Assembly: GCA_903844735.1 (NCBI GenBank)
Contig: CAIMUX010000142.1
Coordinates: 1-64,000, forward strand
DNA from: Candidatus Eiseniibacteriota bacterium
GTDB lineage: Bacteria > Eisenbacteria > RBG-16-71-46 > CAIMUX01
Length of the DNA stretch: 64,000 bases
Reading direction: 5' to 3'
Position 1 is the stretch's first letter. Each line of letters starts with the position of its first letter. Position numbers and translations under genes: made by a program. The notes beneath the pieces were generated by a model. It ran no database searches. It was not told where the DNA came from and worked only from the letters and a program-made list of their open reading frames with translations. This document shows, piece by piece, positions 1 to 64,000 of this stretch.

Positions 1-81
1 ACGAAACCATCGATCCACGTTCGAGTGTCGGCGCCCGCTTGCCCCCGGGACAGGGGGTGGGCCCCGACGAGAGGAGGCTCT

Positions 82-846
82 ATGTACAAGCAACTGATGC
101 AACGGTCCGCGGAGACGTGTGAGGCCATGGGAGGGCGCATCCTTCCCCGGCTGAAGGCGGATCCGCGACTGACGGACGCCGCGGCCGCGTTGCAGGCCGG
201 GCAGGACGGGCTGAAGGCGAAGATGTTGGCGTACCGAAACGCGGTGGAAACGGTGCAGACCGCCGGCGCGGCGCGGGATCAGGTGTTGCGTGACATGGAA
301 GACCGGCTGCGGGAGTTCGCCCTGAACCTCCTGTCGGTCGTGCGCAACAACCATAGCGCCGACGGCTATCTTCGCTATTTTCCCGAGGGCTATGGTTCCG
401 CCCTGCGCGAGAAGCCGGAGCAGATTCCGGAGATCACGCGGGTGGTTCTGGGCAAGCTCGCCGAGGAAACGGACCCTTGGCTGGTCTCGTTCCGGGATCG
501 GATCGGTGCGACCCACACGGCGTTCCTGGCTGAGCAGAACCTCTGTGTCGCGACGGTCGGCAACCGCAACGATGCGCTGTCCTACCTCAAGGCGGAGAAG
601 CGGGCGTGGATCCAGGCCCTGTCCGCGTCTCGCCTGAGGGCGGGAGAGGCCTGCCTGAACGATGAGGCGTACGTCCGGGCGATCTTCGCGTCGGCGCGCG
701 TTTCGCGTCGTGGGGCAGGGTCCGATGCAGCAGACGGGGACGCGGCTTCCGAGACGCCGGCGAAGCCGGAGGTCTCGGCGGCGGGGTCTTCGATGGTGCA
801 GCCGACGCCGGTCGCGGCGGGGTTGCAGGTGGTGGAGGCCGGCTAG
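82..846 (+). CDS. Hypothetical protein, mostly helical
   Basis: Encodes about 254 residues. I chose the ATG at 82 because a GAGGAGG Shine-Dalgarno sequence lies 5 bases upstream; the frame stays open to about base 25 but without comparable signal. There is no signal peptide or membrane segment, so the product is probably cytoplasmic. Residues 1-210 are charged and predicted mostly helical, with paired helices around residues 35-85. The last 45 residues are a low-complexity Ala/Ser/Pro/Glu tail. I do not recognise the family. A candidate terminator follows at 882-912 and the next gene is purA, with no sign of coupling to it. The upstream neighbour is outside the window, so no operon role can be inferred. 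Confidence 0.7.
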   Translation: MYKQLMQRSAETCEAMGGRILPRLKADPRLTDAAAALQAGQDGLKAKMLAYRNAVETVQTAGAARDQVLRDMEDRLREFALNLLSVVRNNHSADGYLRYFPEGYGSALREKPEQIPEITRVVLGKLAEETDPWLVSFRDRIGATHTAFLAEQNLCVATVGNRNDALSYLKAEKRAWIQALSASRLRAGEACLNDEAYVRAIFASARVSRRGAGSDAADGDAASETPAKPEVSAAGSSMVQPTPVAAGLQVVEAG

Positions 847-881
847 GGACTTGACGTTTCATCTGTACTTGGTTCGACGGC

Positions 882-912
882 ACCCACGGGGTCTTCAACG
901 GGCTCCGTGGGT
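882..912 (+). terminator. Candidate terminator after the first gene
   Basis: ACCCACGG at 882-889 pairs with CCGTGGGT at 905-912 across a 15-base loop, 36 bases after the stop codon. The T-run that follows is short (TTGCTGTT), so intrinsic termination is plausible but not strong. Confidence 0.4.
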
Positions 913-974
913 TTGCTGTTGGGGTTGCGCAGAATCTCCGGCGTGGCGAGATCACCGGGGCGACCGAAGAGCCT

Positions 975-1009
975 CTGACTCCTGGATTCTGAAATCTGAC
1001 TTCTGGCTA
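975..1009. repeat. 7-bp repeat tract in the spacer before purA
   Basis: Five consecutive 7-bp units, all beginning CTG (CTGACTC, CTGGATT, CTGAAAT, CTGACTT, CTGGCTA), run from 975 to 1009 and are followed by CCTGCGTAGTTACG. The same period, unit and a similar flank recur at about 46,530-46,585. The spacer 847-1102 otherwise holds only the candidate terminator and a GGAGG ribosome-binding site for purA. Confidence 0.7.
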
Positions 1010-1102
1010 CCTGCGTAGTTACGCTCCGGCTAAGATCCCTCTTCGTGCCTGGCCGGCCCCCCCCCGGAGGATGTTCGGGCGCTCGCGTCAAGGAGGAGCC
1101 TC

Positions 1103-2401
1103 ATGTCGGTCACCGTGCTCGTAGGATGCCAGTGGGGAGATGAGGGCAAGGGAAAGGTCGCCGACCTTCTCGCCCGTCGCATGGATTGGGTCGCCCGCTA
1201 CGGCGGGGGGCACAACGCCGGGCACACTGTCTTCCTGGGTCGAGAGAAATTCGTCCTTCACCTTGTTCCGTGCGGAATCCTGCAAGAACGGCCTCGGAAC
1301 GTCATCGGCCACGGCACCGTGGTCGACCCGATCTACCTGCTCCAGGAGATGGACGGGCTGACCCGGCGCGGGGTCCGGCTCGACGGGAGACTGTATCTCT
1401 CCGAGTGCGCCCACGTGGTGATGCCCTGGCATCGCTGGATCGAGTCGTTGGAGGGGCAGGATGTCCGAATCGGGACCACCCAACGGGGGATCGGACCGGC
1501 GTATCAGGACAAGGCCGGCCGTACCGGGCTTCGGATCCACGATTTGCTCGATCCCGCGGTCCTGCGTCAGGGGATCGAGGAGCAGGCTGGCCGGCTGGAT
1601 CGCTTGTATCGGGCTGCCGGCCAGGTGCCGCCCCAGCCGATTGCCGAGGCGGTCGGGGAGTGGGTCGCCACCTACGCTGCGGCTGCCGACCGCCTCCGGC
1701 CCTATGTGGCCGACACGGTGACACTGTTGTTGGCCGCCCTCCAACGGGACGAGCGGATCCTCTGTGAGGGGGCTCAGGGAACCTTCTTGGATCTCGACCT
1801 CGGCACCTATCCGTTCGTGACCTCTTCCACGACCGTCTCCGCCGGAGCCGCCACTGGCCTCGGGCTGCCTCCGGCGTCCCTGCGCAAGGTCGTCGGGATC
1901 TGCAAGGCCTACTCCACCCGCGTCGGGGAGGGGCCGTTCCCAGCCGAGCTGTCCGGGGAGGAAGCCGAGGCTCTCCGCCGGCAGGGCGCCGAGTACGGTG
2001 CTACCACCGGGCGTCCTCGCCGGGTCGGCTGGCTCGACTTAGCTCAGTTGCGGCACGCCGTTCGGATCAACGGAGTGACGGGACTCTATCTCACCAAGCT
2101 GGATATCTTGTCCGGCATGCCCCGGATCAAGGCCTGCGTCGCCTACGATGGACCCGCCGGCCGGCTCGACCTGCCCCCGCCCGACGGACCGCGTTTAGCC
2201 GCCTGCCGGCCGGTCTACGAGGAATTCGATGGCTGGCAGGAGAGCCTCCGCTCGGTGCGTCGTTGGCTCGATCTGCCGGCGACCGTGCGGGCCTATGTCA
2301 CCCGGGTCGAAGAGGTTGTCGGCTGCCCGATCCTGGGGTTGTCGGTCGGGGCGCCCCGGACTGCCCTGGTGCCGGTGCCTTCGGGGCGGCGGCGGAGGTA
2401 G
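1103..2401 (+). CDS. purA: Adenylosuccinate synthetase
   Basis: Catalyses GTP-dependent condensation of IMP with aspartate to adenylosuccinate, the first committed step from IMP to AMP, in the cytoplasm. The 432-residue length matches the family. The N-terminal GDEGKGK loop (residues 12-18) carries the catalytic Asp, followed by the GGHNAGHT segment near residues 35-42. Also visible are the GTTQRGIGPAY motif, the EGAQG motif near residue 220 and the TTGRPRRVGW IMP-binding segment near residue 300. The ATG at 1103 follows an AAGGAGG site. The C-terminus ends in a run of arginines (SGRRRR), slightly longer and more basic than usual. No purine gene neighbours it, so it appears to be a single-gene unit. 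Confidence 0.97.
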   Translation: MSVTVLVGCQWGDEGKGKVADLLARRMDWVARYGGGHNAGHTVFLGREKFVLHLVPCGILQERPRNVIGHGTVVDPIYLLQEMDGLTRRGVRLDGRLYLSECAHVVMPWHRWIESLEGQDVRIGTTQRGIGPAYQDKAGRTGLRIHDLLDPAVLRQGIEEQAGRLDRLYRAAGQVPPQPIAEAVGEWVATYAAAADRLRPYVADTVTLLLAALQRDERILCEGAQGTFLDLDLGTYPFVTSSTTVSAGAATGLGLPPASLRKVVGICKAYSTRVGEGPFPAELSGEEAEALRRQGAEYGATTGRPRRVGWLDLAQLRHAVRINGVTGLYLTKLDILSGMPRIKACVAYDGPAGRLDLPPPDGPRLAACRPVYEEFDGWQESLRSVRRWLDLPATVRAYVTRVEEVVGCPILGLSVGAPRTALVPVPSGRRRR

Positions 2402-2826
2402 GACTGCGCAGTGGGCTCGTACTTCCGTCCGATCCACCTTCGTGCGCGTCCGAAGCCTCCCGCGTCGTGTGCCCCGGCCTCGGCAACGGAAGCGCCGGCG
2501 ACTTCCGAGCCGGTACCGTCGGCGGCTTCCGTCCCGGTACCGCCGACGCTGGTGCTGACCTCGGCGGGCGCGGACGTCCCAGCGCTCGCCGTGCCCTCGA
2601 AGGGGGACCTTTGCCGAGAGGTGCGAACGAAAAGACGCGCGGACCCCGGAGAGTGCTTCCCGGTGCCCGCCTTGCGGCCGTCGCTGAACCGGTGCGTCAG
2701 CCGAGACCCCGGGCCTGACCATCAGCTGGACTCCGAACGCCGAGTTTCATCCCCGAAGCCCGAAGCCCGAAGCTTCACCCCGCCATTGCATCTCGTCCTC
2801 ACCCGCAGTAAACTCCGCCGTCGAAC
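2402..2826. other. Spacer between purA and tRNA-Lys
   Basis: No convincing gene. Two imperfect 24-base direct copies containing CCGGTACCG occur around 2502-2550. Three 7-bp units lie at 2752-2772 (separate entry). Reading frames here have no ribosome-binding site and no recognisable protein. The tRNA promoter should lie in the last 100 bases, but I see no clear -35/-10 pair. Confidence 0.5.
2752..2772. repeat. Short 7-bp repeat tract (CCCGAAG)
   Basis: Three perfect CCCGAAG units lie at 2752, 2759 and 2766, followed by CTTC. The unit is the reverse complement of CTTCGGG, the unit of the tracts near 44,980, 48,010, 62,665 and 63,627. The left flank ATCCCCGAAGCCCGAAGCC closely matches the right arm of the 48.1-kb element. 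Confidence 0.65.
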
Positions 2827-2899
2827 GGGCCGCTAGCTCAGTAGGTAGAGCACCTGCCTTTTAAGCAGAGGGTCCCGGGTTCGAGTCCCGGGTGGCCCA
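2827..2899 (+). tRNA. tRNA-Lys (anticodon TTT)
   Basis: A complete 73-base cloverleaf. The acceptor stem GGGCCGC pairs with GTGGCCC with one G-U pair. The D-arm is of the TAGCTCAGT type, the anticodon loop CTTTTAA carries TTT for lysine, and the T-arm is CCGGG-TTCGAGT-CCCGG. The discriminator base is A. The CCA end is not encoded, so it must be added by nucleotidyltransferase. The gene sits 30 bases upstream of the YchF-like gene and may be co-transcribed with it. Confidence 0.97.
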
Positions 2900-2929
2900 C
2901 ACGTACGCAACCGAAAGGGACGAGAGATC

Positions 2930-4093
2930 ATGAGGATCGCCATCGCCGGCCGCCCCGGCGCCGGGAAGTCAGCGCTCTTCGAATTGCTCGTCCACCGGGC
3001 CGGTCCCGATGGCAGTGACGCCTCGGGTCGCGGGGGCCTGCGCACCGCCCACACCGAGGTTCCCGATCCACGCGTGGGAGAGTTGTCGCAGGCATACCAC
3101 CCGCGGAAGACCATCCTCGCGCGGCTCGTTTTCCAGGATCTGGAGCAGAAAAGCGGGCCGGTCTACCCGGTGCTCTCGTCGGAACGGCGCGACATGCTGG
3201 CCCAGTCCGAGCTGATCCTGCTTGTCATCGACTTGTACAGCTGTGAACCGGACGAGTGGAAGGCCGAGGCCGTCTCGCAGTGGCGCGCCGCCCTCGATGA
3301 GTACACCCTCTGCGACCTCGCGGTGGTAGAGACGCGCCGGGAGCGCCTGGAAAAGGCGCTGAAGATAGGCCAGAAACCGAACTTTCCCGGAGAGTCCGAT
3401 GTGCTGGCTCGGCTGCACACGCACCTTGAAGTCGGTCGTCCGGCTAGCGAGTTTCCCTTCACCGAGGACGAGGAGCAGGGGCTGCGCGGCTATTCGTTTC
3501 TGAGCGCCCGGCCGGTGCTGCCCGCGTTCAACATCGACGAGTCGAACCTCGCGGGAGCCACCGATGCGCTGCGCGGCATCGCGGAGGAGATCCTGGCCGG
3601 GGACGTCGCAACGGATGCGGAGTCCCGGGCCGCGTCGGGGCCTGGGCGTGGGTCTGGGGCGGAGTCGAGAGCTGATGCCCCCTGGGTTCTTTTCTGCGCC
3701 GAAGCAGAGCGCCAGATTCAGGAACTGCCGCCCGAGGACCAAGCCGCCTTCATCGAGGCATTTCATCTTACGGAGCCGGCTGTGGCTCAGATCATCCGGG
3801 CCGCGTACGGCGTGGCCGGTCTCCAGAGCTTTTTCACCGTGGGCGACGACGAAGTGCGCGCCTGGACGGTTCGCCGCGGTGCTACCGCACCCGAAGCCGC
3901 CGGGGTGATCCATTCCGACCTGGAGAAAGGTTTTGTGCGGGCGGAGGTTCTGGCCTATGCCGACTGGGTCCAGTACGGCTCCCACCCGGCCGCCCGGGAC
4001 AAGGGGGCTGTCCGCCTGGAAGGACGCGAGTACGTCGTTCGGGACGGGGATATTCTGAACATCCGTTCGGGCTTGGCGCGCGGAGGTCGTTGA
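2930..4093 (+). CDS. YchF/OBG-type GTPase-like protein with TGS domain
   Basis: A 387-residue relative of the YchF ribosome-associated ATPase (usual length about 363). The C-terminal 85 residues are a clear YchF TGS/DUF933 domain: SFFTVGDDEVRAWTVRRG, GVIHSDLEKGFVRAEV and a DGDILNIR end. The N-terminal P-loop is GRPGAGKS (residues 7-14). An NIDE motif near residue 203 matches the NxxE nucleotide-specificity motif of YchF. The family's DxAG Switch II segment is not recognisable; the corresponding stretch near residues 67-75 reads FQDLEQKSG. So it may bind nucleotide without normal hydrolysis. ATG 2930 follows GGGACGAGAG. It belongs to the same superfamily as the universal YchF but is probably a divergent paralogue; another YchF may exist elsewhere. 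Confidence 0.8.
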   Translation: MRIAIAGRPGAGKSALFELLVHRAGPDGSDASGRGGLRTAHTEVPDPRVGELSQAYHPRKTILARLVFQDLEQKSGPVYPVLSSERRDMLAQSELILLVIDLYSCEPDEWKAEAVSQWRAALDEYTLCDLAVVETRRERLEKALKIGQKPNFPGESDVLARLHTHLEVGRPASEFPFTEDEEQGLRGYSFLSARPVLPAFNIDESNLAGATDALRGIAEEILAGDVATDAESRAASGPGRGSGAESRADAPWVLFCAEAERQIQELPPEDQAAFIEAFHLTEPAVAQIIRAAYGVAGLQSFFTVGDDEVRAWTVRRGATAPEAAGVIHSDLEKGFVRAEVLAYADWVQYGSHPAARDKGAVRLEGREYVVRDGDILNIRSGLARGGR

Positions 4094-4966
4094 TATCGAG
4101 CATGTTACAGTGGCATATGTCGATGGGATGCCGGCCCGCGTCGGCGGATGTCCGCGCCGGTCGACGATGCAACCTGCAAACTTGTTGGAAGGAAGTTCCT
4201 CAAGCCTTCGGGCCGCCATGCCGAACCCTTCCTCGTGCGGTGGGGCCGCAGCTTCGTTACTTCCGCCGAAGGATGGAACGGGGCCGCCGGGGTAGAAAAA
4301 ACTTGTCTGCCCGAAAAAAAGAGTTTGACAGGTGTGCGGAACCCGTGGGACCGTGCCACTCGTTCTAGCCCGCAGGGGTGGACGGAGTCGGTCGGCAGTG
4401 ATTCGTCGACCACGTTGGTCGGGGCACCGGGACACGGAAGTTCGGTGAGGACCGGGTCCACGCCTGAAAGGGGAGAGGCTTTGACAAGGGAGTCTTGAGC
4501 AGAGTTTCGGGAAGAGCTTCGGGAAGAGCTTCGGGAAGCGTTTCGGGAAGAGTTTTGGGAAGAGTTTTGGGAAGTGTCTTGGAGACTCGGGTCGATGTGC
4601 AAGACCCGCTGGGGCCGGACCCGCAGACACGGGGTCCAGACATAATCAAACCTACCTTGTGGTGCTGCTCAACCAGGACTGGTTAGCGCATTTGTTTTTT
4701 GGGGTTTTCATTGAGGGTGTTGGCTCGATTCCGCTCAGATGCCACGGTCGTTTCCTGCCAAGCGCAGCCGGAAGGGCTTCGCCGGGTGGGGTTTTGTGGT
4801 TTCTGATCTGGATCGTTCGTTGGTGGGGAAGAGTCCGAGGAATGATCCGAGGACAAGGAGGCGGTTGCTGATGACCGGACGAATGACCCGACAGTCGAAG
4901 GCGAGTTCCCAGGGATTGTGGGGGCTCATTCGTGGCTCGCAGCCTGAATCGAAGGAGGAAAAGGGG
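4094..4966. other. Long leader region before the giant gene
   Basis: About 870 bases without a supported gene. It contains A-rich stretches around 4293-4322, TTGACA hexamers at 4325 and 4481 without convincing -10 partners, and the 12-bp tandem repeat at 4501-4584. Its 3' part (4739-4966) is an open frame continuous with the giant gene, but it has no ribosome-binding site and would put 76 residues before an otherwise typical signal peptide. I treat it as untranslated leader. Confidence 0.5.
4501..4584. repeat. 12-bp tandem repeat, seven units
   Basis: Seven adjoining 12-bp units related to AGAGTTTCGGGA run from 4501 to 4584. Units 2 and 3 are identical, units 5 and 6 are identical, and the last is degenerate. 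The tract lies about 380 bases upstream of the giant gene's start. Its minus-strand reading (Ser/Arg-rich) shows no gene-like features. Confidence 0.85.
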
Positions 4967-7900
4967 ATGATGAGAAGGACAGGAACGGCCCTCGCCGTCA
5001 TGTCGGTCCTGGCAATGGTAGTCGGGATCACGCTGGGTGCGACGGGCGTACTGGCAGACAAGAACGTCAGCCCGTCGACCGGCAACCTGATCATTAACTA
5101 CCCGGCCTACCCGGTTACGGGCGGTCCGTACCTTGTTGGGGCGACGTATGACCCCAACAACGACCGGGTGGTTCTCGTGTTCAACGAACCCGTCGCCGCG
5201 GCGTCGACGTCGGCAACGTTGAGCGACGATTTCTTCTCGTCGACCTTCGATCTGGCTGATGCCGCTCTTGGCCTCGGTGACGACGACAGCGACAACGTCC
5301 TTTACATCACGGGCGTTGATCCGGCTGACGTGAGTCAGTTGTTCACCGACAACGGGGCCGAGCGCATCCGCCTGAAGCTCCCTGGGGTTCTCGCGGGGAC
5401 CGATGCGAGTCTCAGCGACGACGTGGGCTGGGTGCTGGTCGGGCAGGGCCCGATCCCCATTCGCGTTGAGTTGGTGAACCCAAATGTGGCCGCGGACAGC
5501 CTCCAGACCGTCCGGGTCTACTGGGATGCCGCCGCCGGGAAGGTCGGCCTTGCCGCCGCCGCCTTTGGCACCACCACCGAGATGTCCGGCGTGACCTTCG
5601 GCTTTACCGGGACCGGGAGCGACACCTGGACTCTGCGGGACAGCTCGACGGTCAGCCCCCCGAACTTCCGCTACATGATGGCCGGCATCACCAATCTGCG
5701 TGTCACAGCGGGCCAGGTCCGGTACGTCGGAACGGCCACGCCGGTGACCAATGTCGACCGCATCATGGGGTTCGACAACACCGACCGGGGACCGGTGCTG
5801 ATCGCCTCGTACTACGACACGAAGGCGACGGCTGGCTACGACGACGACGTTATCTGGGCGGTCTTCAACGAGCCGGTGAGCGGTTCGAACTTCCTCGGCT
5901 TGGCTGATGGCAATTTCAGCCGAGTCAATGGTGGCGCCGGCTTCGATGGAGTCGGCGGCGGCTCGACCCTCGCATTCCCAGGGACGACCACCGCATCCAT
6001 CAAGATCACCGGCTTCACAGGTACCACGAACCTGCCGGATGCCGATGACCTGCTTCGGCACGAAGGAACCCTGTCGGACTTCCAGAGCCAAGTCTATGCC
6101 GTCGACAACGACGCTCTGCTCCGGAACGGCCCCGGCATCATCCGGGCTTCCTACGACGACGGGCAGACGACGACGCTCAACAACGACAAGCTCGTCATCT
6201 GGCTGAGCGAGCCGATCAGCAACTCGGCGCAGATCGACACTGTTGACTTCACCGGAGACGGTGATTGGTATTTCGGGGACGCGGTCCAGGTGCTGGTCGA
6301 AGCCAACGTCGGCGGCCAGGGGAAGGTCACCTTCTCCAACTTCACCGAGGCGCCCGCGGCCAAGCGCTACCGCCCCGGTCTGCGGGTCCGCGCCACCAGC
6401 ACGGCCACCCCGGTCCTAGGCAACGGCGGTCGTACGGTTGACATCGTCACCGCGCTGCCGATCGTCGACGAGGCCCGTCCGTCCGTGGTTGACCTGCGGG
6501 AGGTCGCGTTGACCGATCGCTGGGACGAGGCCAACACGCTGGACACCCTCGACGTCGTTTGGCGCGAGCACGGCTCGTCCGACGATGGCGACCAGTATTT
6601 CCTCTTCCTCACGAAGAAGAGCCCGCTCGATATCACCAACGAGTGGATGGATGCCAACCTTTCGCGGGCCATTCCGCTCGGCAACCTCCGCCCTGGCGTC
6701 GGCGGCGACACCGTTCGAGTGCGCTTGATCGTCGACTATCCCGGAACCGGAGGCCTGGAGACCGTCAAGCGGACCACGGACGACGAGGACATAGAGCTTA
6801 ACGACCAGTTGCGGATTCTTGTGGCTTCGGCTGACTACACCGGAAACGTCCAGTACCGTAGCCAGTTGCAGGGGTCGGAAGCCCTCCTGTTCGGCGCTGC
6901 CATGTGGGTCGGACCGATCTGTCCGCCGCAGGACTCGTACTTGACCGCGGGGGACGAAACTCGCTGGGACAGCGACATCATTCACGTGGTTGGCGACAGC
7001 ACCGGCACCGGCCTAACCGCCGACTACACGTTCTCCGTCTTCGGCGACACGTTGGCGATCCCCTGCTCGGCTGACTCGGTCATCGCCTACTTCGATCCGG
7101 ATGATGTGATCGTGCTCGGAGTCGACGTGGACAACCTGGACGGCGACGAGATTCGCATTGGCGCCGGCCCGGTGAAGAACCGGCTCGCTTCCGATTCGAG
7201 TTTTGACCCGTTCGTGTTGACCTTCCCGGTCACCTGGGACCGCACCGAGGGGTTCATCTATCTGGCGGCCAAGATGGGGACGGACGTGACGCCCCCCGCC
7301 AACATGCGCCAGATCGCCCTCGACGCGTTCTATCCGGCGATCGCGGACAATCAAATCTTCGATCCCTGGAATCCCTACCGGATCTACAACTCGCTCGACT
7401 ATGTCAACATCCGGTTGCTGTTGAATGACCGGATTCGGGGCACGGGAGCCGCCGGAATCAACGACATCGCGCGCGTCGTGGCCGACTTCAGCGGCATTGA
7501 CTCGCTGACGACCAACCCAACCAACTTCTCGACCCCGCCAGTCAGCATCTTCTCGACCCCGCCAGACAGCATCGTATTGGTCGGCCTCGGTCGGGACCGG
7601 CTCGACAACGACGGCGACTGGTGGAGCCAGATGCTCACCGGTGATGACGACGACCCGGTCGACCTTGGTATCGACGGCGTGGCCAATACCGGCGACTTTG
7701 GCGAGGACAACGACAGGCCCGACGCGGGGGACCCGTTCGTCGACGAGAACGGCAACGGAGCCTATGACGCGGGCGAAACGTTTGTCGACCTGGTTAACCA
7801 GGTAGGCCAGACGGGTGTGTACGATCCGGGTGAGCCGTTCCTGGACAGCCGGGACGCGGATGAAGCCGGCTGGTACGAGGTCCGGAACACGGTGTTGGCC

Positions 7901-10900
7901 GACCGAGGCAAGGTCACCCAAGGCTACCCGCTCAACCCGACCAGGGTCCGGAAGCTGGCCTACACGGACCCGCTGAGCCTCGTGACGATCACCATCCTGG
8001 ACAACGCAGCTGATGGCGCCGCGGGTACGATCTACCCCGAGCAGACGCAGCGGCCGGATCGGACTCGCTCTTTGTCCTTGGATCAGACCACGATCCTCGA
8101 CGGGACTGACCCGGAGCAGCGGTTCCTGGCCACCATCGATTTCCACGAGCCGACGGTGTCGGAGATCACGGAGATCGAAAATGGCAACGGATCCCCCAAT
8201 ATGGTGGTTCCGGGCAGCCCGGCCCCGGTCTATCCGCTGGGCCAGTATCTGGACATCACCGTTTCGACGCCCAGCGACAGCGACGTGCTGTTCACCCAGC
8301 TTCAATTGCTGAGTGGTACCCCCGCGACCTGGAAGGCCCTGGCGCGCGATGCGGAAGGCGATGCCAACGGGGACACCTACCCCGGCGATGCCAACTTCAG
8401 CGAGGACTTCGCGCTAGCCGGTGAGACCACCAATGCCGACCTCGACACGATCGGAATCGTCGCGGTTGACGACGACCAGAACGGCGTCATCGACGAGGCG
8501 GGCGAAGGTATCGACCTGAAGGACCGTGAGGTCCACAACGCCGGCGAAACGACCGCCATGGACACCGCGAATACGCACGGAGACGCTGTTTCGAGCCAGA
8601 ACGACGGTCGGGACAATGACAACGACGCCTACTTCAAGTACTCGGCGTTCGCTCCGGGCGACCCGGCTAACCCGACCGCCGGGTACGGGATTGTTACTTG
8701 GTGGAATGTCGACGAAAGCATCACCAATACGTTCGATGACGACGGAGACGGCGTGGTCGACGAGGCGGACGAGCTTCCCGAAGGAGGCGACGCCGCCAAC
8801 GCGAACCGCTACCTCGCGGCCAATGACGACGACGAGGACGGTATCGCCGATGGTGAGGCCGTAGCGATCGCCTTCAACGGCTCGACGACGATCCTCGGCA
8901 GCAACCCGGCCTTTGTCGGGACGATCTATGTCGCCGCTTCCAAGGTCATGGGAACACGCACGTCGGCCAACACGGTTGCCGCCGACAGCTTGGCGCGCTT
9001 CTATGCCAACGGTGCTGCGTATACCGAGCCGATTGCGGCCGGCTATGCCACGATGACCTCCTCGGTGCGGCGCCTGTTGGCGAGCGGGTACGACACTGAC
9101 GTGCCGGAGGCCACCCGGACCGACTGGTCCGCGCTGACCAGCTTCAACTGGAACACCCGGAAGGGGGCCGACATCGACCTCAACTGGGCGAGCAGGGTCT
9201 ACGGTCTGCTTGCGGACGGTGCCACCACCTACCAACTGCGTGGCGTCGCGTACGACCGGACCGGCAACTCGAACGTGAACTGGGCCGAGCCGATTTCCTT
9301 CACCATCGATCTGACGGGCCCGACCGCCAACATCGACGGTTGCGGAGTCGACCCGCTGAATGTCGGCTCCGACTTCGCCGACAAGATTTCGACGACCGCC
9401 GACCTCATCGAGATCTGGGACGCCGGGCAGCATCCGGGGACCTATACCCTGACGCTGCAGTCGGTGGATCCGGATGCCCAGGAGGTGCAGTTCCAGGAGC
9501 GTCGGCAGAACGCCGACGGCACCTGGCCCGCGGCCTGGACCAACATCGGCACCGCGGACCTCAACGCTCCGTTCACGAAGGAGTGGCCCGAGGCCGGCGT
9601 GATGTTCACGGTGAACAACTACCCCGCCGCGCGCTACCAGGACGTCCAGTTCCGGGCGATCGCCACCGACGCCCAGAACAACCAGACGCCTGAGGCTGAC
9701 ATCTGCGTCTTCGACGTGAGGGTCATCGACTCCACCCCGCCGTCGAGCTGGATCCGTGGTATCTACCGGGATGACAGCGCGTCGTTCTACGAGGACGACG
9801 ATTACACCCCGCTGGCGGTGACGGTCTCGGTCCCCCAGGACTCCAGCATCAACATTTGGGCCCGCATCGAGGACAACGACCGCGACGCGATGGGCCGGTT
9901 GACCACGCTGCTTCCTGGGAAGTCCACCTACAACGTCGTCAACGCCCCGCACGTTCACGCGCCGGACCCGTACACCACCATGTGGGCTGCGGGTGTCGAC
10001 GGAAAGACCGGTAACGCGCTGGCCAATGATGACGGTAACGGCGGCTTGAGCGTAATCGACGAAGACGATCCGGGCGGCTTTGGTGGCCTTTCGGACGGTA
10101 TCTACACGCTGGGTGCTGACTCGCTGGACAATTACCTCGCTGGCGACGACACGACGGCCACCGTCGGCGCCGGCCTGGACAGCATCCCCGGTACCGACGA
10201 CGACGAGTGGGGCCTGGGCACGAACAACGACGACTACATCACCAACGACGTGAAGTACGTCGTTTGGCAGTACCGTCGGGTCAACCCGGCGACCGAGTGG
10301 CTGACGTTCGCCACGGTCCACGGTGACGACGCTGCCGGCGTCGGCGGGCAGACATTCGACTACACCCAGCCGATGAAGGCGACGCTCAACACGGCCGGAT
10401 TCGTCGAGGGGATCTACGAGCTTCGCGCCTACGCGTGCGACGTCGAGGGCAACTGCAACATCGACACCGCGCCCATCGCGACCATCGCGGTGCGGGCCAA
10501 CCCGCTACGCGCCTACATTCAGCCCGAGGTGTGCTCTTCGGTCAATTCGTCCATGTTTGATCTCTACGCCGTGCATTTCATTCACGACTATGAGATCGAC
10601 AAGGTGCGGTTCGAGTACACGGCGGCGACGACAGCGGGCTGCGCGGTCGTGCCGACCGTCTGGAACCTGATCTCCATTGACGAAGCGGCCCTCCAGGGCG
10701 ACTCCCGCGGCGACCCTGTCCTCTACATGCCGAAGCAGTTTGTGGACACGCCGGACCCGATCCAGACGCTCGGCACTGGGGTCAATCTGGCCGGCACTGT
10801 CTACAAGTACTGGGATGCCGACGGGGATGGGTACTACAGCTCGCGCGACCCGGTGGTCAGCAGCGCGGACCTGATCTGGGGTGCCGCCGATGTGGCCGTT

Positions 10901-13900
10901 ATCGGCGACGCCTCCCTGATTCCAGCCGCCGCGGCCCTGACTGCCTTCCCGGCTGACGTGTTCTACGCCCAGACGGACGGCGAGGCTGCGGGTCTTGATC
11001 CGACCGACTGGATCTTCCGTGAGAACAACCTGAACGGGGACAACAACAACCTCGACCTCTGGACCGCCACCTGGGACGCGACCGGCCTGCCGGTAGGCAA
11101 GTACCTCGTCCGGGCCATCGCCGTCGATGGCCAGAACAACATGGACGAGATCAGTTACACCTGCTACGAACCGGCCGTGCAGAACCCGGAGGAGCTGGAG
11201 CTCGTGAACCTGAGTCCGGTACCGCCGCACGCCGTGTTCACGACGATGATCGTACCGGACGTGCTTCCGGGCGGCACCTCGGTGACCCTCCACCCTTCGC
11301 CGGCGAGCGTCATCTACGTTCCGGGCAGCGCGAAGTGGGCGGAGCTGAACTGCGCGGTTACCGGCGCCACCAAAGTGAAGTTCGAGTACAAGATCGAGGG
11401 CATCACCGATTGGACGGTGATCCAGCCGAACGACGACGACCTCTTCTTCGCGGACATCGACGGGACGGCCGGCTACAGCGGCGTCCTCGGGTTCGACGAG
11501 GTCTTCAATGATCTGAACGGCGACTTCGTCAAGAGCCCCGGCGACTTCGTCCAGGACGAGGGCGTCCCGGTCGGTGTCCAGACGCCGAGTGGGTGGGCCA
11601 TGTATCCGCAGATCAGCGGAGACGCGACGTTCGCCGTTCGCTACCCGTTCCACGTCTACCTGAACACGAAGGCTCTCTTGCCGACGGCGTTCCCGGCATT
11701 GATGACCGACACCAACATTCAACTCCGTGTGACTGCTTATGACGAGGTCTGCGAGAGTGATCGAAGCGACCCGAGTCCTGACGTCGTGACGGTCATCTGG
11801 GGCGAGAACGACGATCCGGTCGCCGACATCATCCGCGCAGAGGACCTCGATGGCACGCTGGTGGATGTCAGTCCGGAGATCCATGACCATACGCCCGTCG
11901 CCACGATCGGCGCTGACATGGACACCATGCGTGTGTTCGTCACAGCCGAGGACATGTCCACGATCGACTACGTGGACTTGTACTACCGGCTTGATCCGGC
12001 CTGTTACACGACGGTTTCTGATGATCAGTTGCAGCGTCCGACCGATCTGGTACTGGTGCTCGACGGTTCTGCGAGCATCACGGCGGCGTCCTTCGCTCTC
12101 CAGACGCAGGGAGTGGCCGCGGCCCTGGCGGATGAGGGGATTCTTCCGAGAGACGGGTCGGTCACCCTTGCCGTGGTGCAATTCGGCAACGGCGCGGCCG
12201 TGACCGAGATTCCGCGGACGACGATCACGAGCGCCTCCGTAGCCGGGGACCTGGCGACCCAGGTTCTGGCTATGGCGCAACGCGGCGACGGAACGCCGAC
12301 GGCCGCTGGGATCGACAGGGCCGTGGAGGCCATCGGTGCGGGCACCGTCGGTGCACGTCAGGTCATCATCCTTGCTACCGACGGACCGCCCACGGTGCCG
12401 GAGGGCGACCTTTCCGACCCGGTAGCCTTGGCGCTGGCTGCGGCCGACAACGCGATGCTTCACGGTGTCGACGAGCTTCACACGCTCGGCATTGGCGCCG
12501 CGGCGGACATGGTCTTCCTGGCGCAACTGGCGCGGAACGGTAGCGTCGAGCAGATCTCGAGCTATACGGGCTTCGCGGCCGCGATCGGCGGGAAGATCCA
12601 GGCCATCGTGTTCAACACTCTCGTGGATATGCGTCAGTGGAGGAGCATGACCGCGGCTGGCCTGATCGGCCACCCGGGGATCGACACGACGTATCCCTAC
12701 GACTTCAACATCGCGACCGATCTGATTGCGGACGGCGTCTATCAGATGTACCCGCGGGCTTATGACAAGAGCGGCAATTTCAACGCCGCTCCGCTCAACC
12801 CCTGGGGCTTCAAGAAGTTCGCGCTGGCGGATGTCGATTTCGCCTTCGTGAGCACGCCTGCCGGTCCGCCGGCCCTGCCCGACAGTGCCAGCGCGGCCAG
12901 TGGCGTGCTGGGCGATGCCGGATTCCAGGCCGGTGATGAGTATGTCATCCACGCTTCGTTGAGTGACCCGCTCCAGGCTCCGACAACCGCGGTGCGGTTC
13001 TACTTTGCCCCGCGTGTCCTGGACGAGGTCATCGACCCGGCGAGGGTGCAGCCGCTGTCTCCGTTCATCATGCTGGATGACGTGGCGGAGACGATTCTTG
13101 GGACGGCGACCGGCGACGGCGTGGTCGTCAAGATCAACGGCTCGCTCGGGACGTACCACGAGAGCCTGACAGGCCTGACATCTCCGATGGACTACACCGT
13201 CACCGGGAACAAGATCGAGTTCGCGGGCCGGCCGCTCGCGGGCGATTTGATCGAGGTGAGCTACAACTTCGGGGTGTGGGTGCCGATCGCGCTCGGCGAC
13301 ACATGGAGCCCGTACACAGTAGCCTGGAGTCAGGCCAACGGAGGCGTGCCCGATCCGGCACACATCGTCGATCCGAGCACCAGCCCGGCGACCAACCGCG
13401 ACTGGACCGGTGCGGACGCTTACGACCTCGCGGCCGGAGCGCTCTTCGACCTCAACGGGGATGGCACCTACGGTACGGCTTGCGACTACGCCGAGCCGAT
13501 CGCCAGCGAGGGAAACTACCTCTATCTGCGCGACGAGGCGAGGCCGGAGGTCATCCTTTACGGGCTGGCGTACGACGATTTCGTAGCGCCGTTCGACTAC
13601 CTGGACTGGAACTGGCCGGGTAACCCGCTGTTCCGCGGCGGGGACGAGCTTAACGGACCGAACTACGAGAACAAGCTGAGCGGTATTGAAACGGATATCT
13701 TTGTCGACGCGACTGATGTCGGCGGCGGCGAGGTGGCCTCGGTGAAGTTGGACGTCACCGCGAGCGAGATCGCGGGCGGTGGCATCCGGAAGACTTCGAT
13801 CGACATGACCAGGATCGCCAAGGACACGGAGTTCATCGACATTCCGATCACCTTCTACGAGGACGACTACTACGGCTTCTGGGTGACCGGCTACGGGCCG

Positions 13901-16900
13901 TTCCACCTTATCGAGGAAGTGAATGAGAAGATCGCAGCGCAGCCGGCTTGGGAGTCGGCTCCGATTGAGAACGTCGTTCTGCAGATTTCGATCGACCAAG
14001 GGGCTACCTGGACCCGTCAGTACGAGATGGTGCGCGACGAAGCGACCCGCTCCTGGAGCGCCGTCGGCCGCTTCAACACGGGCATCGTCGACGACGTAAC
14101 CCAGCGGTACCAGTTCATCGTAGACCTGGTGGGCGACGAGCAGTCGGTCATTCCTGATGCCCGGAACCTGGGTCGAACGGCGAGTCAGAGCAAGGATGCG
14201 GTTGTCACGTTCTACAGCGCGCTGAATGTACCCAGCACGGGCACTCACGCTTTCTGGTACACGCATTTGGACAACGCCACGCAACTGGGGAACAACGCGT
14301 TCCACCGCGTCGTGGTCACGGCGACGGACACCTTCGGCAACACCGGTACGAACCTGACCAGCGCCATGCCGGGCGCTGCCGGGGCGCAGGGGCCGATCGT
14401 GTTCGTGCTCGATCAGACGCCGCCGGTGGTCAACTCGATCATCGCGCTGAACTCGGATAGCCAGCCTCTGCCGGTCACCCGGGTGAGCCCCTCGCTCGAG
14501 TACAGGTTGATGGCCGACGTCAGCGACAGCCCATTCGGCGACATCAACGTGATGTCGACGCTGGGGGTCATCTACCAGTACTGCCCGAACAACTGGCTGA
14601 ACAACCCGAGTCCGACCTGGATCACCATTGATCTCGGCTGGGCGACGAACGGGATGTGGGTCAGAGACTGGACCCCGGTGAGTCCGCTCACCGATGGCTA
14701 CGACAACGACGGGGACGGTGTGTGGGACGAGCCGGACGAGGCTGTGGCCGACATTACCATCCGCGCCATTGCCTTTGACGACGGATTCAATACAGGCTAC
14801 AGCGATCGCCAGGCGACTCCGGTGACTCTGACGCTGACCGTCGACGCTGCTGAGCCGACCGCGGCCCTGACGCAGCCGGTGGACGGCGAGATCTTCGGCT
14901 ACAGCGAGCCGATTCTGCTCAGCGGTACCGCTGATGGCGACTACACGCCGCCCAAGGCGACGAACGACGTCGACATCGTGCGATTCCAGGCCAAGATCAA
15001 TCGGCTCTTCTACGTCGATGAGACCCTGTTCATCCAGAATGGTGCCGACAAGACGCCTCCCGTCGCGACGATCGTAGGCAAGGCGAATGTCTATGAGAAC
15101 GGCCTCGACGAGGTCTGGTGGGACTCGGAAGGCGACGATGACTTCTCGGCGGCGGACTCGTGCGTCTACTCAGGCGCGAACGGGATTCCTTTCCAGTTCG
15201 AGCCGTCGAAGGTCCAGGCCCTGCCGGATCCGAACTTCTGGTTCGACCTCGATCCCACGCCGCAGGATAACGGCGACGATCCGTGGTTGACCTCGGCCAA
15301 CAACGGCGACAACTGGGAGATGACCTGGGTGCCGTCCGGATACAGCTTCATCAACGTCGATCTTCTCGGCGGCGACGAGTATGTCCGGCTGCGCATGCTT
15401 TCTCGCGACACTGCCGGTAACTGGGACACGGAGGACGACCTGCTTGGGCCGAAGGAGACGGTCGTCATTCTCAACGACGACACGGTCAGCCGGGCCTACG
15501 TGACGCATGTCGGCACCAATGACCAGGACGGCGCGGTCGACCCCGCGGAGACCAAGCCGGTTCAAGGGCTGAACGGAGTGAACGTTTACGGGCAGATGTT
15601 CGCCTCCGGCCTGGAGGAAATCGTCCAGGTCAACGTGTACATGGTGGCGACGCCGGACGGCGCGGCACCTGATACGTCGCTGGTGTTCATTGACAACACT
15701 ATCGCCGAGGACGGTCTGTTCACGGGCATCTGGGACGCCGGCGCGCTGCCGGAGGCGGAGTATCTGCTCTTCGCCACCGCCGTGGACGTGGACCAGAACG
15801 AGACAAGTATGCACGACGCCACCAAGGTGCGTGTCCGGGTTGACCGGACGCCGCCGGTGGTCAACTACACGGCGCTCGGCACATACGCTGGGTTTACTAC
15901 GGGCGCGAGCTATACGGACGACAGCATCGTCAACCACAGCAGCACGGTCATCTTCCCGGACATGTACACCGGGGACGTGAACTTCACTGTGACGACGACG
16001 GCATCGGACGTGGCTTCCATGCTTCTGCAGTGGCGGTTCGCAACCGACCCTGTCGGTTTCTGGCGGCCGGTCGGTGACTTCTTCACGCCGACGGTTCGTC
16101 CGGACGGCGCGTTCGACTACGAGCCGAACCAGGACTTCTCCGTCGGCGGCGTCGCGCACCACGCTTGGTGGCTGCATCTGGAGAACTTCAACGACCCGGC
16201 CCGGGTGTTGCAGTCCGGTCGGATGGAGTTCCGGGCGCTGGCCGTCGACGAGGCGGGCAACAGCAATGCGCTTCAGACAGAGGTGGCTCCGTACACCGCT
16301 GACGACACCGAACCGACCGGCTTCGACTGGAACGACGATTCCGTCACCAATCAGATCGAAGTCGGAACCACGGTGAACTTCGAGATCTCCGTGCAGGATC
16401 AGTTGATGACTGACGAGACTCGCACCGACATCACGCAGGTGGCCCTGGTGTTCCGCCGGGTCGGCGTGGCGGCGTGGTCGCCGTACGCCGCGGTGGTGCC
16501 GGAGCCGAAGCAGATAGACACCGGCAATGCGATGTGGATCGCCCGGTTCGCCTGGACGGCGCCGACCTTCGTGGTTCACGACACGGGTTACGAGTTTGCG
16601 GTTGTGATGACCGACGCGGCAGGCAACGTGAACGAGACGCCGTGGCAGCGGCCCGGCGGCTATGTCATCACTGTTGAGGACAACGCGGCGCCGGATCGGA
16701 CGAAGATGGTCGATGTGGTCGCGCTCACCTACAAAGCGGCCGAGGTTAACGGCAACCCCGACAACCCGGACGTTTGGAAGGACAACTCGACCATCGAAGC
16801 GGACATGACGACCTATCAGGTCGGCACCGACTGGCTCGTTAGCGAGGGCGGTGGCCCTGTCCTGGTAACGCCTTTCACGCCGAGCTTCAATCCGCCCGCG

Positions 16901-19900
16901 AACGGAACGGTGGGTACCGCCGTTGGCGACGCTTGCGCCACCTTCCCGCGAAATGTCGGGGAAGGGTACTTGAACGACGCTCGCGTTCGTAACACGGTCA
17001 AGGTTGCTCGGACGGTGACGCTCGTGGGTCGGACGCAGTCCGACGACGACGGCATCGGGCAGCTCGACACGGGCATTCAGTGGGTTACCTTCCTGTTGGC
17101 GCCGTGCGACGCGAACGGCGTTCTTTCGGCGCAGTCCGAGTGGATCACGCTCGGCCGCGACGAGTATCAGCCGGCGTTCCCGCTCTTCTATTGGCACCTG
17201 ACCCTGGACACCGAGCTCTACGCCGACGGTAACTACAGACTCGCCGCATATGCCCTGGACGAGGAGGGCAACCTTGAGGACATGACGAGCCTCGATTGGA
17301 CCTCCGCGATCATCGTGATCGATAACACGGGACCGAGCGCTCAGATGGACGCCGACGCTACCACCGACGCCGTGGAGAAGACGGCCACGGTGGAGCGGAA
17401 CAGGCCGTTCACGCTGTTCGCGCGTACCCTCGAGCCGGGCACGGCGACACTGCAGAACTACGAGGACGACACGGTTGAGTTCTTCTACAAGCGCGCGCGG
17501 GACCTGAACATGGCGGACTCCTGGGCCTCGGTGGACGAGGACGCAGGTGCGGCCGAGCCCGCGGAGAGCGAGGACGGAAACCCGGACTTGACCCGGCCCT
17601 ACTCGTTCGACGTCAACATGGGCCTCCTCTCCGAGCCGACGGACAACCACACGGGCGTCCCGCTTTCGGTCGGTGAGACCTATGACTTCGCGACCTATGT
17701 AAGCGACGAGGTCTGCAACGCCACGACGCAGATCGGGACCTTCGCGGATAGCGCGGTGGCCGGCGTCGGTACGCGGTACCTCCGCGTCCTGATCCAGGAC
17801 ACGATCGCGCCCCACCTGGAGTTCACGAGTGCGGTGCGGAAGGCCGCCCCGTATGGCGATGAGGCCTTGATCGAGAACCCGACGAAGATCCACGCGCAGG
17901 GCTTCCATCAGATCACGGCGGAGCTCCTGGCGGGTGATCTGGATATGGATCACGCCGAGTTCGTGTACCGCCCGATGGGCACGACGACCTGGAACCTCAT
18001 CGACGCCGATCTGACGTCCGAAGAGGGCGGTCGGAAGTGGGTGCTCGGTGAGTGGGATCTGCAGACACTGCAGCACAATACTTGGTACGAAGTTGCGTGC
18101 ATCGGCGTGGACGACGTCGGCAACGTCGACCAGGCACCCGACCTCATCGAGGTCTACGTCGACTACGAGGCTCCGCCCTTCGTGCTTGTGAGCCCGGCCC
18201 CGACGACTTCCAAGTGGTGCAACGGCATCATGGATCTGGTTGTGGAAGTTACGCGCGGCACGCCTCAGGCCGACCCGGAGCCTAATGATGACGTCTTCGA
18301 CGTGATTTGGCTCTGGAAGTTGAGCGCGGATCCGGACGTCATGGCGCCCGACACTACGTCGAATCCCGCGGCGACGGGTTGGAAGACGCTGTCTGTCGCC
18401 ACGGTGGCGGATCTCTACGACGACGCGACGAACAGGTACAGCAACACGCTGAATCTGAGCGGCACGATCAACCCGAACGGACCGCTCGGTCTGATGAGCA
18501 TCTTCGCGTCGAACCTCTACGATATGCGAGTGATGGTCGTAGACCAGGCCGGTAACGTAGGCGTCTACGATGTCTACAAGAACACCGTCGATTTGACCGC
18601 GCCGAACTACTCGCAGATCTCGAACATCAAGCTGTACGGGAACGACACGACCCAGGATCCGTCGGATCAGGGTCAGTACACCAATGTCACGGCAGGCAGC
18701 ATGGTTGAGATCTTCGGCACCGCTTCGGACAACGAACCGGCCCTGCCGGATTACGCTGACCCGCAGACCGGTACGTTCTACGAAACGGCCATCGCGGCGA
18801 TGCAGTTCGAGGTGGCTTATGACCTCGGTGTGAGTGATGGCAATGCGGACGGCGGTGTCTGGTATGACATCGGCGTCGTGAAGCTGGACCCGCCGAACCT
18901 GGGTGACTTGAGCGCCCAGACTTCGTCGATCCTGTGGAACACAACCGGGCTGCCGGAGGGTCAGTACCTGCTCCGGGTCACCGCGTTCGATGAGTGCGGC
19001 CTTGGCACGACAAGTGCCACGGTCAACGTGCGTGTCCTGGACTGGACGCCTCCTATCGCCAGGATCGTGGCTTGGGATGCCGATCAGCAGCCGCACGGGA
19101 CGCCGGCCCCCTCGTTCCTGACGATCTACGCGCTGGCTGAGTGCGACACAACGGACGCAGATACGGAGACAGCCGGTTGGCAGCCGACCTACGATGTTCA
19201 ACTCCAGTACAACGTGAAGGACGTCGGCGAGGCTGTACCGACCGGTGACTGGATCAATATCGGGATCGCGCAACCGGCAGAGGACGGTGAGCGGTTCACC
19301 ACGGGGCAGCTCTGGTCGGCCACAATCGACCCGCAGCTGTTCGGCGCGAGTGCGGGCTCTGTCTGGCTGCGCGCGCTGGTGAAGGACGACGCCGGCAACC
19401 GGTACGGCGACAACCCCGCGGACATAGTTCCGACGGCGCTGGTTAACATCGTGCAGCAGGTCGACGACCTGGGCGTTGCCGACGGCACGATCACGATCGA
19501 ACAGGTCGCCGCTGCGGAGCTGCAGGGCGGCTCGCGCATGGTTGAAGACGTTAGCTGGATGATCGAGAGCCCGACGCACGTCGTGCTGACGGTCAAGATG
19601 GCCGTCCAGGATCAGGCGCCGCGCGTGATCCTGCTGAGCGAGCCGGCTGATCCGATCGCCTACCCGTCGGACGACAATCCGCTGAACTACACGCCGGGGG
19701 TGCCGGTGGGTCTGACGCGGAGCATCGACGACCCGACGGTCTGGCGCGGCGAGGTCTTCCTTGAGGATCCGGACAACTGCACGCATTACGCGTTCTGGGT
19801 GTCCGGCCTTGACGGCACGGCCGGCACGGCCAAGTGGATCGACCTGATGGACGCCTACATGCGGGAGTTCAGTGTGACGACGGCCCTTGGGACCAACGGC

Positions 19901-22687
19901 ACGGTGAAGACTCCGGCATACGGCTCCTTGGGTGCCGATGTGAAGGTGGTCTCCGGCGCTTGGCCGGGTGACCCGACCTGCTTGCTCGTGAGCCCGACGG
20001 ATCCGCCGTTCATCTCGACGGACCAGTCGCGCTATTTGAACCCGATCGACCGGACGGCGTACCACCTCCAGGTTCTTAGCAGTGACGGTCCGTTCGTTCA
20101 TGGCTACGAGCCTCTGGTCACGATCAAGTACAGCCAGGACATGGCTGCGGCCGCCCTCACCGGGACCGAGTCCGGCGAAGGTGACCTGACGGTCCGTCGT
20201 TGGGATGCGTCGCTCGAGAATCGCGATGGCACCACCGGAGCATGGGTTGGCGCGGGTATTTCGCAGATCAAGACCTTCCCGGAGCAAGACAAGGTGGTCT
20301 TCCGCGTACGCGACCTTTCGAGCGACGTCGCTATGGGTGGCGGCAGCGGGACGGACATCGCCTTTGCTTTGGACGGTTCGAGCAGCGTCGGCCCGACGGA
20401 CTTCACGCTACAGCTCGAAGGAGTTGCGGCAGCGGTGCTAAACACGTCAATCATTCCGCATGATGGGTCGGTGGCCGTGGGCGTCGTGCAGTTCAGTGGC
20501 AGTGCCGTCACCGAGGTGCCTTTGACTCAGATCACGGATGCTGCTGTTGCTGCCACCCTCGCGGCGCAAATTCGGGCTATCGTGGGCATCAACGACGGCA
20601 CGGATATCGCCGCGGGTCTCAACCAGGCCAGTGCCGTCTTGGGCGCTGGTACCCCTGGTTCCCGGCAGGTCATCGTTCTCGCTACTGACGGAGGTTCGGA
20701 TGCAACGGCTGCGAATGCCGCGGCTGACGCGGCTGTCGCAGGGGGCGTCGAGGAAATCGACGTGCTCGGCGTCGGCGCGGTTGATGATGTCGTGCTCGGT
20801 TCGCTGACCCGTAGCGGAAGCTACACGCAGGTCACGACGTTCAACGCCTTCGCGCAGGAAATCGCAGGGGTTGTCACCGCGGCAGTCAACGCCGGCCAGT
20901 CCGGCGGCGGCGCCATCTTCCAGCTCTTTGTCCCGAAGCGGAACGCTCCGGTTCTCGTCTCGAGCTTCTGGCCGAGCAGCCCGTACGTCACGGATTGGCA
21001 GACGGACGCTGACCCGGTCATCGTGGTCTACCTGCGCGACCCGGGTGGTCAGGTGATCGATCCGAGCGAGGCCGAGCTACTGATTGACGGCGAGTTCTGG
21101 GCCACGTGGCTTACCGGCGACGGCGACGCGCAATTCGTGCGGGGCAATGGAGAGGCTGTGTTGACCTACGCCAACCAGGACCAGACGGTGATGGAGCTGA
21201 AGTATCAGCACTCCACCTACCCGCGGGACTGGCTGACTGACGGTGCGCACCTGCTGACGGTGCGCTACAAGGCGGCCGACGGGACCGACGACTGGATGGA
21301 AGGGAACTTCACCTTCAACGTGGACCGCAAGGCCCCGTACATCGAGTTCGACGGTGGGTTCGTGAGCAACCCGCGCCTCAGCAACGTCATGGGTTACATG
21401 AACCCGAAGCAGGGCAAGCTGATCGCCAAGATGTACGACGGCGGGACCGGTATCCTGTTCAAGCACGATCGGCCCTGGTACTACTACGATGCCGATCAGG
21501 ATGGCATCCTGGATCCGATCGAGCGGCAGGCGGACCCGACGGATGATCCGGGTGGCGACTACGGATGCGGCGAGTGCCCGTTCTGGATCCGCGCGGACTG
21601 GGGCATCAAGTACGACGTCTGGCGGATCCATACGCCGGAGAACCAGCCGCCGCACGACGCCCAGCAGGACATTGACAACATCGAGGTTCGTACGTTGCTG
21701 CATCAGGGTACTGCGGATGAGCTGGAGCCCTGGCTCAGGGTGCACGGCCGTCCCATCACGCTGGACGAGTACACCCCCGGAACCGACACCTTGGAGGTGC
21801 CGGTGGCGGTGGTCGGCGGCGGAATGATCAAGGATCAGGACATCGTCGAGATTACCTGGTACTCGGACAAGTCGATCGAGCAGAACCAAGACTTCGGCGG
21901 CTGGGGCTGCGCGCTGGACACGATCGTGGTGAACGGGACGACCCGCGTGTTCTGGGATCCGACTTGTGCGTACGACGACGAGTCCCAGGAAATGCACATC
22001 TACAACGAGGGCATCCAGGACTGGGCGTCCAACAGCGGCAGCAAGTACGTCGAGCAGAGGTTCATCGTGGACATGAGCTGCCCGGTCATCAACATCGTCC
22101 AGCCGGCTACCTCCACGGTAGATCCGGCCGGGAACATGCAGATCGAGGTCTCGTTCGCTGACGCAGGCGTGGGTGTGAACCCGCTCACGGCGTCGGTGAC
22201 CGTCCTTGATCCGTCTGGAAACCTGGCGCAGATCGGCAGCCCGAGCTTCATCAACGATCGCTTCACCGGCGTCCTCGTGGGCCCGCTGCAAAACGGCGAG
22301 TACACGGTCAAAGCGACGGCGGCGGACTATCTGGGCGCTGCCTGCGAGAAGATCCAGATCGTGAAGGTCGAGGCGCTGGCGTTGGCGATGACGGAGGCGG
22401 TTGCCGCCCCGAACCCGTTCAACCCGGCCGAGGGCACGGCCAAGATTCACTTCAACCTGTCGAAGGCCGGTGACGTGACGGTCCGGATCTACGACTTCGC
22501 CGGTATCGAGGTGGCGACTCTAGCGAGCATGATGCACTTGCCCGCCGGAATGAACCACCTGGACTGGGCTGGCGAAGCTGCCGACCACACCGATCTAGCC
22601 AACGGCGCCTACATCTGCCGGATCACCGCCACCGACGGTGCGAAGACCGAGGAACAGAACCTCAAGGTCGTGATCTGGCGCGAGTAA
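4967..22687 (+). CDS. Giant exported Ig-like array protein with two vWA domains and a T9SS-like C-terminal sorting module
   Basis: One intact frame of about 5,906 residues. ATG 4967 follows an AAGGAGGAAAAGGGG site and begins a signal peptide (MMRRTGTALAVMSVLAMVV, cleavage near residue 31). Three related segments around residues 60-75, 290-305 and 405-420 carry NEPV/SEPI motifs, as in bacterial Ig-like Big_5 modules. Ig-like module borders of the type VDxTxP recur near residues 1447, 1587, 3149, 3625, 4119, 4399, 4542, 4691, 5452 and 5702. Acidic DxDGDG-type calcium loops are scattered throughout. Two vWA domains (about 2357-2552 and 5127-5315) keep the MIDAS residues DGSxS, Thr and TDG. The C-terminus has APNPFNP followed by a FlgD/Por-type fold ending NGAYICRITA...LKVVIWRE, the pattern of T9SS type A sorting domains. 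It is probably a cell-surface adhesin or S-layer-like fibre. The adjoining PorV-type barrel supports outer-membrane handling; substrate and partner are unknown. Confidence 0.9.
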   Translation: MMRRTGTALAVMSVLAMVVGITLGATGVLADKNVSPSTGNLIINYPAYPVTGGPYLVGATYDPNNDRVVLVFNEPVAAASTSATLSDDFFSSTFDLADAALGLGDDDSDNVLYITGVDPADVSQLFTDNGAERIRLKLPGVLAGTDASLSDDVGWVLVGQGPIPIRVELVNPNVAADSLQTVRVYWDAAAGKVGLAAAAFGTTTEMSGVTFGFTGTGSDTWTLRDSSTVSPPNFRYMMAGITNLRVTAGQVRYVGTATPVTNVDRIMGFDNTDRGPVLIASYYDTKATAGYDDDVIWAVFNEPVSGSNFLGLADGNFSRVNGGAGFDGVGGGSTLAFPGTTTASIKITGFTGTTNLPDADDLLRHEGTLSDFQSQVYAVDNDALLRNGPGIIRASYDDGQTTTLNNDKLVIWLSEPISNSAQIDTVDFTGDGDWYFGDAVQVLVEANVGGQGKVTFSNFTEAPAAKRYRPGLRVRATSTATPVLGNGGRTVDIVTALPIVDEARPSVVDLREVALTDRWDEANTLDTLDVVWREHGSSDDGDQYFLFLTKKSPLDITNEWMDANLSRAIPLGNLRPGVGGDTVRVRLIVDYPGTGGLETVKRTTDDEDIELNDQLRILVASADYTGNVQYRSQLQGSEALLFGAAMWVGPICPPQDSYLTAGDETRWDSDIIHVVGDSTGTGLTADYTFSVFGDTLAIPCSADSVIAYFDPDDVIVLGVDVDNLDGDEIRIGAGPVKNRLASDSSFDPFVLTFPVTWDRTEGFIYLAAKMGTDVTPPANMRQIALDAFYPAIADNQIFDPWNPYRIYNSLDYVNIRLLLNDRIRGTGAAGINDIARVVADFSGIDSLTTNPTNFSTPPVSIFSTPPDSIVLVGLGRDRLDNDGDWWSQMLTGDDDDPVDLGIDGVANTGDFGEDNDRPDAGDPFVDENGNGAYDAGETFVDLVNQVGQTGVYDPGEPFLDSRDADEAGWYEVRNTVLADRGKVTQGYPLNPTRVRKLAYTDPLSLVTITILDNAADGAAGTIYPEQTQRPDRTRSLSLDQTTILDGTDPEQRFLATIDFHEPTVSEITEIENGNGSPNMVVPGSPAPVYPLGQYLDITVSTPSDSDVLFTQLQLLSGTPATWKALARDAEGDANGDTYPGDANFSEDFALAGETTNADLDTIGIVAVDDDQNGVIDEAGEGIDLKDREVHNAGETTAMDTANTHGDAVSSQNDGRDNDNDAYFKYSAFAPGDPANPTAGYGIVTWWNVDESITNTFDDDGDGVVDEADELPEGGDAANANRYLAANDDDEDGIADGEAVAIAFNGSTTILGSNPAFVGTIYVAASKVMGTRTSANTVAADSLARFYANGAAYTEPIAAGYATMTSSVRRLLASGYDTDVPEATRTDWSALTSFNWNTRKGADIDLNWASRVYGLLADGATTYQLRGVAYDRTGNSNVNWAEPISFTIDLTGPTANIDGCGVDPLNVGSDFADKISTTADLIEIWDAGQHPGTYTLTLQSVDPDAQEVQFQERRQNADGTWPAAWTNIGTADLNAPFTKEWPEAGVMFTVNNYPAARYQDVQFRAIATDAQNNQTPEADICVFDVRVIDSTPPSSWIRGIYRDDSASFYEDDDYTPLAVTVSVPQDSSINIWARIEDNDRDAMGRLTTLLPGKSTYNVVNAPHVHAPDPYTTMWAAGVDGKTGNALANDDGNGGLSVIDEDDPGGFGGLSDGIYTLGADSLDNYLAGDDTTATVGAGLDSIPGTDDDEWGLGTNNDDYITNDVKYVVWQYRRVNPATEWLTFATVHGDDAAGVGGQTFDYTQPMKATLNTAGFVEGIYELRAYACDVEGNCNIDTAPIATIAVRANPLRAYIQPEVCSSVNSSMFDLYAVHFIHDYEIDKVRFEYTAATTAGCAVVPTVWNLISIDEAALQGDSRGDPVLYMPKQFVDTPDPIQTLGTGVNLAGTVYKYWDADGDGYYSSRDPVVSSADLIWGAADVAVIGDASLIPAAAALTAFPADVFYAQTDGEAAGLDPTDWIFRENNLNGDNNNLDLWTATWDATGLPVGKYLVRAIAVDGQNNMDEISYTCYEPAVQNPEELELVNLSPVPPHAVFTTMIVPDVLPGGTSVTLHPSPASVIYVPGSAKWAELNCAVTGATKVKFEYKIEGITDWTVIQPNDDDLFFADIDGTAGYSGVLGFDEVFNDLNGDFVKSPGDFVQDEGVPVGVQTPSGWAMYPQISGDATFAVRYPFHVYLNTKALLPTAFPALMTDTNIQLRVTAYDEVCESDRSDPSPDVVTVIWGENDDPVADIIRAEDLDGTLVDVSPEIHDHTPVATIGADMDTMRVFVTAEDMSTIDYVDLYYRLDPACYTTVSDDQLQRPTDLVLVLDGSASITAASFALQTQGVAAALADEGILPRDGSVTLAVVQFGNGAAVTEIPRTTITSASVAGDLATQVLAMAQRGDGTPTAAGIDRAVEAIGAGTVGARQVIILATDGPPTVPEGDLSDPVALALAAADNAMLHGVDELHTLGIGAAADMVFLAQLARNGSVEQISSYTGFAAAIGGKIQAIVFNTLVDMRQWRSMTAAGLIGHPGIDTTYPYDFNIATDLIADGVYQMYPRAYDKSGNFNAAPLNPWGFKKFALADVDFAFVSTPAGPPALPDSASAASGVLGDAGFQAGDEYVIHASLSDPLQAPTTAVRFYFAPRVLDEVIDPARVQPLSPFIMLDDVAETILGTATGDGVVVKINGSLGTYHESLTGLTSPMDYTVTGNKIEFAGRPLAGDLIEVSYNFGVWVPIALGDTWSPYTVAWSQANGGVPDPAHIVDPSTSPATNRDWTGADAYDLAAGALFDLNGDGTYGTACDYAEPIASEGNYLYLRDEARPEVILYGLAYDDFVAPFDYLDWNWPGNPLFRGGDELNGPNYENKLSGIETDIFVDATDVGGGEVASVKLDVTASEIAGGGIRKTSIDMTRIAKDTEFIDIPITFYEDDYYGFWVTGYGPFHLIEEVNEKIAAQPAWESAPIENVVLQISIDQGATWTRQYEMVRDEATRSWSAVGRFNTGIVDDVTQRYQFIVDLVGDEQSVIPDARNLGRTASQSKDAVVTFYSALNVPSTGTHAFWYTHLDNATQLGNNAFHRVVVTATDTFGNTGTNLTSAMPGAAGAQGPIVFVLDQTPPVVNSIIALNSDSQPLPVTRVSPSLEYRLMADVSDSPFGDINVMSTLGVIYQYCPNNWLNNPSPTWITIDLGWATNGMWVRDWTPVSPLTDGYDNDGDGVWDEPDEAVADITIRAIAFDDGFNTGYSDRQATPVTLTLTVDAAEPTAALTQPVDGEIFGYSEPILLSGTADGDYTPPKATNDVDIVRFQAKINRLFYVDETLFIQNGADKTPPVATIVGKANVYENGLDEVWWDSEGDDDFSAADSCVYSGANGIPFQFEPSKVQALPDPNFWFDLDPTPQDNGDDPWLTSANNGDNWEMTWVPSGYSFINVDLLGGDEYVRLRMLSRDTAGNWDTEDDLLGPKETVVILNDDTVSRAYVTHVGTNDQDGAVDPAETKPVQGLNGVNVYGQMFASGLEEIVQVNVYMVATPDGAAPDTSLVFIDNTIAEDGLFTGIWDAGALPEAEYLLFATAVDVDQNETSMHDATKVRVRVDRTPPVVNYTALGTYAGFTTGASYTDDSIVNHSSTVIFPDMYTGDVNFTVTTTASDVASMLLQWRFATDPVGFWRPVGDFFTPTVRPDGAFDYEPNQDFSVGGVAHHAWWLHLENFNDPARVLQSGRMEFRALAVDEAGNSNALQTEVAPYTADDTEPTGFDWNDDSVTNQIEVGTTVNFEISVQDQLMTDETRTDITQVALVFRRVGVAAWSPYAAVVPEPKQIDTGNAMWIARFAWTAPTFVVHDTGYEFAVVMTDAAGNVNETPWQRPGGYVITVEDNAAPDRTKMVDVVALTYKAAEVNGNPDNPDVWKDNSTIEADMTTYQVGTDWLVSEGGGPVLVTPFTPSFNPPANGTVGTAVGDACATFPRNVGEGYLNDARVRNTVKVARTVTLVGRTQSDDDGIGQLDTGIQWVTFLLAPCDANGVLSAQSEWITLGRDEYQPAFPLFYWHLTLDTELYADGNYRLAAYALDEEGNLEDMTSLDWTSAIIVIDNTGPSAQMDADATTDAVEKTATVERNRPFTLFARTLEPGTATLQNYEDDTVEFFYKRARDLNMADSWASVDEDAGAAEPAESEDGNPDLTRPYSFDVNMGLLSEPTDNHTGVPLSVGETYDFATYVSDEVCNATTQIGTFADSAVAGVGTRYLRVLIQDTIAPHLEFTSAVRKAAPYGDEALIENPTKIHAQGFHQITAELLAGDLDMDHAEFVYRPMGTTTWNLIDADLTSEEGGRKWVLGEWDLQTLQHNTWYEVACIGVDDVGNVDQAPDLIEVYVDYEAPPFVLVSPAPTTSKWCNGIMDLVVEVTRGTPQADPEPNDDVFDVIWLWKLSADPDVMAPDTTSNPAATGWKTLSVATVADLYDDATNRYSNTLNLSGTINPNGPLGLMSIFASNLYDMRVMVVDQAGNVGVYDVYKNTVDLTAPNYSQISNIKLYGNDTTQDPSDQGQYTNVTAGSMVEIFGTASDNEPALPDYADPQTGTFYETAIAAMQFEVAYDLGVSDGNADGGVWYDIGVVKLDPPNLGDLSAQTSSILWNTTGLPEGQYLLRVTAFDECGLGTTSATVNVRVLDWTPPIARIVAWDADQQPHGTPAPSFLTIYALAECDTTDADTETAGWQPTYDVQLQYNVKDVGEAVPTGDWINIGIAQPAEDGERFTTGQLWSATIDPQLFGASAGSVWLRALVKDDAGNRYGDNPADIVPTALVNIVQQVDDLGVADGTITIEQVAAAELQGGSRMVEDVSWMIESPTHVVLTVKMAVQDQAPRVILLSEPADPIAYPSDDNPLNYTPGVPVGLTRSIDDPTVWRGEVFLEDPDNCTHYAFWVSGLDGTAGTAKWIDLMDAYMREFSVTTALGTNGTVKTPAYGSLGADVKVVSGAWPGDPTCLLVSPTDPPFISTDQSRYLNPIDRTAYHLQVLSSDGPFVHGYEPLVTIKYSQDMAAAALTGTESGEGDLTVRRWDASLENRDGTTGAWVGAGISQIKTFPEQDKVVFRVRDLSSDVAMGGGSGTDIAFALDGSSSVGPTDFTLQLEGVAAAVLNTSIIPHDGSVAVGVVQFSGSAVTEVPLTQITDAAVAATLAAQIRAIVGINDGTDIAAGLNQASAVLGAGTPGSRQVIVLATDGGSDATAANAAADAAVAGGVEEIDVLGVGAVDDVVLGSLTRSGSYTQVTTFNAFAQEIAGVVTAAVNAGQSGGGAIFQLFVPKRNAPVLVSSFWPSSPYVTDWQTDADPVIVVYLRDPGGQVIDPSEAELLIDGEFWATWLTGDGDAQFVRGNGEAVLTYANQDQTVMELKYQHSTYPRDWLTDGAHLLTVRYKAADGTDDWMEGNFTFNVDRKAPYIEFDGGFVSNPRLSNVMGYMNPKQGKLIAKMYDGGTGILFKHDRPWYYYDADQDGILDPIERQADPTDDPGGDYGCGECPFWIRADWGIKYDVWRIHTPENQPPHDAQQDIDNIEVRTLLHQGTADELEPWLRVHGRPITLDEYTPGTDTLEVPVAVVGGGMIKDQDIVEITWYSDKSIEQNQDFGGWGCALDTIVVNGTTRVFWDPTCAYDDESQEMHIYNEGIQDWASNSGSKYVEQRFIVDMSCPVINIVQPATSTVDPAGNMQIEVSFADAGVGVNPLTASVTVLDPSGNLAQIGSPSFINDRFTGVLVGPLQNGEYTVKATAADYLGAACEKIQIVKVEALALAMTEAVAAPNPFNPAEGTAKIHFNLSKAGDVTVRIYDFAGIEVATLASMMHLPAGMNHLDWAGEAADHTDLANGAYICRITATDGAKTEEQNLKVVIWRE

Positions 22688-22698
22688 CGGACCGGGAC

Positions 22699-22728
22699 GG
22701 CGGGGGCGGAGACATCGCCGCCCCCGCC
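22699..22728 (+). terminator. Strong GC hairpin after the giant gene
   Basis: GGCGGGGGCGG (22699-22709) pairs perfectly with CCGCCCCCGCC (22718-22728) around an 8-base loop, 11 bases after the stop codon. No T-run follows. It may be a Rho-assisted terminator, or a 3' stabiliser that sets different levels of the giant mRNA and the downstream barrel gene. Confidence 0.55.
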
Positions 22729-22789
22729 GCCTGGACGAACGATCTGCAAAGTGCTTCGGTCAGAACTGGTTGAACAAGGAGGTAGGGAA

Positions 22790-24259
22790 ATGTTGAAAAG
22801 GAATAGGGGCCTTCTCGTGATGGCCCTGATCCTCGGAGTGGGGGTGCTGCTCGGCGCGGTCGCGGATGCGCAGGCTGCCAGCAGCTCCAGCAATCGAAAC
22901 GCACCGTATCTACGCATGGGGACGGGCGCGCGGGCCTTGGGCATGGGGGGCGCCTTCACCGGCGTCGCTGACGATGCTACCGCTGCGTATTGGAATCCGG
23001 CCGGTCTGGCTTGGACCAGCGGCTGGGAGGTCACCGGGCAGTACGCGGCGGGCATGGACGGCGACCGGACATTCAACTCTGTCGGATTTTCCCGCAACGG
23101 CAGCATGATGGCCTATGCGTTGCAGTGGGTCAACGCGGGGACCAGTGACATCCCGCAAACGGACGTAGACGGGCGGTCTTTGGGTTCTTTCAACTTCAAC
23201 GACAATGCCTTCAGCCTGTCGCTTGCGAAGGGGTTTGACGTGGCGTCGGTGGGGATCACCGGCAAGTTCTTGCGCCAGTCTCTCGGTGCGGAGATCGCTA
23301 CCGATGACGCGGTCAACGGCTTCGGCCTGGATCTCGGCTTCGGCTTGATCGTCACCGACTACGCGCGGTTCGGGCTCTCGGTGGCGAACATCGCAGGCAA
23401 GCTCGGTTCCGTGGATGAGGTCAACACGATCCCCGCTACGTTGCGTGCCGGCGTCGCGCTCATGCCGATGGAAGGCCTGACCGTGGCGTTCGACATGGAG
23501 AAGACGCGGGACGAGGAAGACTATGGGTTCCACGCCGGCGGTGAGTACGCGCTTGCCGTCAGTGACGACTTCGGGACGGCTCTCCGTATTGGTCTCAACC
23601 GGAGTAAGTTTGCCGGCGGCATCGGTTTGCGCTACAACTTTTTGACTTTCGACTACGCCTATGTGGTGGAGCCAGAGAAGTTCTTGGGGGAGAACCACCG
23701 CTTTAGCGTCAGTTTGAACTTCGGCCGGGACCAGGTTGCTCGGAAAGTCACCGATCGCGATGGCGACGGCATCCCCGACGATGTCGACCAGTGCCCGGAC
23801 CTCGCGGAGGACTTCAACGGATACCAGGACTCTGACGGTTGCCCCGAGGGCGGTCCGCCGAAGGTCGAGACGCCTGCGCTTCAACCTCCGGTGGTGATTC
23901 CCCCGCCGCCACCGCCGACGATTCCGGCATTCGCCTACATCAACTTCAAGTTCGGCACTGCCGAGATCAGCGGTGCGGATCCGATCCCGGTTCTCGAGGA
24001 CGTTGCCCGGATCATGAAGGAGCGTCCCGACATGAAGGTCAAGATCACCGGCCACACGGACAACGTGGGGGCCGACGCGGCGAACATGACGCTGTCCACG
24101 CGGCGTGCCGACGCGATCAAGACCTACCTGACCGGGCGCGGCGTTGGAGCGGAACGGCTGGTCACCGACGGCAAGGGTGAGAGCTCGCCGGTCGACACGA
24201 ATGACACCGATCTGGGTCGTGCGCGCAACCGGAGGATCGAGTTCGCGGTTATCCAGTAG
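22790..24259 (+). CDS. PorV/UPF0164-type outer-membrane barrel fused to an OmpA peptidoglycan-binding domain
   Basis: About 489 residues. ATG 22790 follows AAGGAGGT. A signal peptide (residues 1-29) precedes a UPF0164/PorV-type barrel of about 310 residues, opening with the signature LGMGGAFTGVADDATAAYWN and alternating strands. Next come a calcium-binding thrombospondin-type-3 loop (DRDGDGIPDDVDQCPD, near residues 325-340), a Pro-rich linker, and an OmpA C-terminal domain (residues 385-489). The latter carries the ITGHTDNVG and RAxAIKxYL motifs and an RNRRIEF end, which bind diaminopimelate in peptidoglycan. In T9SS organisms PorV shuttles cargo to the attachment complex. Fusion to OmpA and placement 103 bases after a sorting-tail protein suggest a peptidoglycan-anchored partner for that protein; this role is inferred. 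Confidence 0.88.
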   Translation: MLKRNRGLLVMALILGVGVLLGAVADAQAASSSSNRNAPYLRMGTGARALGMGGAFTGVADDATAAYWNPAGLAWTSGWEVTGQYAAGMDGDRTFNSVGFSRNGSMMAYALQWVNAGTSDIPQTDVDGRSLGSFNFNDNAFSLSLAKGFDVASVGITGKFLRQSLGAEIATDDAVNGFGLDLGFGLIVTDYARFGLSVANIAGKLGSVDEVNTIPATLRAGVALMPMEGLTVAFDMEKTRDEEDYGFHAGGEYALAVSDDFGTALRIGLNRSKFAGGIGLRYNFLTFDYAYVVEPEKFLGENHRFSVSLNFGRDQVARKVTDRDGDGIPDDVDQCPDLAEDFNGYQDSDGCPEGGPPKVETPALQPPVVIPPPPPPTIPAFAYINFKFGTAEISGADPIPVLEDVARIMKERPDMKVKITGHTDNVGADAANMTLSTRRADAIKTYLTGRGVGAERLVTDGKGESSPVDTNDTDLGRARNRRIEFAVIQ

Positions 24260-24780
24260 CCCGAATCGAACGGTTCAATTCGCGCTTGCGGCCGCGTCGC
24301 TGGTCGCTGGCCTACCCCTTGTGCCCTGGGCGGGCATCCGGAAACGGGTGTCCGCTCTTGGTATTTACCCCGGACGCCCTCGCGCTGAGCGGGTGCTGGC
24401 GCTTCGATATGAAACCGATGGTCGTTCGTGGTGGCAAAATGGGACCGGCTTTCGGGGACTTCGTGTTGGCACCACAGGTGATCCATATCATGTTTTTGCA
24501 ACGGGTTCCGGCGTCGGCCGCCCGTCGCCAAGCCTTGGCGCCCCGAGTCGGCTGGGCGCAAGCGAGGCCGGCTTTCCCATCCTGAAACACCGACCGGGGT
24601 TCGCTGCCGACTGGCTTTGGAACCCGTTGTGTGCCAAGGGGTTCATGATGGGTCGTTGCGGCACCGATCTTGCATGGTGTGAACGGAATGCCTACCCACG
24701 GAACGATCTTTCCCAGGCTATGGTAATTGTCGGCCCGGGTAGATGGAACCGGAAGCACAGCGTCGAGGAGGAACGAACGG
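24260..24780. other. Spacer before groES
   Basis: 521 bases without a supported gene. A plus-strand frame is open across it and runs 23 bases into groES, with possible GTG starts at 24321 and 24348, but it lacks a ribosome-binding site and a recognisable product. I looked for a CIRCE operator (TTAGCACTC-N9-GAGTGCTAA) and found none, so HrcA control of groESL is not supported here. No clear sigma-32-type promoter was seen. Confidence 0.45.
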
Positions 24781-25089
24781 ATGACGCAGAAGAGCGCGCT
24801 TAAGATTCGTCCCCTGGGGGATCGGATCCTGGTCAAGAGGATCGATGAGTCATCGGAAGAGATCCGTGGCGGGATTATCATTCCCGATACCGCCAAGGAG
24901 AAGCCGATGCAGGGCGAGGTCAAGGCCGTCGGCCCGGGGAAGATGACCGAGGATGGCAAGATCCACAAACTCGAGGTCAAGCCCGGCGACCGCATCCTCA
25001 TGAGCAAATACGCGGGGAGCGAGGTCAAGATCGAGGGGCAGGAGTTCGTGATTCTGCGCGAGGACGACGTCCTCGGGATCATCGAGTAA
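24781..25089 (+). CDS. groS: Co-chaperonin GroES
   Basis: The 102-residue heptameric lid of the GroEL chaperonin, acting in the cytoplasm. It begins with the [13 protein letters not shown] strand (residues 7-19), followed by the mobile loop with the [12 protein letters not shown] segment (residues 29-40). The LKPGDRVL-equivalent and the closing [12 protein letters not shown] are present. ATG 24781 follows a GAGGAGG site. It is 121 bases upstream of groEL in the usual groES-groEL order. Confidence 0.97.
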
Positions 25090-25210
25090 TCGGCGGCCTC
25101 CTGCGCGCGGGGTAGGCCCGCGGCGCAATGGCCAGGCAGGCAGGAAGTGAGATCCGTACACGGCGCTGCGGGCGTCGGGCGGACACAACCGAAGATGGAG
25201 GTTCGAGACG

Positions 25211-26839
<1,629 letters not shown>

Positions 26840-26880
26840 CCGACTGCCACCCGGGCAAAGAGGCAACGGGCTCTCAGAGG

Positions 26881-26910
26881 ACCCCGGTGGCGGATCTCCG
26901 CCGCCGGGGT
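26881..26910 (+). terminator. Terminator hairpin after groEL
   Basis: ACCCCGGTGGCGG (26881-26893) pairs with CCGCCGCCGGGGT (26898-26910) with one G-U pair and an ATCT loop, 41 bases after groEL. It is very stable but has no U-run (TGCGCATAATG follows). Confidence 0.6.
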
Positions 26911-27072
26911 TGCGCATAATGCGGCCGAAGCCACTCCGAGTGTCCCGCCCCACAGGTGCTTGTCCGTCGATGAAGATCAGCCCATGATGTATCTTGTGGC
27001 TACTCATAGGAGGAATTCACGAGTGACGATCGGTTCTTCCATGTGGTTCGAATGGCCGGAAGGGAGGAGTCC

Positions 27073-27327
27073 GTGGATCAGGAGAAATTTCGAACAGAGG
27101 AGTTCCGTGTCAGCGGCGATGCCTTGCTCGCCAAGGTCAGAGAGCTGGTGCACGAAGGGAGGATTCGTCGCGTTCTGATCAAGAACGATGAGGACAGAGC
27201 CCTGATTGATCTGCCGCTTCCGGTCGGCGTGGTCGGTGCGCTCCTGTTGCCGCAGTTGGCCGCCCTGGGTGCGATTGCCGCCCTCGTGACGCATTGCACC
27301 ATCGTCGTTGAGAAGGTGGAGGGCTAG
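27073..27327 (+). CDS. DUF4342 domain protein
   Basis: About 84 residues from GTG 27073, chosen because GGGAGGAG sits 5 bases upstream; ATG 27052 and GTG 27043 are alternatives in the same frame. The sequence matches the DUF4342 pattern: a basic KVRELVHEGRIRRVLIKN segment, then LIDLPLPVGVVGALLLPQL and a hydrophobic glycine/alanine stretch that could be a single membrane-associated helix, ending CTIVVEKVEG. The function of the family is unknown. It lies 53 bases before the hflX start and may be co-transcribed with it. Confidence 0.8.
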   Translation: MDQEKFRTEEFRVSGDALLAKVRELVHEGRIRRVLIKNDEDRALIDLPLPVGVVGALLLPQLAALGAIAALVTHCTIVVEKVEG

Positions 27328-27379
27328 TCGGAAGGTGGCCACGAGGCCACGCGGAGGTGCGAACATCAACGAGCGACCG

Positions 27380-28660
27380 ATGCACACAAACCCGGCTCCG
27401 AACGAGCGGGCGATCCTGGCGGGCTTCCCCGCGCTTCCAGGGATGGAAGACACTCTCGACGAGTTAGGGCTTCTGGCCGACACGGCCGGGGCCGAGATCG
27501 TGGGCCGCGTGCGGCAGCGCCGCGAGTCGGTCCATCCCGGCAACTTTCTCAGCAAGGGTAAGACAGAGGAGACGAAAGCCGCCGCCGAGGAGGCGAAGGC
27601 CAAGCTGCTGATCTGTGACGAGGAGTTGAGCCCGGCCCAGGTCCGCAACCTGGAGAAGGCGCTCGATCTGCGCGTCATCGATCGCACCGAGCTGATTCTG
27701 GACATCTTTTCGCGGCGCGCCCGCTCGCGGGAGGCCCACTTGCAGGTGGAGCTGGCCCAGTTGCGCTACCTTCTGCCGCGGCTCGCCGGGATGTGGGGTC
27801 ACCTTTCCCGCACCGGCGGCGGCATCGGCACGCGCGGTCCCGGCGAGACTCAGCTCGAGGTCGATCGCCGGCGCGTGCGGCAGAAGATCACCTTTCTGGA
27901 GCGGCACCTCGAGTCGGTGGAGGTGGAGCGGCGCACCCAGGCGAAACGGCGGATGGAAGCGGTGCGGATTTCGCTTGTCGGCTACACCAATGCCGGGAAG
28001 TCGACCCTATTCAATCAGCTCACGCGTTCGGAGGTCCTCGTGGAGGACAAGCTCTTCGCCACGCTGGACACTACGACCCGCAAGCTCGGCCTTTCCGGTG
28101 GCGGTGCGGTGCTCCTTTCTGACACCGTCGGGTTCATTCGCAAGCTGCCGCATCACTTGGTGGCGTCGTTTCGGGCTACGCTGCGCGAGGTGGAAAGCGC
28201 CGATCTTCTGCTCCATGTCGTCGACGCCGCCCACCCGGCGCGCGAGGAGCAGGTGCAGGCGGTCGAGGAGGTACTGGCGTCGCTGCTGGAGCGGGACGTG
28301 CCGCGGCTTCTCGTCCTGAACAAGGCCGACATCCTGCCGGACGAGCGCGAGTTGGAGCTGCGCCGCCGGCACCCCGAGGGGATCATTGTCTCGGCCCTGC
28401 GCGGTGAGGATCGGGAGCGGCTGCTGGATCGCGTGGCGGCGGAGCTGCGGGGGATGCGCGTACCGGTGCGGGTGGAGTGCGTCCCGGCGCGGTGGCCGGA
28501 GCTTCTGGGCCTGACGGCGCGTGCCGAGCGGGTGAGCGAGGAGCACGGAGCGGAGTGTGTAAGAAGCGAGTGGCGCTTCGATCCGCGTGACCTAGGGAAA
28601 CTGCGTAGGGCCGGGTTCACGGTTGAGGTGCTGGATCCGTTTGCGGGGGTGGAGGAGTAA
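27380..28660 (+). CDS. hflX: Ribosome-associated GTPase HflX
   Basis: About 426 residues from ATG 27380; GTG 27335 is an alternative with a poorly placed AAGG. HflX splits or rescues stalled 70S ribosomes, often under heat stress. The HflX N-terminal domain (residues 1-190) contains HPGNFLSKGKTEE and GGGIGTRGPGETQLEVDRRR. The GTPase domain follows: GYTNAGKST (G1), TTTRKL (G2), DTVGF (G3) and NKAD (G4). A C-terminal domain of about 90 residues closes the protein. Placement near groESL is compatible with a stress-linked role, but the genes are separated by a terminator. Confidence 0.94.
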   Translation: MHTNPAPNERAILAGFPALPGMEDTLDELGLLADTAGAEIVGRVRQRRESVHPGNFLSKGKTEETKAAAEEAKAKLLICDEELSPAQVRNLEKALDLRVIDRTELILDIFSRRARSREAHLQVELAQLRYLLPRLAGMWGHLSRTGGGIGTRGPGETQLEVDRRRVRQKITFLERHLESVEVERRTQAKRRMEAVRISLVGYTNAGKSTLFNQLTRSEVLVEDKLFATLDTTTRKLGLSGGGAVLLSDTVGFIRKLPHHLVASFRATLREVESADLLLHVVDAAHPAREEQVQAVEEVLASLLERDVPRLLVLNKADILPDERELELRRRHPEGIIVSALRGEDRERLLDRVAAELRGMRVPVRVECVPARWPELLGLTARAERVSEEHGAECVRSEWRFDPRDLGKLRRAGFTVEVLDPFAGVEE

Positions 28661-28701
28661 CTCAGAGCGTTCATCAATAGTCCGGGCATGGCGGGATCAA
28701 T

Positions 28702-30942
28702 ATGAAGCCTTCTCTCCCTATTCCGATCACCGGCCTCGTCCTGATCTCCTTGCTCAGCGGTTCCCCCGTCCTGGCGCGCGCCGCCTCACCCGTCGAGTTC
28801 CTCGATGGTAATCGAGCGTTGCAGGTTGATAGCGTTCTCGCCCTTTCCTTCTTCGGGGGAGGACGGAGCGGAACTCCCGGTGGAACGGCAGTGGAGACAT
28901 GGATCGCTTCCCGGTTCGCGGAAGCGGGGCTGCGTCCGGCCGCGGGAGATGGTGGCTATCTGCAAGGTTTTCCGGTGATCGGTTACGAGCCCGAGGCCGC
29001 CTCTCTCGATCTGCTCGATGGTCCCTTCGGCAAGACCCGCTTTGTCCTTGGGGATGACTTCACTCTGATGTTGACCCCCGCGGGCGGGAAGGTCACTGCC
29101 GAAGCCGTGCTTGTCGGCTACGGGATCGATGCACCCGCCAAGGGGCGCTGCGACTACGACGGATCTGATTTGCGCGGGAAGATCGCGGTGATCATCCGCG
29201 GGCGTCCCCCGGACGGGCAGAACTGGGATCGCGAGTACCTGCGCACCCATACGTTCGCCGCGGCCCGTGCGCATGGCGCGCTCGCAGTCCTCTACTTCCT
29301 GGATCCGCAACCGGTCGCGGGGGCGGCGTTGGCGCCTGAGGTCTACGATCCGGCCATTCCCGCCGGGTATATCTCGGAGCGGATCGTCCGCCTGCTTCTA
29401 CGTGGGACCGGTTGGACCCTCCAGGATGTCCGGGAGAAACTGACGAGTCGCCCCTTCCCCGTGGCAACCGGCAAACGTTTGCAGTTCGAGGTTGAGGTCA
29501 GCGGGACCGCGACGGCGACAGCTCGCAATGTCCTTGGGATGATCCCCGGTGCTGACTCTTCCTTAGGCGCTGAGGTCGTGATCATCGGCGCCCATCACGA
29601 CCAGTTGGGGCGCGACGCTGACGGGCGCCTCTATCCCGGGGCCGATGACAACGCATCCGGCACCGCCATTGTGCTCGACATGGCGCGTGCGGCGCAGGCA
29701 GCAGGCTGGCAGCCTCGAAGAACGGTTCTGTTCGCCACTTTCGGCGGCGAGGAAATGGGACTCCTCGGTGCCCGCTATCTGGTTTCCCACCTTCCGGTGG
29801 ACTCGACGCGAGTCGTGGCGATGGTAAACCTCGACATGGTAGGTCAGGGGGACGGAGGTTTGGGGATCGCGGGAGGCGCCCGTCTTGGAAGGCCATATTT
29901 CGAGTGGCGCGCCGGACTCGATCCGGGCCGGATGGCGGGACTCCAGGAGCGTCGTCTCTCGGGCGAGTACAGCGACTACGCCCCGTTTGCGGCGCATGGG
30001 ATTCCGGCTCTGGGTTGCTGGAGTCGCGGGGATCACGGTCGATACCACGACATCGAGGATCTTCCGCGTTACGTGCGTCCCGAGGTGCTCGAGTCGGTGG
30101 GGAAAAGCCTGGCCTCGCTGGTGGTGGCGATCGCCGACTACCCGGAGGCGCTGATGGACGGATTGGGGCGCGAGCGGGGGCTGCGGGCGGATGCCGTGCA
30201 ACTCGGCCTGGCGCCGCTGGGGGCGGAAGCACTGGTTGACCCTGATCGGGCGGCGCTGGACTGTGGTGGGCGGGTTGCGGGACGTCTCGTCCAGTGTGAC
30301 CGGGGGGGCGTCGGGACAGATGAGATTCTGCGTCGGTTGGGCTCTGTGCTCAAGCTGCCGGCCGGACGGCCGTGGCTCAGCATCGCCTCGAGCTTTGAAC
30401 AGGTCGGTGCTGCCGGGGATCAACAGCGAGTGGCGCTGCTTCCCCTGGTGACTATGGCCACCCTTGGTCGAATCGGTCCGGACGAGACGCGCACACTTGT
30501 TGCCGCGGGTGTGGCCGGAGGTTGGTGGCCGTTCGGAGCACCCGCGCCGTCGAGCCGGGCTTGCGAAGCGCTTGCGGACGGGAAACGCCTGATCATCAAC
30601 GAACGCAATCCGGACTGGCTGGGGACTGTCTCTGCGCACAAGAACCTGCGGATGCTGCTTGAGTGGAACGGCGCGGAGACCGCCCTGCCCGATCTTCCCG
30701 ATTCGGCCCTGCGCAAACAGATTCTGCTGGCGCTGCGCGTGGACGGGACAGGGGATTCGGTCATCGTGCGTCTGGCGTTGGCGAAATGGGGCGAGCGCCG
30801 TTTGCACCTCGACCTTTCTTCCGAACCGGAGGCGGGCGCGGATGACAGCGAGGGCCTGCGATTCGTCGCCTGGCTGCGTCGGGAGATTCGGTCCGCTGAA
30901 ACGATCGAGTCCGTCCTGGGCGGCAATCTGAGGAGGTTCTGA
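28702..30942 (+). CDS. Exported M28-family zinc metallopeptidase with a C-terminal extension
   Basis: 746 residues with an N-terminal signal peptide (about residues 1-27, ending ARAA). A protease-associated (PA) insert occupies roughly residues 120-260. The M28 aminopeptidase domain (about 270-475) shows the di-zinc ligands in order: AHHDQLG (His), GADDNASG (Asp), GGEEMG (catalytic Glu and ligand), NLDMVG (Asp) and HDIEDLP (His). It should trim N-terminal residues from peptides in the periplasm or outside the cell. The remaining 270 residues (about 476-746) are globular, alpha/beta-like, and not recognised; they end in SVLGGNLRRF. Typical M28 enzymes of this kind stop near the catalytic domain, so this is an unusual fusion. 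Its start follows hflX by 41 bases. Confidence 0.88.
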   Translation: MKPSLPIPITGLVLISLLSGSPVLARAASPVEFLDGNRALQVDSVLALSFFGGGRSGTPGGTAVETWIASRFAEAGLRPAAGDGGYLQGFPVIGYEPEAASLDLLDGPFGKTRFVLGDDFTLMLTPAGGKVTAEAVLVGYGIDAPAKGRCDYDGSDLRGKIAVIIRGRPPDGQNWDREYLRTHTFAAARAHGALAVLYFLDPQPVAGAALAPEVYDPAIPAGYISERIVRLLLRGTGWTLQDVREKLTSRPFPVATGKRLQFEVEVSGTATATARNVLGMIPGADSSLGAEVVIIGAHHDQLGRDADGRLYPGADDNASGTAIVLDMARAAQAAGWQPRRTVLFATFGGEEMGLLGARYLVSHLPVDSTRVVAMVNLDMVGQGDGGLGIAGGARLGRPYFEWRAGLDPGRMAGLQERRLSGEYSDYAPFAAHGIPALGCWSRGDHGRYHDIEDLPRYVRPEVLESVGKSLASLVVAIADYPEALMDGLGRERGLRADAVQLGLAPLGAEALVDPDRAALDCGGRVAGRLVQCDRGGVGTDEILRRLGSVLKLPAGRPWLSIASSFEQVGAAGDQQRVALLPLVTMATLGRIGPDETRTLVAAGVAGGWWPFGAPAPSSRACEALADGKRLIINERNPDWLGTVSAHKNLRMLLEWNGAETALPDLPDSALRKQILLALRVDGTGDSVIVRLALAKWGERRLHLDLSSEPEAGADDSEGLRFVAWLRREIRSAETIESVLGGNLRRF

Positions 30943-31236
30943 CACCGTCGTCAGCGGCCATGCCGTGGCCGCATGGGTTTCGCTCGTGGACGAGGCTGCC
31001 GTGGGCAATGCCCGGGATGTGGACCTTCTCCTGTGCCGTTGTGACCTTCCGGCGGCGATTGCGGCAATGACCCAGGCCGGTCTCGTCCATCGGCTCCGCA
31101 CGCCGGACTTCCGACGCATCGCGTCGGAAATCACCTTCCGAACAACATCGAGGATACGCCGATCGAATTCACCGGCACGGGTGAGGGCCGGATCCCCGTG
31201 GTCGCCGAGATTGTTGAGGTCCCGGTTGGTGGGTGA
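30941..31236 (+). pseudogene. Decayed nucleotidyltransferase remnant and a second gene fragment
   Basis: From 30941 the plus strand reads DTVVSGHAVAAWVSLVDEA, then VGNARDVDLLL and LPAAIAAMTQAGLVHR. This matches the start of small MNT-type nucleotidyltransferases (GG/SGHA motif and the DVD metal-binding pair). The match ends near 31090 and there is no start codon of its own before 30965. A different frame, from about 31120 to the stop at 31234, reads NNIEDTPIEFTGTGEGR and IPVVAEIVEVPVGG, which looks like the 3' end of another gene. Both appear to be debris. The rest of the spacer to 31301 holds nothing else I can support. Confidence 0.45.
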
Positions 31237-31301
31237 TTACAACGCAAGCGGTGCCTGACCTGGCAGCGGGGAGTGCTTCGCGCCGCCGCTGAACCGGGGT
31301 G

Positions 31302-32015
31302 CTACCGAGCGCCCGCGCCGCCCGCGCCCGTCCCTCGCAGCCGATCGAGGTATCGCTCCAGCTCATCCGGCAGCGGGCACTCGATCTGCTGCTCGCCATT
31401 CGCTAACTCCGCCGGCAGCCGCAGCCGCCACGCATGCAGGCAAAGCCGTGGTGGACGAGGACGAAAGCCGCGCAATTCCGCGCCCCCATACTGCAGATCG
31501 CCCAGCACCGGCGTGCCCCGTGCCGCGAGATGGGCGCGGATCTGATGCATTCTCCCGGTCAGAGGCTCCGTCCTGACGAGGGCAGAGGCGGCGAATCGCT
31601 CGCGCGTCTCGTAACGGGTGCGTGCCGGCTTTCCGCTCCGGTCCGGCGTGTTGAGGCCGGAGGAGGTGCGGCGCAGCGCCAGGTTGATAAGACCACGCCT
31701 CGGGTGGGGGTGGCCGGCCGTGATGGCGAGGTATTCCTTGTGCACCTGGCCCACCTTGAACGCCTCCACCAGGGATCGGTGACCCTCCGGCGACAGCGAG
31801 AAGAGCAAGATTCCCGAGGTTCCGAGGTCGAGCCGGTGGACCACGCCGGGCGGATGCGGAGTGCTTTCGGTACGAAGCTGCGTCTCGAGGATGGAGAGCA
31901 CCGATGCTTTATGCCCCGGGCCCGGCCGCGATGGCAGTCCGGCGGGTTTGTCCACTGCGATCCAGTGTTCTGTGCGACGAATGATGATGACTGTCCCGGG
32001 CACTGCGTCGCTCAA
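31302..32015 (-). CDS. RluA-family pseudouridine synthase
   Basis: A 237-residue enzyme converting uridine to pseudouridine in rRNA or tRNA. The catalytic motif VHRLDLGTSGILL (near residues 59-71) contains the essential Asp of the RluA family. The N-terminal IAVDKPAGLPSRPG and the RTEPLTGRMHQIRAHLA segment near residue 160 are typical. There is no S4 domain, as in RluA rather than RluC/D. The start is TTG at 32015, supported by AGGAGG 8 bases upstream. It lies 24 bases downstream of the BaiN-like gene and is probably co-transcribed with it. The exact RNA target cannot be told from sequence. Confidence 0.93.
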   Translation of the reverse strand: MSDAVPGTVIIIRRTEHWIAVDKPAGLPSRPGPGHKASVLSILETQLRTESTPHPPGVVHRLDLGTSGILLFSLSPEGHRSLVEAFKVGQVHKEYLAITAGHPHPRRGLINLALRRTSSGLNTPDRSGKPARTRYETRERFAASALVRTEPLTGRMHQIRAHLAARGTPVLGDLQYGGAELRGFRPRPPRLCLHAWRLRLPAELANGEQQIECPLPDELERYLDRLRGTGAGGAGAR

Positions 32016-32039
32016 GACCGCTTCCTCCTGTTCCTCTGC

Positions 32040-33443
32040 TTATTCCGCGGCCGAGGCGAGCAACCTCGCCACTGCCGCATGCGCCGCCACGGTGCCGGAG
32101 GACCAGGCCCACTGGAAGTTGAATCCTCCGAGTCGCCCATCGACGTGGAGGATCTCGCCCGCGAAATGAACGCCAGGAAGGATCCTGGACTCCAGTCCGT
32201 GATCGACCTCTTCCAGACGGACCCCGCCCGAGGTGACTTCGGCCTTGTGGAAGCCGAGGACCCCTTCGACCGGAAGCGGGAAACAGACCAGGTGGGCAAT
32301 CACGGCCCGCCGGAGAGCCCGCGGCGTCTGGGCCAGGGGTTGCACCGGGTCGGCACCGGCCGTGCGGACCAGTGCCTCGGAGAGGCGATGGGGGAGAGAG
32401 GATAGATGTGCCCGGATGGTGCGTGCCGGGTTGTGGGCGGCCCCGGCGAGCCATCCGGCTTCCGCCGACTCCATCGATGTCTCGGGAAGGAAACTTGCGA
32501 GGACTCGGATCTCGGCTTTCGGCCGTTCGTGATGCGCACGAGCCCAGGGGCCACTCAGGTCAAGGGCTGCCGGGCCGCTGACACCGGTGTGGGTCCAGAG
32601 CAGGGGGCCCTCGGCCGTGCTCTCGATCTTGCCGTCCACACGAAGCTCGAGCCGCACGGGTGTCGCGATCCCGCTCAGTGCGGCGTGGAAACCGCCGCCG
32701 AGGCGGAACGGAGTGAGCGCGGGCAGCGGCTCGACCACGGCATGCCCGAGTTCCCGCAGGATGGCGTAGCCCGAACCGTCGCTGCCCGACTCGGGGAAGG
32801 AGCAACCCCCGGTGGCGACGAGAACGCGAGCGGTTTCGATCGGCGTGAGCGTCCGGTCTGCGTCATCGCGGATGAGGACCCGCCAGCGCGGCGCGCGAGG
32901 GCCGGCCGACGTGTCAGGGGCAGCCTCGAGCCCACACCAACAACGCCCGCGCAAGATCGGCACGGCGGCGCGGTCGATCGCCGCGAGGAGCGCGTCGCGG
33001 ACGGTGGTCGCCTTGTTGTCCGCTGGGAAGATCTTTCCGCCAGGCTCCTGTGTGACTGCGACGCCGAGCTCTTCGGTGAAAACGCGCAGCGACTCCGAGG
33101 CCGGGTGGGCTCGCAACACGCGCGCGATCCGGTGCCGATTCCCGCCGCGATAGTCTGCGGGAAGCACCTCGCGGTGGGTGAGATTGCACCGAGTGCCGCC
33201 GGACATGAGGATCTTGGCCGCCACCTGTTCGCGCCGGTCGATGATGGCGATGCGCAGATGCGATGTGTCCGAAGCCGCGGTTGGGCCGAGCTCTGCCGCC
33301 GCCGGTACGTTCAGCCCCGAAGTCCGGTGCGGGCTTCGGCCGGCCGCCGGCTCCGACGCGGCACGGGCCGCCTGGATCGCAGCCCACAGCCCTGCGGCGC
33401 CGGCTCCGATCACGATGAGATCGTAGGGTCTCGTCCGGATCAT
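32040..33443 (-). CDS. BaiN/YhiN (HI0933)-family FAD-dependent oxidoreductase
   Basis: A 467-residue flavoprotein. The Rossmann motif VIGAGAAGLWAAIQAA (residues 11-26) binds FAD. The family signature AAKILMSGGTRCNLTH follows near residue 75, after a longer than usual Ala/Pro-rich insert (about residues 28-60). GGCSFPESGSDGSGY near residue 210 and the C-terminal EVTSGGVRLEEVD / FAGEILHVDGRLGGFNFQWA complete the family pattern. The cellular substrate is not established for most members. ATG 33443 starts a two-gene minus operon with the pseudouridine synthase, divergent from the pdx cluster. Confidence 0.9.
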   Translation of the reverse strand: MIRTRPYDLIVIGAGAAGLWAAIQAARAASEPAAGRSPHRTSGLNVPAAAELGPTAASDTSHLRIAIIDRREQVAAKILMSGGTRCNLTHREVLPADYRGGNRHRIARVLRAHPASESLRVFTEELGVAVTQEPGGKIFPADNKATTVRDALLAAIDRAAVPILRGRCWCGLEAAPDTSAGPRAPRWRVLIRDDADRTLTPIETARVLVATGGCSFPESGSDGSGYAILRELGHAVVEPLPALTPFRLGGGFHAALSGIATPVRLELRVDGKIESTAEGPLLWTHTGVSGPAALDLSGPWARAHHERPKAEIRVLASFLPETSMESAEAGWLAGAAHNPARTIRAHLSSLPHRLSEALVRTAGADPVQPLAQTPRALRRAVIAHLVCFPLPVEGVLGFHKAEVTSGGVRLEEVDHGLESRILPGVHFAGEILHVDGRLGGFNFQWAWSSGTVAAHAAVARLLASAAE

Positions 33444-33485
33444 GGCTTACGGTCCTGCCCGGGTCTCGGAACCTGTGGCCGTTTG

Positions 33486-33637
33486 TGGTCCAATTGGATC
33501 TGTCCGGTGGGGGAAAGGCGGCATTGACACCCATTGCGTTTGGGACCAATATCGGTTGGTACGGCCCAATGAAGCGACATGGTCCGGAGGAGCGGCGTGG
33601 CCCTGTGGATCTGTATGGTCCAATGACGTGGCCCAAT
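33486..33637 (+). promoter_or_regulatory. Promoter region with repeated TGGTCCAAT boxes upstream of the MocR-type gene
   Basis: TGGTCCAAT occurs at 33486 and 33616. TGGCCCAAT lies at 33629, TGGGACCAAT at 33541 and GGCCCAAT at 33563; a partial copy TGGTCC is at 33580. TTGACA at 33524-33529 is followed after 17 bases by CAATAT (33547-33552), a plausible sigma-70 promoter whose -10 overlaps a box. MocR-family regulators are known to bind directly repeated sites near their own promoters, so these are candidate operators for the downstream regulator. This is inference from position and repetition. Confidence 0.5.
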
Positions 33638-33683
33638 CGTCGCAAATGGATCCATCATGACCTCGGTACCGGCGGAGCGAAGA

Positions 33684-35219
33684 ATGTATTCGGCGATCGT
33701 TCCCGGGGCAGTCCCGGGTCTTGATGTCGGCCTGAGTCACGACTTGGTCCGGGACGGCGGCCCTCCGCTCTACCAGCAGATCGCGATAGCCATCCGCGCC
33801 CGCATTTTGGCGGGAATGCTGACGCCCGGAGTTAAGTTACCCTCCTCTCGCGAGCTTGCCAAGCGCCTCGAAGTGCACCGGCGCACGGTGGTGGCGGCAT
33901 ATCAGTTGCTGGAGCGGGAGTGCCTGGTTCATTCGGGTGTAGGCCAGGGGACCTTCGTCGGTGAGCGTCCCGATAGACTGGACGATGAGACCCGGGGTTT
34001 ATTCTCGTGGGAAGCGTTCTTGCGACGTCCTGAAGGACCGGCTGATCTCTGGCGTTTCGTGGGTCGCGAGGGGACCGTCCCGGGCGCCATCCGCTTCACC
34101 GGGGCGACGGCCGATCCCACGCTCTTTCCCACCGACGATTTCCGCGGCGTGCTCGATGACGCCTTCCGGCTCTATGGTTCTGGCGCTCTCGAGTACGGAC
34201 CGACCGAGGGATACGCTCCGCTGCGCGAGTGGGTGGCGGAGCGGCTGCGGAACCGCGGGGTTCGGATCGATCCCGACGAGGTGATGATCGTCAGCGGATC
34301 ACAGCAGGGGCTGGACCTCGTTGCGCGTCTCCTCCTTCACGATGGCGACACGGTGATGGTGGAGGAACCGGGGTACCCGAACGGTTTCCGCGTCTTTCAA
34401 GCGGCCGGCGCGCGCGCCGTCGGGGTGCCGCTGGACGACGGAGGCCTCCGTCTCGACCTGTTGGAGCGGGTGGCTCGTCGAGAAGTACCGCGGTTACTCT
34501 ACACGATGCCGATTTTCCAGAACCCCACCGGCCTGTCCCTTGCTGATGATCGCACCGGGCCGCTCCTCGATCTCTGCGGCCGGCTTGGGATGCCTGTCGT
34601 CGAGGATCAGTTCGACGCCGATCTGTTTTACGAGGGGCCGTTGCCCCGTTCTCTGAAAGCGTCCGACGATCGTGGCTTAGTGCTCCTGCTCGGCAGTTTC
34701 TCGAAGATTCTCTTTCCGGGGCTCCGCCTCGGTTGGCTTGTGGTGCCGCGCCCGCTACTCCCGGCGCTGCACGAACTGAAGCAGATGACCGATTTTTCGT
34801 CGGGGCTGCTCGCCCAGTGCGCGATGGACCTCTACTGCCGGCGCGGGCTTCTCGACAGGCACCTCGAGCGTGTCCGGGCGGTCTACGGCGCCCGTCTGGG
34901 CGTGATGCTGAAGGCCCTCAAGGACGAGTTCCCGCCGGAAGCGCGCTGGACGCGGCCGCGCGGTGGGCTGACGCTATGGGTTTCCCTCCCCGCGGGCCTG
35001 GACGCCCTCGACCTGTGGGCGCAGGCGCGGCGCGAAGGCGTCGATTTCACGCCGGGGCCCGTATTCTTTCCTTCCGGGGGTGGAAACGGGCACTTCCGGC
35101 TTTCCTACATCCGCGAGACCGAGGAGCGGATCCAGAGCGGGATCGCTCGTCTCGGTGCGCTGGTGAAGGCAAACCTGGTCCGCGGAGCAGCGCCTTCGGC
35201 CGCTGGACCATTCATTTAG
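33684..35219 (+). CDS. MocR/PdxR-like transcriptional regulator (GntR wHTH plus aminotransferase-fold domain)
   Basis: About 511 residues from ATG 33684 (GGAG 6 bases upstream); ATG 33657 is an in-frame alternative without a site. Residues 20-90 are a GntR winged helix (LYQQIAIAIRARIL, LPSSRELAKRLEVHRRTV, GQGTFVGER). The rest is a fold-type I aminotransferase domain, with the PLP lysine in GSFSKILFPGLRLGW and the phosphate-binding SGSQQGLDL. Regulators of this family sense PLP, and those next to pdxST (PdxR) control PLP synthesis. Here pdxS starts 51 bases downstream on the same strand, rather than divergently, so regulator and biosynthetic genes may share a transcript and be auto-regulated. 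Confidence 0.85.
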   Translation: MYSAIVPGAVPGLDVGLSHDLVRDGGPPLYQQIAIAIRARILAGMLTPGVKLPSSRELAKRLEVHRRTVVAAYQLLERECLVHSGVGQGTFVGERPDRLDDETRGLFSWEAFLRRPEGPADLWRFVGREGTVPGAIRFTGATADPTLFPTDDFRGVLDDAFRLYGSGALEYGPTEGYAPLREWVAERLRNRGVRIDPDEVMIVSGSQQGLDLVARLLLHDGDTVMVEEPGYPNGFRVFQAAGARAVGVPLDDGGLRLDLLERVARREVPRLLYTMPIFQNPTGLSLADDRTGPLLDLCGRLGMPVVEDQFDADLFYEGPLPRSLKASDDRGLVLLLGSFSKILFPGLRLGWLVVPRPLLPALHELKQMTDFSSGLLAQCAMDLYCRRGLLDRHLERVRAVYGARLGVMLKALKDEFPPEARWTRPRGGLTLWVSLPAGLDALDLWAQARREGVDFTPGPVFFPSGGGNGHFRLSYIRETEERIQSGIARLGALVKANLVRGAAPSAAGPFI

Positions 35220-35270
35220 CGAAGGCAAGCCGCGGCGGGCCGCCGGTCCGGCCGCGGGAGGAGGATCAAG

Positions 35271-36152
35271 ATGGAAACCGGATCGCTCCGGCTTAAGACC
35301 GGGTTGGCCGAGATGCTCAAGGGTGGCGTGATCATGGACGTGGTCAACGCCGCGCAAGCAAAGATCGCGCAGGAGGCCGGCGCGGTGGCGGTGATGGCGC
35401 TGGAGCGTGTCCCCGCCGACATCCGCCGCGATGGCGGGGTGGCGCGCATGTCCAGTCCTAAGACCATCCGCGAGATCATGGCCACCGTCAGCATCCCGGT
35501 CATGGCCAAGTGCCGCATCGGCCACTTCGTGGAGGCGCAGATTCTTCAGTCTTTGGGCGTCGATTTCATTGACGAGAGCGAAGTGCTCACACCGGCCGAC
35601 GAGGCCCACCATGTCGACAAGCACGCCTTTAGGGTTCCGTTCGTCTGTGGCTGCCGCGATCTCGGCGAAGCGCTGCGGCGGATCGCGGAAGGGGCCGCCA
35701 TGATCCGCACCAAGGGAGAGGCCGGCACCGGCAACATCGTCGAGGCGGTGCGGCACATGCGCGCCGTGACGGGCGGCATCCGCGAGCTGACCGTGCTGCG
35801 CGAGGAGGAGCTTGCCGCCAAGGCGAAGGAGCTGCAAGCACCGCTGGAGGTCGTCCGGCTGGTGGCAAAGCTGGGTCGGTTGCCGGTCCCGAACTTCAGT
35901 GCGGGCGGTGTCGCCACTCCTGCCGATGCCGCGCTCATGATGCAGCTCGGCGCCGAGTCGGTCTTCGTCGGCTCGGGCATCTTCAAGTCCGATGACCCGG
36001 CGAAGCGCGCTGTTGCGATCGTCCAGGCGGTGACCCACTACATGGACGCCGAAGTCCTGGCCCGCGTGTCGGAGGACCTGGGCGATGCCATGCCGGGGCT
36101 CGACATCGCGAAGTTGGCGCCGGGGGATCTGCTGCAGACCCGCGGGTGGTGA
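35271..36152 (+). CDS. pdxS: Pyridoxal 5'-phosphate synthase subunit PdxS
   Basis: The 293-residue synthase subunit that builds PLP from ribose 5-phosphate, glyceraldehyde 3-phosphate and ammonia. Characteristic segments are [17 protein letters not shown] (residues 9-25, with the first catalytic Asp), [20 protein letters not shown]-like near residue 44, [15 protein letters not shown] with the reactive lysine, and [11 protein letters not shown] near residue 145. [20 protein letters not shown] and [10 protein letters not shown] follow. ATG 35271 has a GGGAGGAGG site. Ammonia is delivered by PdxT, encoded 142 bases downstream. Confidence 0.98.
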
Positions 36153-36174
36153 TCATCGGGACCGGGAGACGAAG

Positions 36175-36290
36175 GCGGATGTCGATGCGGATGTCGATGC
36201 GGATGTCGATGCGGATGTCGATGCGGAGGCTGACGTCGAGGCTGACGTCGAGGCTGATGTCGAGGCTGACGCCGACGTCGAGGCCGATGC
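36175..36290 (+). repeat. 12-bp tandem repeat between pdxS and pdxT
   Basis: Four perfect GCGGATGTCGAT units (36175-36222) are followed by diverged units of the same 12-bp period (GAGGCTGACGTC-like) to 36290, just before the pdxT start. In the pdxT frame it would read Ala-Asp-Val-Asp/Glu repeats. The only in-frame start upstream is ATG 36085, inside pdxS and without a site, so translation is unlikely but not excluded. Confidence 0.85.
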
Positions 36291-36294
36291 CGTG

Positions 36295-36909
36295 ATGGGG
36301 ATAGAGGCCGAGGCTCTTGTCGGCGTCCTGGCGCTGCAGGGGGACTTCGCCGCGCACGAGCGGGCCCTGGCACTCGCGGGTGCCGGTGCGCGCCCGGTGC
36401 GCGTGCCCGCCGACTTGTCGGGCCTGCGCGGTCTGGTCCTCCCCGGTGGGGAGAGTACTGCTCTCCTGCGGCTCATGGCCCCGGTGGGGATGGAGGAGGC
36501 TGTGCGCAGGTTCCACGGCGCGGGTGGCGTCCTCTTCGGCACCTGCGCGGGGCTGATTCTCCTTGCTGCGAAGGTCACCGGACCCGAGCAGCCAAGCCTC
36601 GGTCTTCTCGATGCTGTGGTAGCGCGAAACGGGTACGGACGCCAGATCGACAGCTTCGTCGGCACGGGGCGGATCGGCTTGCCTGGCGAGGAGGAGCGGG
36701 ACCTGGAGATGGTCTTCATCCGTGCTCCGCGCGTCCTTGCGGTGGGTCCGGGCGTACGCATCGTCGGAACGCACTCCGGCGAGCCAGTGCTGCTGGAGCA
36801 AGACCGGATCCTCGCGGCGACGTTTCATCCCGAGATGTCGGTCCAGCCTGAGGGGGGCGGGCCGATTCATCGGCGGTTTCTCGCGATGTGCGATGCTGCC
36901 GGACGTTGA
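36295..36909 (+). CDS. pdxT: Pyridoxal 5'-phosphate synthase glutaminase subunit PdxT
   Basis: About 204 residues from ATG 36295 (GTG 36292 overlaps it), the normal family length. PdxT hydrolyses glutamine and channels ammonia to PdxS. VGVLALQGDFAAHERAL (residues 9-25), LPGGESTALLRLM near residue 47 and the nucleophile cysteine in LFGTCAGLILLA near residue 82 are present. The catalytic His-Glu pair is in ATFHPEM near residue 181. The ribosome-binding site is weak, so expression may depend on coupling across the repeat-filled 142-base gap from pdxS. Confidence 0.94.
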   Translation: MGIEAEALVGVLALQGDFAAHERALALAGAGARPVRVPADLSGLRGLVLPGGESTALLRLMAPVGMEEAVRRFHGAGGVLFGTCAGLILLAAKVTGPEQPSLGLLDAVVARNGYGRQIDSFVGTGRIGLPGEEERDLEMVFIRAPRVLAVGPGVRIVGTHSGEPVLLEQDRILAATFHPEMSVQPEGGGPIHRRFLAMCDAAGR

Positions 36910-37009
36910 GTGGTTGGCATCGGGTCGCTTCCATGACGTAGCATGTCCGGAGCACCCGACGGGCGGGCTATCCGGGCCCGCTAGGGTAGCGGGTGCAGTG
37001 GAGGAAGGC

Positions 37010-38041
37010 GTGAACCGCGCCCGATCGGTGCTCCGTGTCGCTCGGATCACTCTTGAGTGCGGCCGACTGCGCCGCAGAATCCCGCCCGGACGATCGCTCC
37101 GGCCGGCGCTCATGGTCCTGGCGATCCTGTCGATGCACGCGATTTTCGCGGCGTCCGTCCAGGCGGCCCGCGAGTTCGAGAAGGTCGCCACGATCGGAGC
37201 CCAGATCCTGAAGCTGTCGGTGGGGGCCCGGGCCGTGGCGATGGGCGGGGCGTTCACGGCCATCGCGGATGACGCCTCCTGTGTCTATTGGAATGTCGGC
37301 GGGCTGGCCCGGATCCAAGACAACGTCTTCGCGGTGAATCACACGCCCTGGCTGGCCGACATCAGCTTCAGCCAGGTGACCTTCGTCGGCCACACCCGCT
37401 ATCTACCAGGTACCTTCGCTCTCCACGCGCGCAGCGTCTACATGCCGGAGATGGAAGTTCGCACCGTCTTTCGTCCGCAGGGGGACGGAACCTCGTTCGA
37501 TGCCGGCGAAATGGCATTCGGTCTCAGCTACGCGCGTTCGCTCACGGACAAATTCTCCGCGGGAGTCGGGGCAAGCTTCATCCAGTCGACCCTCGCGTCC
37601 TACCGCGGGAATGCCATGACCTTTGACTTCGGCACCATCTACGACACCGGGTATCGGAACTTCCGTATCGGCATGCAGATTCAGAACATCGGAAGCGATC
37701 TGACCTACATCGAAGAACCCGTAAGGGTGCCGACGGTCTTTCGTGTGGGCATGTCGACGCGGCTGCTTGATCGGGGCGGACAGCGGCTGGTTACCGCGGC
37801 GCAGTTCTCACACCCGCCGGACAACTCCGAACGGGCTAACCTCGGCGGAGAGTACTCTCTCCGCGACTTCGTCTTTCTGCGCGCCGGGTGGTACTACCGG
37901 TTCGACACGGAACGGTTCTCGCTTGGCGGCGGCTTGCGACTGCCAGGCGTGATAGCGCGCGAGGCCCGGTTCGACTACGCCTACACAGAGATGAACGGCC
38001 TTCCGGCGATACATTGCTTCAGCGCCGAGTTTCGGTTCTAG
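37010..38041 (+). CDS. PorV/PorQ (UPF0164) family outer-membrane protein
   Basis: About 343 residues from GTG 37010, chosen for the GTGGAGGAAGG site immediately upstream. A long basic N-region precedes the signal helix MVLAILSMHAIFAASVQA. The mature part opens with LSVGARAVAMGGAFTAIADD and CVYWNVGGLA, the UPF0164 signature, and continues as amphipathic beta strands ending FSAEFRF with an aromatic C-terminus, as expected for an outer-membrane barrel. In T9SS bacteria PorV/PorQ act in cargo delivery. It lacks the OmpA domain of the paralogue at 22.8 kb. Its stop codon overlaps the stop of the convergent mutY. Confidence 0.9.
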   Translation: MNRARSVLRVARITLECGRLRRRIPPGRSLRPALMVLAILSMHAIFAASVQAAREFEKVATIGAQILKLSVGARAVAMGGAFTAIADDASCVYWNVGGLARIQDNVFAVNHTPWLADISFSQVTFVGHTRYLPGTFALHARSVYMPEMEVRTVFRPQGDGTSFDAGEMAFGLSYARSLTDKFSAGVGASFIQSTLASYRGNAMTFDFGTIYDTGYRNFRIGMQIQNIGSDLTYIEEPVRVPTVFRVGMSTRLLDRGGQRLVTAAQFSHPPDNSERANLGGEYSLRDFVFLRAGWYYRFDTERFSLGGGLRLPGVIAREARFDYAYTEMNGLPAIHCFSAEFRF

Positions 38042-39141
38042 CCCCGCCGCGCTGCCGCCGCGTGTTCCGCCCGCAGAGCCTTTTCCAGGATCGACGAGCG
38101 ACCCAAGCCGGCTAGTTCTGCGTCCGTCACCAGCAGATATTCCCCCGGCAACGGCCCGGGGCCCGAGTCGACAAGGCCGGTGAAGACCCGCAGACGGATT
38201 CGATGGTTGGTGATCGTGTGTTCCACGCGGCCTGCTTCGCACAACGAATCTACTCTCACACGGAAACGCGCCGGCAGCGCCGCCGGCACATCAAGAGCCC
38301 CCGGCACGTCAATTGTTTCCGGCCGGATCACCGGCAGCCAGAGACGAGGGAGGAACTGCCAGTGGTTCTTTTCGACGAGGAGCCGGCCCTTGCGGTCGCG
38401 GAGGAGGAAGAGTCTGGCCTGTACCTTCACCGGTGTCGGCCGCGAGCGCCTTGCCGGGTAGCGGTGGGTCATACCCGCGGCGTGGGCGCGGCAGTACTCC
38501 GCAACAGGGCAAGGTCCACGACCCGTGCCGGTCGCGGTGCAAGCCGGGCCGGTCGGGAGGCAGACGAGGGCTCCTAATTCCATCATGGCCTGGTTGTGGT
38601 CTCCGGGATGGGCAGGGTCGAGCAGCGCCTGAGCCAGCATCCGGGCGCGGGCCCCCGGCCGGTCGTGTGGCGGTTCGAGGCAGTAGAGTCGGGCGAGGAC
38701 GCGGGCGACGTTTCCATCCACCACCGCGTAGGGCAGATCGAAGGAAATGGACAGAACGGCCGCGGCCGTGTACGGCCCAATCCCGGGGATGGCCCGGGCC
38801 GCCGCAGGGTCGCGCGGGAAGGCACCCCCGGGCCGCTCGGCCACCACGGAGGCGCCGCTGCGGAGCCGCCGGGCTCGTGCGTAGTATCCGAGCCCTGACC
38901 AGTGGGCCAGCACCGTTTCCTCGCGGGCGGCCGCGAGCGCCGCGGGAGTGGGGAAAGCAGCCAGGAACGCTGAATATCGTGGTCGGACCGTCTCCACCCG
39001 TGTCTGCTGGAGCATGACCTCTGAGACCCAAACCGCCCAGGGATCGCGAGTGCCGCGCCAGGGGAGGTCCCGCCGACTTGCACGGTACCAAGCTGAGAGA
39101 CGACTGCGAAAAGAGACTGGGTCTAATTCCACGACTGTCAT
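38038..39141 (-). CDS. mutY: A/G-specific adenine glycosylase MutY
   Basis: About 367 residues from ATG 39141; GTG 39159 is an alternative. MutY removes adenine mispaired with 8-oxoguanine. The helix-hairpin-helix glycosylase domain shows VMLQQTRVETV with the catalytic Glu, GIGPYTAAAVLS and VVDGNVARVLARL with the catalytic Asp. The [4Fe-4S] motif has four cysteines in the right region (CLPTGPAC, then CPVAEYC) but spaced Cys-x6-Cys-x9-Cys-x5-Cys; the family norm is x6-x2-x5, so about seven residues (TATGTGRG region) are inserted in the cluster loop. The C-terminal NUDIX-like domain reads the opposite base. It converges with the PorV gene, sharing 4 bases. Confidence 0.93.
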   Translation of the reverse strand: MTVVELDPVSFRSRLSAWYRASRRDLPWRGTRDPWAVWVSEVMLQQTRVETVRPRYSAFLAAFPTPAALAAAREETVLAHWSGLGYYARARRLRSGASVVAERPGGAFPRDPAAARAIPGIGPYTAAAVLSISFDLPYAVVDGNVARVLARLYCLEPPHDRPGARARMLAQALLDPAHPGDHNQAMMELGALVCLPTGPACTATGTGRGPCPVAEYCRAHAAGMTHRYPARRSRPTPVKVQARLFLLRDRKGRLLVEKNHWQFLPRLWLPVIRPETIDVPGALDVPAALPARFRVRVDSLCEAGRVEHTITNHRIRLRVFTGLVDSGPGPLPGEYLLVTDAELAGLGRSSILEKALRAEHAAAARRG

Positions 39142-39186
39142 GAGACCAGGGTAACACACAAAGGATGCCCGGCCGCAGAAAGGGGG

Positions 39187-39238
39187 TTGACAGGCTGTAC
39201 GCCGGGGTAGTCCAATCGACTCTGTTTGTTAGTCGAAT
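39187..39238 (+). promoter_or_regulatory. TTGACA box and a dyad upstream of the lipoprotein gene
   Basis: TTGACA (39187-39192) has no good -10 at 16-18 bases. Downstream, AATCGACT and AGTCGAAT form an imperfect inverted repeat across a 9-base spacer (about 39213-39238), a possible operator. The gene's AGGAG site lies near 39313. Confidence 0.3.
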
Positions 39239-39329
39239 GTCCATGTCAGGGCACTCGCACAACGCGAGCCTCTAACCCCGCAAAGGCTGCGGGCCATGGG
39301 GGCCGCGATCCGAAAGGAGCATCGAGGTT

Positions 39330-40001
39330 ATGGGCGGTCAGGTTGGGGGGATCCGGTTCTCCAGGTCGGCGCTGCTGTTGATCGGCGCCATGATGGTTAT
39401 CGCTGTCGGGATCAGCTCGTGTGCGAAGCCGCCGACGGCTGAGGTGGATGCCGCCAAGGCGGCTATCGCGAGCGCCACGGCGAAGGAGGCAGCGGAATAC
39501 GCTCCTGTCGAGCTCAGGGCCGCGCAGGACTCCATCGCGAAGGCTGAGGTCGAGATCACGACCCAGTTGGGCAAGTTCGCCCTGTTCCGCAGCTACAAGA
39601 AGGCCACCGCTCTGGTGCTCTCCGCGCAGGCGAAGGGGCAGGAGGCCGAGCAGGCCGCGATCGCCAACAAGGAGAAGTTCCGCAAGGATTCTGAGGCGGC
39701 TATCGCGCAGACCGAGCAGTTGATCGCACAGGTCAAGACCTTCATGGCCAGCAAGGAAGTCCAGGCCTTGAAGCGTGGCAAAGAGACCCGCGAGGCCCTC
39801 AAGCAGATTGAGGCCGAGCTGGCTGCTGCCGACACCTCGCTGATCACTCAGGTGAAGCCGCTGCATCAGCAGGAGAAGTATAAGAACTCGTTGAACGCCG
39901 CGAAGGGGCTCAACGGCCAGGTGAACGCCCTCATGCAGGAAGTGCAGAGCGCGATCACGGAGAAGAAGTTCATCAGCCGGATGCCGAAGTCCGGGATGTA
40001 G
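39330..40001 (+). CDS. DUF4398-like lipoprotein, coiled coil
   Basis: 223 residues. The signal peptide ends in the lipobox GISSC (Cys near residue 31), so the mature protein should be lipid-anchored. The region after the Cys (KPPTAEVDAAKAAIASA, EYAPVELRAAQDSIAKAE) matches the DUF4398 helical pattern. Nearly all the rest (residues 35-210) is Ala/Lys/Glu-rich helix expected to form a coiled coil, ending in a short basic tail. No enzymatic motif is present. It probably acts as a periplasmic spacer or structural envelope component. It lies upstream of the L,D-transpeptidase, separated by two hairpins, so the genes may be co-regulated but partly insulated. Confidence 0.8.
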   Translation: MGGQVGGIRFSRSALLLIGAMMVIAVGISSCAKPPTAEVDAAKAAIASATAKEAAEYAPVELRAAQDSIAKAEVEITTQLGKFALFRSYKKATALVLSAQAKGQEAEQAAIANKEKFRKDSEAAIAQTEQLIAQVKTFMASKEVQALKRGKETREALKQIEAELAAADTSLITQVKPLHQQEKYKNSLNAAKGLNGQVNALMQEVQSAITEKKFISRMPKSGM

Positions 40002-40016
40002 TCTGACCGGTGATCT

Positions 40017-40048
40017 CCCCCGGGGGCGATGTGAGTCGCCCCCCGGGG
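40017..40048 (+). terminator. GC hairpin after the DUF4398-like gene
   Basis: CCCC then GGGGGCGA (40017-40029) pair with TCGCCCCC and GGGG (40036-40048) with one bulged C, 15 bases after the stop codon. No T-run follows, but a second hairpin with a T-run lies 24 bases on. Confidence 0.55.
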
Positions 40049-40071
40049 ATACCCGGTACGTTCCGGGAGCG

Positions 40072-40091
40072 GGCCCCGAAAGGGGCCTTTT
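40072..40091 (+). terminator. Intrinsic terminator abutting the L,D-transpeptidase start
   Basis: GGCCCC-GAAA-GGGGCC (40072-40087) is followed by TTTT, a textbook short intrinsic terminator with a stable GNRA tetraloop. Its 3' arm contains the AAGGGG that would serve as ribosome-binding site for the next gene, whose first possible start (TTG) is at 40095. Confidence 0.7.
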
Positions 40092-40109
40092 CCCTTGGTG
40101 GTGAAAACG

Positions 40110-41036
40110 ATGTCGAGAGGGATCTCGCCGGCTAATTTCTCTGCGCATGCGGCGCGGATCATCCTCCTCGTCGGGGGCTTTGCCGTGCTTTCCGCGGTCG
40201 GCCTCGGATGTGGCCGGGAAAAAAAGAGCGACGAGGGGCCGGCGACCGCGACGGCCGAGACGGCGGGGCCGAAGCAGTCGGCGGGCGCGACTGGTCGGGC
40301 CGGCGGAAAGGCCGGGAAAGCCCGGACCGGCAAGGCGGAGACCGGCAAGGCGGAAAACGGCAAGGCGGAGAACGGCAAGGCCGAGAACGGCAAGGCCGAG
40401 ACAGGGAAAGCCGAGACGAGAAAAGCTGAAACCGGCATGCGCGGAAAGAAGGGAGCGCCGCTGCCACCCGCCCGAGTGATCCCCGATGTCCCTGTCAGTT
40501 CGCTCAGCGTCGAGCAGGTCGCCGCCCAGGTGGAGGCCCTTCGTCGGGAGAACACGCGCCTTGGCAGCGAGGTAGCCGCGCTCGAACCGCCAGGTCCGTA
40601 CATCCTTATCAACACGACCCTCAACCGTCTCTCCATGAAGCGAGGCGATGAATACATCCTCAAGGACGCGGTCGTCTCCACCGGCAGCAACACCGAGCTA
40701 GTTGACACCAAGGGGAACCGTCGCTGGTTCTTCTCCACACCCAAGGGCGTTCGGAAGGTGACAAAGAAGATGGTCGCGCCGGTCTGGACGAAGCCGGACT
40801 GGGCCTTTGTGGAGGAGGGAGAGCCGGTTCCCGGCGCGCAGGCTGAGGCACGGTTCGAGGAGGGGACGCTGGGCAAGTACGGGCTGTATATCGGCAATGG
40901 GTACCTGATTCACGGGACCCTCTTCCAGCGATTCCTCGGACAGAGCGTGACACACGGCTGCGTCCGCTGCGGTGATGCCGACATCGAGACGATCTACAAC
41001 AACGCCGCGGTCGGCACCAAGATCTACATTTACTGA
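40110..41036 (+). CDS. L,D-transpeptidase (YkuD) lipoprotein
   Basis: About 308 residues from ATG 40110; TTG 40095, GTG 40098 and GTG 40101 are in-frame alternatives closer to the AAGGGG site. A signal peptide ends at the lipobox VGLGC. Next comes a repeat tract of Lys-Ala-Glu-Asn/Thr-Gly pentads (about residues 74-108), a short coiled coil (VEALRRENTRLGSEVAAL), and the YkuD domain. The catalytic site IHGT...SVTHGCVRCGDADIE has the nucleophilic Cys near residue 290. Such enzymes make 3-3 peptidoglycan cross-links or attach lipoproteins to peptidoglycan. It is translationally coupled to the next gene (TGATG). Confidence 0.9.
   Translation: MSRGISPANFSAHAARIILLVGGFAVLSAVGLGCGREKKSDEGPATATAETAGPKQSAGATGRAGGKAGKARTGKAETGKAENGKAENGKAENGKAETGKAETRKAETGMRGKKGAPLPPARVIPDVPVSSLSVEQVAAQVEALRRENTRLGSEVAALEPPGPYILINTTLNRLSMKRGDEYILKDAVVSTGSNTELVDTKGNRRWFFSTPKGVRKVTKKMVAPVWTKPDWAFVEEGEPVPGAQAEARFEEGTLGKYGLYIGNGYLIHGTLFQRFLGQSVTHGCVRCGDADIETIYNNAAVGTKIYIY
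40329..40433 (+). repeat. 15-bp in-frame tandem repeat inside the L,D-transpeptidase gene
   Basis: Seven 15-bp units (GGCAAGGCGGAGACC and variants) encode Gly/Arg-Lys-Ala-Glu-Asn/Thr pentads. The tract forms a charged linker between the lipid anchor and the catalytic domain, so unit number sets how far the enzyme can reach. Confidence 0.85.
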
Positions 41037-41749
41037 TGCCGATGAAGACCATCTCCCCCGGAATTCCGCTGTTCCTGCTCGCGATTCTCTCGCTCGGACT
41101 GCTGTCGGCCGTGGCGAGGGCGGCGGGCCCTTCTCGCGGCGCCTTGGTGGAAGAACGGACACGTCTGCTCATTGAGAACGCGGCCTTGCGGGCGCGCCTC
41201 TCCCTGACCCGCGAAGACAGCCCTTACATTGTGGTCGACCTTCCAAAGAAGATGGTGCGGCTGGAGCTGCAGGGAGTGACCCTCACGTCGGTCCCCGTGC
41301 AGGAGATTCTCCAGAACCGGCACGCGAAACGGACCCTTTCGTCCGCCGACGAAGTGAAGCTCCTGGAGACGCCGTTCTCGCTCCAGGAGGACCGCTGGTT
41401 CGAGGTGGGCAAGACCCTCGCGCTGAAAGACACCACGGCGGTGCGCAGCCGTCCCGATACCACCGGGGCCCTCATGCAGCAAATCCGCCTGAGCCCCGTG
41501 ACCGCTCTGCTGAGTTTCGACCGGAAGCTCACCCTGGTGTTCGACGGCAAGCCGCCGCGGACACGCTGGGAGCGGCTGCGGGAGAATGCGCGGAACTGGT
41601 TCCGTTCGTGGTCGGCGGAAACGCTCGAAGGGCTGCTGCGTCGGCAATCCTCGGAAGAGGTCATGGTGACGCTGGTGATGGCTCCTGCGGATGTGCGAAG
41701 CATGGCCCCGAGCCTGCTGGCGGGAACGCGGTTGATTCTGGTTCCCTAG
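41036..41749 (+). CDS. Exported companion of the L,D-transpeptidase, probably non-catalytic
   Basis: 237 residues, starting inside the upstream stop codon (TGATG). A signal peptide (residues 1-29, ending ARAA) is followed by a coiled coil (LVEERTRLLIENAALRARL). A domain then opens with DSPYIVVDLPKKMVRLELQG, resembling the PYILI strand and following segment of the upstream YkuD domain. The HG...SxGCxR active site of L,D-transpeptidases is absent, so it appears to be a diverged, non-catalytic half. It is likely a partner or regulator of the preceding enzyme. No named family is recognised. Degraded copies of its 3' end lie downstream (41791-41830 and about 42086-42150). Confidence 0.75.
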   Translation: MPMKTISPGIPLFLLAILSLGLLSAVARAAGPSRGALVEERTRLLIENAALRARLSLTREDSPYIVVDLPKKMVRLELQGVTLTSVPVQEILQNRHAKRTLSSADEVKLLETPFSLQEDRWFEVGKTLALKDTTAVRSRPDTTGALMQQIRLSPVTALLSFDRKLTLVFDGKPPRTRWERLRENARNWFRSWSAETLEGLLRRQSSEEVMVTLVMAPADVRSMAPSLLAGTRLILVP

Positions 41750-42150
41750 GCTGGCGGATCCGATCTCGCGCCGCAACGAGGGCCCGTTTTCACGGAACGC
41801 GATTGATCTCGGTTCACCAGGCTGGCAGCGTCCTGCTCGATTCCCGCCCCCCGTAGGTAGGCGGAGCGCCTCAGCGTAACCTCGGCCTGTTCGACCACGG
41901 CCTCCGCAACCTGGACGGCGACCCACGAGGCGTGCAGTTCATCCCACCTCTTGTCGATCTCGAGCCCGACCAGTTCGCGGGTGTCGGTCAGCCGCATTTC
42001 GGCCGCCCAAATCTTCTGGCGTCTCGCGATGGCTTCGTCGGCGCCTCTCCGAAGCCGAAGAAGCGAGGTCCCGCCACAGCAGCGGTGATTCGGGAGGATG
42101 TGCAAAGCATGGCCCGGGGCCTGCCGGGGCGAACGCGGCCACTCTGGTAC
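41719..42150 (+). repeat. Degraded duplications of the upstream gene's 3' end
   Basis: The end of the preceding gene (41719-41755) recurs imperfectly at about 41791-41827, where GGAACGCG, GATTGAT, GGTTC and AGGCTGG are shared. A second, longer copy is at about 42098-42150, where GATGTGC, AAGCATGGCCC, GCCTGC, GAACGCGG and TCTGGT are shared. All copies are in the same orientation. Between the last two lies the antisense TolC-like remnant. The 450-base spacer 41750-42199 therefore looks rearranged and decaying. Confidence 0.55.
41860..42045 (-). pseudogene. TolC-like efflux protein remnant
   Basis: Read on the minus strand, about 60 residues have the helical pattern of TolC-family hairpins: ARRQKIWAAEMRLTDTREL, VGLEIDKRWDELHAS, VAVQVAEAVVEQAEVTLR, then a Tyr-containing turn. 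There is no start codon context, no signal peptide and no beta-strand regions. The frame runs on into the reverse-frame shadow of nfnL. I infer a fragment of a lost efflux gene. Confidence 0.45.
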
Positions 42151-42199
42151 CTCGGGGCCTGGTTTCTTCGGCGTTTCTTCGGCCAGGTCCCGATCGGTC

Positions 42200-43807
42200 T
42201 CAGCTCCCAGCCGCAATCTCCAACGAGTTGGCCAGCTCGGGGTACCGCTCCACCAACATTTCATGGATGGTCCGTGCCGCGATCTTGCCGTGGCCCATCG
42301 CGGCAATGACGGTCCCACCCGCACCCGCCTGACTGCCGATGATATCCCCGCCCGCGCAGATGACCGGGATACGCACCGGGCCTTCCGGGCCGGCGGGTCC
42401 TGCATCCTCGGCCAACACCGCGGCCTCTTCGGCCGGCCGGTGGGCGGCATCGTCCTTCAGGTGTACCCGGAGGCTCTTGGGGTCGATCACGAGCTGTCCC
42501 CACTTGTTGGTCACCAAGTACGGGGTCAATGTCGCGAGGAGCGGGTTGGGCCCCTGCCCGATCGCCATGATCACGACGTCGTACGGCTTGCGGAAGTTCG
42601 AGTCGGGAATGATCACCGGGCGGCGCCGTCCCGACTGGTCGGGTTCGCCCAGCTCCATCCGCACCATCTCCATCTCGCGAACCCAGCCGTCCTCACCCCC
42701 ATAGATCGTCACCGGATTGTGCAGGAACAGAAAGTTGATTCCCTCTTCCATGGCGTGATGGACCTCGTCTGCGCGGGCCGGCATCTCGGCCTGCGTGCGC
42801 CTGTAGACGACATCTACCGTCGCGGCCCCGAGGCGTTTGGCGACGCGGGCGCCGTCCATGGCCACGTTGCCGCCCCCGACCACGGCCACCCGGTCGCCCA
42901 CGCGGATCGGAGTCGGTTCAGCGGGGAAGGATCGGGCATTCATCAGGTTCGCGCGGGTCAGGTATTCGTTGGCGCTATAGACTCCCGACAACTCCTCGCC
43001 CGCGATCCCCATAAAGTACGGGAGCCCGGCGCCGGTGCCGATCATGACCGCGTCGAACTGCTCCTGGATTTCGTCCAGCGTGATGGTGCGGCCGACCAGC
43101 GCGTTGCAGACGATCTCCACCCCGAGTCCGCGCAGGTTGTCGATCTCGAAGTCGACGATTTGCTTGGGCAGGCGGAACTCCGGGATGCCATAGAGAAGCA
43201 CCCCCCCGGGGCGATGCAACGCCTCGAAGATCGTGCAACGGTAGCCCAGGCGAACCAGCTCGGCGGCGGCGGCAAGGCCCGCCGGCCCGGATCCGATGAT
43301 GGCGATGGCTCGGCCGTTGGGCGGCCAGAGCTCGGCGTGGGGGCGGACGCCGTTCTTGCGCGCCCAGTCGGCCAGGTACTTCTCCAGGTAGCCGATCCCC
43401 ACCGGTTGCCCCTTGATTCCCTTCACGCAGACCATCTCGCACTGGTTTTCCTGCGGGCAGACGCGGCCGGTGATGGAGGGGAAGAGGTTGGTCTTCACGA
43501 TCTCCTGATAGGCCGCCTCGATGTCGCCCTTCTTCAGGTGGTCGATCATCCCGCGGATGTTGATCTCGACCGGGCAGTACGGAATGCACTTCGGATCGCC
43601 GCAGGAGATGCAGCGGTGGCTCTCGTTGAAAGCGAGGTCGAAATCGTAGCCGAGCTCGACCTCGCTGAAATTGCGGGAACGCACTTCGGGGTCCTGCATC
43701 GGCATGGGGGTCTTCGTCGGTTGCCGGAGTGCCGCTTTGCGGATCTCGGCCATGTTTGAGGGAACGGGGACCTGGCCGGGGCAGGCCTCTTCGCTACGGT
43801 CACTCAT
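42200..43807 (-). CDS. NfnL: large subunit of NADH-dependent ferredoxin:NADP+ oxidoreductase (GltA-like)
   Basis: 535 residues of the glutamate-synthase-small-subunit family. The N-terminal cluster region has CISCGDPKCIPYCPV (residues 52-66) and CPQENQCEMVC (near 100-110), which bind two [4Fe-4S] clusters. An FAD motif IIGSGPAGLAAA follows near residue 165, and an NADP(H)-type VVGGGNVAMDGARV near residue 305. The protein closes with the GAGGTVIAAMGHGKIAA FAD-contact segment. Taken alone it could be annotated as homotetrameric glutamate synthase, but its 4-base overlap with an NfnS-type gene identifies the electron-bifurcating NfnSL pair. That enzyme couples NADPH oxidation to ferredoxin and NAD+ reduction, or the reverse. 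ATG 43807 overlaps the upstream stop. Confidence 0.88.
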   Translation of the reverse strand: MSDRSEEACPGQVPVPSNMAEIRKAALRQPTKTPMPMQDPEVRSRNFSEVELGYDFDLAFNESHRCISCGDPKCIPYCPVEINIRGMIDHLKKGDIEAAYQEIVKTNLFPSITGRVCPQENQCEMVCVKGIKGQPVGIGYLEKYLADWARKNGVRPHAELWPPNGRAIAIIGSGPAGLAAAAELVRLGYRCTIFEALHRPGGVLLYGIPEFRLPKQIVDFEIDNLRGLGVEIVCNALVGRTITLDEIQEQFDAVMIGTGAGLPYFMGIAGEELSGVYSANEYLTRANLMNARSFPAEPTPIRVGDRVAVVGGGNVAMDGARVAKRLGAATVDVVYRRTQAEMPARADEVHHAMEEGINFLFLHNPVTIYGGEDGWVREMEMVRMELGEPDQSGRRRPVIIPDSNFRKPYDVVIMAIGQGPNPLLATLTPYLVTNKWGQLVIDPKSLRVHLKDDAAHRPAEEAAVLAEDAGPAGPEGPVRIPVICAGGDIIGSQAGAGGTVIAAMGHGKIAARTIHEMLVERYPELANSLEIAAGS

Positions 43808-44823
43808 CGGGACTCTCCCGTCTCCCGGTTGCGCGCCTGGCCGGTCTCGACGGCGGGGGCTGCGGCCGTCTCGGCGTCGGAGGCCGCCGCCTCCCGTGTG
43901 CGCTTCTCCGAGTCAAGATACTGCCGGTTGCGCCGCGTCAGGGTGCGGAAATCGACCGCGTAGCCGTCGAAGGCGGGTCCGTCGACGCACGAGAATCGCG
44001 CTTCGTACTGCCCTTTGGATGGGTCCCAAAGCTGCACGCGACAGCCGCCGCACATGCCGGTGCCGTCGACCATGATCGGGTTCAGACTGACAATCAGCGG
44101 GATGCGTCGCGGATCGTAGTCGACAGAGGGATCGAAAGCCTCGCGGAACGACTTGCCAGCCATCTCCTTTACCACCGCGTCCATCATCGGGATCGGACCG
44201 ACGGCGATCACCTCGGAGATCTGTCCGTTGCGGGCGGCGATCACTTCGTGGAGTCGCTCGGTGACGAACCCCTTCTGCCCGTACGATCCGTCGTCGGTGG
44301 TGACGATCAGCTCTGTGGAGACGGGGCGTAGTTCCTGCTCGAGGATGAGAAGCCGCTGAGTTCTGGCACCGATGATCGTGATCACCTCGTTGCCGAGCTC
44401 GAACAGATCCTTCACCTTCGGCCAGATCGGTGCTACGCCCACGCCGCCGCCGATGCAGATCACGGGGTGGGGGTGCTTCTTCACCGTGATCGGCGAACCC
44501 AGTGGACCGAGGATATCGGTGAAGGTGCCTCCCTCTTCCACCGCCGCCATTTCGCGAGTGGAGTGGCCGACCACCTGATAAATGAGGGTGATGGTCCCGG
44601 CGGCCTTGTCCCAGGCTGCGAGGGTGAGCGGTATCCGCTCGGAGTGCTCGTGAGTGCGGACTATGACGAACTGGCCGGCCTGAGCGTGCCGCGCGATGAG
44701 CGGGGCCTCGACTTCCGCGAGGACGATGCCATCGTCGCCGGCGACGAGCACCCGCTTCTGCCGGATTCGGTAGTTCTTCCCGGAAAGCGTCCGGCACGTG
44801 CCCGCGGTCGTCTGGTCCGGCAT
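43804..44823 (-). CDS. NfnS: small subunit of NADH-dependent ferredoxin:NADP+ oxidoreductase
   Basis: 339 residues, ATG 44823. The N-terminal ferredoxin-reductase-like FAD domain (residues 15-110) is followed by an NAD-binding domain with ICIGGGVGVAPIWP near residue 125. The C-terminal [2Fe-2S] site reads SLNPIMVDGTGMCGGC...RFSCVDGP: three cysteines and an Asp, consistent with the Asp/Cys3 ligation known for NfnS. It resembles dihydroorotate dehydrogenase electron-transfer subunits and sulfide dehydrogenase beta, which are the other possible names. A low-complexity Ala/Glu tail of about 35 residues extends beyond the usual end. It is the first gene of the nfnSL operon on the minus strand. Confidence 0.87.
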   Translation of the reverse strand: MPDQTTAGTCRTLSGKNYRIRQKRVLVAGDDGIVLAEVEAPLIARHAQAGQFVIVRTHEHSERIPLTLAAWDKAAGTITLIYQVVGHSTREMAAVEEGGTFTDILGPLGSPITVKKHPHPVICIGGGVGVAPIWPKVKDLFELGNEVITIIGARTQRLLILEQELRPVSTELIVTTDDGSYGQKGFVTERLHEVIAARNGQISEVIAVGPIPMMDAVVKEMAGKSFREAFDPSVDYDPRRIPLIVSLNPIMVDGTGMCGGCRVQLWDPSKGQYEARFSCVDGPAFDGYAVDFRTLTRRNRQYLDSEKRTREAAASDAETAAAPAVETGQARNRETGESR

Positions 44824-45230
44824 CGCAGGGTCCTCCAGGCGGTTGGCGGCTAGATCCCCCGGGCTTGTTCCCGGCGGGTCGCCACGGCTCGACAGGGCGC
44901 GGCAACGCGCGAATATAGCACGCGAGGGTCGTGTGTGGCAAGGCGGTGCGGCGCCGACTGAGATCCGGAGACAGGCTTCGGGCTTCGGCTTCGGGCCCGG
45001 GCTTCGGGCTTCAGTTCGTGGCCTGCAGAGACTGCTCGACGCCCTCCGGCCCGAAGTCTGAGGCCCGAAGCGCTGAAGGGCTCCCAGCCCCGGTCACCGA
45101 ACGTCGAGGCGGTGATGGGGGATTCCAGATTCAGGCCGTGATCCAGCCTCTCGCTCCGCACGCCCGCGGACGATATTCTCCCTGTCGGCTGATCCTGAGT
45201 GGATTGCGCCGGGGGCGGGAGGGAAATCGC
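44824..45230. other. Divergent spacer between nfnS and tyrA
   Basis: 407 bases with no supported gene. It must hold the nfnSL promoter (minus) and the tyrA promoter (plus), and it contains the hairpin-like repeat element at 44957-45077. GGGCGGGAGGGA near 45212-45223 serves as the tyrA ribosome-binding site. No clear -35/-10 pair was seen. Confidence 0.5.
44957..45077 (+). repeat. Hairpin-like dispersed repeat element, copy A
   Basis: It begins CTGAGATCCGGAG, continues with CTTCGGG 7-bp units, and has a 46-base core at 45011-45056 (starting TCAGTTCGTGGCCT, ending GGCCCGAAG). It closes with reverse-complement units (CCCGAAG). The outer arms can pair with each other. The core matches the element at 48,003-48,131 (opposite strand) at 38 of 46 positions without gaps, and the left flank also matches with one small gap. 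Confidence 0.75.
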
Positions 45231-46337
45231 ATGGCAGACGATCTGCGCACACTGCGTGAGTCGATCGCGGAGGTCGATCGGGGGCTCTTCGAGTTGCTTC
45301 ACCGACGGATGGAACTGTCGGCGCGGGTCGGTCGGGTGAAGGCCGCCTCCGGGATGGAGGTGGTGGCTCGTGATGTCGAGGACCGGATATTGGGCCGCGC
45401 CCGCGAACGGGCCGAGGCGGCCGGCATTTCGGAGGAAGCGATGGAGTCGATCTTTCGCGACATCCTTCGGGCCTCGGTGGAGCGACAGCACCGGGTCGGG
45501 ATGGAGGAGCGGGTCCGGCGCGGCGGTCGCGTGCTCGTTGTCGGCGGCGCCGGTGGCATGGGCTCGTGGCTCCGGCGCTTTCTTGCCTTGGTTGGACACC
45601 GTGTCGATGCCATCGATCCCGCTTGGGCGGATCTGTCCGCCGAGGAGGGACGCTGGTCCACCCTGGAGGCGGTCCCGTCGCTGGAGCCGTACGACGCGGT
45701 GGTGCTCAGCGTCCCGCTGGCCCGCGGGCCCGAGGTTCTCGACGGCGTGACCGCTCGCCGTCCGCGCGGGCTGGTGGTGGAGATCGCCTCCATCCAGTCT
45801 CACATCGAGCCATCGTTGGTGCGGGCCGAGGAAAGAGGGGTGCGGACCTGTGCGCTGCACCCGATGTTTGGCCCCGGGGCTTCGCCCTACGAGCCGCTTA
45901 CCTTCGTCCTCGCCTGCCGGCGGGAGCCGACCGAGGAGCGCCAGGCAGTCGAAGCCTTCCTGCGGCACCCCTATACGCGGGTGGTGGCGATCCCGTTCGC
46001 CCACCACGATCGCCTCATGGGCTGGCTGCTGGGTTTGGCGCACCTTCACGGGATGCTCTTCGGCGCCGCCCTTGCCGAGTCCGGGCTCGATCCGGCGGAG
46101 CTCTTGGCTTGTGCCTCCACCACCTTCACCCGTCAAGCAGGCACGGCCCGCTCCGTTCTGCTCGAAGACCCGGAGCTATACTTCGATATCCAGCGATTGA
46201 ATCCGCACCGGGAGGCGGTCTACGCGGCGGCCCGCGATTCGCTTTCGCGGCTGGTGTCCAGCGTGCGCGAGGATGACCTCGATGGCTTCCGCGGCCTGCT
46301 GGCCGGCGCACGGCGGGCGGTGGGGGAGGCGGAGTAG
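45231..46337 (+). CDS. tyrA: Chorismate mutase / prephenate dehydrogenase (T-protein)
   Basis: About 368 residues from ATG 45231. Residues 1-90 are an AroQ chorismate mutase domain (LRESIAEVDRGLFELLHRRMEL, RVKAASG). Residues 98-368 form an NAD-dependent prephenate dehydrogenase opening with the Rossmann motif VLVVGGAGGMGSWLRRFL. LHPMFGPGA is the conserved substrate-site motif, with the catalytic-region HHDRLMGWLLGLAHLHG following. Together they convert chorismate to 4-hydroxyphenylpyruvate for tyrosine synthesis. The mutase-dehydrogenase fusion order is that of enterobacterial TyrA. No ACT domain is visible, so feedback control is not evident. It is flanked by repeat-bearing spacers on both sides and has no pathway neighbour. 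Confidence 0.92.
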   Translation: MADDLRTLRESIAEVDRGLFELLHRRMELSARVGRVKAASGMEVVARDVEDRILGRARERAEAAGISEEAMESIFRDILRASVERQHRVGMEERVRRGGRVLVVGGAGGMGSWLRRFLALVGHRVDAIDPAWADLSAEEGRWSTLEAVPSLEPYDAVVLSVPLARGPEVLDGVTARRPRGLVVEIASIQSHIEPSLVRAEERGVRTCALHPMFGPGASPYEPLTFVLACRREPTEERQAVEAFLRHPYTRVVAIPFAHHDRLMGWLLGLAHLHGMLFGAALAESGLDPAELLACASTTFTRQAGTARSVLLEDPELYFDIQRLNPHREAVYAAARDSLSRLVSSVREDDLDGFRGLLAGARRAVGEAE

Positions 46338-46588
46338 GCGAGATCCAGCCCCCCGCGCGTGACTCAAAGCAGCCGAGGGGGCCAGTACTCAGGTAGACAG
46401 GACTAAGGAGTCAGAATTCCGAAGTCTCAGATCGGGGGAATGCCGGAGACAAACGGCGGGCCTCAAACGCAGGCTCGTGGGCCTTCTGCCGCACCACCAA
46501 GTCCTCGAATCTGCTCGAGGAGCGTCCTCATTCTGACTCCTGGACTCTTACTTCTGGACTCTGACTTTTGACCACCCGTGTAGCTACG
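46338..46588. repeat. Spacer with two inverted 7-bp repeat tracts between tyrA and ispH
   Basis: Reverse-complement 7-bp units (AGGAGTC, AGAATTC, CGAAGTC, TCAGATC) lie at about 46407-46434. Forward units (CTGACTC, CTGGACT, CTTACTT, CTGGACT, CTGACTT) lie at about 46533-46567. The two arms face each other across about 100 bases. The forward arm ends ACCCGTGTAGCTACG, resembling the flank of the tract at 975-1009. tyrA and ispH converge here, so the inverted arms could also act as a bidirectional terminator. Confidence 0.65.
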
Positions 46589-47863
46589 TTACGCCTTCGA
46601 TTGCGAGCGCTCCCGCTCCCGCCGCTCCTCCGCGATCCGTCTGCCTTCCGCATCCGCCTCGGCCAGCATCTCCTCCGGCACACCGCGGAAGCGCAGGAGC
46701 CGCTCGATCGAAGCGCCGATCTCGCTGTCAGGGGTGGAGGCGCCGGCGGTGACGCCGATCGTGAGCGGACCGGCGGGGAGCCAACCCTCCTCCACGAGCG
46801 GTGATCGCTCGCCCAGCGGTTTGTGCCGGACCCAGCGCTCGCTGACCAGATTCGCCGCATCCTCGATGTGGTACGTCCGGGTGGAGGCGGAGGCGATCTC
46901 CACGAGGTGGTTTGTGTTGCTGCTGTTGAAGCCGCCGATCACGACTATGAGGCTGCAGCCTTCGGCAACCAGTTCGAGCACGGCATCCTGCCGTTCCTGC
47001 GTGGCGCTGCAGATGGTGTCGAAGCTCCGGACCCGTGCGACCGCCGCGGTCTCGCCATGGCGGCGGGCCACCGCTGCGCGGAGGAGTCCCGCGATCTCCA
47101 GCGATTCCGAGGAGAGCATGGTGGTTTGGTTGGCGCATCCGATCCGCTCGAGGTGGAGGGCGGGGTCGAAGCCCGGGGAGGCTGCCTGCGCGAAGCGCTC
47201 CAGGAAGGCCGTGCGGTCGATCCGGCCTTCGAGGAAAGCACACACCTCCTCGGCCTCGGATCGATCGCGCACCACGAGGAAATGGGCGCCGGCGTGGCAG
47301 GTTACCTGCGAGCAGGTGGCCCGCGTCTCTTCGTGATCGTACTTGCCGTGGATGACCGCGGTGACGCCGGAACGCGCATATTTCTCCACGCTCTTCCAGA
47401 CGGTGAGCACGCTGCCGCAGGTGGTATCGACGAGGATGCAACCGCGCTCGCGCAGGCGGGTGAAGTCGACGTGAGGAACGCCGAAGGCCGGGATGATCAC
47501 GACATCGTCGGCCTCCACCTCGGCGAGGTGGTCGCCGACGGTTTCCGCGGCGGGAAGAAACCGGACCCCCATTTCCTGAAGGCGGCGATTGACGCCCGGG
47601 TTGTGGATGATCTCTCCGACCAGCCAGGTACGGCGATCCGGGAAACGCTCGCGCGCTTCGTAGGCGTACTCGACCGCGCGGTCGACGCCGTAGCAGAACC
47701 CGAACTCCCGCGCCAGGCGCAGCGTGGTATCGTCGTGGTGGAAGCGGTGGCCGCTGGCCTTCAGGAATTCGACCAGGCCGCTGTGGTAATCGGCGTGCAG
47801 AATGCCGACGACCGCCGGGCGATTGCCGAGACCACGGCGAAAGTAGCGATTCTCTTCCGACAT
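46589..47863 (-). CDS. ispH: 4-hydroxy-3-methylbut-2-enyl diphosphate reductase, plant/cyanobacterial-type
   Basis: About 424 residues from ATG 47863 (GGAGG 4 bases upstream; the frame extends to 47926 without a site). IspH performs the last step of the MEP pathway, giving IPP and DMAPP with a [4Fe-4S] cluster. Its three cluster cysteines lie in FGFCYGVDRA (near residue 57), DTTCGSV (near 147) and DTICSATQERQ (near 281). GEIIHNPGVN, TVIHGKYDHEE-type and GGFNSSNTNHL are also present. The longer N-terminus (YFRRGLGNR), longer middle and length above 400 match cyanobacterial and plastid IspH rather than the 316-residue E. coli form. The Arg/Glu-rich C-terminal tail is extra. Confidence 0.92.
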   Translation of the reverse strand: MSEENRYFRRGLGNRPAVVGILHADYHSGLVEFLKASGHRFHHDDTTLRLAREFGFCYGVDRAVEYAYEARERFPDRRTWLVGEIIHNPGVNRRLQEMGVRFLPAAETVGDHLAEVEADDVVIIPAFGVPHVDFTRLRERGCILVDTTCGSVLTVWKSVEKYARSGVTAVIHGKYDHEETRATCSQVTCHAGAHFLVVRDRSEAEEVCAFLEGRIDRTAFLERFAQAASPGFDPALHLERIGCANQTTMLSSESLEIAGLLRAAVARRHGETAAVARVRSFDTICSATQERQDAVLELVAEGCSLIVVIGGFNSSNTNHLVEIASASTRTYHIEDAANLVSERWVRHKPLGERSPLVEEGWLPAGPLTIGVTAGASTPDSEIGASIERLLRFRGVPEEMLAEADAEGRRIAEERRERERSQSKA

Positions 47864-48002
47864 GGGTCCTCCGTAGCGACGCATTCGACGGGCGCCGCGT
47901 GGTCCCGTCGGGACAGTATAGTCCACTGTCGGTAGACTTCGAGAGCGATGAACCAGCTCGTCAACAACCTCTGAGATTCGGAGGCGGGAACGAATGCGAC
48001 TG

Positions 48003-48131
48003 GCTTCAGACTTCGGACTTCAGACTTCGGACTTCGGGCTTCGGACTTCGAGCTTCGGGCCAAAGGGCGTCGAGTCGTCGCCGGAGGCCACGAATTGATC
48101 CCCGAATCCCGAAGCCTACTCCAAATCTCAG
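48003..48131 (-). repeat. Hairpin-like dispersed repeat element, copy B
   Basis: On the plus strand, eight 7-bp units (GGCTTCA, GACTTCG and variants; 48003-48058) lead into a 46-base core at 48053-48098, then CCCGAA/CCCGAAG units and CTCCAAATCTCAG. Read on the minus strand it aligns with copy A at 44957-45077 over core and flank (core 38/46 identical). The two copies flank tyrA-ispH in opposite orientation. Confidence 0.75.
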
Positions 48132-48183
48132 TGACGGATCACGGCTTCGACTCCCACGCGTGAAATGGTCTACACTCGGTGGA

Positions 48184-48312
48184 GTGAGCCCGGAGGACCG
48201 CGGGGCGGTGCCGGGGGGCGAGGTGCCGCGGCGCATCGAGGAGCGGGACGGACAGGACCGGGTGCTTGCGAAGGCCCTGGGTTTCTTGCGGGAGCGGCTG
48301 CCCTGCCGCTGA
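48184..48312 (+). CDS. Possible 42-residue peptide upstream of era
   Basis: A GTG at 48184 after GGTGGA opens 42 codons ending in TGA at 48310-48312. The product is charged (Arg/Glu/Asp-rich) with a helical segment RVLAKALGFLRERLPCR. No family is recognised and the codon pattern in such GC-rich DNA makes chance openness likely. It is listed only because of the start context and position just before the era operon, where a leader peptide would fit. Confidence 0.2.
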   Translation: MSPEDRGAVPGGEVPRRIEERDGQDRVLAKALGFLRERLPCR

Positions 48313-48363
48313 GTGGCGGTGGGGCCGGAGGGGTGAGAGGTCGACGAACGTCGGCGCGATGGA

Positions 48364-49431
48364 GTGGAACCTGTGAGCATCGAGGAGCGGGACCGACGCG
48401 ATGGGGGCGGAGAACCCCGCAAGTGCGAGAACGGCGAAGAGCCGGATCGTCGTGAAGAAGCGAGCGGGAGCGGCGAACCGGATCAGTTCACAACGGAAAG
48501 CGTCACAGTGGAAGGATCTTCCGAGACCGATGCGTCTCAGGTGCCGACGGTCCCGCCCGGTTTTCGCTGCGGCTTCGTGGCTATCGTGGGCGAGCCGAAC
48601 GTCGGGAAGTCGACCTTGACCAACCGCCTCCTGCGCGAACGGCTCTCGATCGTAACCGACAAACCGCAAACGACCCGGCGCAAGACTCTCGGTATCCTAA
48701 ACGCCGAGGGGTACCAGGCTGTCCTCCTCGACACGCCCGGGCTCATGGCGCCGCGCTACGAGCTGCACCAGGCGATGCTTCGTGAGGCGCGCGAGGCGCT
48801 CGTCGACGCCGACGTGGTTCTCTTTCTCGTCGAGCCGGACACACGCGTCGATGTCCCGGCCGCAGTGCGCGAGTCGGGCGGTCGGCGTTTCCTCGTCCTG
48901 AACAAGGTCGACCTCGTGACGCGCAAGGACGACCTGCTCCCGATGCTCACCGCGTGGAACGACACCGGCGTCTTCGAGGAGCTGGTGCCGATCTCAGCGC
49001 TGGAGGGGCACGGAACCTCGGCTCTTCTCGACCTGATCGTGCCCCGTCTGCCCGAGGGGCCGCCTTTTTACCCGGTGGACGAGCTGGCAATCCAGCCCGA
49101 GCGGTTCTTCGTGGGGGAGATCATTCGCGAACGGATCTTCGAGCGCTTCGAGAAGGAGATTCCCTATGCCACCGAGGTCACGGTGGAGGAGTTCCACGAG
49201 AGGCCGGGAGCGAAGGACTATATCGAGGCGTGGATCCACGTGGAGCAGCCGTCGCAGAAGGCGATTCTCATCGGAGCCGACGGCGCCGCTATCCGCGGCC
49301 TGGGCGAGGACGCGCGCGGGATGATCGAGGAGTTTCTCGGCCGGCCCGTCTACCTCTCGCTTCGGGTACGCGTGACGCCGAAGTGGAGGAAGCGACCCGA
49401 TGCGCTGCGCCGCTTCGGGTATCGCGGGTGA
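48364..49431 (+). CDS. era: GTPase Era
   Basis: Up to 355 residues from GTG 48364; GTG 48508 or 48541 would give a length closer to the usual 300. Era binds the 3' end of 16S rRNA and assists 30S assembly. The GTPase domain shows GEPNVGKST (G1), the TDKPQTTRRKTLGI switch (G2), DTPGL (G3) and NKVD (G4). The C-terminal KH domain contains VEEFHERPG, IHVEQPSQKAILIGADGAAI and VYLSLRVRVTPKWRKRP. The N-terminal 65 residues are an acidic low-complexity extension, if translated. Its stop overlaps the GTG start of the next gene, beginning a long coupled operon. Confidence 0.95.
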   Translation: MEPVSIEERDRRDGGGEPRKCENGEEPDRREEASGSGEPDQFTTESVTVEGSSETDASQVPTVPPGFRCGFVAIVGEPNVGKSTLTNRLLRERLSIVTDKPQTTRRKTLGILNAEGYQAVLLDTPGLMAPRYELHQAMLREAREALVDADVVLFLVEPDTRVDVPAAVRESGGRRFLVLNKVDLVTRKDDLLPMLTAWNDTGVFEELVPISALEGHGTSALLDLIVPRLPEGPPFYPVDELAIQPERFFVGEIIRERIFERFEKEIPYATEVTVEEFHERPGAKDYIEAWIHVEQPSQKAILIGADGAAIRGLGEDARGMIEEFLGRPVYLSLRVRVTPKWRKRPDALRRFGYRG

Positions 49432-50351
49432 CCGCTCCGGGCGGGATCCCTGACGAAGCCTTCGCGCTCAGCTCGGCCGCGCTCTGGGCCGTGGCCTCCG
49501 CCCTCTTCACGATCGAGGGGCGCACTCTGAGCCCGGCTGTGATGAATGCGGTGAAGTCGATGGGCGCGGCGCTGGTCTTCGCACTGGTCCTCCTCGTCAG
49601 CCCGGTTGGCCCGCTGGGGCGGCCGGCCGGATCGCTCTTTCCCGCCGGGGCTGTGAGCCTCGTCCTCGTGCTATCGGGACTGATCGGGATCGCGCTCGGG
49701 GACACCTGTTATTTCGAATCTCTGGCGCGGATCGGCGTGCGGCGATCGTTGATGGTCGGCCTCTTGGCACCGGTCTTCACCGCGGTGGCGGCGGCGATCG
49801 CCGGGCAGCCGTTGCCGGGGATCCCGGGGTTTGCCGGCATTTCGCTCACTCTGGGGGGGATTCTACTGGTGGTGCGGGTGGCGCCGGTTCGGGGGGACAC
49901 CACGGTTCCGCGGCATCACGGCGTTGGCGCTTGGGGTTTCGGTGTGATGGCGGCCCTCTGCCAGGCGATCGGGATCGTCATGACCAAGGACGCCATCGGG
50001 CGAAGCGGTGTGCTGCCGGCGTCACTCCTGCGGCTCCTCGCCGGAGGGTTGGGGATTCTTGTCTTCGAACTGCTGCGCGGGCGCGGCGCCGGGCTGCCCG
50101 CGGCTGTGGTGCGCGGTTTCGCCCGGCCGCGGCTCGTCCTCGCGGCCCTCCTCGGCACGGTGGTGGCGTTCTACCTCTTTCAGGTGGCCGTGATGCTCGG
50201 CTCGCCACCGGTCACTGCGGCCCTGTGTGCGACCTCGCCTATCCTCGTGGCGCCCATCGCCGCGCGGTGGCTCGGTGAGCGCATGCCGTGGACGGCCGCT
50301 CTTGGTACACTCCTCGCCGTCGGTGGTGTCGTCCTCGTTGCTCTGGACTGA
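49428..50351 (+). CDS. EamA/DMT-family membrane transporter
   Basis: About 307 residues from GTG 49428, which overlaps the era stop (GTGA). Around ten hydrophobic segments are arranged as two five-helix EamA repeats: about residues 10-145 and 165-305. GLIGIALGDTCYFESLARIG and GTVVAFYLFQVAVMLGSPPV are equivalent positions in the two halves, and each half ends in the typical PI-x-A/GExxxxxxxxGxxL pattern. Members export amino acids, metabolites or drugs; the substrate here is not indicated. It is an unusual passenger between era and an FAD dehydrogenase. Confidence 0.88.
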   Translation: MTAPGGIPDEAFALSSAALWAVASALFTIEGRTLSPAVMNAVKSMGAALVFALVLLVSPVGPLGRPAGSLFPAGAVSLVLVLSGLIGIALGDTCYFESLARIGVRRSLMVGLLAPVFTAVAAAIAGQPLPGIPGFAGISLTLGGILLVVRVAPVRGDTTVPRHHGVGAWGFGVMAALCQAIGIVMTKDAIGRSGVLPASLLRLLAGGLGILVFELLRGRGAGLPAAVVRGFARPRLVLAALLGTVVAFYLFQVAVMLGSPPVTAALCATSPILVAPIAARWLGERMPWTAALGTLLAVGGVVLVALD

Positions 50352-50378
50352 ACGGATAGGCAACGGCGAGGGAGCCCA

Positions 50379-51857
50379 ATGCACGAAGAAACGACCGCAG
50401 GCCGTCGCGAAGGGGTCCGTGGGGAGAGCTTCACGCTGGAGGATCTGCCCGGCGCCGTGACCGATCCCGAGATCTGCGGTGCCTATGCCGCCGATGCTTC
50501 CGGTCTCTCTCGCGTCCCCGACGCGGTGGTGCGCCCGCAATCGGAAGACGAAGTCCGCGAATTGCTGCGCGTCTGCTCCGCCCGTGGGATCGCGGTAACG
50601 CCGCAGGGACTGCGATCCAGCACCACCGGTGCCTCGGTCCCGGCGCGCGGCATCGTCGTCTCGTTGGAGCGGATGGCCCGCGTCCTTTCGATCGATCCAC
50701 AGCGGCGCGTGGTGGTAGCCGAGCCCGGTATTGTCGCCTCCGAGTTCAAGGCCCGCGTGCGTGAGGCGGGGCTCTTCTACCCGGTCGACCCGACCAGTGA
50801 GGCGGAGTGCACCCTCGGCGGCACCGTGGCCTGCAATGCGAGTGGTTCCCGCACCTACCGCTATGGTCCGACGCGGGGCTATGTCCGTGCGTTGCGCGTC
50901 GTCCTGGCGGACGGATCGGTGCGCGAGGTCCGCCGCATCTCCAGCGACAAGAATTCCACCGGCTATGCCGGGCTGCAGAATCCGGTCGATATCTGGATCG
51001 GCAGCGAGGGGACGCTAGGGGTCGTGACGCAGGTGGAGCTCGATCTTCTCTTGCTCCCGCCCGGTGTTTTCGGGGCGCTGGCGTTTTTTCGCGACTGGCG
51101 GGCGGCGGTGGGCTTCGTGCAGGCCGCCGACGCTTCCCGTCGAGTGTCGACGGCCTCGGGGAAAGCGGGTCTGCGGCCGCGGTGCCTCGAGCTCTTCGAC
51201 CACGGTTCGCTTGACCTCGTGCGTCCGGATGCAGGCGGGCTTCGCATCCCGGCGGCGGCCGGGGCTGCCGTCTTCTTCGAGGAAGAGGTGTCGACCGAAG
51301 AATCGCTTTCGGCCATGGAGCGCTGGTATGCGGCGATTGAGGAGGCGGAAGGCCTGGCCGACGACACCGTCGTGGCGCAATCCGAGGCCGAGCAGGCGGA
51401 ACTGAAGCGGTTGCGCCACGCGCTTCCCGCTGGGATGAATGAGCGCGGTGCGCGCGCCGTGTCGAATGGCGGACGCAAGGTCTCGACTGACTTTGCGGTG
51501 CCACTGGACAAGCTCCCGCAGATGATGGAAGAGGCCTACACCATCGTGCGAGAGATCTTCGGCGGTTTCCATGTCGCCTATGGGCACGCCGGGAACGGCC
51601 ACCCGCACTTCAACCTCCTCGCCGAGGATGCGGCCGGGCTGACCAAGGCCCGCGAGGCGGCTCGACGCATGGCGGAGCGGGCGCTGGACCTGGGCGGCAC
51701 GATGGCGGCGGAGCACGGCATCGGCAAGGTGAAGTCGGCACTCTACCGCCGTCTGTATCCCGTCTGGCTCGTCGAGGCAAGCCTCGGCATCAAGCGCGCC
51801 CTCGATCCGCAGGGGATCCTTTCGCCGGGGAACATCTTCGGGGAGGATGAGATTTGA
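50379..51857 (+). CDS. FAD-linked dehydrogenase, GlcD / D-lactate dehydrogenase family
   Basis: 492 residues. The PCMH-type FAD-binding domain (residues 40-225) includes VVRPQSEDEVRELLRVC, VTPQGLRSSTTGASVP, CTLGGTVACNASGSRTYRYG and GSEGTLGVVTQVEL. The C-terminal cap domain ends with YGHAGNGHPHFNLL and GGTMAAEHGIGKVK, whose histidines belong to the active site in this family, and with ALDPQGILSPGNIF. It should oxidise a D-2-hydroxy acid such as glycolate or D-lactate and pass electrons to the respiratory chain. No GlcE/GlcF partner is adjacent. ATG 50379 follows a weak GAGGGAG, 27 bases after the transporter. Confidence 0.9.
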   Translation: MHEETTAGRREGVRGESFTLEDLPGAVTDPEICGAYAADASGLSRVPDAVVRPQSEDEVRELLRVCSARGIAVTPQGLRSSTTGASVPARGIVVSLERMARVLSIDPQRRVVVAEPGIVASEFKARVREAGLFYPVDPTSEAECTLGGTVACNASGSRTYRYGPTRGYVRALRVVLADGSVREVRRISSDKNSTGYAGLQNPVDIWIGSEGTLGVVTQVELDLLLLPPGVFGALAFFRDWRAAVGFVQAADASRRVSTASGKAGLRPRCLELFDHGSLDLVRPDAGGLRIPAAAGAAVFFEEEVSTEESLSAMERWYAAIEEAEGLADDTVVAQSEAEQAELKRLRHALPAGMNERGARAVSNGGRKVSTDFAVPLDKLPQMMEEAYTIVREIFGGFHVAYGHAGNGHPHFNLLAEDAAGLTKAREAARRMAERALDLGGTMAAEHGIGKVKSALYRRLYPVWLVEASLGIKRALDPQGILSPGNIFGEDEI

Positions 51858-53686
51858 GCGAGAGGGGAGAGTTGTCGTCGCACAACCAATCGGCCGCGTC
51901 CCCGCGCCCGCGCGCGTTTCTCGAAGACTGGTGCGCCCGGCTTGACGGCGGACCCTATCCTGCGTACCGAGATCTCCGCGGGTGCCATCGATTGCGAGGG
52001 TGTGACCTCGATGTAGTACGCGTCCAGCCGGACCCGTTTGCCGGGCCGTCGCGGGTACGCCTGCTCGTGCCGTGGGATCAGACCGGGCTGCCCCTGGAAT
52101 CCGGTGCGCTGCCCGGGGGCCGGGGGGCGTCCGTTCCCGGCCTCGTCGACCGTGATTCCGCGCGCGCTGTGGGACTACGCGACTTCACCGGCCGCCGGGT
52201 TGGTCGCTGGCTCGATGAAGCCGGGGCTCAGGGCCGCCCGACGGTGTCGGTCGAACGGCACGGCCAGGGCATGCTCGATCGCTCGGCGGTCCTGTTTCGC
52301 CGTGACGGGCTTGAAATCCGGCTCGCTGTGGAGCTCCCAGCGCGCGGGCGGAGGATCCTGGGCCGCGAGGCGGCGCGTCTCCTTCTGCAAGTGCCGGAGC
52401 GCCTCATAGCCGAGTGTCTCGCCCCGGGTGCGTTCGATCCGGCGACCGCGCTGCGCCATGCGCAGACGGCGGAGGATTTCGCGGCGTTGCAGGACGCACT
52501 CACGCAACGCGCTTGGATCGCCTTCGTCGCCGATGGGGCGCGCCTGGCCCGCCGCGCGGGGAACGACGACAGGCCCCTGACCGAAGGACCGGTCGTGGCG
52601 TTCGAATCGCCGCCGGCGCTGCGCCGCGAGGTGACGCTGCCGCACGCCGGACGGGTCACCGGCCTGGCGTTCGATCCCGGCGTCGTTCTCTTGTGCGGCG
52701 GTGGATTTCACGGGAAGAGCACCCTCTTGCGCGCCCTGTGTGCCGCGGTGATCCCGCATGTCCCCGGTGACGGGCGCGAGCGGGTGGCGGTGCGGGCGGA
52801 CGCGATGTCTGTGCGCGCGGAAGAAGGGCGGTCGGTCCACGACGTCGATCTCCGTCCGTTCCTGCACGACCTGCCGTTCGGCCGCCCCGCGCACGGATTC
52901 TCCACCGAGAATGCGAGCGGTTCGACCTCGCAGGCATCGGCGATTCTCGAGGCGCTCCAGGGCGGCAGTCGCTTGCTGCTGATAGACGAGGACACGTCGG
53001 CCACCAATTTCATGATTCGCGACAGACTGATGGAGCGCTTGCTTGTTTCGAGACAGGAGCCGATCACCCCGTTTCTGCACCGTGCACAGACGCTGCATCG
53101 GGGATTGGGGGTTTCCTCGGTTCTCGTCATCGGCGGCTCGGGGGAGTACTTCCGCGCTGCCGATCGAGTGCTGCTTCTCGATACCTATTGCGTGGAAGAC
53201 CGAACCGCCCAGGCCCGGGACATCGTCCGCGACCACCCGCCGCTTCCCGAGGACCCGGCTGCCATGGACCTCTTCCGTGCGGCCGCCGATCCTGGTTCCC
53301 GGGCGCTGCCACCCGGCCCGCCCGGGGAGCCTCGTGTCCGTGCCCACGACGCGCGTCGCCTATCGGTGGATCGGGTCTCCCTCGACCTTGGGGGGGGCGA
53401 ATCGCTGCGCGATGTCTCGCAGGCCCGGTTCCTCGCCGCGGTGCTTTCGCGCTGGTTGCGGGAACAAGGAGTTCCGCGGGGAGGTACTGCCCGTCGTGCG
53501 GCGTCGCCCGCGGATCTTCTCGGCTGGTACTCGCGGGCCTGGGAGAAGGCCGGATTGGATGGTTTCGAGCCGGGCCCACGCGGGGATTTTGCGGCCGTGC
53601 GCCCCCTGGACCTGCTCGCGGCGGTGAATCGGCTGCGGGCGCGCGGCGCACCGGAGGGAGCTTGGGCACTAGAGGAGGAGGAGTGA
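51854..53686 (+). CDS. Predicted ABC-class ATPase (PF09818/COG3044 family)
   Basis: 610 residues from TTG 51854, preceded by GGGGAGGATGAG and overlapping the previous stop. It is soluble and lacks membrane segments. The P-loop is CGGGFHGKSTLL near residue 280, followed by VHDVDLRPFLHDLPFG, a signature-like ASGSTSQASAILEALQ near residue 355 and a Walker B LLLIDEDTSATNFM near residue 375. This is the pattern of the uncharacterised single-chain ABC-class ATPase family. Function is unknown; co-transcription with TonB/Tol genes does not by itself show a link. The Asp-Glu pair for hydrolysis is intact, so it is probably active. Confidence 0.88.
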   Translation: MSERGELSSHNQSAASPRPRAFLEDWCARLDGGPYPAYRDLRGCHRLRGCDLDVVRVQPDPFAGPSRVRLLVPWDQTGLPLESGALPGGRGASVPGLVDRDSARAVGLRDFTGRRVGRWLDEAGAQGRPTVSVERHGQGMLDRSAVLFRRDGLEIRLAVELPARGRRILGREAARLLLQVPERLIAECLAPGAFDPATALRHAQTAEDFAALQDALTQRAWIAFVADGARLARRAGNDDRPLTEGPVVAFESPPALRREVTLPHAGRVTGLAFDPGVVLLCGGGFHGKSTLLRALCAAVIPHVPGDGRERVAVRADAMSVRAEEGRSVHDVDLRPFLHDLPFGRPAHGFSTENASGSTSQASAILEALQGGSRLLLIDEDTSATNFMIRDRLMERLLVSRQEPITPFLHRAQTLHRGLGVSSVLVIGGSGEYFRAADRVLLLDTYCVEDRTAQARDIVRDHPPLPEDPAAMDLFRAAADPGSRALPPGPPGEPRVRAHDARRLSVDRVSLDLGGGESLRDVSQARFLAAVLSRWLREQGVPRGGTARRAASPADLLGWYSRAWEKAGLDGFEPGPRGDFAAVRPLDLLAAVNRLRARGAPEGAWALEEEE

Positions 53687-54651
53687 GGTCGATACGTTTT
53701 GCGCTCCTGGCCTCGCTCGTGCTGCACGCGGTGGCGCTCGCCGTCGTTGCCGTAGCGGCGCGGCCCCACTTCACTGTTCCGTCCCGCCTCCAAGGAATCC
53801 CCGTGGACTTCATAGCCCTGGCCGCCCCCGCCCCTGCGCTCACCGAGCGGGCCCGGCCCGCGCCCGCGCTCACCGAACGGGCCCGGCCCACGCCTTCACT
53901 CACCGAACGGGCCCGGCCCACGCCTTCACTCACCGAACGGGCCCGGCCCACGCCTTCACTCACCGAACGGGCCCGGCCCATGCCTTCACTCACCGAACGG
54001 GCCCGGCCCACGCCTTCACTCAACGATCGGGCCCACGCGGTGGCGGCGAAGCCGGTGGATCGCGTTCCTGACCCCTTCCAGCCGCGCCCGCGCCGCGAAC
54101 CGCCTCCGCGGCCGGACCAGCAGCGTCTGGATCCGCCGCGCCGCGACCCGCCGCTGCGTGAAGAGTCGCCGCGTCCGGAGCCGCCACGCGAGGAGCCGAA
54201 GCCCAGGCCGGCGCCGGAGGCGCAACCTGACCTCCCGCGCCAGGGCGGGGCCGACACCACCCAGGTCATGCCCAGCGAACTGCCGCGGGTCGGTGACTTG
54301 CGGGGCGCCATGCAGATGCGGGTCGACGGAGACGTGTTGCCGTACGCCTACTATCTCTCCAACGTGCAGGGCAAGATCGCCGGCTTCTGGGAACCACCGG
54401 CGGGAATCGAACAGCAACCGGGGGAGGTCGCCGCCATCGTCTGGTTCCGCATCGAGAGGGACGGGGTGGTGCGACTGAGTCATGTCGAGCGGCCGTCGGG
54501 GATCAACCCGTTCGATACGTTCGCGCTGCGCGCCCTCGCCCGCGCGCTGCCGCTGCCGCCGCTGCCCGAGGACTACCCGGGCGATCATCTCATCATTCAT
54601 CTGCGTTTCGTCTACAGTCACGAGGCACACGTCCCTGCGGAGGCCCGGTGA
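53683..54651 (+). CDS. TonB/TolA-like energy-transducing protein 1
   Basis: About 322 residues from GTG 53683 (GTGA overlap, GGAGGAGG upstream). One N-terminal membrane helix (FALLASLVLHAVALAVVAVA, residues 5-24) anchors it in the inner membrane. Residues 45-115 are decapeptide repeats (LTERARPTPS), followed by a Pro/Arg/Glu-rich periplasm-spanning region to about 195. A C-terminal domain of about 100 residues (YYLSNVQGKIAGFWEPPAG, VAAIVWFRIERDGVV, PFDTFALRALARALPLPPLP) has the TonB/TolA C-terminal pattern. It should link inner-membrane energy to TolB/Pal or outer-membrane receptors. TolQ/ExbB and TolR/ExbD, which power such proteins, are not in this window. Confidence 0.85.
   Translation: MRSIRFALLASLVLHAVALAVVAVAARPHFTVPSRLQGIPVDFIALAAPAPALTERARPAPALTERARPTPSLTERARPTPSLTERARPTPSLTERARPMPSLTERARPTPSLNDRAHAVAAKPVDRVPDPFQPRPRREPPPRPDQQRLDPPRRDPPLREESPRPEPPREEPKPRPAPEAQPDLPRQGGADTTQVMPSELPRVGDLRGAMQMRVDGDVLPYAYYLSNVQGKIAGFWEPPAGIEQQPGEVAAIVWFRIERDGVVRLSHVERPSGINPFDTFALRALARALPLPPLPEDYPGDHLIIHLRFVYSHEAHVPAEAR
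53851..54030 (+). repeat. 30-bp in-frame tandem repeat inside TonB/TolA-like gene 1
   Basis: Six 30-bp units encode ten-residue repeats. The three units starting 53881, 53911 and 53941 are identical, the unit at 53971 differs by one base, and the unit at 54001 differs by two. Near-identity at synonymous positions implies recent expansion by slippage. Confidence 0.92.
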
Positions 54652-55526
54652 ATTCACAAGCGACATTCACCGCCGCGAACCTCTCCTCCGGCGAGGCGGC
54701 TCGGTCCATCGAGGAGAACGCCGGCTCCGTGGAACCTGCGGTGCCCGGCTGGAATCGTCTGTGGACGCTTCCGGGATACTGGCGGCCTCTCGCCCTCTCT
54801 CTGTGTCTGCACCTGCTTCTCTCGCTCCTCTCTCTTCCGGCGGGACGCCGTGAGCACCGAGAGGCGCCGAGGTCGGTCCGGTTTTCCTCGGCGCGGCTGG
54901 TGACGATCGTGCCCCCGGGCCCGGCTGCCGCCGCTCGGCTTCGACCCGCCGCGGTGCAGACCCGACCCCCGGAGTCTCCGCCGGACCCGGCCGCCGGCCG
55001 CGTGATCCCGAAGCGCCTGCCACCCCCGTCCGCCTCGCCCCGGACGCGGGAAGCACCGCGCGATGCGGCGCGCCCTCGTGCCGGAGCCGCCCGAGCCGAT
55101 GCTCCGCAGACGGGCCCGGTGACCGGACGCCTTGACGGCGGCGGAGTCGTCCGTTCGGCGCTACCCCAGGTGGGAGACCACGGCGGTGCATTGGAGATCC
55201 GAGCGGATGGTGAGGACCTGGGATACAGCTATTACTTCCTCGCGCTCCTGCGAAAGATTTCCGAGTACTGGGAGCCGCCACCGGGGAACTGGGGGGACGA
55301 GGTGGCGGCCATGGTGCGATTCACCGTCCTGCGTGACGGTTCGGTGCCGCCGGTCTCCGTGGAGGAGCCATCCGGTCTCGGTGCCTTCGATGCCTCAGCC
55401 ATGCGGGCCGTGACCCGTGCGGCGCCGCTCCCGCCGCTTCCGCAGGAGTACCAAGGCGAGCATATAGTTTTCCATCTTCGCTTCGTCTACGGCCGGGACT
55501 CCGGCAACCCAGGGAGGAATCCGTGA
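54648..55526 (+). CDS. TonB/TolA-like energy-transducing protein 2
   Basis: 292 residues from GTG 54648 (GTGA overlap). An N-terminal cytoplasmic stretch of about 45 residues precedes one membrane helix (LALSLCLHLLLSLLSLPAG). A Pro/Arg/Ala-rich linker spans residues 68-165, and a C-terminal TonB/TolA-like domain (YYFLALLRKISEYWEPPPG, VAAMVRFTVLRDGSV, LPPLPQEYQGEHIVFHLRF) completes it. It is clearly a paralogue of the preceding protein, sharing the WEPP and PLPPLP motifs at the same positions, but lacks the decapeptide repeats. Two tandem transducers upstream of tolB suggest a duplicated TolA function. Confidence 0.84.
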   Translation: MNSQATFTAANLSSGEAARSIEENAGSVEPAVPGWNRLWTLPGYWRPLALSLCLHLLLSLLSLPAGRREHREAPRSVRFSSARLVTIVPPGPAAAARLRPAAVQTRPPESPPDPAAGRVIPKRLPPPSASPRTREAPRDAARPRAGAARADAPQTGPVTGRLDGGGVVRSALPQVGDHGGALEIRADGEDLGYSYYFLALLRKISEYWEPPPGNWGDEVAAMVRFTVLRDGSVPPVSVEEPSGLGAFDASAMRAVTRAAPLPPLPQEYQGEHIVFHLRFVYGRDSGNPGRNP

Positions 55527-56860
55527 TCCTGTGCCGTTCCGTGAGGCGCCGCTGCTCGATCTCGGTCTTGAGACTGCTCGGGACCGCGTTGGTTGTGGCA
55601 CTGTTGCCGCTCATCCCCGTTCTTCCGCCCACCGCCGCCCGCGCCCAAACCGAGTTCCGCGGCGAGATCCGCGAGGGAGCGCTGTTTAAGATTCCGGTCG
55701 AAGTGCGGGACTGGGAGTATGTCGAGACCCCGCGCCGCCTTCTCGCCGGGGGCGAGGAGTGCGAGGCTGTGCTGGTGCAGGATCTCGCCTACAGTGGGTT
55801 CTTCAAGGTGGAGCGGGAGGCGTTCCCTCTGCCGACCTCGTCTGACCGGGCCGTGCAGGCGCGGGCCGAGGGAACCGTGCGCCGCGACCACGACCGGCCC
55901 CGGCTCGAGGGAAGTCTGGTCGATCCGGTGAGCGGCAAGCTGATCTTCCGGAAGAGCTACCGGCTTGGCGATCCGCCGGACCGCTGGGCGGTGCACGGCT
56001 TTGCCGACGACATCGTCTTGTTCCTCACCGGCGAGCGCGGAGTGTCGCAGACGAAGATCGCCTTCGTGGGGGATGCCACCGGCAACAAGGAGGTCTACCT
56101 CGTCGACTATGACGGCGCGGCGGCGGAGATGAAGACCGATCTCCGTTCCATAACCATTTCGCCGCGCTGGTCGCCGACGGGGGACAGGCTGGCCTTCACT
56201 ACCTTCGCGCGCGGGGCTCCGCAGCTCGTCGGGTTGCGACTGTCCGAGGGGAAAATCTGGACCATCTCCGACCGGCCGGGGATGAATTCCGCCCCCTGCT
56301 GGGGTCCCGACGGGGACAAGATCGCCTGCTCGCTTTCCTTCGAGGGAAACTCGGAGATCTACCTCAGCGATGCAAACGGCCGGAACCTCCGGCGGCTCAC
56401 CTGGGAGCCGGCCATCGATACGTCGCCGACCTTCAGCCCGGACGGCAACCGCATCGCTTTCACCTCGGACCGCTCGGGTGACCCGCAGGTGTTTCTCATG
56501 GATTCTGATGGAACCAATCAACACCGCCTCACCTTCGTCGGAAAGCACAGCGACTCGCCCGATTGGTCGCCCAAGGGGGACCGGATCTTATTCGTGAGCC
56601 TGATTGACCGCGTCTTCGACATTTGTTCGATCAATCCCGACGGGACCGACCTGCGCCGACTCACGCCGGGTACGTTCGGCTGCGAGAACCCGCGCTGGTC
56701 ACCTGACGGCCGCCAGGTCGTCTTTGCGCGCCGCGTCGGCGGGGAGCGGAGACTTTTCATCATGACGGCCGACGGTGCGAACCTTCGACAGTTGACCTGG
56801 CAGCGCGGCAATCAATACAATCCATCGTGGTCTCCGCCCTTGACTCGTCAGGGAGATTGA
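55523..56860 (+). CDS. tolB: Tol-Pal system protein TolB
   Basis: 445 residues from GTG 55523 (GTGA overlap). The signal peptide ends ARAQ near residue 41. The N-terminal alpha/beta domain (about 45-165) is followed by a six-bladed beta-propeller with repeated WSPDG-type blades (SPRWSPTGDRLAFT, SPTFSPDGNRIAFTSDRSG, SPDWSPKGDRILF, NPRWSPDGRQVVF, NPSWSPP). TolB is periplasmic and binds Pal, helping outer-membrane constriction during division. Its stop codon falls within the first unit of an 18-bp repeat array that separates it from pal. Confidence 0.94.
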   Translation: MILCRSVRRRCSISVLRLLGTALVVALLPLIPVLPPTAARAQTEFRGEIREGALFKIPVEVRDWEYVETPRRLLAGGEECEAVLVQDLAYSGFFKVEREAFPLPTSSDRAVQARAEGTVRRDHDRPRLEGSLVDPVSGKLIFRKSYRLGDPPDRWAVHGFADDIVLFLTGERGVSQTKIAFVGDATGNKEVYLVDYDGAAAEMKTDLRSITISPRWSPTGDRLAFTTFARGAPQLVGLRLSEGKIWTISDRPGMNSAPCWGPDGDKIACSLSFEGNSEIYLSDANGRNLRRLTWEPAIDTSPTFSPDGNRIAFTSDRSGDPQVFLMDSDGTNQHRLTFVGKHSDSPDWSPKGDRILFVSLIDRVFDICSINPDGTDLRRLTPGTFGCENPRWSPDGRQVVFARRVGGERRLFIMTADGANLRQLTWQRGNQYNPSWSPPLTRQGD

Positions 56861-56978
56861 GCTCGGCAGGGAGATCGAGTCCGACCGGGAGATCGAACCC
56901 GGTAGGCAGATTGAGCCTGACCGGGACAGCGAACCCGGTAGGGAGATCGAGCCGGACCGGGAAGCCGAGCCCGCAGGG
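56853..56978 (+). repeat. 18-bp tandem repeat in the tolB-pal junction
   Basis: Seven 18-bp units (GAGATCGAGCCGGACCGG-like) run from inside the tolB stop codon to 56978. The units alternate two subtypes (ending CCGG or GTAGG). They are in frame with pal and open (Glu-Ile-Glu-Pro-x-Arg hexapeptides), but no start codon precedes them, and pal has its own AGAGGAG site and ATG. Confidence 0.88.
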
Positions 56979-57047
56979 GGCTCGAGTACCGGGATCCGAC
57001 GGATCGGAACGGCCCCCGGATCGGGCCATCAAAGAGGAGAACGGAAC

Positions 57048-57560
57048 ATGTCCATGTGTTCTCGCTGGAGTGCCGCCGTCGTGCTACCCCTGGTCGTGCT
57101 TCTTGCCATGACCGCCGGGTGTTCTCGTAAGCCCAAGCCTGCGGCTGTGCCGGCGACGATGGAGCCGAGAGTGACGACCGAAGTCGTCACTCCGCCCGAG
57201 GCGGAGTCGGAAGCGGGGACCTCGGCCGTCCTCGCATTGGAAGACGTCTTCTTCGACTACGACCGGTTCGTGTTGCGGGACGACGCGCGTGAGGCCCTCA
57301 CCGGCAACGGCAAGTTTCTGGTGGACAACGCGGGTGCCCAGGTGATGCTGGAGGGGCACTGCGATGAGCGCGGAACCGTGGAGTACAATCTGGCTCTCGG
57401 CGAGCGGCGGGCTGGTGCGGTCAAGGGATACCTCGTCCAGTACGGGGTCGACGCGTCCCGGCTCAACACGATCTCCTACGGTGAGGAGCGGCCGTTCGTG
57501 CAGGGGCAGGACGAGAGCGCCTGGTCACAGAACCGGCGCGTGCATTTCGTGAAGCAGTGA
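57048..57560 (+). CDS. pal: Peptidoglycan-associated lipoprotein Pal
   Basis: 170 residues. The signal peptide ends at the lipobox AMTAGC (Cys near residue 25), giving an outer-membrane lipid anchor. A Pro/Glu-rich linker leads to an OmpA-type domain (residues 65-170). It contains VFFDYDRFVLRDDAREAL, LEGHCDERGTVEYNLALGE (peptidoglycan-binding), RRAGAVKGYLVQYGV, ISYGEERP and NRRVHFV. The pattern is typical of Pal rather than OmpA. It binds TolB and peptidoglycan. A good AGAGGAG site lies upstream of ATG 57048. Confidence 0.96.
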   Translation: MSMCSRWSAAVVLPLVVLLAMTAGCSRKPKPAAVPATMEPRVTTEVVTPPEAESEAGTSAVLALEDVFFDYDRFVLRDDAREALTGNGKFLVDNAGAQVMLEGHCDERGTVEYNLALGERRAGAVKGYLVQYGVDASRLNTISYGEERPFVQGQDESAWSQNRRVHFVKQ

Positions 57561-57660
57561 ACCGACGGGCCGGCCGGCGGCGACGCACAGGTCGGAGCCG
57601 GCCCGGTGACCCCGCCGGGCAACGAGACCCACGGGGTTTTCCGATGGGGAGGATTGCCGG

Positions 57661-58605
57661 ATGCGACGGACGACGCTGATCCCGTTTCTGTGGCTGCTTC
57701 CGTGGTTGCTCGGTGGCTGTTACGGGGCAAAAGTGCTGCGGCAGCCGGTGACGGTGGAGGAGTCGGCGCGCGACCTCGAGGCGGTGCGCCAACAGCAGGC
57801 GGCCGTGGAGGCGCGGCTGGGCGAGCTGGAGAAACGGTCTTCCGAGCAGTCCGAGCTGCTGCGCGGGCTGCGGGCCGAAACCACCACCCGCTACGGGGAT
57901 TTGGAAACGCGGCTGGCCACCATCGACTCGCGGCTTCGCGATGCCCTCGGCCAACGTGAAGGACTCGGACGCCCTGGCGCGTCGTTCTGGAATGCCGCGC
58001 CGGGGGGACCCCGCGCCGTGGAGACCGGGGGTGCGATGACCCCGGCACCTAGTCCGGGGACGGGTGATCCCCGGACGGTTGATCCACGGACGGTGGATTC
58101 CAGGTCGGGGGGGGGGGCGACGGGACAACCTGGCGATGCCGTCGCCGCGGTGCCCGCAGGAACTTCGGTTCCCGGGGCGGACGGGGCCGCCGGTGTGGAC
58201 GACCCGGCCTCCGGTGGCGAGATCTCGGAGTCCGATGCCAAGCGCCTTTACGATCAGGCCTACAAAGACTTGACCCGCGGCAACTACTCTCTCGCCCTGC
58301 TCGGCTTCCGCGAATATCTGCGACGGAGCCCCGCTTCGGATCTTGCCGACAACGCTCAGTACTGGACCGGTGAGTGCTACTACGCCCAGCGAGACTATGA
58401 CCCCGCGATTCAGGAATTCCTCAAGGTCCAGAAAGACTATCCGCAGGGGGACAAAGTCCCGGCGGCATTGCTCAAGACGGGCTTCAGCTTCCTGCAGATG
58501 GAGGACCGTGCGTCGGCTCGGCGCTACCTCAACCAGGTGGTGGAGCAGTTTCCCAACTCGGAGGAAGCGGTTTCGGCCCGCAACAAGCTCCGGTCGGCAT
58601 TCTGA
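57661..58605 (+). CDS. cpoB: Tol-Pal cell-division coordinator CpoB/YbgF
   Basis: 314 residues from ATG 57661. An N-terminal signal with a possible lipobox (LLGGC near residue 20) precedes a trimerising coiled coil (about 32-95: LEAVRQQQAAVEARLGELEK). A low-complexity Gly/Pro/Thr linker (about 100-195) follows, then three TPR-like repeats (AYKDLTRGNYSLALLGFREYL, AQYWTGECYYAQRDYDPAIQEFL, ARRYLNQVVEQFPNSEEA). This is the CpoB architecture; if lipidated it would be membrane-bound, unlike the soluble E. coli protein. It is the last gene of the era-to-cpoB operon before a strong hairpin. Confidence 0.92.
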   Translation: MRRTTLIPFLWLLPWLLGGCYGAKVLRQPVTVEESARDLEAVRQQQAAVEARLGELEKRSSEQSELLRGLRAETTTRYGDLETRLATIDSRLRDALGQREGLGRPGASFWNAAPGGPRAVETGGAMTPAPSPGTGDPRTVDPRTVDSRSGGGATGQPGDAVAAVPAGTSVPGADGAAGVDDPASGGEISESDAKRLYDQAYKDLTRGNYSLALLGFREYLRRSPASDLADNAQYWTGECYYAQRDYDPAIQEFLKVQKDYPQGDKVPAALLKTGFSFLQMEDRASARRYLNQVVEQFPNSEEAVSARNKLRSAF

Positions 58606-58635
58606 GGCTGAGGTCCGTCGGCCTCAACAAAAGAG

Positions 58636-58671
58636 AGACCCGAGGGGAAGGCGGAACCTCCCCTCGGGTCT
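58636..58671 (+). terminator. Terminator hairpin after cpoB
   Basis: AGACCCGAGGGGA (58636-58648) pairs perfectly with TCCCCTCGGGTCT (58659-58671), loop 10 bases, 30 bases after cpoB. TTCGC follows, so the U-run is short, but the 13-bp stem is very stable. Confidence 0.75.
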
Positions 58672-58675
58672 TCGC

Positions 58676-58961
58676 ATTACGGATGTAGTGTCCCGCAAAC
58701 AGCACCCGATCCCCGTCGCCTGATCCCGGGAGCGCGTTCGCTCCACGCTCGCTTCTACACTCTCGTTCGACTTTCCAACGTCTCGAACAGGCGGTTCATG
58801 CCCGCACCCAGAACCCAGCGACGCGCAGTACAGTGAGCGACGCGGCCGCTCGCGGCAATCAGGGGAATCCGTAGACGCGCAGGCGGAAAACCTTACCATG
58901 GGATCGATCACTTTCGCCCTAGAGCAGGGATTCGGCCGCGACTGAATTGCAGAAGATTGTC
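58676..58961. other. Spacer between convergent cpoB and the response regulator
   Basis: After the hairpin I see no gene, repeat tract or further structure worth naming. The two flanking genes converge, so no promoter is expected. Confidence 0.5.
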
Positions 58962-59612
58962 CTAGAGCGACGTAAGTCCCTCCCGGATAGCGTACTTGGT
59001 CAGCTCGGCGACGCTGTCCAGTTGCAGCTTGAGCATGATCTGGCGCCGGTGGGTCTCGACCGTCTTGGCGCCGACCTGAAGAATGGCGGCGATCGTCTTC
59101 GTGCTCTTCCCCTCGGCCAAGAGCTGCAGGACCTCTTTTTCTCGGCTGCTCAGGGGCCGGACCCCGACCGGCGTTTCTTTGCCCGCCGTCCGGCGCACCA
59201 GGTCATCGATCAGAACTCCGGCGATTCCGGGAGAAACGAACGCTTTTCCGCCGGCGACGGTGTGGATGGCGCGGGCCAGCTCCTCGAACGCGCCCTCTTT
59301 CAGGAGATATCCCGTGGCTCCCGCCTCGAACGCTTGCCGTACGAAGCGGTGATCCGAGTGGATCGAGAGCGCGATGATCTTGACGCGGGAGTCGGCCGCG
59401 ACGATCTGCCGGGTCGCTTCGATGCCGTTCAGGCCGGGCATGGTGATGTCCATGATCACGATGTCCGGCCGGAGCCGGGCCGCCAATTCCACCGCCTTGC
59501 GGCCGTCCTCCGCCTCGCCGACCACGAGGAAGGTATCCTGTTTGCCCAGAAGAGCCCGCAACCCCTCGCGCATGATCCGGTGGTCGTCGGCGATCAGGAT
59601 CCGCGTGCTCAT
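58962..59612 (-). CDS. NarL/FixJ-family response regulator
   Basis: About 216 residues from ATG 59612 (GGAAGGAG upstream). The receiver domain (1-125) has acidic residues ADDH near residue 8, the phosphoacceptor Asp in IVIMDITMPGLNGIE near residue 54, and the conserved Lys in GYLLKEG. The LuxR-type HTH (about 148-212) reads LSSREKEVLQLLAEGKSTK and VETHRRQIMLKL. Its ATG overlaps the stop of the histidine kinase gene by 4 bases, so the two form a cognate pair. The target genes are not evident from the window. Confidence 0.94.
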   Translation of the reverse strand: MSTRILIADDHRIMREGLRALLGKQDTFLVVGEAEDGRKAVELAARLRPDIVIMDITMPGLNGIEATRQIVAADSRVKIIALSIHSDHRFVRQAFEAGATGYLLKEGAFEELARAIHTVAGGKAFVSPGIAGVLIDDLVRRTAGKETPVGVRPLSSREKEVLQLLAEGKSTKTIAAILQVGAKTVETHRRQIMLKLQLDSVAELTKYAIREGLTSL

Positions 59613-62551
59613 CGTCGCTCCTTCCGTTTTCCGCTGGGCGTGGTCGGGCGCAGAGGCACGCGGAGCCGGGCCCGCGTCCCTTTCCCCGGTTGGGAATCGA
59701 TCGTGAATGAGCCCCCGAGGTTCTCGAGTCTCTCCCGGATACTGAAGAGGCCGAAGCCTTCCGGCGAGTGGCCTGTGCGGGGCGCCCGCGGCGGGGTGGC
59801 GCCGATCCCATCGTCGGCGACCTCCAGGCGCAGGGTGTCGTCCCCGCGATCGAGGGTGATGTCGACCGTGCGGGCCCGGGCATGTTTGGCCACATTGACC
59901 AGCAGCTCCTGCACCGACTGGAAGACGAGGCCCAGGACGTCTCCCGGCAACTCGACCGGCAATCCATCGCCGTGGAATGAAGTGCTGAAGCTGTGCCGGG
60001 CTGCGAAACGCTCGAGAAGCCACTCCAGCGCCGGTTCCAGTCCCAGCTCGTACAGGATCGGGGGACTCAGTTCGAAGGTCAGCGTCCGGGTGTCCTGGAT
60101 CGACTGGTCGAGGAGGGCGCGCACCTCACTCAGGACACCATCGGAATCGACCCGTTCGACGCCGCCCAGCTTGATCCGGGCCATGGCGAGCGACTGTCCG
60201 ATCCGGTCGTGCAGCTCGGAGGCGATGCGGCGCCGTTCCCGCTGCTCGGCCAGCGCCAGTTCGGAAGAAAGCGAGCGGAGACGGGACTGGTATTCCATGA
60301 TCCGCCGCTCCGATTCTTTGCGCTCGGTGACGTCGGAGATGATGACGAGGGCCGCCCGTTGTTCGTTCCACGATCTGGCTAGGGGTTGGATTCGCGCCTC
60401 GAACCAGCCGAGGCGCCCGCGTACGACGCTGCGGACCGTGCTGATGACCTCCCGGTCGGTGTCGATGGCCCGACAGATCGACCGCACATGTGCGTCGGCG
60501 TACTCCGGGGGAAAGAGGTTCCACATGGCTCGACCGACCATCTGCTCCGGCGTGAGACCGAGAGCAGCCGCGGCAAACCCGTTGGAGAAGCGCACGATCC
60601 CGGGGTAATCGACGATGATGATCGGCTGATGGGCCCCCTCCACAAGGGTTCGGTATTTTTCCTCGCTGTCGCGCAAGGACGATTCGATCCGCTGTCGGTG
60701 AATCGTCGCACCGAGGATGTCACAGGCGGTGCACAGCGCCTCTTCCTCTCCGCTGGACCAGGGGATTGCCTCCGCGTCGTGGGCGATGGTCATGAGCCCC
60801 CACCAGGCGCCGGTGACGAAGACCGGCACGGCGAGAAGACCCAGAATCCCGCGTGCCCGAAGCGCAGCCGCGACGGGCTCGGGGAGCTCGTCGGTGCGGA
60901 AGCTGGCGCTTCGCAGTCGAGCCGCGGCGTCGATGAAGGGGACGAATCCAGGGTCATCCAGGTACAACGGGCCATCGAGGTTCTCGCCGTCGGTCGCCGG
61001 GCAACCGGGTGCTTCCCAGCTGGCCCGCAACGCGAGGACGCGGCGCCCTTCTTCCAGCGTACGGAGCTCCCAGAAGCGCACCCGTGCCACGCCGGTGGCG
61101 TGTCCGAGCCGTTCCATCACGTCGGCTATGACGGTCTCCCAGTTTGAGGAGCCGAGGAGGTGCTCGGCCGCGGTATTGACCGCAGCGAGGATCCGGTCGC
61201 GGCGGAGCAGATCCTCGGCGGTGGTGCGCTCGTGGGTGACGTCGCGACCCATTGCCTGGATTTCTACGATCCGGCCCGTGTCATCGTGAATGGCGAAGCT
61301 TTCCCAGGAGATCCATCGCTGTCTGCCGACCGGAAACGCGTGTTGCTCGTGGGCGACGTGGAAAGGCGGCGTACTCAAGGTCTCGATGAGCTCCCGGATG
61401 ATCTCCGACTCTTCCGGCGGCGCCGAGTCGATGATCGGTTGGCCCAAGACGGCCCGGCGATCAAGGCCGAAGAGTTGGTAGTACGCCTCGTTGGCGAACA
61501 CCAGACGGAAGTCGGGGGTCCAGCGCACGATGATGTGGCGCTGTGACTCCACCAACCCGCGGTAGCGCTCTTCGCTGGAGCGCAGGACTGACTCGGCGCG
61601 CTTGCGCGCGGTGATGTCCGTGGTGACGCCGCGGTATCCGATCAGCATCCCGGACTCGTTCAAGACCGGTGCGGCGTTGGTGCTGATCCAGACGATCTGG
61701 CCGGTGGCCGAAATCGCCCGATACTCGGCTACCCGGAGGTTCTCGATGCGCGCACTCACCTCCCGGAAGGCGGCGAGGCTCGCCGCTGCGTCATCGGGGG
61801 GGAGGAAATCGAACGGGGTTCTCCCCACTACGAGTTCGGGGGGGTAGCCGAGAACCTCCTGCACTCGGTCCGAACAGTAGGTGATCCGTCCCTCGGCGTC
61901 GGTCTCGAAGATATAGTCACTGGACGACTCGACGACCTGGCGATACCGCTCCTCGCTGCGACGGAGCGCCCGATCCGATTCGAGCCGGTGAAGGAAGGAT
62001 CCGATGATGCCGGCGAAGACGCGGAGCGCGTCCTTCTCCAGTTGAATCCAAGCGCGCGGCTCGTGACATTCCGACAGCGAGAGAAGGCCGGTCAGCCGCT
62101 TGTCCATGACGATCGGGACAGCCAGAAACGCCCGGACTCCCTTGGCTCGCAGTATCTCGCCGACCCGGCCGGGGAAGTCGTCCACAGACCCCTCTATCAT
62201 GTCGCCGCGTTGGAGGGTCTCGATCCAGCCACCAAGTCCCAGGCGGAGGAGAGGCATCGGTTTCGGTAGCACGACCTCTCCTGGTAGGGGCTCTCCGGGA
62301 TCGCGCCAGCGGGCCAGCGGCCGCGCTATGATCTCACCGTCGGATCCGGTCAGGTACTGGTCGAGCACGACGCTGGAGACGCCGACCGCGCGCCCCAGCC
62401 GCTCGAGCATCGCAGGTATCAGATCCTCCGTGCCGGAGGAGCTGACCAGGTCTGCGGCAGCATGCCCGATCGCCTCCAGGACGGCATCCCGTCGGAGGTG
62501 TTTGTCGACAGGTTGGGGTGGGGTGCCGGGTTGTGTTTGGTCGGCAGGCAA
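59609..62551 (-). CDS. Multi-sensor GAF/PAS histidine kinase (HisKA_3 type)
   Basis: About 980 residues from TTG 62551, chosen because GGAGG lies 5 bases upstream; the frame stays open to 62995 but that part is repeat-derived. There are no membrane segments, so it is a cytoplasmic sensor. The order is GAF (about 20-190), PAS (205-325), PAS (330-450), GAF (470-640), PAS (650-770), then a HisKA_3 dimerisation domain with phospho-His in RRRIASELHDRIGQSLA. A HATPase domain follows (N-box ELLVNVAKHA, VADDGIGA, GFGLFSIRERLENLGG). This is the NarX-like class that pairs with NarL regulators, as encoded next door. The two GAF domains suggest small-molecule or redox sensing; the ligand is unknown. Confidence 0.92.
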   Translation of the reverse strand: MPADQTQPGTPPQPVDKHLRRDAVLEAIGHAAADLVSSSGTEDLIPAMLERLGRAVGVSSVVLDQYLTGSDGEIIARPLARWRDPGEPLPGEVVLPKPMPLLRLGLGGWIETLQRGDMIEGSVDDFPGRVGEILRAKGVRAFLAVPIVMDKRLTGLLSLSECHEPRAWIQLEKDALRVFAGIIGSFLHRLESDRALRRSEERYRQVVESSSDYIFETDAEGRITYCSDRVQEVLGYPPELVVGRTPFDFLPPDDAAASLAAFREVSARIENLRVAEYRAISATGQIVWISTNAAPVLNESGMLIGYRGVTTDITARKRAESVLRSSEERYRGLVESQRHIIVRWTPDFRLVFANEAYYQLFGLDRRAVLGQPIIDSAPPEESEIIRELIETLSTPPFHVAHEQHAFPVGRQRWISWESFAIHDDTGRIVEIQAMGRDVTHERTTAEDLLRRDRILAAVNTAAEHLLGSSNWETVIADVMERLGHATGVARVRFWELRTLEEGRRVLALRASWEAPGCPATDGENLDGPLYLDDPGFVPFIDAAARLRSASFRTDELPEPVAAALRARGILGLLAVPVFVTGAWWGLMTIAHDAEAIPWSSGEEEALCTACDILGATIHRQRIESSLRDSEEKYRTLVEGAHQPIIIVDYPGIVRFSNGFAAAALGLTPEQMVGRAMWNLFPPEYADAHVRSICRAIDTDREVISTVRSVVRGRLGWFEARIQPLARSWNEQRAALVIISDVTERKESERRIMEYQSRLRSLSSELALAEQRERRRIASELHDRIGQSLAMARIKLGGVERVDSDGVLSEVRALLDQSIQDTRTLTFELSPPILYELGLEPALEWLLERFAARHSFSTSFHGDGLPVELPGDVLGLVFQSVQELLVNVAKHARARTVDITLDRGDDTLRLEVADDGIGATPPRAPRTGHSPEGFGLFSIRERLENLGGSFTIDSQPGKGTRARLRVPLRPTTPSGKRKERR

Positions 62552-62897
62552 ATCGTCCTCCGCTCGGGTCGGGCACGCGCGACTACGCGCGATAAGGCAC
62601 GTGGATCGTCGCAGGATCACGCACCCGCTGTCAAACCTACTGGGGTTTCCCGGGACTTGGAGTGGGCTTCGGGCTTCGGGCTTCTGAATCCTGACTTCTG
62701 TCACCTGCCACCTGTCACCTGTCTTCTGTCCCGCGCGCCTCGCGCTTTTCCGGTCGACAAAAGGCCGAGCTGCCGCGATGCGGCTTGCGGCGGCGCGTGG
62801 GTGCGGGCAAACTGGCACCGTGCGGTTGGCCGGCGGCCCATGGGGGCTGTGCGGAAGGGCTTCGCTGCGCGCGTTGTACGCTGCCGGAGGGAGATGC
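62552..62897. other. Divergent spacer between histidine kinase and DUF502 gene
   Basis: 346 bases containing the 62,665-62,734 repeat tract and presumably both promoters. The stretch just before the tract (GACTTGGAGTGGGCTTCGGG) closely matches the flank of the 48.1-kb element. No clear promoter hexamers were seen. Confidence 0.5.
62665..62734. repeat. 7-bp repeat tract, ten units
   Basis: Ten consecutive 7-bp units keep perfect register from 62665: GGCTTCG twice, GGCTTCT, GAATCCT, GACTTCT, GTCACCT, GCCACCT, GTCACCT, GTCTTCT and GTCCCGC. It joins the CTTCGGG-type and CTGACTT-type unit families in one tract, showing that they are variants of the same repeat. Confidence 0.85.
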
Positions 62898-63590
62898 GTG
62901 TCCGGATTGTCCCAAGCATTTCGCGAAGCGGGACGGTCGATTCGTTCCCGGCTGGTTTCGGGGATGGTGGTACTCGCCCCCGCGCTCGTGACCATCTGGA
63001 TTATGCGGTTCCTCTTTCACTTCCTCGACGCGTGGCTGCGGCCGGTGGAGGTGCAGATCTTCGGCCGCTACATCCCCGGCACCGGGTTGATTGCGACCTT
63101 CATCCTGATCTATCTCGTGGGGCTCGTTGCCGCGCACTTCATCGGGAGGGGGGTCATCCGCGGAACGGAGCGGCTCATCCTGCGGCTGCCGCTCATCGGG
63201 GACGTCTACGGTTCCAGCAAGCAGATCATGGAGGCGGTCTCCAATCCGCAGGCAATGGGGTTTCGCAAGGTCGTGAGCTTCGACTTTCCGTACCCCGGGA
63301 TTCGCGCCCTCGGTTTCGTCACGCGGGAGCTGGTTGCCCGGACCGGCGAGCGACTCTATGTCGTCTTCATGCCCACCACGCCGAATCCGACCACGGGATT
63401 CATGCTCTATCTGCCGGTGGAACTGGTGCAGGAGACGGGACTCTCCATCGACCAGGCGATCAAGATGGTGGTCTCGGGAGGAGTGGTGGCACCTGATTCG
63501 TTCCATCCCGAGGTGCCGTCGGCGTCCGGAGCACGACCCATCCCCAAAGGGAGCGCGCCGGACGATGGGGTTCCCCCGGGGTTCTGCTGA
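62898..63590 (+). CDS. DUF502 membrane protein
   Basis: About 230 residues from GTG 62898, supported by GGAGGGAG; an in-frame ATG exists at 62778. Two N-terminal membrane helices (LVSGMVVLAPALVTIWIMRF and GLIATFILIYLVGLVAAHFIG) are followed by the DUF502 core: LPLIGDVYGSSKQIMEAV, FRKVVSFDFPYPGI, LGFVTREL and VFMPTTPNPTTGFMLYLP. An Ala/Pro-rich tail of about 25 residues ends the protein. Members are inner-membrane proteins of unknown function. It is divergent from the histidine kinase and no partner is apparent. Confidence 0.9.
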   Translation: MSGLSQAFREAGRSIRSRLVSGMVVLAPALVTIWIMRFLFHFLDAWLRPVEVQIFGRYIPGTGLIATFILIYLVGLVAAHFIGRGVIRGTERLILRLPLIGDVYGSSKQIMEAVSNPQAMGFRKVVSFDFPYPGIRALGFVTRELVARTGERLYVVFMPTTPNPTTGFMLYLPVELVQETGLSIDQAIKMVVSGGVVAPDSFHPEVPSASGARPIPKGSAPDDGVPPGFC

Positions 63591-63626
63591 TCCCCCACCT
63601 TGGGCGGCATCCGCTGGCGAGACTTG

Positions 63627-63647
63627 GCTTCGGGCTTCAGGCTTCGG
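63627..63647. repeat. Short 7-bp repeat tract (GCTTCGG)
   Basis: Three units (GCTTCGG, GCTTCAG, GCTTCGG) follow GACTTG in the spacer after the DUF502 gene, the last member of the dispersed family in this window. Confidence 0.6.
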
Positions 63648-63730
63648 CGCGGGGTCAAGATATTCAGCCGAGCCGCATCTTCGGCGATCGGTCCCGCTGG
63701 CGAGCGGCTGCGGTTGGTGATCGCGGGCGT

Positions 63731-64000
63731 TCACTCCACCTCCACCTGCTCCCCCAACCCCAGCTCCCGCAACGCTGACTTAGTCTCCTCCAACTGCTGC
63801 GGGCTGATCCCTCCAGGCGGCTTCACCTCGACGGTCACTCGCAAACTGATCGAACTGCCAACCGAAAAGTGCGAAAGGACCTTGGTGTAGAAGGTCATCC
63901 ACTTCTGGGCAGGGACGACCCCGGACCAGCGGAAGCCCTGGGTGGCCGGCGCCGGAACGTCATCGCCCCCGCCGCCGATTCCGGGGAGGAGTCCCGAGTC
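63731..64000 (-). CDS. 3' end of an unidentified gene, resembling the tail of DUF499-type ATPases
   Basis: Minus strand, continuing past the window edge; the stop codon is at 63731-63733. The 89 visible residues read (in parts) FRWSGVVPAQKWMTFYTKVL, LRVTVEVKPPGGISPQQLEE and LRELGLGEQVEVE. The W-x-G-x-V-P-x-QKWM-FYTKVL pattern followed by a beta-strand/helix tail recalls the C-termini of some DUF499-domain ATPases associated with methylase and defence loci, but I recall this only loosely. The catalytic part is outside the window, so function cannot be assigned. Confidence 0.5.
   Translation of the reverse strand, partial: DSGLLPGIGGGGDDVPAPATQGFRWSGVVPAQKWMTFYTKVLSHFSVGSSISLRVTVEVKPPGGISPQQLEETKSALRELGLGEQVEVE

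Follow-up and report, generated by a model that had tools for sequence, protein, structure and literature searches.

A probable cell-surface adhesin of a Candidatus Eiseniibacteriota bacterium, encoded by a single giant gene, seems to have gained a von Willebrand A (vWA) domain of the DUF1194 type by in-frame insertion into one of its existing domains, after which a second vWA was placed in another loop of the same protein, either by copying or by a further import. We assign this account a probability of about 0.72. The gene lies in the window, by which we mean the whole 64,000-nucleotide stretch that was analysed, at the start of a contig of 95.5 kb. The features discussed below are collected in Table 1, in which residues are counted from the start of the open reading frame at position 4739. 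A signal-peptide-like start is found near nucleotide 4970, which is probably the true start; since the original prediction counted from this methionine, its residue numbers are 77 lower than ours.

Table 1. Features of the giant gene and of its downstream neighbor, in positions of the window.
Feature	Residues	Position	Strand	Remarks
Giant secreted repeat protein, open reading frame	5,982 codons	4739..22687	+	Signal peptide MMRRTGTALAVMSV...; syntenic orthologues
Host domain 1, N-terminal half, Ig-like	2360-2425	11816..12013	+	Ends in C strand VDLYYRLDP
Insertion 1	2426-2627	12014..12619	+	Absent in all 7 orthologues aligning at the site
vWA-1, DUF1194-like	2434-2625	12038..12613	+	MIDAS complete (12062-12076, 12293, 12380)
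Host domain 1, C-terminal half	2628-2694	12620..12820	+	From MRQWRSM
Host domain 2, N-terminal part	about 5079-5195	19973..20323	+	Ends VVFRVRDLS; conserved, without Pfam family
Insertion 2	5196-5390	20324..20908	+	Glycine-rich linkers GGGSG and GQSGGG; absent in all 9 orthologues aligning at the site
vWA-2, DUF1194-like	5204-5384	20348..20890	+	MIDAS complete (20372-20386, 20600, 20687)
Host domain 2, last strand		20909..20953	+	IFQLFVPKRNAP
C-terminal FlgD_ig domain		22427..22639	+	Por_Secre_tail-like (under the cut-off of that family), candidate surface-sorting signal
Downstream gene, PorV/PorQ-family and OmpA domain		22751..24259	+	Stays beside the giant gene in orthologues

Two alignable vWA copies had been predicted in one reading frame, and both were confirmed. 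They are matched by Pfam VWA (PF00092; vWA-1 51.4 bits, E 1.9e-13; vWA-2 67.0 bits, E 3.2e-18; gathering cut-off 23.8) and also pass the cut-off of 27 for DUF1194 (PF06707), with 40.6 and 46.7 bits respectively. Although separated by about 2,770 residues, the copies are 51% identical across 179 residues and align with a score of 399, whereas 300 shuffles never exceeded 82. Every motif quoted in the original prediction is present. DNA identity is 58% and falls to 42% at third codon positions, therefore the relationship is an old one and the copies are not an assembly duplicate, while a dN of about 0.45 against a dS of 1.3-1.6 indicates purifying selection between them. All five residues of the MIDAS pattern (DxSxS...T...D) are kept in each copy, as had been claimed: DGSAS at 2442-2446, T2519 and D2548 in vWA-1 and DGSSS at 5212-5216, T5288 and D5317 in vWA-2. 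Both were modeled with confidence by AlphaFold as vWA folds (pLDDT mostly 85-95), and a Foldseek search with the vWA-2 model returned solved vWA structures including von Willebrand A3, integrin I domains and the pilus adhesin SpaC. In many adhesins, vWA domains with an intact MIDAS bind ligands through a metal, and from the intact residues here we infer that the two copies bind a ligand as well.

To find the state of the two sites in relatives, each vWA was removed in silico and the joined flanks were used as queries. Orthologous giant genes were found in the same family (G002), in the same order (G003-G008, with a fragment in G009) and in one class-level relative (G012); among 47 genomes of the phylum, a strong match to the C-terminal region of the giant protein occurs only in these. 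Orthology follows from collinearity with the window protein along most of their length (about 5,000 residues) together with synteny, as a PorV/OmpA-like gene lies downstream in every orthologue whose sequence reaches there and purA or ychF lies upstream in those genomes of the family and order whose sequence extends that way. The predicted interruption points, VDLYYRLDP...MRQWRSM and VFRVRDLS...IFQLFVPK, proved exact, the orthologues being uninterrupted at both. At site 1, 7/7 aligned orthologues have a short loop of variable length that links the strand VDLxYR to the following W; for example, residues 1619 and 1624 of G006 abut window residues 2422 and 2630. Site 2 is a loop between xVxFRVxxL and xIFxLFxP that lacks a vWA in 9/9, the same-family G002 included (residues 4570 and 4575 of G004 abut window residues 5193 and 5392). 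This second loop itself differs by about 30 residues among species, and in G003 and G006 (L039, L041) it carries about 20-30 extra residues, so that it is variable in length without any vWA. When the six full-length orthologues were aligned, the two vWAs were the only private insertions of at least 35 residues in the window protein, and 4 of the six had none at all. Because the domain split by each vWA is unbroken in every aligned orthologue, the alignments support the view that both are lineage-specific insertions into older domains, as originally proposed. Homologues without the cassettes exist in the same family, order and class, the window sites are empty wherever they align, and the opposite pattern, in which distant homologues would all carry both cassettes at the same sites, was looked for and did not occur.

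The original prediction also placed both vWAs in the same Ig-like array, which is supported for copy 1 only. The host of vWA-1 belongs to an Ig-like repeat family with 18 matches in the giant protein and 166 over ten sequences when searched with a repeat profile, and the joined flanks of site 1 match this profile across states 1-132; against Pfam, Big_7/Big_13 were matched weakly (best E 0.0018). The host of vWA-2 is conserved among orthologues and matched no Pfam family, and profile comparison detected no relation to host 1, so that an Ig-like character is supported for host 1 alone. That the flanks of each vWA belong to one domain is indicated by orthologous continuity rather than by structural modeling. 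For both regions, the AlphaFold models bear on the vWA part alone, with pLDDT below about 50 for most flank residues because the alignments used for folding contained no flank homologues.

On whether the two copies are sisters or independent arrivals, a question raised with the original prediction, two trees agree that they are sisters (support 99/98 and 98/89). They group with vWAs of Methanohalobium (annotated as a DUF1194 protein), Planctomycetota, Pseudomonadota and Actinomycetota, whereas the phylum's own vWAs, including the BatA/B-like ones of the same genome, occupy a separate part of the tree. With a subfamily profile, no further match was obtained across the phylum's 47 genomes at E 1e-12, and of 385 genomes sampled from across the domain, just one other was hit at E 1e-15. 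The nearest outside vWA is in G332, and two genomes searched from the phylum of G332 yielded no further member. Searches for a donor among genome contigs gave no match with a two-row vWA profile and only 4 loci with a four-row profile. In phage and plasmid searches only one DUF1194 protein was found, from Methanohalobium, and viral contigs held one weak relative of the window vWAs. Repeats flanking the inserts, as the mark of a mobile element, were looked for and none were found.

Two separate imports of related DUF1194-type vWAs, with no copying inside the gene, would be the strongest competing explanation, and we regard it as unlikely but worth keeping in view. The main argument for it over one import and a copy is the gap in GC3 between vWA-1 (0.81) and vWA-2 (0.70); the whole gene has 0.835 and vWA-2 lies beneath the gene's own 2.5% bound of 0.73. 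This gap is no harder to reconcile with two imports that differ in age than with a single duplication. The copies are also only 51% identical, donors exist given that the subfamily is present in distant phyla, and the giant protein can acquire vWAs more than once, as the G012 lineage described below illustrates. Against it, each copy has the other as its nearest relative whichever sample is used (49-51% identity, compared with no more than 40% to any other sequence), with bootstrap values of 98-99%, although the DUF1194-like sample is small, about 10 sequences, and closer relatives of one copy may therefore exist. Duplication within the gene is favored over two imports from related donors, though it is not proven.

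A second lineage bears on how often such events take place. Searching the relatives with Pfam VWA revealed two vWAs inside the orthologous 6,310-residue protein of the class-level relative G012, at sites that differ from those in the window: the first separates the strand RVLYRY from FWTEIG, and the second LQFQVL from WQDLG. All eight other orthologues that align across the second site have it empty; around the first the sequences diverge more, and the orthologous module can be recognized there by a weaker match. The G012 domains are very divergent, only 21-30% identical to the window copies, and therefore do not represent the same import. In the second G012 vWA (L038:4114-4701) DGSGS and the loop-3 Asp are present while the MIDAS Thr is seemingly absent (GRSGAEHG), unlike in the window copies. 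With two vWAs of its own at other sites, the G012 lineage suggests that the giant-protein scaffold takes up vWA modules, which are probable ligand-binding modules, repeatedly and independently. Window site 1 and both G012 sites map to states 59-66 of the 132-state Ig-repeat profile, hence three of the four vWA insertions appear to lie in the C-C' loop of the Ig-like repeat, that is, between the C strand and the next W-containing strand, named here by the usual Ig pattern and not from a structure. There is perhaps an even chance that this C-C' hairpin is a privileged acceptor loop, with at least three separate captures from unrelated vWA subfamilies within one phylum. If this is true, the loop provides a natural series of replicated, integrin-like domain insertions.

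The two vWAs of G012 are the one point in favor of a further alternative, in which the ancestor of the giant protein already had the vWAs and every other lineage lost them. Their different sites and low identity to the window copies speak against it, and it would require clean loss at site 2 in 9 lineages, the same-family G002 among them; we strongly disfavor this explanation. Still less credible is an assembly or binning artefact that spliced vWA fragments into the gene, since, even though the 5.4 Mb genome is a draft in 142 contigs with an estimated contamination of 4.99%, both inserts preserve the reading frame, stop at domain boundaries with linkers and retain their MIDAS residues, and they are old (dS above 1), under purifying selection and sisters.

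Returning to insertion followed by copying or a second import, the rest of the gene and its surroundings indicate where such a protein would act. At the C-terminus, FlgD_ig (PF13860) passes its cut-off with 38.9 bits against 27, while the sorting-domain profiles of the type IX secretion system (T9SS) fall short (TIGR04183, 22.4 bits with a cut-off of 23; PF18962, 19.5 bits with a cut-off of 27). In the downstream gene, a PorV/PorQ-family barrel (116.6 bits, cut-off 90) is combined with an OmpA domain and a TSP3-like linker; the product is possibly the exporter or anchor of the giant protein. Together, a C-terminus close to the T9SS-tail cut-off and this PorV/PorQ-OmpA neighbor make a location at the cell surface likely. 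Six DxDxDG-type loops (e.g., DDDGDGVVD, DNDGDGVWD), at residues 1002, 1244, 1333, 1363, 3322 and 5584, look like calcium-binding loops. Elsewhere in the genome, the minus strand of contig C95 (L046:1081-2856) encodes a predicted lipoprotein with the lipobox LAGC. After a pair of Cys-rich CCxxxGxCxxxT repeats, it has domains that share 62% identity with the giant-protein region just downstream of site 2, a second case of domain shuffling from the giant gene. As a donor of the vWAs this fragment was ruled out, as it has the domains from downstream of site 2 without a vWA.

Based on these features, the giant gene would encode a rod-like adhesin, probably on the cell surface, built of Ig-like repeats. 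A DUF1194-type vWA foreign to the phylum may have entered, in frame, a surface loop of a domain that was already there; then either it was copied into the second loop, whose length varies among orthologues, or an imported close relative was placed there. The intragenic copying is what we infer from the kinship of the two domains. The vWA domain is compact and its two termini are close together, thus its addition to a hairpin loop leaves folding of the host possible. Natural inserts are typically compact domains with close termini (PMC13114784). Each copy would probably project sideways from the rod and bind a ligand via a metal at the MIDAS, giving one molecule two lateral binding heads on a giant stalk. 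The G012 lineage may have done likewise independently, with other vWA domains and in other modules.

Usually, a single domain insertion is inferred per family, long after it took place; the integrin I domain is an example. Here, occupied and empty sites stand side by side in syntenic orthologues, with four insertions at four sites in two lineages, so it becomes testable which loops accept domains, what role linkers and the distance between termini play, and whether the head brings a new binding activity. To our knowledge, based on a limited literature search, there is no other orthologous bacterial gene with several lineage-specific vWA insertions at different sites and with the empty sites preserved.

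Nesting of a vWA in an Ig-like or other host domain is already known from Mfa5, RrgA and integrins, and it is the repeated capture in one orthologous gene that is the notable part. The DUF1194 (PF06707) secreted vWA proteins nearly always have a MIDAS, and their T11SS-linked members are separate secreted proteins or lipoproteins (PMC12282271); the window vWAs fall in the same subfamily by Pfam and by tree but are nested within a domain of another protein instead of standing alone. In Mfa5 of Porphyromonas gingivalis, a MIDAS-bearing vWA with bound metal separates strands B and C of a CnaA-like domain (PMC7835359). This case resembles ours in that the vWA is nested in a beta-sandwich of the IgG type on a Gram-negative surface protein, as vWA-1 probably is, but Mfa5 is a fimbrial tip protein with a single vWA, whereas the window protein is a repeat protein of 6,000 residues with two, the first of them apparently in the C-C' loop rather than between B and C. 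In RrgA, domain D3 is inserted into D2, and D2/D3 into D1 (PMC5333627). Such nested insertion in pilus tip adhesins of the RrgA/GBS104 type likewise places a vWA head on a stalk of beta domains; these adhesins are Gram-positive and sortase-anchored, with one vWA per protein in a fixed architecture, while in our case related species have lineage-specific insertions at sites that differ from one another. The integrin alpha I domain is a vWA that was put into an older beta-propeller in one lineage, and relatives without it keep the empty site (PMC12422189). Both cases share a lineage-limited insertion with empty sites kept in relatives, which in the integrin adds a ligand site. They differ in that the integrin insertion was one event in animals, with a collagen-like donor and a beta-propeller host, whereas the window protein offers a bacterial Ig-like repeat as host, and further insertions were made in a class-level relative.
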